Below are positions 1 through 33,360 of a stretch of DNA of 33,360 nucleotides, one piece after another (within the stretch, counting starts at the first letter, position 1; the number at the start of each line of letters is the position of its first letter). The position numbers and the translations under genes were made by a program. This stretch comes from Chlorobiota bacterium. GTDB taxonomy: Bacteria > Bacteroidota > Bacteroidia > Bacteroidales > F082. The notes under the pieces are model-generated. The model searched no databases, was not told where the DNA came from, and saw only the letters and a program-made list of their open reading frames with translations. The stretch spans positions 1 to 33,360 of the forward strand of contig JAADID010000081.1 in NCBI GenBank assembly GCA_013151505.1, written 5' to 3'.

Positions 1-1547
1 GCATTATTGATGTGAGCGATCCGGAAGCGCCGGGCGAAATTGGTTTTTTTGATACGGGAAGTGAGGCAAAGGGTGTTTATATCAGCGGCAATTACGTTTA
101 TGTAGCGGATGGAGGTGATGGTCTGCGCATTATTGATGTGAGCGATCCGGAAGCACCGAGCGAAGTTGGTTTTTATGATACGGGCATGTGGGCATACGAT
201 GTTTATGTAAGTGGCAATTATGCTTACGTGGCGGATTATTTTGACGGTTTACGCATCATAGATGTGAGCAACCCGGCAGCACCGGCAGAAGCCGGCTTTT
301 TTGATACGGAAAGTTTCGCACTCGGTGTTTACGTCAGCGGCAATTACGCTTATGTGGCAGATTGGTATGATGGATTACGCATCATTGATATAAGTGATCC
401 GGCAGCGCCGACAGAAGTTGGTTTTTTCAATGCGGGAAGTCTTGCAAGGGGTGTTTACCTCAATGGTAATTATGCTTATGTAGCAGTTGGTGGTTGCGGA
501 GGTTTATATATTGTTGATGTGAGCAACCCGATAGCACCGGTCAAAGTTGGTTTTTTTGATCCCGGGAATAGTATATTCGATGGACCCTGGACTTACGGTG
601 TTTTCGTCAGCGGCAATTATGCTTATATCGCAAACTTCTTTGATGGTTTACGAATTATTGACGTGAACGATCCGGAAGCCCCAACCGAAACCGGTTTTTT
701 TGATACGGGAAGTGATGCGATGAATACTTACGTCAGCGGCAATTATGCTTATGTGGCAAACTGGTACGACGGCTTACGCATCATTGATGTGAGCAACCCG
801 GAAGCGCCAACCGAGGTTGGTTTCTATGATACCGAAGGCTTTGCGTGGAGTGTTTATGTAAGCGGTAATTATGCTTATGTGGCGGATACTTATGATGGTT
901 TACGCATTATTGATGTGAGTGATCCGGCGGCACCTGTCGAAGTTGGCTTCTTTGATACGGGTAGTCTTGCGGAGAATGTTTTCGTCCTCGGTAATTACGC
1001 GTATGTGGCGGATGCATTTAAAGGTATGCGTATCATTGACGTGAGCAATCCGGCTGCGCCGGTTGAAGTCGGGTTTTTTGATACGGAGAGTGAGGCGAGG
1101 AATGTTTACGTCGTCGGCAACTATGCTTATGTGGCAGACTGGGATGATGGTTTACGCATCATAGATGTGAGCAATCCGGCAACACCGGTAGAAGTCGGTT
1201 TCTTTTATTCGGGGATTCGTGCAAACCGTGTTTATGTCAGTGGCAGCTACGCTTATGTGGCAGGTTATGTTGATGGTTTACGCATCTTAGATGTGAGCGA
1301 TCCGTCAGCACCCATTGAAGTTGGGTTTTTTGATACGGAAAACCTTGCATGGGATGTTTACGTCAGCGATAATTACGCTTATGTGGCAAATAACCTTGAC
1401 GGCTTACGCATCATAGATGTAAGCAATCCGTCAGCACCGGTCGAAGTTGGGTTTTTTAATACGACGAGCTCTGCACTGGGGGTTTTCCTCAGCGACAATT
1501 ATATTTATGTGTCAGATTATTATGACGGAATGTATATTTTTCAAAAT
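1..1547 (+). repeat. Tandem 126-bp coding repeat, 12 visible units
   Basis: The propeller repeats are also conserved at DNA level. Phrases such as GGTTTACGCATCATTGATGT and GGCAATTATGCTTATGTGGC recur about every 126 bases. The array continues beyond the left edge. Such arrays can expand or contract by recombination and are difficult to assemble from short reads. Confidence 0.9.
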
Positions 1548-1853
1548 GATTTGATTACAAACGTTAATGATGATAAAGTAAATGTACCGGGAACATCCGG
1601 TTTAACGCAGAATTATCCTAATCCTTTTAATAAATCAACCGCAATACAATATACTCTACTGCAATCTGCTCATGTCACGCTGAAAATATACAATAGTGCA
1701 GGCCAGTTAATAACAACCCTGGTTGACGAACAAAAACCTGCCGGGAAATATTCAGTTAATTGGAATGCGGAAAATGTTGGCGACGGTATTTATTTTTACA
1801 GAATTACTGCGGGAAAATTTTCGGATGAGAAGAAAATGATAGTTTACAGGTAA
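1..1853 (+). CDS. LVIVD-repeat beta-propeller protein with T9SS sorting domain, 5' partial
   Basis: The reading frame is open at the left edge, so the true start and signal peptide lie outside the window; the GTG at 12 is only an internal Val of a repeat. The visible part holds 12 tandem repeats of about 42 residues, each with the pattern DP.AP.EVGFFDT, then V(Y/F)VSGNYAYVAD and DGLRIIDV. This matches the LVIVD repeat family, thought to form beta-propeller blades on surface proteins. Repeat 4 is one residue longer and repeat 5 about six longer. After the repeats a linker leads to a C-terminal domain of about 85 residues beginning QNYPNPFN and ending KKMIVYR, which is the type A type IX secretion sorting signal of Bacteroidota. 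The protein is therefore inferred to be exported across the outer membrane and cell-attached or released. Ligand and role cannot be read from sequence. Confidence 0.93.
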   Translation, partial: IIDVSDPEAPGEIGFFDTGSEAKGVYISGNYVYVADGGDGLRIIDVSDPEAPSEVGFYDTGMWAYDVYVSGNYAYVADYFDGLRIIDVSNPAAPAEAGFFDTESFALGVYVSGNYAYVADWYDGLRIIDISDPAAPTEVGFFNAGSLARGVYLNGNYAYVAVGGCGGLYIVDVSNPIAPVKVGFFDPGNSIFDGPWTYGVFVSGNYAYIANFFDGLRIIDVNDPEAPTETGFFDTGSDAMNTYVSGNYAYVANWYDGLRIIDVSNPEAPTEVGFYDTEGFAWSVYVSGNYAYVADTYDGLRIIDVSDPAAPVEVGFFDTGSLAENVFVLGNYAYVADAFKGMRIIDVSNPAAPVEVGFFDTESEARNVYVVGNYAYVADWDDGLRIIDVSNPATPVEVGFFYSGIRANRVYVSGSYAYVAGYVDGLRILDVSDPSAPIEVGFFDTENLAWDVYVSDNYAYVANNLDGLRIIDVSNPSAPVEVGFFNTTSSALGVFLSDNYIYVSDYYDGMYIFQNDLITNVNDDKVNVPGTSGLTQNYPNPFNKSTAIQYTLLQSAHVTLKIYNSAGQLITTLVDEQKPAGKYSVNWNAENVGDGIYFYRITAGKFSDEKKMIVYR

Positions 1854-2391
1854 TAAAACCATTACTTTTTCTATAGTCTCTCACAAGTTTTCCCGCCCGG
1901 TCGGTGTGTAAGTGAGACTTGTGCGAAGATAGACAGATGGAAACTTTCATGACCGGGGAAACCATCCTAAACAGGAATCCCGCGGTTGGTGTCCTCACCG
2001 GGAAAAAGTCCCCGAAATCTGGACCCGCATAACGACATGACACATTAATGGCTAAAGCCGATATGACGTGGCTTCTGTTTTTGATCACGGCGCTCAAGCA
2101 CCGTGCAAAACCCCATGACAGAACATTTTGCCCCGGCTTTTAAGCCGGGGGTAAAAAATGTAAAGAAACAATCTGGCTTTAGCCATTAAAAAATTATTAT
2201 ATATCTCATATATCCAGTATGATACATCATGAGTATCAGTAGTAACCGCAATAATCCGATATCAACTGTTGTTGGTAAGGATACCAACAACGGCAAGGGA
2301 GGCAGGTAATTGTGTAATCTTTTCGACCTGCAAGGCCGGAATGAAAGGTGTGATTTTCCCGACCTGCCGGGTGCAAGCCCACCCGGCCGGG
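1854..2391. other. Intergenic mosaic without a gene
   Basis: No credible coding region was found in these 538 bases. Besides the dispersed repeat, it holds a perfect 10-base hairpin at 2268-2291 (GTTGTTGGTA, loop AGGA, TACCAACAAC) without a T-run on either side. It also has two imperfect direct copies of a GTGTRATYTTTYCGACCTGC-like phrase near 2310-2330 and 2348-2367. An inverted pair CACAAGT / ACTTGTG sits at 1882-1888 and 1917-1923. Confidence 0.7.
2001..2189. repeat. Dispersed repeat element, copy 1
   Basis: This non-coding element shares a block with a second one at 18145-18399. The common block runs from about 2009 to 2113 and includes ACATGACA, then ATTAATGGCTAAAGCCG, then a hairpin at 2086-2105 with arms CACGG.GCT and AGC.CCGTG. 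Copy 1 carries a perfect 15-base inverted repeat: TTAATGGCTAAAGCC at 2045-2059 and its complement at 2175-2189. A second perfect hairpin, CCCCGGCTT-TT-AAGCCGGGG, lies between at 2131-2150. No coding frame and no clear target-site duplication were seen. It resembles REP/BIME or MITE-like elements; the mobilising enzyme is not in the window. Confidence 0.8.
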
Positions 2392-2393
2392 TC
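2361..2393 (-). terminator. GC-rich hairpin at the end of the SLOG gene, possible terminator
   Basis: Arms CCGGGTG (2367-2373) and CACCCGG (2380-2386) pair perfectly, and GACC (2361-2364) can pair with GGTC (2390-2393) to extend the stem with a bulge. It overlaps the stop codon of the minus-strand gene ending at 2392. There is no T-run after it on the minus strand, only GGGAAAATC, so it may be a repeat-type hairpin or a Rho-assisted end rather than a classical terminator. Confidence 0.35.
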
Positions 2394-2850
2394 AGGAGAA
2401 AACTTTTTTGAGGATTTCCAACGTCTTCAGATAGATCCCCGGGCTTATACTTTCCCGCGGGCCGGCAATGTTCAAGACTTTGATTTTATGTTTTTCAATC
2501 CATTGCCAAATGGTTGTTTTCAAATCATGATCTCCGGTTTTGATGATAAGCAACGGTTTTTTGATTTGCCTGGCATATTCGGCAGTAAAGATGGTTCCGT
2601 TTCCCATCTCATCCGAAAAAATGATGAGTGTGCCATCGCCGTCTTTCACATTGAGCCGGGTACGTTCTGCATACAGTGAGGTTTTGGTTTCGGCCAGCGG
2701 ATATTTGCTATCGATCCTGCCATCCTCGGCAAGGCGCCCTTTGGGGCACCATCCGCCGCATTGAATATTTCTTTCCAAGGCAAAATCAAGGGCAGCACGG
2801 TCAACGCCCGTCTGCCCTCCGCTGATTATCTTTTCAACATACTTGTTCAC
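2392..2850 (-). CDS. SLOG-family putative molybdenum cofactor carrier protein
   Basis: The 152-residue protein matches the family annotated as putative molybdenum cofactor carrier (MoCo_carrier, SLOG superfamily, Rossmann-like). Visible family marks in order are SGGQTGVDRAALDFA near residues 10-24, CGGWCPKGR near 31-39, YPL.E near 50, a central DGTLIIF strand, and LNIAGPRES followed by PGI near the C-terminus. The family binds nucleotides or Moco-like ligands through the glycine-rich loop; the cellular role is not established. The start is GTG at 2848-2850, one base after the stop of the phosphate transporter gene. The two are thus probably co-transcribed and translationally coupled. No molybdenum enzyme lies nearby, so the Moco label is weak and a general nucleotide-sensing role is equally possible. 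Confidence 0.82.
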   Translation of the reverse strand: MNKYVEKIISGGQTGVDRAALDFALERNIQCGGWCPKGRLAEDGRIDSKYPLAETKTSLYAERTRLNVKDGDGTLIIFSDEMGNGTIFTAEYARQIKKPLLIIKTGDHDLKTTIWQWIEKHKIKVLNIAGPRESISPGIYLKTLEILKKVFS

Positions 2851-2851
2851 A

Positions 2852-5095
2852 TTACGTTATTCCGTTGTTTTGATAATTGACAAAGTCGCGTTGTGATTTA
2901 TAAAGATTGACAACCTGTAAAGCCAGGTTCTTCGTTTCATTCAGGATATTAAAATACAGTATGCTGTTTTTTGTTCCCACTTCTGCATTTTTTATCCGTT
3001 TGATCATCACTTTATTCAGTTCACCAAGCATGCCAAGGAATTGCCTTTGCAGTTCCTGCAATTCTTCCTGCTTACTGAAGTCCTCTGCCTTCAGACTTTC
3101 AGCAACAAGCAGGATCAACTCCGAAAGCCGGGCATGAACTTTTCTCAACTCATTTATCTGCTCTTTTAACAGCGGTTTATGGTTATTGTCAACATGATTA
3201 AGCGCAGGAGTGACAATAAACGAAATACTGTGAAGCATTTCACGCATATAGTCAAGCACCTGGACAAAATAATAAGCCGTATCGGTTGCCTCGGCACGTA
3301 ATTTTTCCACGATCAGGCCGATATGGTCTTTCAGATATTTTGTTCTTGCCGTAATCTTATCAATTTCCTTTTTTTTCAGGTCTTTGAAATTTTCTTTTTC
3401 CAGCCCGTCAATAGCCCTGCCATAATTTTCAACAATGATCTTCAGGTTTTTGACAATCCCTTTCATTGATTTCTCGACAATATTTTCATCGGAAAGAGTT
3501 TCCAGTTCATCTTCCTCTCCTTTTTCTTCCAGCGTTTTTTTGTGATGAATGACATGTGTCCGGTAAATTACATAAGCCACAACGGCCAGCATGATGACCA
3601 TGCCCACAATTCCAGCGTAATTAAAGATATAAACCATAATAAAAGCCACAGTAAAGGCGGAAATTGCCGTCAGAAACCAACCGCCAACCACGGCAAACAC
3701 ACCCGATATCCGGTAAACAGCGCTTTCCCGGTCCCATGCCTTATCAGCGAGCGAAGCGCCCATAGCGACCATAAAAGTTACATACGTAGTCGAAAGGGGC
3801 AATTTAAGCGAAGTTCCGAAAGCGATAAGAATACTGGAAACCGTAAGGATGACCGACGCACGGATCAGATCAAATTCGGGCTTGTCTTTTTTCCTGGTCC
3901 CACTTTTTTCTTTATAAGGTTCAAACTGTTTCTCGATAGTCCGTACCAATCCACCGGGCAGCGCTTTTTTGATGTTTGATGAAAAATTTATAGATGAACG
4001 CACCAGTACTTTTGATATCCATGTTGACCTGAACCTTTCGTCTCCTTCATCCTGGCGGCCAAGGTCGAGGGATGTCTGAACCACCGATCTGGCCTTGGAT
4101 GAAATGAACAAAGTCAACACCATAATGATCCCTGCTATCACAAGAAAAAGAGTAGGCGTTGGCACTTTTCCGGCCAGTCCGCTCATCAGAAAGCTGTTTG
4201 GGTCAGCGCCGGGGTTGACAGCAAACAATTCATAGGAATTAAAACCGGCGATGGGCACCCCGATAAAGTTTACAAGGTCGTTACCGGCAAAGGCCATAGC
4301 AAGGGCAAATGTACCGATCAAGACAATAACTTTCAGGATATTAAACCGGGTAAGCCAGAATAGCAGTTGCAGCAGAATAGTCCATCCTATCCAACTGTAA
4401 AGCAGGATCAAAGCGCTATTGGCATTGATCCAGTCTTTCGTTTCATCTGTCATAAAGGAGGCTCCCTTCGCTCCTTTGATCAGCATAAAATACGTCATGG
4501 CTGTAAAGGCGATACCCCCCCACACAGCGCCGAGGTATTTGATCCGCCTGACATAATTAAAAGAAAAAGCTATTCTTATAAAATACTGGATTAACGCACC
4601 TGTGGTAAAAGCAATTCCGACGGATAGCAGGATACCGGAAATAATAGCGAGAGCCTTGGAAGAGTTGATAAACTGGCCTATGGTCATACCTCCGTCACTG
4701 CTAATCAACTTTATGGTAGCCATTCCCACCGCTGCTCCCAGCAATTCAAACACAATGGAAACCGTGGTTGATGTTGGCAAACCTGCCGTATTGTAAGCAT
4801 CCAGCAAGATCACATCGGTGACCATCACAGCCATAAAAATGATCATAATCTCGGAAAAATAAAACTCTCCGGGATTAAAAATGCCTTTTCGCGCCACTTC
4901 CATCATACCGCTGGAAAATACAGCCCCCACCATGATACCCAGTGCGGCAACGATCACAATGGTACGAAAAGGGGCAACCCGTGAACCAATGGCAGCATTC
5001 AGAAAATTTACGGCGTCATTGCTGACTCCTACAATCAGGTCGGATGCAGCGAGCAGAAAAAGGACAATGACAATGGTCAGATAAACGTATTCCAC
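2852..5095 (-). CDS. PiT-family inorganic phosphate transporter with C-terminal PhoU-like domain
   Basis: This 747-residue protein has two parts. Residues 1 to about 520 are a multi-pass membrane transporter of the PiT family (low-affinity phosphate symport). It shows the duplicated signature: VGVSNDAVNFLNAAIGS near residues 22-38 and FAGNDLVNFIGVPIAG near residue 270. LPTSTT and LPLSTTYV carry the conserved polar turns. Residues from about 530 to the end are hydrophilic and helical, with regularly spaced charged and leucine residues, and resemble the PhoU-like/DUF47 domain found next to or fused with PiT transporters. The fusion probably puts uptake under direct cytoplasmic control. The start is GTG at 5093-5095; an in-frame stop lies shortly upstream and no ATG is available. 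It is followed after one base by the SLOG gene. Confidence 0.9.
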   Translation of the reverse strand: MEYVYLTIVIVLFLLAASDLIVGVSNDAVNFLNAAIGSRVAPFRTIVIVAALGIMVGAVFSSGMMEVARKGIFNPGEFYFSEIMIIFMAVMVTDVILLDAYNTAGLPTSTTVSIVFELLGAAVGMATIKLISSDGGMTIGQFINSSKALAIISGILLSVGIAFTTGALIQYFIRIAFSFNYVRRIKYLGAVWGGIAFTAMTYFMLIKGAKGASFMTDETKDWINANSALILLYSWIGWTILLQLLFWLTRFNILKVIVLIGTFALAMAFAGNDLVNFIGVPIAGFNSYELFAVNPGADPNSFLMSGLAGKVPTPTLFLVIAGIIMVLTLFISSKARSVVQTSLDLGRQDEGDERFRSTWISKVLVRSSINFSSNIKKALPGGLVRTIEKQFEPYKEKSGTRKKDKPEFDLIRASVILTVSSILIAFGTSLKLPLSTTYVTFMVAMGASLADKAWDRESAVYRISGVFAVVGGWFLTAISAFTVAFIMVYIFNYAGIVGMVIMLAVVAYVIYRTHVIHHKKTLEEKGEEDELETLSDENIVEKSMKGIVKNLKIIVENYGRAIDGLEKENFKDLKKKEIDKITARTKYLKDHIGLIVEKLRAEATDTAYYFVQVLDYMREMLHSISFIVTPALNHVDNNHKPLLKEQINELRKVHARLSELILLVAESLKAEDFSKQEELQELQRQFLGMLGELNKVMIKRIKNAEVGTKNSILYFNILNETKNLALQVVNLYKSQRDFVNYQNNGIT

Positions 5096-5186
5096 TATTC
5101 TTAAATTTAATTAATGACTAAAGGACAAAAAAAGATAAAACAAACATTGTATCAGTTAAATGTTTATTAAGAAATTGTTAAGTCTT

Positions 5187-7322
5187 TTATTTTTCAAATA
5201 CCGGTTTCATTCCGAGGTTATACATGATAAAACTGTAGATGTCTGTGGTTTCTTCAATTTGTTTGGCCGTTGGTTTCCCCGCACCATGGCCCGCACGGGT
5301 TTCTATTCTTACCAAAACCGGGTTCTTCCCGCCGTTCTTCTCCTGCAAAGTAGCCATAAACTTAAAAGTGTGCGCCGGAACCACCCGGTCGTCATGGTCG
5401 GCAGTAATGGCAAGAGTTGCCGGATAGTTGACGCCTTCTTTTATATTGTGTAAGGGTGAGTAGGAATAAAGATATTTAAACATTTCCTCGCTGTCGGCGC
5501 TGGTACCGTAATCAGAAGCCCACGCCCAGCCAATGGTGAAATTCTGGTAACGCAGCATATCCATTACCCCGACTATCGGGATGGCGACTTTGAACAGATC
5601 GGGCTGTTGAGTCATGCAGGCGCCCACAAGCAAACCGCCGTTTGAACCCCCAATGATGGCCAGTTTATCGCGTGAGGTGTATTGGTTGTTGATCAGCCAT
5701 TTAGCTGCATAGATAAAATCATCAAAAACATTTTGTTTGTTCATTTTGGTACCTGCCTCATGCCATTCTTCGCCATACTCGCCTCCGCCCCGTAAGTTGG
5801 CCATGGCATAAATCCCCCCCTGCTCAAGAAATATAACACGGCTGACACTGAAGCTCGGCGTTAAGCTGATGTTAAATCCACCGTAACCATAAAGCAAAGT
5901 CGGATTTTTCCCGTCTTTTTTCATTCCCCTTTTGTAAACAATGAACATGGGCACTATAGTCCCGTCTTTGCTTTCATAGAATACCTGTTCCGTTTCATAG
6001 TCTTCCGGATTAAAGTCCACTTCAGAAGATTTAAACACCGTGGATTCCCCGGATTCAATATTGTAACGATAGATCGTTGATGGAAAAGTAAAAGAGGTAA
6101 AGCCATAAAACGCAATGTTGTCATCTTTATCACCGTTAAATCCTCTCAGAGTCCCGATGGCAGGCAGGATCAACTCATTCTGATAATGGCCTTTCAGGTC
6201 GTAAAAATAGGCCCTGCTGCTTGCATCCTTCAGGTACTGGATAAACAACCTTCCGCCGACGATTTTTGCATCTTCCAACACATCTTCTTTTTCTTCGATC
6301 AGCGTTTCCCAGGTTGCCGGATCAGGATTTTTAAAATCAACCAGGATCAATCGTCCTTTGGGTGCATTGTCGTTGGTCTGGATCAATAACTTTTCGCCGA
6401 TATGGTCAATCACCTGATAATCGTAGTCGAAACCCTCCGCAATTTTTTTGAATTTTAAACGGCCAACATCATCAGCCCGGGCAGCATACAAAGCATTTCC
6501 GCTGGTGCTTTCCGACTCAGTGATCATCACAAATGCCTTATCTTTGGTCAGGTACGCGTAAAAGTTTCTCAAAGGATGCTCTTTATCCTGAAAGATCAGC
6601 TTGTCTTCTTTCTGGTTTGTTCCCAGTTTATGATAAAAAACTTTATGAAAACGGTTTTGTCCCGATAGTTCGTCACCTTTCTCCGGCTTACCATACGCCG
6701 AATAGAAAAAACCGTCGCCTTTCCAGGAGATGCCGGAGAACTTGACCCATCGGATGTGATCATTCAGCCTCTTTCTGTCCTTAATCTGCATCACATAGAT
6801 TTCATTCCAGTCTGAACCTCCGCTGGCTATACTGTAGCCCAGATATTTACCATCTTTCGAAACGCCGAGGCCGGCCAGCGCCACCGTTCCGTCTTCCGAT
6901 AATTTGTTGGGATCAAGCAAAACTTCCGGTTCGGAATCCGGAGTTTTCTGCATGTACAGAACACTCTGATTCTGAATGCCGTCGTTTTTGAAAAAGAAAT
7001 ATTTTCCGCCTCTTTTGAACGGCACACCATATTTGGGGTAATTCCAGATTTCAGTCAGCCGTTCGCGAAATTCTTCCCTGAAAGGGATCTTTGACAAATA
7101 TTCCTGTGTGATCTTATTTTCGGCCTTTACCCATTCTTTTGTTTCTTTCGAGTTGTCATCTTCCAGCCAGCGGTAAGGGTCAGCAACTTTGTGTCCGAAA
7201 TAAACATCTGTCGTATCCACCTTTTTTGCCCTGGGATATTGAATATCAACTCTGTTTTGCTGTGAACAAGCTGATATCAGGAGAAAAAACGCGACTGAAA
7301 ATAAAAAAGTTGCAGATTTCAT
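5187..7322 (-). CDS. Prolyl oligopeptidase family serine peptidase (S9A), lipoprotein
   Basis: The 711-residue protein starts with a lipoprotein signal (hydrophobic stretch, then LISAC, acylated Cys at 19), so it should be periplasmic or membrane-anchored. Next come the S9A N-terminal segment (DPYRWLEDD), a beta-propeller region, and a C-terminal alpha/beta-hydrolase domain. The catalytic triad is present and correctly ordered: Ser560 in GGSNGG, Asp644 in DHDDRVVP, His679 in AGHGAGK. Arg646 matches the substrate-binding Arg of prolyl endopeptidases. Length is normal for the family. It cleaves after proline in short peptides, so a role in peptide nutrition or envelope peptide turnover is inferred. 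It lies 91 bases upstream of the phosphate transporter gene on the same strand and diverges from aroK. Confidence 0.95.
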   Translation of the reverse strand: MKSATFLFSVAFFLLISACSQQNRVDIQYPRAKKVDTTDVYFGHKVADPYRWLEDDNSKETKEWVKAENKITQEYLSKIPFREEFRERLTEIWNYPKYGVPFKRGGKYFFFKNDGIQNQSVLYMQKTPDSEPEVLLDPNKLSEDGTVALAGLGVSKDGKYLGYSIASGGSDWNEIYVMQIKDRKRLNDHIRWVKFSGISWKGDGFFYSAYGKPEKGDELSGQNRFHKVFYHKLGTNQKEDKLIFQDKEHPLRNFYAYLTKDKAFVMITESESTSGNALYAARADDVGRLKFKKIAEGFDYDYQVIDHIGEKLLIQTNDNAPKGRLILVDFKNPDPATWETLIEEKEDVLEDAKIVGGRLFIQYLKDASSRAYFYDLKGHYQNELILPAIGTLRGFNGDKDDNIAFYGFTSFTFPSTIYRYNIESGESTVFKSSEVDFNPEDYETEQVFYESKDGTIVPMFIVYKRGMKKDGKNPTLLYGYGGFNISLTPSFSVSRVIFLEQGGIYAMANLRGGGEYGEEWHEAGTKMNKQNVFDDFIYAAKWLINNQYTSRDKLAIIGGSNGGLLVGACMTQQPDLFKVAIPIVGVMDMLRYQNFTIGWAWASDYGTSADSEEMFKYLYSYSPLHNIKEGVNYPATLAITADHDDRVVPAHTFKFMATLQEKNGGKNPVLVRIETRAGHGAGKPTAKQIEETTDIYSFIMYNLGMKPVFEK

Positions 7323-7463
7323 GGTTCCTGGTTTTTGGAAGGTATAAATATAGAAATTTAATTAAACCTGACGATATTTCCTGACATTTTACCTTTCCGC
7401 GGACAAAGCGGCAATATTTATCAATAATTTCGCACAATATTCTTCTTTTAAACAAAACATGAC

Positions 7464-7985
7464 ATGAGCAAAATATACGTCGTCGGTTTCATGGGAGTCG
7501 GTAAAAGTACCGTAGGGAAAAAACTTGCCCGGAAACTGGGGTATGACTTCCTTGACATGGATGATGCTTTTGAAGAAAAATACAAGATCAGCATTCAGGA
7601 TTTTTTTGAAAAATACGGTGAAGAGTTGTTTCGTAAACTGGAGCATCAACTGCTCAAAGATACTTTCACAATGGAAAACGTTGTCATTTCAACCGGCGGG
7701 GGAACGGTTGTATGTGAAAATGCCATGGAACTGATGAACAAAAACGGAATTACAATTTACCTGAAGATGCCGGTTGGCGCACTCGTGAAACGACTGAAAA
7801 ACGTTAAAAGAAAAAGGCCGCTGATCCACGGTAAAAAAGAAAATGAAATAGAACAGGTCATTGAGGAAAGGATGAAAGAACGTTTTCCTTATTATCAAAC
7901 GGCAAAAATTGAGGTGGATGTGACGGGGATTGATGTTCAGGAACTGGTGAGGAAAATAAAAGCGCAGGTGGAAGTAATGGAATGA
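7464..7985 (+). CDS. aroK: Shikimate kinase
   Basis: Shikimate kinase phosphorylates shikimate with ATP in the chorismate pathway, in the cytoplasm. The 173-residue protein has the P-loop GFMGVGKS at residues 8-15, the LDMDD segment that contributes to Mg and shikimate binding, the FRKLE helix, STGGG near residue 77 and the lid segment KRKRPLIHG. Length is normal. The start ATG at 7464 follows an A-rich leader typical of Bacteroidota rather than a Shine-Dalgarno. A near-consensus -7 box TAATTTCG (7425-7432) with one mismatch lies about 30 bases upstream. No other aromatic-pathway gene is adjacent. Confidence 0.96.
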   Translation: MSKIYVVGFMGVGKSTVGKKLARKLGYDFLDMDDAFEEKYKISIQDFFEKYGEELFRKLEHQLLKDTFTMENVVISTGGGTVVCENAMELMNKNGITIYLKMPVGALVKRLKNVKRKRPLIHGKKENEIEQVIEERMKERFPYYQTAKIEVDVTGIDVQELVRKIKAQVEVME

Positions 7986-8223
7986 TGAATGGATACTGCC
8001 TGCCTGTCCGAATCCGTCAGGTGACGGAGAAGGCGGGGATGCCTGTAATTTGAAAATGGTCAATAGAAAATTGTTGATTGCCGATTGCCAACTGCGGACT
8101 GAAGACTGAAAATTACCAATGGCTGTCAAAAACTGTCCGGACGGGAATCGGGAATAACGCAGAAAATGAAACAAATAAGTTATCTTGCGATAACTATTGG
8201 GATTAGGCCGGAAAAAAACAAAA
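7986..8223. other. Intergenic region with short repeats and an inverted repeat
   Basis: No gene was found. A perfect hairpin CCGTCA-GG-TGACGG lies at 8014-8027 within a CCTGCCTGTCCG-type GC-rich repeat. From about 8060 to 8115 the sequence is a low-complexity run of short phrases (ATTGCCGATTGCCAACTGCGG and similar). A perfect palindrome GTTATC-TTGC-GATAAC lies at 8179-8194, 30 bases before the class II aldolase start, and could be an operator. A TTG at 8197 extends the next reading frame but is less likely than ATG 8224. Confidence 0.5.
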
Positions 8224-8811
8224 ATGTCTTACGAAGGAGTAAAATACAACACAGAATACATTTCCGAGATTGTTCCTGCAGACAACAGGATTGACGAACT
8301 CAGGAAATGGTGCCGGATATTTCATGAAAAAGAACTCGCACCCCATTATCCCGGAGGTACTCACGGCAACATGAGTTTCAGGGTAAATCCGGAAAAAGAT
8401 ATCTTTATCATTACGGCAGCCCGCACCAGTTTTGCAGAAGAATTATCCCCGGAAGCATTTTTCACAGTCACCGCTGTTGACCTTAAAAATGCCGTTGTGT
8501 ATGTTTCGGGATCAAAAACCAGGGAACCCTCATCCGAAACTCTGCTGCATTTCGCTATTTACCGCGAACGTTCCGATGTGATGGCCATACTGCACGGACA
8601 TTGCAAAACCATCACCCAACACGCAGAAAAACTGGGCATTGTCACAACAAAGGAATTTGTCGAGCCGGGAACCGTAAAAGTCGTGGACAGCGTGCTTGAA
8701 GTACTGGACAATCACCATTTCATCGAAATGAAAGGTCACGGTTTTTTATCGCTCGGAAAATCCATTAACGAAGCCGGACTACTGGCCATGGAAATGCTGA
8801 AAAAGGTTTGA
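8224..8811 (+). CDS. Class II aldolase/adducin family protein
   Basis: The 195-residue protein belongs to the class II (zinc-dependent) aldolase/adducin fold that includes L-fuculose-phosphate and L-ribulose-5-phosphate enzymes. Visible marks are GGTHGNMSFRV near residues 44-53 (phosphate-binding turn), Glu105 in SSETLLHF (catalytic acid in the family), the zinc ligands His124 and His126 in LHGHC, and His172 in KGHGF. The active site therefore looks intact. The substrate cannot be assigned: no sugar kinase, isomerase or transporter is adjacent. ATG 8224 was chosen over TTG 8197 because family homology starts after MSYEG and an A-rich leader precedes it. Alternative roles include an MtnB-like dehydratase, but no methionine-salvage neighbours support this. 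Confidence 0.85.
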   Translation: MSYEGVKYNTEYISEIVPADNRIDELRKWCRIFHEKELAPHYPGGTHGNMSFRVNPEKDIFIITAARTSFAEELSPEAFFTVTAVDLKNAVVYVSGSKTREPSSETLLHFAIYRERSDVMAILHGHCKTITQHAEKLGIVTTKEFVEPGTVKVVDSVLEVLDNHHFIEMKGHGFLSLGKSINEAGLLAMEMLKKV

Positions 8812-8847
8812 GGTGGTGGGCGTTACAAGTTATGTGGCATATTGGTA

Positions 8848-8879
8848 AAAAACGCCGTTTCGCCGCAACGAAAGTTTTT
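8848..8879. terminator. Possible bidirectional terminator between convergent genes
   Basis: AAAAAC (8848-8853) pairs with GTTTTT (8874-8879), and TTTCG (8858-8862) pairs with CGAAA (8869-8873), leaving a GCCG bulge. The A-run and T-run at the two ends make it usable from both strands. It sits between the convergent class II aldolase gene and rlmD. Confidence 0.4.
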
Positions 8880-8911
8880 GTGTGCCGCTGTAAAGCCTCG
8901 GTAAACATCTG

Positions 8912-10342
8912 CTATCTTTTCCCAAGCAGTACCACATTTTCCACATGATGCGTCTGCGGGAACATGTCCACCGGTTGCACTTTTTTCACTTCATACTTCT
9001 CATTAAGCAGGGCAATGTCCCTGGCCTGCGTAGCGGGGTTACAACTTACATAGATGATCTTTTGCGGTCCGGCGATCAGCATTTGCCGAACCACTTTCTG
9101 ATGCATTCCTGCCCGCGGCGGGTCGGTAACGATGATATCCGGTTTACCCTGGGTGGCAAAGAATTCTTCATCAAGCAAACCGGCCAGATCACCGGAATAA
9201 AATTCCACATTGTCAATGGCATTCAGTTTCATGTTTTCTCTGGCGTCCCTGACCGCATCCTCCAAATATTCCACACCGATCACCCTTTTAACCGCTCTTG
9301 AAATAAATGCGGCAATAGTTCCTGTCCCGGTGTATAGATCATAAACCAGTTCATTCCCCTGAAACTCAGCAAATTCAAAAGCCGTTTTGTACAATTTGAA
9401 GGCTTGTTCCGGGTTGGTCTGATAAAATGATACCGGCCCCACCTTGAACCTGAACGGCGGTTCACCTTCAACAGGCGAAGGCATCGTCTCCATGATGAAA
9501 GGTTTGCCTTTGAACAGTTTGATCTCCAGGTCAGAGATCGTATCGTTTTTCTTTTCGTTCACCACATACATCAGCGAGGTGATCTCCGGGAAACGTTCAG
9601 CGACAAAATCCATCACATCAGCAATTTCATTGCTTTCATGGCCAAAAACCACAATCACCATCAGGTCGCCGGTCACTGCCGTGCGGATGATCAGGTTCCG
9701 CAGAAACCCTTCCTGGCTTCTGACATTGTAAAAGGAAAGCCCGTGTTCCAAAGCATATTTTTTAACTTCTACCCGGATATCGTTTGAGGGGTCTTTCTGA
9801 AGATAACAATGTTCTATATCCAGTATCTTGTCAAACATCCCCGGCAGGTGAAAACCGAGGCCGTTGGTGTTTTCGGGACCTCCCTCCTCTTTTGAAGTAT
9901 CCAGTTCGGTCAGCCATCGCCTGTCGGAAAAGGTGAACTCCAGCTTATTGCGGTAGTAGTATGGTTTGTCGGAACCCAGGATAGGCATCACATCGGGGTA
10001 AGGCACTTTGGCAATCCTTTCCAGCGCATCCCTCACCTGTTTCTGTTTGAAGGCCAGTTGATACTGATAATCTATGTGCTGCCACTTGCAACCGCCGCAC
10101 AGGCCGAAGTGCGAACATTCCGGTTCCACACGGTATTCCGATTTTTTATGGAGATGGACAATCCGGGCTTCGTAATAATTTTTCCGTTTTTTAAACACCT
10201 GCACATCCGCCACATCGCCCGTAGCGGCAAAAGGGACAAACACAACCCGCTCGTTGTACCTTCCGACGGCTTTCCCCTCGGCGCCTACATCAACGATCTC
10301 CAGCTTCTCAATAAAAGGTAATGGTTTTTTTCTTCTCGCCAT
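8912..10342 (-). CDS. rlmD: 23S rRNA (uracil-5-)-methyltransferase, RlmD/RumA family
   Basis: This 476-residue TrmA-family enzyme methylates C5 of a uridine in RNA, most likely U1939 of 23S rRNA, using SAM. An N-terminal TRAM domain (about residues 8-65) is followed by four Cys for a 4Fe-4S cluster: Cys76, Cys82, Cys85 and Cys179. The SAM site is VYDLYTGTGT near 333-342, DPPRAGMH lies at 407-414, and the catalytic Cys434 is in VSCNPATQARD. The ending DMFPQTHHVE is typical. Family members also include RlmC and TrmA; the cluster and TRAM domain favour RlmD or an RlmCD-like dual enzyme. A clear promoter box precedes it on the minus strand (10361-10368). Confidence 0.93.
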   Translation of the reverse strand: MARRKKPLPFIEKLEIVDVGAEGKAVGRYNERVVFVPFAATGDVADVQVFKKRKNYYEARIVHLHKKSEYRVEPECSHFGLCGGCKWQHIDYQYQLAFKQKQVRDALERIAKVPYPDVMPILGSDKPYYYRNKLEFTFSDRRWLTELDTSKEEGGPENTNGLGFHLPGMFDKILDIEHCYLQKDPSNDIRVEVKKYALEHGLSFYNVRSQEGFLRNLIIRTAVTGDLMVIVVFGHESNEIADVMDFVAERFPEITSLMYVVNEKKNDTISDLEIKLFKGKPFIMETMPSPVEGEPPFRFKVGPVSFYQTNPEQAFKLYKTAFEFAEFQGNELVYDLYTGTGTIAAFISRAVKRVIGVEYLEDAVRDARENMKLNAIDNVEFYSGDLAGLLDEEFFATQGKPDIIVTDPPRAGMHQKVVRQMLIAGPQKIIYVSCNPATQARDIALLNEKYEVKKVQPVDMFPQTHHVENVVLLGKR

Positions 10343-10360
10343 GACTTATATTTGGAACGG

Positions 10361-10391
10361 CAAAGATACGCGTTCAATTTGTCAGCAGAAA
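10361..10391 (-). promoter_or_regulatory. Bacteroidota-type promoter of rlmD
   Basis: On the minus strand TATCTTTG (plus 10361-10368) is an exact TAnnTTTG -7 box. TTTC (plus 10388-10391) lies 19 bases upstream, close to the TTTG -33 element. The predicted transcript would start some 10-15 bases before the ATG at 10342. Confidence 0.6.
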
Positions 10392-10456
10392 CCGTTTGTT
10401 TCTAACCAATGATATTTATCAGCGATCAATCTGCAAAAGTCAACGCCAACTATTTA

Positions 10457-11661
10457 TTAAAACGCCACCTGGAACCGCATCTGGTAAATGTTTGCAAACC
10501 CCTGGTTTCCCACATCGGAATAGATATAATTGAACATAACCCGCACGGCAGGGTTCAGGTACCAGTTCAACCCGGCAGTGATATCCTGCATGCTGCCGCC
10601 CCGCAAATCTTTGTCGTTCAGATTGATTGATGAATATCTCAAACTAATCTCAAAAGCTCCCCACCCCCCTTTTCCAAGGTTCCTTTTCGGGGCTAACCTC
10701 CCGAAAGCCGTTTTCTTCTGGCTGTAGTTTTTGTGTTCTCCTGTGATGAACCAGCTTATAATCGCATATCCCGCATTGTAATAATAAGAGGTGAAATTTG
10801 TATTCATAGACGGGGATGGGACAACTTTTGTCGTCATATATTCACCCTGGAATGACAGCGGACCGAAAATAAACACAAATTCCGAACCCATAACCTCTGC
10901 GGTTTTGGTTTCTTTTACAGAAAGCGTAACATATTTTGGTGTCAGATGGGCTTCCGGTCTGTCGTTCAATATAAGTAAACGGTTGTCGTTAAACTGGTGT
11001 TCGTAAGCCACACCAAGATGCATGACAGTATACCATCTGCCATCCGGTTTGTAAATGGGTTGGCCTGCTACCCTGAAAGTCAGACGATACTGGTTACCCA
11101 GATAAAGACCAACATTCCTTGTTGGAAAGAAATAGCCGGCATACCATGAAAAGCGTTTGTTAAACTGATGATTATAAACCATCGCACCCAGGTCACGCTC
11201 CGGTGTGAAAGCATCGGTAAGTGAGCGTTCCATCAGTGTAATGTCATTGGAACTGGTTAACAATTCAAAACCAAAAGGTTGCTTGAAATGTCCGACCCTG
11301 ATATGCCCAACACCCGGTATTTTTGTCAACTCAATGTAAGCGTCTTTCACCCCGGCATCACCCCGTGCAAAATCAAATTGCATTTTAAACTTCACATTAC
11401 CGAATAATATCCCCGAAGTAAAAAACCTTAATCGCCTGAATTCGCTACCGTTCATCGCCGGGAAATTTTCATCCAGCACATCATTTTGATTGATCATCAT
11501 GATGTCATACTGAATCGTCCCCCGATCTTTATTTTAAACTGATCATCAGCACGCTGAAACTGAAGACCTTTGTTCCATTTAATATTCCACTCGTGTGAAG
11601 ATTGCGCAAATAATACAGTGGCTGCCGAAAATATCAGAAAAAATAAAATTGTTTTTCTCAT
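10457..11661 (-). pseudogene. Phosphate-selective porin (OprO/OprP-type) with an N-terminal frameshift
   Basis: Two reading frames make one porin. Translation from ATG 11661 (or in-frame ATG 11670) gives a signal peptide MRKTILFFLIFSAATVLFAQ and a mature start ending FKIKIGG, then shifts into a short tail and stops at 11497-11499. The remaining 347 residues, read from about 11518 in another frame, carry the beta-barrel and end in VAF, with the terminal Phe usual for outer-membrane barrels. The break lies in a G5 run followed by ACGATT (minus strand, plus 11513-11523). Adding one base after CG gives IGGRIQYD, the expected family sequence, and a protein of about 401 residues, normal for this family. 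It may be a real pseudogene, a sequencing indel or a switchable run. Taken alone, the downstream frame would start at ATG 11500 without a signal peptide. Substrate preference (phosphate or other anion) is not provable here. Confidence 0.85.
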
Positions 11662-11680
11662 TGTATTCATTTTCGGGGTA

Positions 11681-11688
11681 CAAAAATA
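11681..11688 (-). promoter_or_regulatory. Candidate -7 box for the porin gene
   Basis: On the minus strand this reads TATTTTTG, an exact TAnnTTTG. A TTTG lies 14 bases upstream (plus 11703-11706), shorter than the usual 19-21. Its position, about 20 bases from ATG 11661, favours that start over ATG 11670. Confidence 0.45.
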
Positions 11689-11733
11689 TATTTTTGGGAA
11701 AGCAAAACGGGATACCGTTTATTATCTTTATGT

Positions 11734-11741
11734 TAACTTTG
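11734..11741 (+). promoter_or_regulatory. -7 box of the NAD(P)HX repair gene
   Basis: TAACTTTG is an exact TAnnTTTG box, 16 bases before the ATG at 11758. No convincing -33 element was found. It is divergent from the porin promoter in the same intergenic region of roughly 95 bases. Confidence 0.55.
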
Positions 11742-11757
11742 TGAAAAGTTCTCAACA

Positions 11758-13269
11758 ATGAAAATACTACCGGTTGATAAAATCAGAGAGGCAGATGCCT
11801 ATACGATAAAAAACGAACCCATTGCTTCCATTGACCTGATGGAAAGGGCAGCCAACCAGTTGTTTAAATGGATCAGAAAACGCGTTGACCGCACGCATGT
11901 CATTCATATATTTGCAGGTCTGGGAAACAATGGCGGCGACGGGCTTGCCCTGTCGCGGATGTTGTCAAAAAAAGGATATGATGTAAAAGTTTATCTTATC
12001 AGGTATTCTGATAAAACATCTGAAGATTTTGGTATCAATTTTGATCGGCTTCCCGAAAAAATCCAAAATAAAAATATTACTGATATAAAGGATGGCGATC
12101 CTTTGCCCGAAATAGGTGAAAATGATATCATCGTGGATGCCATCTTCGGTTCCGGCCTGGCTCGGCCTGTCAAAGGATTTATTGGTAAAGTAGTGGAACA
12201 CATTAACAGTCAGCCGGCAGTCAAAATTTCCATTGACATCCCGTCAGGGCTTTTTGCCGACAGCCATTCCGACCCCAAAGAGGGCGCCATCGTCAGCGCC
12301 GATTACACATTGAGTTTTCAGTTTCCGAAACTTGCGTTTTTATTGCCTGAAAACGATCATTTTACCGGACAATGGCATGTATTGGATATCGGGTTGATGG
12401 CGGAATATATCAACGAGGTAAAGGTTAGCGAGTTTTACATGCAGAAACGGGATATTACCCCTATGCTGAAACAACGGCGGATTTTTTCGCACAAAGGCAC
12501 ATTTGGACATGCGCTGCTTATTGCCGGCAGTTACGGAAAGATGGGAGCTGCCATTCTGGCTTCCAAAGGATGCCTGCGGTCAGGTGTCGGACTGTTGCAT
12601 ACGCACATCCCCAAAGTGGGATATTCCATCATGCAAACCGCCACACCCGAGACCATGCTGAGTATTGACCGCTATGAGAATTACTTTTCAGAAGTCCCCG
12701 ACCTCGGTATGTATAATGCAGTAGGCATCGGACCGGGTCTTGGCATGGAACACCAGTCGCAAATGGCCTTGAAACTATTGATCCAGAATTACAAAAACCC
12801 CATCGTCTTTGATGCGGATGCATTGAACATCCTGGCAGAAAACAAGACCTGGCTTTCCTGGCTTCCGCCGCACAGTGTTCTCACCCCCCACCCCAAAGAG
12901 TTTGAACGGCTTGCAGGCAAATGGTCGGATGATTATGATAAGCTGAAAAAACTACGTGATTTCAGCTCGAAGTTCGGTGTGTATGTTGTATTGAAAGGAG
13001 CTTACACGGCCATCTGTTTCCCGGATAAAACCATTTATTTCAATTCCACAGGCAATCCGGGAATGGCTACTGCAGGCAGCGGGGATGTGCTCACAGGTAT
13101 GATCACAGGATTGCTTGCACAAGACTATACCCCCGGTGTGGCTGCCGTCATCGGTGTATATCTTCACGGCCTGGCCGGAGATCTGGCGGCCAGAAAGAAG
13201 GGACAGGAAGCCATGTTGGCAGGGGACATCATCGAAAACATAGGAAAAGCTTTCAAAAAGACAAGGTAA
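11758..13269 (+). CDS. nnr: Bifunctional NAD(P)H-hydrate epimerase / ADP-dependent NAD(P)H-hydrate dehydratase
   Basis: This 503-residue two-domain enzyme repairs NADHX and NADPHX, the hydrated damage products of NAD(P)H. The N-terminal half (YjeF_N, epimerase) has GLGNNGGDG at residues 55-62 (start of the family's nucleotide-binding loop), DAIFGSGL, and SIDIPSG in the middle. The C-terminal half (ribokinase-like dehydratase, YjeF_C) has HKGTFGHALLIAGS near 245, GPGLG near 328, DADALN near 355, LTPHPKEF near 380, and the ATP-site motif NPGMATAGSGD ending at Asp443. Both domains look complete. The fused arrangement is common in bacteria. It starts next to an exact TAnnTTTG box and diverges from the porin. 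It acts in the cytoplasm. Confidence 0.95.
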   Translation: MKILPVDKIREADAYTIKNEPIASIDLMERAANQLFKWIRKRVDRTHVIHIFAGLGNNGGDGLALSRMLSKKGYDVKVYLIRYSDKTSEDFGINFDRLPEKIQNKNITDIKDGDPLPEIGENDIIVDAIFGSGLARPVKGFIGKVVEHINSQPAVKISIDIPSGLFADSHSDPKEGAIVSADYTLSFQFPKLAFLLPENDHFTGQWHVLDIGLMAEYINEVKVSEFYMQKRDITPMLKQRRIFSHKGTFGHALLIAGSYGKMGAAILASKGCLRSGVGLLHTHIPKVGYSIMQTATPETMLSIDRYENYFSEVPDLGMYNAVGIGPGLGMEHQSQMALKLLIQNYKNPIVFDADALNILAENKTWLSWLPPHSVLTPHPKEFERLAGKWSDDYDKLKKLRDFSSKFGVYVVLKGAYTAICFPDKTIYFNSTGNPGMATAGSGDVLTGMITGLLAQDYTPGVAAVIGVYLHGLAGDLAARKKGQEAMLAGDIIENIGKAFKKTR

Positions 13270-13312
13270 ACTTCTTTTTTATCAGCTACCCGGCCCACCA
13301 GGGCAGGGTCAT

Positions 13313-13334
13313 AAAAAAGGCGGCCAGAGCCGCC
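13313..13334 (-). terminator. Rho-independent terminator of the GroES-like gene
   Basis: Read on the minus strand, GGCGGC-TCTG-GCCGCC (plus 13319-13334) is followed by TTTTTT (plus 13313-13318). It begins 8 bases after the stop codon at 13342-13344. It may also slow convergent transcription from the NAD(P)HX repair gene. Confidence 0.8.
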
Positions 13335-13341
13335 TCTACTT

Positions 13342-13629
13342 TTATATCTTTTCGGTTTCGACCACCTTGGCAAGCAGGTCGGCATAAGGCATCATCAGGT
13401 ATTTGTTACCTTCAAACTCAAACTCGGTTCCTGAATATTTTTTGAAAAATACAATGTCACCTACCGAGATGCCCGGGTTTTCAATATTGCCAATGGCAAC
13501 CACCCTGGCGTATTGCGGTTTCTCTTTGGCTGTATCGGGAATAATGATGCCCGAAGGAGTCTTCTGCTGTTCTTCTTCCTGCGTCATGTCCAGTAAAACA
13601 TTCTCGTTTAAAGGCTGTAATTCTTTCAT
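13342..13629 (-). CDS. GroES-like co-chaperonin, encoded without a groEL partner
   Basis: The 95-residue protein has the Cpn10 fold marks: LQPLNENVLLDM at the N-terminus, the mobile-loop region around SGIIIPDTAKEKPQ, VVAIGN, VGDIVFFKKYSGTE, and a final DLLAKV. GroES caps the GroEL chamber; the mobile loop here keeps the hydrophobic III triplet that docks on GroEL. Length is normal. It diverges from the usual GroES in the N-terminal and roof parts, and no groEL gene is next to it. It is therefore probably a second, divergent co-chaperonin, with a regular groESL pair elsewhere (inferred). It lies 65 bases downstream of the thioredoxin-glutaredoxin gene on the same strand and ends in a clear terminator, so the two may form one transcript. 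Confidence 0.85.
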   Translation of the reverse strand: MKELQPLNENVLLDMTQEEEQQKTPSGIIIPDTAKEKPQYARVVAIGNIENPGISVGDIVFFKKYSGTEFEFEGNKYLMMPYADLLAKVVETEKI

Positions 13630-13694
13630 CTTTTATCTTATTTAATGTTAGTTAATAATTTTCCAATATTTATTTGACTCTATTTCATTCATTT

Positions 13695-14279
13695 CTAATT
13701 GATCCCCAGCAGGGTATTGATCCGGGCTTTGTCAAATCCAACAATCACCTCGCCGTTGATATCCGTCTGCGGAACTCCCTGCTGTCCACTGCGCCTCACC
13801 ATGGCTTCGGCAGCTTTCTGGTCTTTTGAAACATCAATATCCCGGTAACGGATACCATATTTGTCAAGATGACGTTTCAGGGCATTGCACCACGTACAAC
13901 TCGGTGTTGAATAAACGGTCACACGTTTTTGAGGTTTACCGTCACCATCTGTTTTTGCCGTAAATAAAACACTTTCGAACAATGACTTGTAAAAACCTTC
14001 ATCATTGCATCCCTTAACGGATTTCACAAAATTCTTTCCTTCAAAAACCAGCAATGAAGGCGCTGAAGTGATATTATATTTCGGATGGATATCGCGGACA
14101 GTCGTTACATCTGCCGCCAGTACATTCACATCCTTCACTTCACCGGCTGCCTCTTCTACCCCCGCATAACTGCAATCGCTTGCTTCCGACCCTTTCTTGT
14201 ACAACAGCACGTAGTTTTTCTTATCCTTCGCCAGATACTTCTGCATTTCATCAAACGAATGAATCTCTTTCACTTTCAT
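13695..14279 (-). CDS. Thioredoxin-like / glutaredoxin fusion protein
   Basis: Two thioredoxin folds are joined in 194 residues. The first (about 1-105) has the fold pattern and the cis-proline segment TSAPSLLVF (Pro74), but the active-site CxxC is replaced by SEASDCSYA with only Cys36; another Cys is at 91. The second (about 117-194) is a glutaredoxin/NrdH-like domain with the active site CTWC (Cys128, Cys131), the GVP cis-proline at 170 and a final GFDKARIN. No signal peptide is visible, so it is cytoplasmic. The C-terminal domain should be redox-active, while the N-terminal domain may bind a partner or act with a single Cys, as in bacillithiol- or monothiol-type chemistry. The functional target is unknown. 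It is followed by the GroES-like gene. Confidence 0.85.
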   Translation of the reverse strand: MKVKEIHSFDEMQKYLAKDKKNYVLLYKKGSEASDCSYAGVEEAAGEVKDVNVLAADVTTVRDIHPKYNITSAPSLLVFEGKNFVKSVKGCNDEGFYKSLFESVLFTAKTDGDGKPQKRVTVYSTPSCTWCNALKRHLDKYGIRYRDIDVSKDQKAAEAMVRRSGQQGVPQTDINGEVIVGFDKARINTLLGIN

Positions 14280-14577
14280 AATCCAAAAAATTTAACGTGT
14301 CTTAATCAAATGATATGCCAAGGCAAAATTACCTCTTTTACAAGTGCCGAAATTGCAGTTATGACAAAATTTCACCTCTGGTGTTGGGGGATGAAATATG
14401 TGGGTATCGGGTAAAGGGGTATAAGGTATATAGGGGTATAGTGTGTCTTGTCCTGAAATAGGTTTACAAAAAAGTAAATTTTTTAGTCAATGAAATTTAT
14501 CCGACTGCATCAATTGCACCAACTGAATCAATTGCACCCAATACCTTTATACCTCTATACCCGTCCTTTATACCTTT
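14280..14577. other. Intergenic region with short tandem and inverted simple repeats
   Basis: No gene was found. Two copies of ATCAATTGCACC lie at 14509-14520 and 14527-14538 (period 18). GGTATA-rich phrases at about 14410-14443 and their complement (TATACC-rich) at about 14540-14577 face each other. If these pair, they would form a long imperfect AT-rich stem around the region. The methyltransferase gene ends directly at its right edge. Confidence 0.5.
14324..14331 (-). promoter_or_regulatory. -7 box of the thioredoxin-glutaredoxin gene
   Basis: On the minus strand this reads TAATTTTG, an exact TAnnTTTG, about 45 bases before the ATG at 14279. No clear -33 TTTG was found at the expected spacing. 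Confidence 0.5.
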
Positions 14578-15021
14578 TCAATATAAATACGGAAGCATCC
14601 GCTTCGTCCTCAACACATACGCTTTGTAGTCAGGAAATTGCTGATGTAACCGCTTTTCTTCATAAACGATTTTCAGCAACAAAACAATGATCAGCAGTAC
14701 GAATACACCCAGCCTCATCCATGAAAAATAATCAAAGACCAGGGGCAGAAGGGCAACCAACTGGGCAAGATACATGGGATGCCTGACCACGCTGTAAGGG
14801 CCGGTTGTTACCAACTGCCCGTTGGTTTTTGGCGTGGGCGTAATATTAAAATTCCCAATTCTGATCGTATAAATGGCTACAATCCCCAAAAATATACCCG
14901 CAGCTTCAATCAGGATACCCGAGTAATCATTGGCTATGGCTGGCGCCGATGAAAGCAGGTATATCAGGGAGGCCAATTGTAAAAAAACAAGTAAATAAGG
15001 ATATATTTTTTCTTTGAACAT
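14578..15021 (-). CDS. Isoprenylcysteine carboxyl methyltransferase-like membrane methyltransferase
   Basis: The 147-residue protein has four likely membrane segments and the signature of the ICMT/phospholipid N-methyltransferase superfamily. LVTTGPYSVVRHPMYLAQ lies in the middle (SAM-binding RHPxY). Near the end come EEKRLHQQFPDYKAYVLRTKR (EE and the PDY..Y pattern) and LPYLY. It is an inner-membrane enzyme that should methylate a lipid or small substrate with SAM; the true substrate of bacterial members is usually unknown. It is shorter than eukaryotic ICMT but typical for bacterial homologues. It diverges from the citrate lyase locus, and no lipid-biosynthesis neighbour helps assignment. 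Confidence 0.85.
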   Translation of the reverse strand: MFKEKIYPYLLVFLQLASLIYLLSSAPAIANDYSGILIEAAGIFLGIVAIYTIRIGNFNITPTPKTNGQLVTTGPYSVVRHPMYLAQLVALLPLVFDYFSWMRLGVFVLLIIVLLLKIVYEEKRLHQQFPDYKAYVLRTKRMLPYLY

Positions 15022-15133
15022 GTCACCCGGAATTAAAAACCGGCTCCGGGATTAAGTTATGTTGCAAGTAGAGAGAAAGTTAAAAATTCCGGAACCGGCA
15101 CACAAAGGTACATGAAATTTTTCTTTCAGATAA

Positions 15134-15165
15134 TTTAGAAATCAATTAAACTGATTTTACCTTTG
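15134..15165 (+). promoter_or_regulatory. Promoter of the citrate lyase locus
   Basis: TACCTTTG (15158-15165) is an exact TAnnTTTG -7 box. TTTAG (15134-15138) lies 19 bases upstream and resembles the TTTG -33 element. The ATG at 15196 is 30 bases downstream of the box. Confidence 0.6.
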
Positions 15166-15195
15166 CAATAATTACAAAAGCTAAAAACCACCTTT

Positions 15196-16420
15196 ATGAA
15201 AAATACAGGAGAAGCAGGAAACCGGGGGCCGGATGTTCGTTCCGACTGCCATGCCGAAATAGAGATGACATCATCAGGAGGTATAATTCTGGAAATCAAG
15301 AGCAAAGTTAAAACACTTTTCGGTAAATCCATCGAAAAACTGGCACGCGACATCCTGAATTATTTTGACATAAAAAATGCACGGCTGACGATTGAGGATG
15401 CCGGGGCGCTTGAACTGGTCATTGCCGCACGCATGGAAGCTGCCATTAAAAAAGCAATGAAAACCGAAAAGGAATATCTTTTGCCGGTGATCAAAGAAAA
15501 CACGACTGCCAGTAACAAGGATGATTTCAGGTTCTCGCGATTGTACCTGCCGGGAAACAGCCCCAAACTGATGATCAATGCAGGGATTCACAATCCCAAC
15601 GGAATTATACGGAATTATCCTTGACCTTGAGGATTCGGTGTCGGCTGACAAAAAGTTCGAAGCGCGTTTTCTGGTCAGAAATGCGTTGAGGAGCATGAAT
15701 TTTTACGGTGCCGAAAGGATGGTGCGCATCAACCAGATACCCGGGGGACTGGATGACCTTAAATACTGCATACCGCATCATGTAAACCTTATCCTCGTTC
15801 CCAAGTGCGAACAGGCATCTGATATTCATAAGGTAAACGAAGACGAAGAGATTGACAGGATAAAGAAAGAACACAATACCGGTTATCCTGTCTGGCTTAT
15901 GCCGATCATCGAAAGTGCGCTGGGTGTTCTCAATGCTTACGCCATTGCATCGGCAGCTCAAAATGTGGTCGCACTGGCAATCGGACTGGAAGATTATACG
16001 GCTGATATCGGGACCAGACGCACTGACGAAGGCAAAGAATCATTTTTTGCCCGGAGTATGGTCGTTAATGCAGCACGGGCTGCCGGTATCCAACCCATTG
16101 ATTCCGTTTTCTCGGATGTTTCGGACATGGAGGCACTGGCAAAGAATGTCCAGGCATCCAAAGCACTGGGATTTGACGGGATGGGCTGTATTCATCCACG
16201 GCAGATCAAAGTGATTCATGAGAATTTTGCTCCTGCAGATGATGAAATCGAAAAAGCCAAAAAGATCGTTCTTGCGTTCAAAGAGGCCGAAGCCAAGGGA
16301 CTGGGTGTGGTTTCGCTGGGCTCAAAAATGATCGATCCACCGGTGGTTAAAAGAGCGCAAAGAACGATTCGGATAGCTGTGGATGTGGGAAAACTGGATG
16401 AGAACTGGATGAATAAATAA
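15196..16420 (+). pseudogene. citDE: Citrate lyase acyl carrier (CitD)-beta subunit (CitE) fusion, frameshifted by a 10-bp duplication
   Basis: The first frame (15196-15624) starts with a CitD-like acyl carrier domain, about residues 5-95 (GPDVRSDCHAEIEM, then IEKLARDILNYF, then DAGALELVIAARMEAA). Ser16 is the best candidate for the phosphoribosyl-dephospho-CoA site. A linker leads to the CitE start RLYLPGNSPKL. At 15599-15618 the decamer ACGGAATTAT occurs twice in tandem and pushes translation to a TGA at 15622. Removing one copy restores PNGIILDLEDSV and joins the frame ending at 16420, giving exactly 405 codons (404 residues). The CitE part keeps IIESALG and GLEDYTADIG with the expected Glu and Asp residues. 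CitE cleaves citryl-ACP to oxaloacetate and acetyl-ACP. An independent start at ATG 15578 would lack the first strand of the TIM barrel. Whether the break is natural or an assembly error is open. Confidence 0.88.
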
Positions 16421-16467
16421 TGACAACCAAATAAAACATCATTACATTTATAATTCGCTATCATTTT

Positions 16468-16487
16468 CCCTGACCTTCAGGTCAGGG
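16468..16487. repeat. REP-like hairpin between citDE and citF
   Basis: CCCTGACC, loop TTCA, GGTCAGGG: a perfect 8-base stem. It matches the hairpin at 18339-18358 except for one paired change (A:T to C:G). It lies 25 bases before the citF start and may affect the citDE-citF transcript. Confidence 0.7.
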
Positions 16488-16512
16488 CAAGAGGGTAAAA
16501 AAGAAAGATTCT

Positions 16513-18072
16513 ATGAAAAAATACGATAAACTAACTAAAAACGCAGCCGGACGCATGGTCCCCGCCATTATAAACGGAGAAGAACATATTCCCTTTCAGG
16601 GAGTAGGAAAATACAAGCCCGAAGGCAGGAAATATGCACCCAGAATAGCAAGTTGTACCGACTATCCCGATGACGGTAACAAAACGGTCGGAAGTTTGAA
16701 AGAAGCGCTGATCAAAGCGGGATTAAAAGACGGGATGACCATCTCAACACATCACCACTTCCGCAACGGCGACCTCATAGCCAATCAGATATTTGATATT
16801 GCCCACGAGTTGGGTATTAAAAATCTTCGCTGGTTTCCTTCGGCATCATTTCCCTGCCACGAACACCTGATCCCTTACCTTGAAGACGGGACCATCAACC
16901 GCATTGAAGGAAGTATGAACGGACCATTGGGAAAATTTGCCTCGGAAGGAAAAATGAAAGGAGTGGGTGTCCTGCGTTCACACGGTGGCCGCTACCAGGC
17001 CGTTCAGGACGGGGAAGTGGTGATTGACATCGCAGTGATCGCCGCCCCCACGGCAGACCCATTCGGCAATGCCAACGGTGTTTACGGAGATGCCGCCTGC
17101 GGACTACTGGGGTTTGCCCTTGCCGACTCACAATACGCTGAGAAAGTGATCGTTGTTACAGACAACCTGGTGCCGTTTCCTGCAATACCCTGGCAGATTC
17201 ACGGGAATTATGTGGATTACGTTGTGAAAGTGGACAAAGTGGGCATCCCGGAAAAGATCATTTCGGGCACGACCAAAATAACCAAAAGTCCCGACCGCTT
17301 GCTGATCGCCGAAATGACTGCAAAATTCTGCGAAGAAGCCGGCCTGATCTATGACGGATTTTCTTACCAGGCAGGAGCAGGCGGAACAGCACTGTCTATC
17401 GGGAACTACTTTGGTGACATTTTACGGAAAAATGGCTGGAAAGCCCGGTTCATTCGTGCAGGAAGCAACAAATATGCTGTCGAAATGCTGGAAGAAGGGT
17501 TGGTGGATTACATCCTCGATGGACAGACTTTCGACCTGGAAGGGGTGCGTTCCATGCGTGAAAATCCGAACCACGTGAACACTTCGCCTTTTACTTCTTA
17601 TAATTATCATGGCAAAGGGAATTTTGCTTCAATGGTGGACATTGTGGTTCTGGGAGCCACCGAAGTGGATGTGCATTTCAATGCCAATGTGGTTACCCAT
17701 TCCGACGGATATCTGCTTCATGGTATCGGCGGCTGGCAGAATTGCCTGTTCTCGAAATGCACGATTCTTCCCATTCCCCTGTTCAGGGACCGGATACCTG
17801 TTATCCGTGATGAGGTGACGACCCTTTGCGGGCCCGGAGAACTGATTGATGTCATTGTGACCGAAAGAGGGATCGCCATCAATCCTTTGAGAAAAGACCT
17901 GATCGAAAAAACAAAAAATTCAGGATTACCAATCAAGACCATCGAGCAGTTGAAAGAAGAAGCAGAGGCCATTTGCGGTGTTCCCGAAAAGCCGAAATTG
18001 TCAGACGAGATCATTGCCGTTATCAAATGGGTGGACGGAACGGTGATTGACGCGGTGAGGAAGGTGGAATAA
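16513..18072 (+). CDS. citF: Citrate lyase alpha subunit (citrate CoA-transferase)
   Basis: CitF transfers the acyl-carrier group from acetyl-ACP to citrate, forming citryl-ACP for CitE to cleave. The 519-residue protein is collinear with the family: AAGRMVPAIINGEEHIPFQG near the start, then THHHFRNGDLI, FPSASFPCHEHLIPYL, RSHGGRYQAV, APTADPFGNANG, DNLVPFPAIPWQIHG, YQAGAGGTALSIG, and VVTHSDGYLLHGIGGWQN. No break or missing block is visible. It follows citDE by 92 bases on the same strand, separated by a hairpin. The locus lacks citC (ligase), citX and citG (prosthetic-group enzymes), which must be elsewhere if the complex is active. Other anaerobe loci usually carry them nearby. Confidence 0.95.
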   Translation: MKKYDKLTKNAAGRMVPAIINGEEHIPFQGVGKYKPEGRKYAPRIASCTDYPDDGNKTVGSLKEALIKAGLKDGMTISTHHHFRNGDLIANQIFDIAHELGIKNLRWFPSASFPCHEHLIPYLEDGTINRIEGSMNGPLGKFASEGKMKGVGVLRSHGGRYQAVQDGEVVIDIAVIAAPTADPFGNANGVYGDAACGLLGFALADSQYAEKVIVVTDNLVPFPAIPWQIHGNYVDYVVKVDKVGIPEKIISGTTKITKSPDRLLIAEMTAKFCEEAGLIYDGFSYQAGAGGTALSIGNYFGDILRKNGWKARFIRAGSNKYAVEMLEEGLVDYILDGQTFDLEGVRSMRENPNHVNTSPFTSYNYHGKGNFASMVDIVVLGATEVDVHFNANVVTHSDGYLLHGIGGWQNCLFSKCTILPIPLFRDRIPVIRDEVTTLCGPGELIDVIVTERGIAINPLRKDLIEKTKNSGLPIKTIEQLKEEAEAICGVPEKPKLSDEIIAVIKWVDGTVIDAVRKVE

Positions 18073-18084
18073 CAAAGAAAACGA

Positions 18085-18124
18085 GTGTCATTTCGGATGC
18101 GACGAAGGAGCATGAGAAATCCCC
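18085..18124. repeat. Dispersed GAGAAATCCCC-type repeat, unit 1
   Basis: TGTCATTTCG, then GATGCG (18096-18101), then GAGAAATCCCC (18114-18124). The same GATGCG / GAGAAATCCCC order recurs at 18451-18484. Confidence 0.55.
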
Positions 18125-18144
18125 TGAATATTTCTGTCTTTTTG

Positions 18145-18399
18145 AGTAAAAAGACCCTGAAATAAGGGCCCGCATCATGACATGACATATTAATGGCTAA
18201 AGCCGGTTTGATTTTCTTTTTTAATCACGGCGCTGAAGCACCGTGCAAAACGCAATGGCGGGATATTTTACTTCGACTTTTAAGCTTTTCTGGTTCACGC
18301 ATACAAGAGCAAAAAGATTTTTATCAATAGAAATTTTGCCCTGCCCTTCAGGGCAGGGATTTATAGTTTCAAATTCAATCTGGCTTTAGCCGTCAATAA
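18145..18399. repeat. Dispersed repeat element, copy 2
   Basis: This element matches copy 1 (2001-2189) in its left block: GACATGACA, ATTAATGGCTAAAGCCG with the inverted-repeat arm at 18190-18204, and the CACGGCGCT / AGCACCGTG hairpin at 18226-18245. Its middle differs: it is longer and carries the hairpin CCCTGCCC-TTCA-GGGCAGGG at 18339-18358 in place of the one in copy 1. The right arm GGCTTTAGCC is at 18382-18391, but its outer five bases have decayed. Confidence 0.8.
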
Positions 18400-18450
18400 A
18401 GACATAAACTGTTATGTTAAAGCGTATTAAATATATATGTCATCAGTAGG

Positions 18451-18557
18451 GATGCGGAGTGCAGCAGAACGACGAGAAATCCCCCGGGTATGCACCCACG
18501 TTCCCTGGGGATTACTCACCACAACCGCACTACCCCGCGCACCAGGGTTCGGAATGA
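18451..18557. repeat. Dispersed GAGAAATCCCC-type repeat, unit 2
   Basis: GATGCG (18451-18456) and GAGAAATCCCC (18474-18484) repeat unit 1. About 60 bases later TTCGGAATGACAGG appears, which is the complement of the usual CATTCCGAA start of such repeats, so the block may be an inverted pair. Confidence 0.45.
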
Positions 18558-18661
18558 CAGGGTGATGACGTGAGGGACTTCTCCTCTTTCTCCAAAGGCG
18601 AGATCGTCGAAATGGCAGGGAATTTCAAATGACAGGTTTCTCTTTGGCTCTTGGCTCTCAT

Positions 18662-19600
18662 TTACATATAAATCCAATGCCACACCACACCGTCTTTGCT
18701 GTTGTATTCCAGAGTAGGGAAAGGAAGTTTTACGAAACTCAGTGCTTTAAAAACAAAACGTAAAAACCCGGAGCCGGTTTTTATCCGGACCCAGTCAATA
18801 TCCATCGAAACATAGTATTGCCTGACCCTGTCAAAATGAGGAATGGGGTTACCATCCTGATCATATTCAGGATTTTTCACCGGGTGAAGCATGCCGTCGG
18901 CACCATATCCCACCGCCACATTGATCCAGGAAGGAAAACGGGTATCTTTTTTAATAAAGGAACGGATATTCATGGAGACCCAGTAGGTGTGACCATTGTA
19001 ATCTTTCAGCATACGTTGCAATGTGGTTTTTCCTAGTTGGTCAGGATTGTATTGTGCATAATCTGTTGGGTGATAAGAAAATTTAAGACGGAAACGCTGA
19101 TCACGCCAGAGAAGGTTTTGCGTTACGGAAAGTCCCGAACCAACCGCATTGGCAAGTAAATCCGTTGCCGAGGCACCATAAGAAGCCGAGAAGCCATCCA
19201 TGATTTCGATTACCGTCATGGCGCCAAAACCCATGAGTCCTCCATACCATGATGCTTTTTTATTGTTAACACCCGACCAGCGTAACATCCAGTAGCCATA
19301 ATTGCTGATGGTATAAGCGGTCGTAGCATGGCCGACTTTGTCCACTTGCAGCCAGTAACGGCTGTCGTCAATAAAATGAAAAGAAGTCATCGGATTGTCT
19401 TTATACCAGCCGTAATACAATATTGCAAGCGAAGTGACATAAACAGCTGAGCCTGTATAAATCACAGTATTCAGCCGCTTACGGTTTATTGAATCTTTAT
19501 CTTCTACTTTTACCTGCCCCATAATTCCCTGTGCCAGGAAAATAAAAACCAGCAACCAAAGTGTTTTAGCAGTTAACCGCTGACTGTAAAACTTCCTCAT
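18662..19600 (-). CDS. DUF2279 family envelope protein
   Basis: The 312-residue protein has an N-terminal signal/hydrophobic stretch (LWLLVFIFLAQGIMGQ). It then shows the DUF2279 pattern: YTGSAVYVTSLAILYYGWY, DKVGHATTAYTISNYGYW, a glycine-rich membrane-like segment, EIMDGFSASYGASATDLLANAVGSG, and a long aromatic-rich C-terminal part. The function of the family is unknown. Conserved His, Asp and Glu in the membrane part suggest an envelope-associated domain. Its ATG overlaps the stop of the phosphohexomutase gene (ATGA), so translation is probably coupled and the two genes co-expressed. Confidence 0.82.
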   Translation of the reverse strand: MRKFYSQRLTAKTLWLLVFIFLAQGIMGQVKVEDKDSINRKRLNTVIYTGSAVYVTSLAILYYGWYKDNPMTSFHFIDDSRYWLQVDKVGHATTAYTISNYGYWMLRWSGVNNKKASWYGGLMGFGAMTVIEIMDGFSASYGASATDLLANAVGSGLSVTQNLLWRDQRFRLKFSYHPTDYAQYNPDQLGKTTLQRMLKDYNGHTYWVSMNIRSFIKKDTRFPSWINVAVGYGADGMLHPVKNPEYDQDGNPIPHFDRVRQYYVSMDIDWVRIKTGSGFLRFVFKALSFVKLPFPTLEYNSKDGVVWHWIYM

Positions 19601-20967
19601 TTGAACTGCGTTATAATGTTAAAGATAATTTTTGTTTTTTCATCCAGCAGTTTTTTTGTCCTGGCTTCGGCCAGAAATCGCAGGTAGGGTTCGGTGTTTG
19701 AAGGCCGGATGTTGAACCACCAGTCAGCAAACTCAAGGCGGTAACCGTCAAAATCGTAAAACTTTACCGGCAGCTCATTCTGAAGAAACCAGTCTTTCAC
19801 TGCATTCATTGCCACCTGTTTATTTTCAATCTTGAAATTCACCTCGCCGGTATTGAAATATGAAGAGATTCGCGAAATCATTTCTGAAAAGGTAATGCCC
19901 TCGTCACGGAACCTGTTCACAATTTTCAGCACCAATAGTGCAGCCACCAATCCGCTGTCGGAATAATAAAAATCCCTGAAATAATAATGTCCCGCCAATT
20001 CACCACCATAAATGCCATTTACCTCTTTCAGTTTGGTGGCGCCATACGCCCTGCCAACCCGCCAGGTAATCATCTCCACATCAAACTGCTGCAGATATTC
20101 ACCGACAGCTTTCGAGGTTCGGATATCCTGAACAACTTTTCTGCCCTCTACCTGCTCCTTTCCATTAAAAAAATGATGGCCAAGCAAAGCGATGATCAGG
20201 TCAGGGGAAACAAAGTTCCCTTTTTCATCAATAAACATCACCCGGTCGGCATCCCCGTCGAAAATAAGCCCGATATCCGATTTCCGGGATTTAACTGCAT
20301 CAACGATCTGTTTGCGGTTTTCCGGCTCAAGGGGATTGGGTTCGTGTGCCGGAAAATTCCCGTCGGGAGAACAATTCATATAATCGATCCCGTCGCCCAA
20401 AAGTTCTTTAATAAATAAAGAAGCCATTCCGTCAGAACAATCCACTGTGATTTTCAGGCCGGAAAAATCATCTGTATATTGCCGGAGAAAAGAAAGATAC
20501 GAACTCTTCAGGCCGATCTTTTCAATCTTACCTTTTACAAGATGTGGGATAACCGGTTCGCTCTTTTCGATCAGCGATTCTACCTCTTTCAGCCCGTTGT
20601 CATATCCAATGGGCTTAACATCTTTTCCGGAAACCTTTAAACCATTGTGGTCTTTCGGATTGTGCGAAGCCGTGATCATTACGGAAGCATCAAATCCGAG
20701 TTTTCCGGTTCCCCAGTAAACCATCGGCGTTGTTGACAACCCCGCATCGGCTACATCTGCACCGGCGTCTGTGATGCCGTTTGTGAGTGCTTCAAACATA
20801 TCACCGGAAGAAAGCCGGGCATCTCTGCCCACAAGAATTTTATCTGCTTTTAAAATTTGCGGAAGAAAAAAACCAATCCTGTAAACAATCTCCGGGGTCA
20901 GTTCTTCTCCCCATTTGCCGCGTATGTCATAAGCTTTGAATGCCTTTAAATTGGTGAGATTTTTCAT
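19597..20967 (-). CDS. Phosphomannomutase/phosphoglucomutase
   Basis: This 456-residue alpha-D-phosphohexomutase interconverts hexose 1- and 6-phosphates, probably mannose and glucose, for nucleotide-sugar synthesis. Domain marks are the N-terminal FKAYDIRGKWGEELT, the catalytic serine loop TASHNPKDHNGLK (phospho-Ser101 in this numbering), the Mg-binding DGDADR at about 237-242, the sugar-binding GGELAGHYYFRD near 325, and RPSNTEPYLRF in the C-terminal phosphate-binding domain. The enzyme looks complete. A TTG at 20971-20973 would add two residues, but ATG 20965-20967 is the better start. It overlaps the DUF2279 gene by four bases. No sugar-nucleotide gene is adjacent, so GlmM-like use cannot be fully excluded; the PMM/PGM type fits better. 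Confidence 0.92.
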   Translation of the reverse strand: MKNLTNLKAFKAYDIRGKWGEELTPEIVYRIGFFLPQILKADKILVGRDARLSSGDMFEALTNGITDAGADVADAGLSTTPMVYWGTGKLGFDASVMITASHNPKDHNGLKVSGKDVKPIGYDNGLKEVESLIEKSEPVIPHLVKGKIEKIGLKSSYLSFLRQYTDDFSGLKITVDCSDGMASLFIKELLGDGIDYMNCSPDGNFPAHEPNPLEPENRKQIVDAVKSRKSDIGLIFDGDADRVMFIDEKGNFVSPDLIIALLGHHFFNGKEQVEGRKVVQDIRTSKAVGEYLQQFDVEMITWRVGRAYGATKLKEVNGIYGGELAGHYYFRDFYYSDSGLVAALLVLKIVNRFRDEGITFSEMISRISSYFNTGEVNFKIENKQVAMNAVKDWFLQNELPVKFYDFDGYRLEFADWWFNIRPSNTEPYLRFLAEARTKKLLDEKTKIIFNIITQFK

Positions 20968-21118
20968 TGGCAAGCTTTTAGTTCACTACAATTTCTAATT
21001 GACCTAAACAAATTCGAAACACAAATTTCTAAACCGGTAAACTTCATTCTTGTTGACATTTGAGTTTTAGTCATTAGTACTTATTTAGCAATCAGGCATT
21101 AGAGCAATTAGGTCAATT

Positions 21119-22204
21119 TTACTTATAAATCCTCATCTTATTCAGTGCCTCCTGATACTTTTTGGCATTTTTCCTGTGCTGGGCATTTGTTTTTGCAAAA
21201 ACATGATATCCCGACAGGTCATCTTTGGCACAGAAGAAAAAATACTTGTTACGATCATAATCCAACACAGCATCAATCGAAGAAATGGAAGGAATGCAGA
21301 TAGGCCCCGGCGGCAGACCCAGATGCTTATATGTATTGTAAGGTGAATCAACTTCCTTGTGAACATTGAGTACCCTGCGGATATTATAATCACCAATGGC
21401 ATAGACCACAGTGGGATCGGCCTGCAAGCGCCATTCATATTTCAACCGATTGAGATAAACCCCGGCAATCATGGGCTTTTCATCATTCTTATTTGTTTCC
21501 TTCTCGACAATTGAAGCCAGTGTTACGACCTCTACGGGTGTCATGCCTAATTCCCTGGCTTTGGCTTTACGTTCCTCGTTCCAGAATTTATCATGCTCTT
21601 CCAGCATGCGGTCTATAAATCCCTTTGCATCGGTATTCCAGTAAAACTCATAGGTGTTGGGGATAAAAGCCGCCGGAATGGTTTCTTTCGTATATCCGAT
21701 TTGCTTCAAATATACCGTATCGGTCAGTAAGCCGGCAATATCAGCCGAATCCGCTTCGATCTGTTTTCCGACAATGCCGGCCAGTTGAAAAACATCCCTG
21801 ACATTGTTGAATGTCACCTTTACGGGAACCTGCTTTCCGGACCGCAACATGTTGATCAGGTCGTTGTTGTTCATACCGTCTTTAACGATGTACCGCCCGG
21901 GCAAAACCCTTTTCGGGTATTTCTTCTTTTCTGCCAGCCATTCAAAATGCCTGCGGTGAACGATCAGACCGTTCTTGTATAAAATAAGTTTTACGTCTTC
22001 AAAATCCGAATTCGTGGGAATATAAACCGACACTTCTTTTCCTTCCGGCGTCCATACGTTGGGTTTATAAACTACCTGATACAAATAATAACCGGCTCCC
22101 GCTGCCGCAAGGATCAACAAAAAGAAAAACCAGAAAAGAAATTTCCTGAAACGGTTTTTTTTCTTTTTTCGCGGCCGGCTGTATTTCGAATGATAATACT
22201 CCAT
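21119..22204 (-). CDS. mltG: Endolytic murein transglycosylase MltG
   Basis: MltG cleaves nascent peptidoglycan glycan strands near the inner membrane and helps set their length. The 361-residue protein has a short basic cytoplasmic tail (RKKKKNRFRKF), one membrane segment at about 21-42, and a periplasmic domain. The YceG family core is intact: GRYIVKDGM, IPNTYEFYWNT, the catalytic Glu234 in ASIVEKETN, GVYLNRL, LQADPTVVYAIG, and SPYNTYKHLGLPPGPICIPS. Length is normal. It lies 11 bases downstream of the GNAT gene and two genes after dapF, so a co-transcribed peptidoglycan-related group is likely. Confidence 0.95.
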   Translation of the reverse strand: MEYYHSKYSRPRKKKKNRFRKFLFWFFFLLILAAAGAGYYLYQVVYKPNVWTPEGKEVSVYIPTNSDFEDVKLILYKNGLIVHRRHFEWLAEKKKYPKRVLPGRYIVKDGMNNNDLINMLRSGKQVPVKVTFNNVRDVFQLAGIVGKQIEADSADIAGLLTDTVYLKQIGYTKETIPAAFIPNTYEFYWNTDAKGFIDRMLEEHDKFWNEERKAKARELGMTPVEVVTLASIVEKETNKNDEKPMIAGVYLNRLKYEWRLQADPTVVYAIGDYNIRRVLNVHKEVDSPYNTYKHLGLPPGPICIPSISSIDAVLDYDRNKYFFFCAKDDLSGYHVFAKTNAQHRKNAKKYQEALNKMRIYK

Positions 22205-22215
22205 ATATAGCTGGT

Positions 22216-22740
22216 TTATTTACGATTGATTAATTGAAGCAGATATTCATTTATCCATTGATCTCCCCTCCTGTTCCACTCCATTTTTTTTCCACATATT
22301 TCAAAGCCCGTTTTCTGAAACAACTTTAAACTTAAAATATTGTCTTCTTCGATGTTGCAGTATAACTGATGCAATCCCAAATGATCAAACGCATATTCAA
22401 TAAGAACTTCCAGGGCTTTGGTTGCCACACCTTTGTTCCTGAATTGCTCCATCACCATTATACCCACTCCTGCCCTTTGATGTTGCGGTTCAAAGTCAAA
22501 AAGATCAACGGTTCCCACCGGCTCGTGAGTTGCATTTTTCATTACAATAATAAAACGGGCCTGTTTGACACTGTAAATATCCTTATCCTGAAGCAGAATA
22601 TACTGCTCAAGATCAAAACGTGAAAAAGGGGTGAGTGTATTACTCAGATGCCACAACCGGCTATCGTTTTCCATTTTATACAGAAAATCCACATCCTCCG
22701 GTTCGGGGGATCTGAGTAATATGTCGTCTTTTTCCAACAT
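22216..22740 (-). CDS. GNAT family N-acetyltransferase (RimJ/RimL-like)
   Basis: The 174-residue protein shows the GNAT fold in RimJ/RimL (Acetyltransf_3) form. LRSPEPEDVDFLYKMEND lies at the N-terminus, PVGTVDLFDFEP in the middle, then GVGIMVMEQFRNKGVATKAL with the acetyl-CoA loop QFRNKGVA, and NIEEDNILSLKLFQKTGFEICG near the C-terminus. It should acetylate an amino group on a protein, peptide or small molecule with acetyl-CoA; the target is unknown. It sits between dapF and mltG on the same strand, which suggests only co-expression. Confidence 0.88.
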   Translation of the reverse strand: MLEKDDILLRSPEPEDVDFLYKMENDSRLWHLSNTLTPFSRFDLEQYILLQDKDIYSVKQARFIIVMKNATHEPVGTVDLFDFEPQHQRAGVGIMVMEQFRNKGVATKALEVLIEYAFDHLGLHQLYCNIEEDNILSLKLFQKTGFEICGKKMEWNRRGDQWINEYLLQLINRK

Positions 22741-22833
22741 GATTTATTTAATAATGATAAATCAAAGATAATTTTAATTCAATAATTCCAAAACCATCGG
22801 TTTAACACATGGCTATTACTTTTTATTCAATAT

Positions 22834-23622
22834 TCAATTTTGTACATCTCCTTTAAAAACCATCTCTACCGGCCCCCGCAACCAGACATCCGTAAACCGT
22901 CCGTTTTCTTCCCGGAATATTACCGAGAATTCGCCACCTGTAGTATGAACAGGATAATCCTTTTTTCCTGTTTCCAGATAGGCCGCTATGGCCGAAGCCG
23001 TCACACCCGTCCCGCAGGAGAGGGTTTCGCCTTCCACCCCGCGCTCATAAGTCCTGACGAATATCCGGTCTTCGTTCAACTCCACAAAATTCACATTGGT
23101 CCCTTCCGGTGCGAAAATCTCGCTGAAACGCGTTTTCCTGCCCTCTTTTTCTACATCCACTTCCGCCACTTTATCCACAAACTCAACATAGTGCGGCACG
23201 CCGGTATTCAGGAAATAATATCCTTTGTTTTTTTCAACCTGCTCGACGTCATTCATCTTCAGTGAAACGTCAAAACAACAACCTTCTTCCAGCACTTTGT
23301 CAATCACGGCCTCGTGTGTGCCGTCCGTAGCATCGAATATCATTTTCTTTCCGGCAATACCCTGCTGAAAGGCAAAAGCAGCAATACACCGTCCCCCGTT
23401 GCCGCACATACCTGCCGGGTGCCCGTCAGAATTGTAATACAGCATCGAAAAATCATGTTGGCCCGATTCCCTCAACAACATCAATCCGTCGGCTCCTATG
23501 CCAAAATGTCGGTCACATAAAGAAGCTATTCGTTCTGCCGGAAATTTAAAGTTGGTTTTCCTGTCGTCAATAATGATAAAATCATTTCCGTTTCCCTGAT
23601 ACTTATAAAAGCTGATTTTCAT
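22834..23622 (-). CDS. dapF: Diaminopimelate epimerase
   Basis: DapF converts LL- to meso-diaminopimelate for peptidoglycan and lysine. The 262-residue protein has both catalytic cysteines in their motifs: Cys73 in GMCGNGGR and Cys203 in LSCGTGVTA. KYQGNGNDFIIID lies at the N-terminus, DRHFGIGADGLML near 37-49, and NTGVPHYV near 139. The enzyme looks complete. It is the first gene of a minus-strand run with GNAT and mltG and diverges from the HtrA gene. Its presence implies meso-DAP-type peptidoglycan. Confidence 0.96.
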   Translation of the reverse strand: MKISFYKYQGNGNDFIIIDDRKTNFKFPAERIASLCDRHFGIGADGLMLLRESGQHDFSMLYYNSDGHPAGMCGNGGRCIAAFAFQQGIAGKKMIFDATDGTHEAVIDKVLEEGCCFDVSLKMNDVEQVEKNKGYYFLNTGVPHYVEFVDKVAEVDVEKEGRKTRFSEIFAPEGTNVNFVELNEDRIFVRTYERGVEGETLSCGTGVTASAIAAYLETGKKDYPVHTTGGEFSVIFREENGRFTDVWLRGPVEMVFKGDVQN

Positions 23623-23731
23623 GTTAAAAAAATCTAAAATTAGCAGTTTTGCGACACAGTGGCACGCTTTTTAAAGTAATGAAAATAACATATTAATGTA
23701 AAATCTGATTTGAATCCAAATGCGGATATCA

Positions 23732-23796
23732 TTAACATCAACTTAACATTTTTTAACGGGGGACAGAGAATGTTTGTGATACCCCCTCCGTTTAAC
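23732..23796 (+). promoter_or_regulatory. TTAAC repeats and GC-rich hairpin upstream of degQ
   Basis: TTAAC occurs at 23732, 23743, 23753 and 23792. The first three are 11 and 10 bases apart, i.e. on one face of the helix. A hairpin-like pair AACGG (23755-23759) / CCGTT (23788-23792), with an inner GGG/CCC, follows. This could be an operator or an alternative (ECF-type) promoter for a stress-induced protease; no TAnnTTTG box was found here. Confidence 0.35.
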
Positions 23797-23851
23797 AGAC
23801 AAAAATAACTTAAAACGAGAATATATTAATAGAACCTAAAAATTTAAAAAA

Positions 23852-25327
23852 ATGAAAACGTTTAGCAAAAGCTTTCTCGGTGCAGTCAGCGGGACGGTAC
23901 TGGTTATTGTCCTGCTGTTCACATTCAATTATTATTCAGCCAGTCACAATGGCCAGGCTACAATTCAAAAAAGTCATACGCAAGCGTTAATTCAGGATAA
24001 CAAAATACCGGTCCAACAAGCCAGTTATGCCATTCCCCCGCAGAGTGTTGACCTGACAGAAGCTGCGCAAAAAACAGTGAATGCGGTAGTCCACATCAAG
24101 ACTGAAATGCGGGTACAGAGCAGTTCTTACGAATATTTCTTCGGCCCTTTCAGGGATTATTTCGGAAACCCCTATCAGAACAATACTTATGTAGCTTTTG
24201 GCTCGGGAGTCATTATTTCTCCTGACGGATATATCGTTACCAACAACCATGTTGTAGATAATGCCGATAAAATTTCGGTTACTTTCAATGATAAAAAAGA
24301 GCTGCCTGCCGAAGTTATCGGAACTGACCCCAGAACCGATCTGGCGTTGATTAAGGTGGATGCCGAAAATCTGCATTATCTCACTTACGGCGATTCGGAC
24401 AAATTAAAGATCGGCGAGTGGGTGCTTGCCGTCGGGAATCCGTTCAACCTGACTTCTACCGTCACGGCAGGGATTGTCAGCGCCAAAGCACGGAATATCA
24501 ATATCCTCGGGGCACAGTCGGCCATTGAGTCTTTCATACAGACCGATGCCGTGGTCAACCGGGGCAACAGCGGAGGCGCACTGGTGAATACAGAGGGCCA
24601 ACTGGTGGGTATCAATGCTGCCATCGCTTCGCACACCGGTGTTTACGAAGGATACTCTTTTGCCATTCCGGTGAATATTGTCAAAAAAGTCGTGGACGAC
24701 CTGATGAAATACGGAGAAACCCAACGGGCTTACATCGGCGTTCAAATCAGTGACATCAATTCGGAGTTTGCCGAAGAAAAGGGCCTCGACGGAACGGAAG
24801 GCGTTTATGTGGCCGGAGTGGTTGACAACAGCGGAGCCGACGAAGCAGGAATTGAGGCAGGCGATGTTATTGTCGCCATTGACGGATCTCCCATCAACAG
24901 TGTTTCGGAACTGATGGGTAACATTGCCCAGCACAGCCCCGGTGACATCATTAAAGTTGCTGTGAACAGGGACGACGAGGTGAAAACATTTGATGTTTTG
25001 CTGAAAAACCAGAACAATACAACAGCGCTGGTCAAACCGGAGGATACATTCTACAATGAACTACTGGGTGCATCAATGCAAAAGGCGCCCAAAGAAGACT
25101 TGGAGAAACTGGGTGTCTCAAACGGAGTAAAGGTCGTAAAAATTAATGACGGGATTTTACTCCGTGGCGGCATCACGAACGGATTTATCATTACCGAAAT
25201 CAATGGTAAAAAGGTACAATCCGAAAACACCCTGAACGATGCCATTGAATCCACAAGAAACAACCTGGTCAGGATAAAAGGTGTTTATCCGAACGGGACG
25301 AGAGTTTCTTTTGAATTTATGCTGTAA
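23852..25327 (+). CDS. degQ: HtrA/DegP-type periplasmic serine protease (Do family)
   Basis: This 491-residue protease degrades or refolds misfolded envelope proteins. An N-terminal hydrophobic segment (about 8-25) acts as a signal or anchor. The trypsin-like domain (about 65-285) has the triad His133 in TNNHVV, Asp163 in DPRTDLALIKV and Ser240 in NRGNSGGALVN. The first PDZ domain follows (about 290-385, starting YIGVQIS), then a second, shorter PDZ (about 400-490). All key residues are present. It lies upstream of sigA on the same strand with 69 bases between, and a possible weak terminator lies in that gap. The symbol is chosen by family; DegP and DegQ cannot be told apart by sequence alone. 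Confidence 0.94.
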   Translation: MKTFSKSFLGAVSGTVLVIVLLFTFNYYSASHNGQATIQKSHTQALIQDNKIPVQQASYAIPPQSVDLTEAAQKTVNAVVHIKTEMRVQSSSYEYFFGPFRDYFGNPYQNNTYVAFGSGVIISPDGYIVTNNHVVDNADKISVTFNDKKELPAEVIGTDPRTDLALIKVDAENLHYLTYGDSDKLKIGEWVLAVGNPFNLTSTVTAGIVSAKARNINILGAQSAIESFIQTDAVVNRGNSGGALVNTEGQLVGINAAIASHTGVYEGYSFAIPVNIVKKVVDDLMKYGETQRAYIGVQISDINSEFAEEKGLDGTEGVYVAGVVDNSGADEAGIEAGDVIVAIDGSPINSVSELMGNIAQHSPGDIIKVAVNRDDEVKTFDVLLKNQNNTTALVKPEDTFYNELLGASMQKAPKEDLEKLGVSNGVKVVKINDGILLRGGITNGFIITEINGKKVQSENTLNDAIESTRNNLVRIKGVYPNGTRVSFEFML

Positions 25328-25332
25328 AAATT

Positions 25333-25371
25333 TGCAATTTGGAATTATTTTAAATAAATTGCACCCTTTTT
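25333..25371 (+). terminator. AT-rich hairpin after degQ, possible terminator
   Basis: TGCAATTT (25333-25340) and AAATTGCA (25356-25363) pair perfectly over 8 bases with a 15-base loop, followed by CCC and TTTTT (25367-25371). The stem is AT-rich and so weak. It could equally be an operator before sigA. Confidence 0.35.
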
Positions 25372-25396
25372 AGATTAATAATAACCTAAACATATT

Positions 25397-26263
25397 ATGC
25401 GACAACTAAAAATCACTAAATCAATCACTAACCGTAATACCGCGTCCCTTGACAAATACTTGCAGGAGATCGGTAAAGAGGACCTTATCACAGCTGAGGA
25501 AGAAGTGGAACTGGCACGCCGGATCAAAACCGGCGACAGTGAGGCATTGGAAAAACTGACTAAAGCAAATTTGAGGTTTGTTGTCTCGGTGGCCAAACAA
25601 TATCAGAATCAGGGACTCAGCCTGCCCGACCTGATCAACGAAGGCAATGTGGGGCTGATCAAAGCTGCAAAACGTTTCGATGAAACACGCGGCTTTAAAT
25701 TCATCTCTTATGCTGTCTGGTGGATCAGGCAATCTATTTTGCAGGCGCTGGCCGAGCAATCAAGAATTGTCCGGTTGCCGCTAAACCAGGTCGGTTCGCT
25801 GAACAAGATCAAAAAGGTAACTTCCAGGCTTGAACAAAGATATGAACGTCCGCCTTCGCAGGACGAAATTGCCAACGAAATGGAAGTTCCCGGTCACAAG
25901 ATCAACTCAACCATGAAAATAGCCACAAGGTTCGTTTCCATGGACGCGCCGCTGGCAAGCGACGAAGAAACAAAATTTGTGGATGTCTATGTGCCTACCG
26001 ATTCTCCTTCTACCGACGAAGACCTGATGCATGAATCACTGGGGCGTGAAATCCAGCGTTCTTTGTCAACACTGAGTGAAAAAGAACGTGATGTGATCAA
26101 TATGTATTACGGCATAGGGATGAACCATGGCCTGACTCTTGAAGAGATCGGCGCCAAATTTGACCTCACCCGCGAAAGGGTCAGGCAAATTAAAGAAAAG
26201 GCTATCAGGAGGCTGAGACACACCTCCCGTAGCAGGTTGCTTAAAGCATACCTGGGACAGTAG
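25397..26263 (+). CDS. rpoD: RNA polymerase primary sigma factor (SigA/RpoD type)
   Basis: The 288-residue protein is the short primary sigma factor typical of Bacteroidota. It lacks the long region 1.1 and the non-conserved insert of Proteobacterial RpoD. Region 1.2 is [15 protein letters not shown] (18-32). Region 2 includes [20 protein letters not shown] and [17 protein letters not shown], region 3 follows, and region 4 includes [14 protein letters not shown] and the helix-turn-helix [20 protein letters not shown]. It directs transcription from TTTG/TAnnTTTG promoters, several of which are visible in this window. A strong terminator follows its stop. Confidence 0.96.
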
Positions 26264-26291
26264 TCTGCAAACGTTTTAAATAAGGAATTAA

Positions 26292-26326
26292 GGCAGTTTT
26301 TTTGTGTGAAAAACTGCCTTTTTTTT
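26292..26326 (+). terminator. Rho-independent terminator of rpoD
   Basis: GGCAGTTTTT (26292-26301), loop TTGTGTG, AAAAACTGCC (26309-26318), then eight T (26319-26326). This is a perfect 10-base stem, 28 bases after the rpoD stop. Confidence 0.92.
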
Positions 26327-26333
26327 ATTTTTG
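26301..26333 (+). promoter_or_regulatory. Promoter of gap overlapping the rpoD terminator
   Basis: TTTG (26301-26304) and TATTTTTG (26326-26333) match the -33 and -7 consensus with a 21-base spacer. The -33 element overlaps the terminator stem-loop and the -7 box begins at the end of its T-run. The gap ATG is at 26391, giving a leader of about 50 bases. Confidence 0.6.
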
Positions 26334-26390
26334 CCGAACAGGTATAAATTAATATCTGAAAAACATAATTAAAAACCAACAACCGCGACA

Positions 26391-27854
26391 ATGAGCCAAA
26401 AGAAAAACATTAATGGAATTTATGAGTTATCGCTCGACAACTGGTCTGAAAAAGAAATGATCGCCAATGAGTTCACCAGTGTGCTTTCTAGACTGTTTTA
26501 CAGAAAGTCCATTGAACTGGTATTGTACCGTAACCAGTTGATTGACCGGAGTGCGAGTTTAATACTCTATTTGCACTCTTATGTTGAGAACCTTATTGAC
26601 AAGCCGCTGAAGATAGAGGATTCGCTCGAGCTGGCCAAAGCCATTCTTCATTCCAATATAGGGCCTTCCAAACTGGATATCGGACGACTTAACCTGGAAT
26701 GGATCGAAGAAAAGGACAACTATGTGGATTATGAGGATTTTATCAAACACAAACTGAAACATCTGCTTGGTTTCAAAACAAAATGGACCAAACCGACGGA
26801 TATTGTACTTTATGGGTTTGGACGTATCGGCCGGTTACTTGCACGCGAACTCATTATTCAGGGCAATGGAAAACAAATGAGGGTCAGGGCTATTGTGACA
26901 CGCGGTAACGACGAGATACAAATCATCAAACGGGCCTCGCTTTTCCGTCACGATTCGGTACACGGACCTTTCCGTGGCGTTGCTGTCGAGGACCCGGAAA
27001 ACAAACAATTTTTTATTAACGGCCACAGTGTGTTGATGCTGGCTGCGAGGAACCCGGAAGATATTGATTATACCCAATATGGCATTGAAGATGCCCTGCT
27101 GATTGATAATACCGGTATTTTCCGCGACCGCGAAGGACTGAGCAGACACCTGAAAGCCAAAGGTATCGCAAGGGTCTTGTTAACGGCTCCCGGAAAAGGA
27201 GACATCCCCAATGTCGTATTCGGGGTAAATGAAGACAGTGTGGACTGGAAAAATGAAAAAATATTTTCTGCAGCTTCCTGTACGACAAATGCAGCCGTGC
27301 CGATTCTGGCAGTTATTGAAAAAAACATCGGAATTGAAAAAGGCCACCTGGAAACCGTTCACTCTTACACAAACGACCAGAACCTGCTGGACAACTACCA
27401 CAAAAAATACAGAAGGGGACGTTCGGCACCGCTAAACCTGGTCATCACGGAAACAGGCGCTGCCAGTGCGGTAGCCAAGGCCATTCCTTCCCTGAAAAAC
27501 AAACTGACAGGTAATGCCATCCGCGTTCCCACACCCAATGTTTCGCTGGTGGTTATGACTCTTGAATTGAAAAGGGAAAGTTCCGTTGAAGAAATAAACG
27601 AGTTAATGAGAGCCGCCTCGCTGTCAGGCAATATGGTGGCACAGATCAGATATTCAACTTCAAATGACGCCGTATCCACCGATTTTATAAGTGAACCGGC
27701 AACGGCTGTTTTCGATAGCCTGGCAACTCAGGTATCACAGGATAAAAAGACAGCTATCGTTTATGTCTGGTACGATAACGAATTCGGCTATGCCCTTCAG
27801 GTGATCAGGGTAGCTAAAATGATGGCCGGGAAAAAACGCCCGACCTATTATTAA
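26391..27854 (+). CDS. gap: Glyceraldehyde-3-phosphate dehydrogenase, long form
   Basis: GAPDH oxidises glyceraldehyde 3-phosphate with NAD(P) and phosphate in glycolysis and gluconeogenesis. This 487-residue form has an extra N-terminal helical segment of about 135 residues before the usual start of the Rossmann fold (LYGFGRIGRLLARELI near 140-155). The catalytic Cys297 lies in SAASCTTNAA and His324 in TVHSYTNDQ. NAIRVPTPNVSLV and the final WYDNEFGYALQVIRV complete the catalytic domain. Long forms of about this size are common in Bacteroidota; the role of the extension is unknown. It has its own promoter directly downstream of the rpoD terminator. Confidence 0.95.
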   Translation: MSQKKNINGIYELSLDNWSEKEMIANEFTSVLSRLFYRKSIELVLYRNQLIDRSASLILYLHSYVENLIDKPLKIEDSLELAKAILHSNIGPSKLDIGRLNLEWIEEKDNYVDYEDFIKHKLKHLLGFKTKWTKPTDIVLYGFGRIGRLLARELIIQGNGKQMRVRAIVTRGNDEIQIIKRASLFRHDSVHGPFRGVAVEDPENKQFFINGHSVLMLAARNPEDIDYTQYGIEDALLIDNTGIFRDREGLSRHLKAKGIARVLLTAPGKGDIPNVVFGVNEDSVDWKNEKIFSAASCTTNAAVPILAVIEKNIGIEKGHLETVHSYTNDQNLLDNYHKKYRRGRSAPLNLVITETGAASAVAKAIPSLKNKLTGNAIRVPTPNVSLVVMTLELKRESSVEEINELMRAASLSGNMVAQIRYSTSNDAVSTDFISEPATAVFDSLATQVSQDKKTAIVYVWYDNEFGYALQVIRVAKMMAGKKRPTYY

Positions 27855-28052
27855 CATCAGGACAGTAAACCGGATAATTAAATCATACTTTTTCGTAAAG
27901 GACTGGTTATCGGGTTTATTCGTTGTTGAAAAAATCATCTGACAACAAATAAAAGGACGTTTCTTTTATACGTATTTTGCCCGATTAATTAATTTCAGGC
28001 CGAAAGCTGGCATTTTAATGAATTTTAGGCAGAGAAACCATTTTCCAATGGG

Positions 28053-28060
28053 TAACTTTG
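28053..28060 (+). promoter_or_regulatory. -7 box of pyrG
   Basis: TAACTTTG is an exact TAnnTTTG box, 35 bases before the pyrG ATG at 28096. The predicted transcript would contain both copies of the tandem duplication that follows. No clear -33 element was found at 19-21 bases. Confidence 0.6.
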
Positions 28061-28067
28061 CTGGAAA

Positions 28068-29733
<1,666 letters not shown>

Positions 29734-29746
29734 TTCTGATTGACAG

Positions 29747-29791
29747 GAATCGGTTGAATCGGTTGAATTGGTTGAATCGGGGAATTGGTTA
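29747..29791. repeat. Short 9-bp tandem repeat after pyrG
   Basis: GAATCGGTT, GAATCGGTT, GAATTGGTT and GAATCGGGG follow each other, then AATTGGTTA. It lies in the gap between convergent pyrG and the small ribbon-helix-helix gene. No terminator hairpin was seen here. Confidence 0.7.
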
Positions 29792-29802
29792 ATCAGGGAA
29801 CT

Positions 29803-29970
29803 TCAAACTTCAGACCCCTTTTTCTTATACCTTCCTGCTTTTTTCAGGGCCTGGCTCAACAGATATTCAATTTGTCCGTTTGTGCTGCGAAATTCATCCT
29901 GCGCCCATTTTTCAATGGCTTCCATCATTTCAGGATTGATCCTGAGGACAAATGCTTTCTTTTTCGGCAT
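29803..29970 (-). CDS. Small Arc-like ribbon-helix-helix protein
   Basis: This short gene (ATG at 29970, TGA at 29803-29805) encodes 55 residues beginning MPKKKAFVLRINPEMMEAIE. The strand KAFVLRINPEMMEAIEKWA followed by a helix, FRSTNGQIEYLLSQALKKA, and a basic tail has the pattern of Arc/MetJ-type ribbon-helix-helix DNA-binding proteins. It begins 2 bases after the stop of the upstream membrane-protein gene, so the two are probably translated together. It may be an autoregulator of the SPFH module; no toxin gene partner is visible, so antitoxin is less likely. Confidence 0.8.
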   Translation of the reverse strand: MPKKKAFVLRINPEMMEAIEKWAQDEFRSTNGQIEYLLSQALKKAGRYKKKGSEV

Positions 29971-29972
29971 AA

Positions 29973-30503
29973 TTAATATTCCTTCATCATTTTATCCATC
30001 GCCCGGCGCAACGCATCACCCCGCTGTGTTCCGAAAAGTACTTTTTTGCCATTCTTAAGATACAATTGTAATCCGGTCTTTCCTTTGACATTGTACGCTT
30101 TTCCTGCTTTGCCCGTTCCCTGCCGGACACCCCACCCGCCATATTCGCGAAGCGGTTTGTACTGTCTTACCTCGTATCTTTCGATCTCTTCTTTAGCAAT
30201 CTTTTTTTCTTTGTTGATAATCGGCGGGTAGCGGTAGTAAAAACCACCTTCTCTTATTTCTGTAATCAGTTTTATTTTTGCCAATAAAAAAAAGATCAGT
30301 CCGAATACCAATATCTCCAACCCCATGCTGATAAGCAACGATTTAGCTGCTTCCGTTTCAAAAACCGATGTGTTTTCCGGAATGGGTACCTGATAATAAA
30401 AATAAAGTTGAGGTATGAATGAAGCAAGAAATGCACTGATTAAAAGCAACCAAATCCACGGGCTTGTGAAACGTTGTTCTTCTTTAAAAAATATTCTATC
30501 CAT
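29973..30503 (-). CDS. Small two-span membrane protein of the SPFH module
   Basis: The 176-residue protein has two membrane segments (about 16-36 and 56-77) and a soluble C-terminal part of about 95 residues rich in beta-like stretches and basic residues (EIREGGFYYRYPP, YEVRQYKPLREYGGWGVR, GKTGLQLYLKNGKKVLFGTQR). This layout resembles bacterial PH-like membrane proteins, but I cannot assign the family with certainty. It lies between the SPFH gene (46 bases upstream) and the ribbon-helix-helix gene (2 bases downstream), all on the minus strand. Confidence 0.75.
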   Translation of the reverse strand: MDRIFFKEEQRFTSPWIWLLLISAFLASFIPQLYFYYQVPIPENTSVFETEAAKSLLISMGLEILVFGLIFFLLAKIKLITEIREGGFYYRYPPIINKEKKIAKEEIERYEVRQYKPLREYGGWGVRQGTGKAGKAYNVKGKTGLQLYLKNGKKVLFGTQRGDALRRAMDKMMKEY

Positions 30504-30549
30504 TTTTTTATCAAAGCCGTTTAAAACCTAAAAATATGACTTAATCCGA

Positions 30550-31401
30550 TTAATATATGCTGCCGGTATTTATAACCGGCGCAACATCCTTATCCGAAGT
30601 CAGCACGACCATCAGGTTGCTCACCATTGTTGCTTTCCTTTCTTCATCAAGGTCAATGATCTGTTTTTTTGATAAAGAATCCAGCGCCATTTCCACCATG
30701 CCCACAGCCCCTTCAACGATCTTGGTTCTTGCCGCAACAATGGCTGCTGCCTGCTGGCGTTTCAGCATGGCACCTGCAATCTCCTGTGCATAGGCAATGT
30801 AATTGATCCTGGCCTCTATGACTTCAATCCCGGCGATGGCCAGGCGTTCGGCAATTTCATTTTCCAGCATTTGGTTGACCTCTTCTCCCCCGCCACGCAG
30901 CGTAAGTTCTGCAGCTTCCACTTCAAAATTATCGTAAGGATAATGGCCTGCCAGTTTACGTACAGCCGCTTCACTCTGTATATCCACAAAATGAACGTAA
31001 TCGTCCACGTCAAAAGAAGCTTTAAAGGTATCGCGAACGCGCCAGACCAAAACAACTCCGATCATGATCGGGTTTCCGATCTTATCGTTAACTTTGATGG
31101 GATCGCTGTCCAGGTTGCGTGCCCGGAGTGAAATATTTTTTTTGACAATAAACGGGTTTACCCAGAAAAATCCGTTTTTTCGGATGGTCCCTTTATAGGC
31201 CCCGAATAAAATAAGCACCCTGGATTCATTGGGATTGATGATTACAAATCCCGGAAGAAAAAACACGCCGATAATGAGAAAGACAATGAGCCAGATCATT
31301 TTCATAAAAATGATGCCCAGTACGGGGCCGATGATGAGTACTAATGCAAACAGCAGCATCAGATAACCCGAAGCCGGTTGATATTCTTTTTCGTTTTTCA
31401 T
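30550..31401 (-). CDS. SPFH/Band 7 domain membrane protein
   Basis: The 283-residue protein has two N-terminal hydrophobic segments (about 12-50), then the SPFH domain: FVIINPNESRVLILFGAYKGTIRKNGFFWVNPF, then DPIKVNDKIGNPIMIGVVLVWRV, EAAVRKLAGHYPYDNFEV and a long helical part AYAQEIAGAMLKRQQAAAIVAARTKIVEGAV. SPFH proteins form large oligomeric cages or scaffolds in membrane microdomains and often protect or regulate membrane proteases. The C-terminal helix continues through DSLSKKQIIDLDEERKATMVSNLMVVL. It is the first gene of a minus-strand group with the two-span membrane protein and the ribbon-helix-helix protein, and diverges from yidC. Confidence 0.93.
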   Translation of the reverse strand: MKNEKEYQPASGYLMLLFALVLIIGPVLGIIFMKMIWLIVFLIIGVFFLPGFVIINPNESRVLILFGAYKGTIRKNGFFWVNPFIVKKNISLRARNLDSDPIKVNDKIGNPIMIGVVLVWRVRDTFKASFDVDDYVHFVDIQSEAAVRKLAGHYPYDNFEVEAAELTLRGGGEEVNQMLENEIAERLAIAGIEVIEARINYIAYAQEIAGAMLKRQQAAAIVAARTKIVEGAVGMVEMALDSLSKKQIIDLDEERKATMVSNLMVVLTSDKDVAPVINTGSIY

Positions 31402-31535
31402 GATTTTAATTTTAAGTGATATTATTTTGATATTGCAATAATACTACTTTTTTTATCGTTTGTCAAGTATTTCTCCTAAAAAAATTTAACCCTGATATCC
31501 AAATCTTAAAGGATTAAGTAAAACGGAAGCAGTTT

Positions 31536-31568
31536 CTTTATGATAATTTATAAAACTGACTAACTTTG
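31536..31568 (+). promoter_or_regulatory. Promoter of yidC
   Basis: TAACTTTG (31561-31568) is an exact TAnnTTTG box, 33 bases before the yidC ATG. CTTTA at 31536-31540 lies 20 bases upstream at the -33 position, a weak match to TTTG. Confidence 0.55.
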
Positions 31569-31600
31569 CACCCCTGTTTTTATATTTATACTGACTGTTG

Positions 31601-33360
31601 ATGAATAGAAATACGATCACCGGTTTTATTTTAATTGCTGCCATCATGATCGCTTACACGGTCTGGATGACGCCTTCAAAAGAAGAGCTGGCCAGGAAGA
31701 AAGAGATACAGGATTCCATTAACCGGGTTCAGCAAATAGAGGCGCAAAAGGAGCAGGCAAAACAAAAAAAACAGGCCGAGTTAACCACGCAAACCCCGCC
31801 GGCAGAAGTTAATGAAGAACCGGCAGCTTCAGCGCAGGAACAAACTACCGTTACAAGCGACTTTACAGAATGGCAGAAGAAATATGCCAACTTCGCTCAT
31901 GCGGCAATGGGCAAACAGGATACCATCACCATTGAGACCGATCTTGCCGTTTATAAAATAAGTAAAAAAAGCGGTTTTATCGTTGATGCCGTTTTGAAAA
32001 ACTATAAAACCTGGGATTCTTTACCACTCCGGCTTTTCGAACCGGAATATAACAAGTTCGGTTTGACTTTCTTTGCCAGTAACAGGGTGATCAATACAAA
32101 CGACCTTTATTTTACTCCTTCCGACTCTTCTTCACACCATTTTAGTGTGAACGGCGAAAACAGCTTTCAATTCAGCATGCGTCTTTATACGGATGATGAT
32201 GCCGGCAACCCCAATCCTGACAGCTACATTGAATACCTGTATGATTTTAAAGGTGATGATTACATGTTTGATTTTACCATTAACCTGGTCAATATGAGGG
32301 GTATCATTCCGGCAAACATCAATACGATGGAGTTGTACTGGGATGCCGATCTGATTCAGCAGGAGCACAGTATTGACCGGTTTAACGGCTCAACCATTTA
32401 TTATAAATATTACCATGATGACGTGGACTACCTCTCCGAAACAAAAGACGACGAAGAGCAGATCAGTACACGATTGAGATGGATTTCATTCAAACAGCGG
32501 TTTTTCTCATCCACACTCATTGCAAAACAATTTTTCGAAGGAGGCAGCCTTAAGACCTACGAACTGGAAAACAAGCCTTACGTGAATTACCTCAAAACGA
32601 TGGAAGCCAGTCTGGACATTCCCATCAATCCCACGGCAAACACTTCCATTCCGATGTCATTTTACATGGGCCCCAACAAATTCAAAATACTCAAGTCCTA
32701 CAACCTTGAACTGGAGCGTCAGATACCCATTGGCTGGAGTTTTTTCCTGCTGGCATGGATAAACCAGTACATCGTAATCCCTGTGTTTGACTGGCTTGGA
32801 GGGTACGGGTGGAATTACGGCATCGTCATTCTGGTTCTGACCATTATGCTAAAGGTCGTCCTTTTCCCGATTGCTTACAAGACTTACATGTCGTCAGCTA
32901 AAATGAGGGTGTTGAAACCCGAGGTGGACGAAATAAATAAAAAATTCCCGAAAAAAGAGGATGCCATGAAAAAGCAGCAGGCAGTCATGGCGCTTTATAA
33001 AAAAGCAGGAGCCAATCCGGCGTCAGGATGTGTGCCCATGCTGTTGCAGATGCCCATTTTGTTTGCCATGTTCCGCTTTTTCCCTTCTTCCATCGAATTG
33101 CGTCAGCAGTCGTTCCTGTGGGCACATGACCTGTCAAGTTACGATTCCATACTCGACCTGCCCTTTAAAATACCGTTCTATGGTGATCACGTCAGTTTGT
33201 TTACACTGCTGATGACCATTTCCACCGTCATGTACACTTACCTGAATAATCAGATGATGGGCCAGCAGTCAGCACAAATGCCCGGAATGAAGACCATGAT
33301 GTATTTGATGCCTATTCTGTTCCTCGGTATTTTCAATAATTACGCATCGGGACTGAGTTA
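31601..33360 (+). CDS. yidC: Membrane protein insertase YidC, 3' partial
   Basis: YidC inserts and folds inner-membrane proteins with or without the Sec translocon. The frame starts at ATG 31601 and is open to the right edge, with 586 codons visible; about 40-60 residues are probably missing. An N-terminal membrane anchor (TGFILIAAIMIAYTVWM) is followed by a charged, coiled-coil-like stretch and a large periplasmic domain of about 350 residues. The conserved insertase domain starts near residue 395: YGWNYGIVILVLTIMLKVVLFPIAYKTYMSSAKMR, then MLLQMPILFAMFRFFP, and further transmembrane segments up to the window end. This is the Gram-negative YidC1 form. It has its own promoter; pyrG, its usual neighbour in Bacteroidota, lies 1.9 kb upstream. 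Confidence 0.96.
   Translation, partial: MNRNTITGFILIAAIMIAYTVWMTPSKEELARKKEIQDSINRVQQIEAQKEQAKQKKQAELTTQTPPAEVNEEPAASAQEQTTVTSDFTEWQKKYANFAHAAMGKQDTITIETDLAVYKISKKSGFIVDAVLKNYKTWDSLPLRLFEPEYNKFGLTFFASNRVINTNDLYFTPSDSSSHHFSVNGENSFQFSMRLYTDDDAGNPNPDSYIEYLYDFKGDDYMFDFTINLVNMRGIIPANINTMELYWDADLIQQEHSIDRFNGSTIYYKYYHDDVDYLSETKDDEEQISTRLRWISFKQRFFSSTLIAKQFFEGGSLKTYELENKPYVNYLKTMEASLDIPINPTANTSIPMSFYMGPNKFKILKSYNLELERQIPIGWSFFLLAWINQYIVIPVFDWLGGYGWNYGIVILVLTIMLKVVLFPIAYKTYMSSAKMRVLKPEVDEINKKFPKKEDAMKKQQAVMALYKKAGANPASGCVPMLLQMPILFAMFRFFPSSIELRQQSFLWAHDLSSYDSILDLPFKIPFYGDHVSLFTLLMTISTVMYTYLNNQMMGQQSAQMPGMKTMMYLMPILFLGIFNNYASGLS

Follow-up and report, generated by a model that had tools for sequence, protein, structure and literature searches.

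A frame-broken Porin_O_P gene from the draft genome of an uncultured Bacteroidales bacterium, probably split by a consensus or assembly error

The stretch of DNA analysed here (the window; 33,360 nt, Chlorobiota bacterium, GCA_013151505.1, contig JAADID010000081.1, positions 1-33,360, forward strand) contains an ordinary porin gene of the Porin_O_P family whose reading frame is broken in the draft, most likely by a consensus or assembly error, a reading to which we give a probability of about 0.58. The source genome is an uncultured Bacteroidales draft (MAG) of 3.56 Mb in 348 contigs, estimated as 92.7% complete, of which the window is contig C334. Under the preferred reading, a single-copy and vertically inherited gene would have lost its frame in the draft through a one-base deletion, which would be one among several scattered indels in this MAG.

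A porin gene read in two frames

The sequence-only reading had described a one-base frameshift between a porin signal peptide and its barrel, and both the open reading frames and the single-frame relatives bear this out. As read, signal peptide and barrel lie in separate frames of the minus strand, one base out of step with each other. The signal-peptide frame begins at ATG 11661 (or 11670), the former start having been chosen through alignment to the closest relative, and its product (11670/11661..11497) reads MRKTILFFLIFSAATVLFAQSSHEWNIKWNKGLQFQRADDQFKIKIGGR followed by FSMTS and the stop. The barrel ORF (10457-11500, with its stop codon at 10457-10459) encodes 347 aa counted from the first ATG, and its open frame reaches upstream to IQYD. 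A coding-score scan favoured the barrel frame from about 11502 onward, before which the signal frame scored better than the barrel frame. With the signal peptide in the other frame, the barrel as read has no export signal, as had been claimed.

Table 1. Coordinates of the split porin gene, its neighbours and a second broken gene in the window
Feature	Position	Strand	Remark
Signal-peptide frame	11500..11661	-	Sec-type signal MRKTILFFLIFSAATVLFAQ and N-terminus to KIGGR, with a short out-of-frame tail; stop 11497-11499
Break point	11513..11523	-	one base shorter than all relatives directly after GGGGGACG
Porin_O_P barrel frame, IQYD... to stop	10457..11516	-	first in-frame ATG at 11500
NAD(P)H-hydrate dehydratase/epimerase (YjeF_N + Carb_kinase)	11758..13269	+	divergent neighbour, intact; order kept in the closest relative
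tRNA (uracil-5-)-methyltransferase family protein with TRAM domain	8912..10342	-	downstream neighbour, intact
Citrate lyase acyl-carrier/beta fusion CitD-CitE	15196..16420	+	second broken gene; 10-base near-tandem insertion near 15603-15612

The barrel matches the Pfam family PF07396 (Porin_O_P) with an E value of 2.8e-49 and 168.8 bits (gathering cut-off 20.9), and the match covers positions 24-370 of the 370-position profile, so that only the N-terminal part is missing from the barrel frame. Together with the intact orthologues, this match supports the earlier view that the gene, apart from the frameshift, is that of an ordinary porin about 400 residues long. In the PDB, a profile of the orthologues matched OprP (2O4V) and OprO (4RJW, 4RJX) of Pseudomonas aeruginosa with an E value of 4e-33, and the KIGGRIQYD stretch of the window pairs with FKLGGRLQAD of OprP in the alignment. 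In sequence the window gene is distant from OprP and OprO, and in the assembly, unlike them, it is broken by the loss of one base. The intact product would probably be an ordinary exported OprP/OprO-like porin with a presumed role in transport.

An AlphaFold2 model of an intact orthologue (L002) consists mostly of strands, with moderate confidence (mean pLDDT 70.9, pTM 0.70), and its first long strand spans residues 44-60. In the numbering of this orthologue the break point falls at residue 50 and the first barrel-frame ATG at residue 56; translation from this ATG would give a protein with neither the signal peptide nor most of the first strand. If the break is real, such a fragment would be expected to be non-functional in the outer membrane.

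Intact relatives and the position of the missing base

The comparison with orthologues that the sequence-only reading had proposed was carried out on loci that came from scans of related genomes and of genome contigs and had the N-terminal part present. The 27 near-full-length loci, some of them reached by two routes and about 21 of them distinct, all cross the K-x-GGR-x-Q-x-D stretch in a single open frame, with the signal peptide in frame with the barrel in each of them; the alignment over the break covers a subset of the 27. A family search of the window genome found a single Porin_O_P copy and no intact second copy, and a search for plasmid relatives found none. The split between signal peptide and barrel bears on the integrity of the window copy and not on its ancestry.

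The closest relative (L031, on contig JAOZMX010000160.1 of the Bacteroidales MAG GMC4_bin_2, G041:C36) has 79% amino-acid identity, and gene order is kept between window positions 10481-18067 and this genome. Its porin is intact across the site, unlike the window copy. The DNA leading into the break is identical in the two, including the five-G run ATCGGGGGACG, and the relative has one more base after ACG, which the window lacks directly after GGGGGACG. As the run is equal in both, the one-base deletion lies a few bases past it rather than inside it, and falls in the Arg codon that follows GGG GGA. The join site proposed earlier is therefore right as to the frameshift itself, but the G5 run is unchanged and the missing base lies three bases beyond it. 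Slippage within the G run was accordingly rejected, the run being identical in the intact relative.

Across 340 aligned codons, the barrel is 78.5% identical to that of the closest relative with a dN/dS of about 0.06 (a rough value, as dS is near saturation), similar to the values of intact neighbours (nnrD 0.05, glutaredoxin 0.065). Judged from these alignments, purifying selection is shown for both parts of the porin. The remaining 347 codons of the barrel contain no stop and no second indel or frame change, and this lack of decay means that the break is either very recent or not real.

The window also contains intergenic elements (2045-2189 and 18188-18398) flanked by the inverted repeats TTAATGGCTAAAGCC and GGCTTTAGCC(A/G)T(T/C)AA, which look like a dispersed palindromic repeat family. 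The genome contains 18 copies of their 14-base core TAATGGCTAAAGCC, compared with one of a reversed control, and two of the 18 lie at positions 10-23 of a contig (C18 and C253); stretches similar to these elements are also present in the genome of the closest relative.

Other frame breaks and the cause of the deletion

Further frame breaks in conserved genes, housekeeping genes among them, were found in the same assembly (citDE, recG, uvrC and an S41 peptidase). The citD-citE fusion, which comprises an ACP (PF06857) and an HpcH_HpaI (PF03328) domain, is split by the 10-base near-tandem insertion, in which CGGAATTATA adjoins CGGAATTATC; four relatives (G041, G002, G003 and G004) carry the gene intact, as a single frame of some 404 residues. 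Compared with genus members, recG has gained one base (L062 ~391, G000:C14), and uvrC has lost five bases and gained seven, the latter a near-tandem gain (L064 ~16074 and ~16321, G000:C16). Frame changes also appear to split two further genes (L058 ~13320 and L061 ~3738), those of a Tricorn_C1/S41 peptidase and of a large secreted protein, and no counterpart of the S41 peptidase locus was found in the four relatives searched. The breaks in recG, uvrC and the S41 peptidase come from a survey with a frame-switch HMM, its calls being then checked by homology, which covered 522 kb (15%) of this MAG and gives a lower bound, as the porin break itself was missed owing to the neutral coding score of the signal-peptide part. 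Most other calls of the HMM were ordinary adjacent or overlapping genes. The closest relative's genome was scanned as a control with the same crude HMM, giving raw calls, so this MAG may be no worse than its relatives.

The other frame-breaking indels in the same MAG favour a consensus or assembly error, and the cause of the porin indel is probably technical rather than biological. In recG and uvrC, both conserved repair genes, an assembly error accounts for the breaks more readily than a real loss does. Cooley and Wright (2024, PMC11017572) show that many supposed frameshift pseudogenes of public assemblies are errors of this kind, which are more common at low coverage and vary with coverage, platform and assembler. 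The window porin resembles such spurious pseudogenes, as a conserved gene that is broken yet free of decay and whose assembly has several such breaks, and it may be one of them. A sequencing indel, as the sequence-only reading had suggested, is one plausible cause, but not as a slip inside the G5 run. Against an assembly error, the near-tandem gains of 10 bases in citDE and of 7 in uvrC also look like natural replication slippage, and the site is outside any long homopolymer, the classic spot of sequencing indels.

The main rival is a real and recent one-base deletion that inactivated the porin in this strain or population, so that the gene would be a pseudogene of recent origin or a loss-of-function allele still segregating, which we regard as possible though not the probable course of events. 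Porins can be dispensable, a very young mutation would likewise leave no decay, and several genes of the same genome carry indels of the slippage type; it is the resemblance of the short tandem gains to natural slippage that keeps this rival in play. Against it, the broken recG and uvrC genes would demand several recent losses together, and the barrel has acquired neither a stop nor a second indel.

Recoding, switching and the standing of the window copy

A -1 ribosomal frameshift at GGG GGA, whether programmed or tolerated, would join both frames, and a glycine tRNA on GGA could re-pair with GGG, but this explanation is highly improbable. The signal-peptide frame reads AAG ATC GGG GGA CGA TTC and has no X XXY YYZ heptamer, the zero frame at the break offering only C GGG GGA and G GGA CGA. 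Folding of the downstream RNA (without pseudoknots) gave no sign of a stimulatory structure, with a z of -0.29 and 70 of 200 shuffled sequences folding as well. The relatives, one of which shares the G5 run, are all single-frame and need no shift. The suggestion of a slippery site is thus not supported, given the missing canonical heptamer, the unremarkable folding and the equal length of the run in an intact relative. A literature search found no report of frameshifts in Porin_O_P genes of Bacteroidetes.

Phase-variable on/off switching of the porin through slippage at the short G run is equally remote: the run adjoins the break, but the intact relative has one just as long, the missing base lies beyond it, five Gs are short for a phase-variable tract and a longer repeat is absent. 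We hold out hardly any prospect for a combined scheme in which the shorter gene is real and the porin is made through -1 slippage on GGG GGA or indel toggling, controlling outer-membrane permeability. Stop-start coupling through the ATGA overlap of the first-frame TGA with the barrel-frame ATG was taken as coincidence, because this ATG encodes part of the MM of IQYDIMM, which is also present in the closest relative, and a reinitiated barrel would lack the signal.

The finding is an ordinary one. For this MAG, gene losses (porin, citDE, recG, uvrC) should not be called from the base-level consensus without reads, and the gene is best annotated as a Porin_O_P porin carrying a frameshift of uncertain reality. 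If the break is a consensus or assembly error, as we favour, the gene would be intact in the living organism, which would make an ordinary exported porin.
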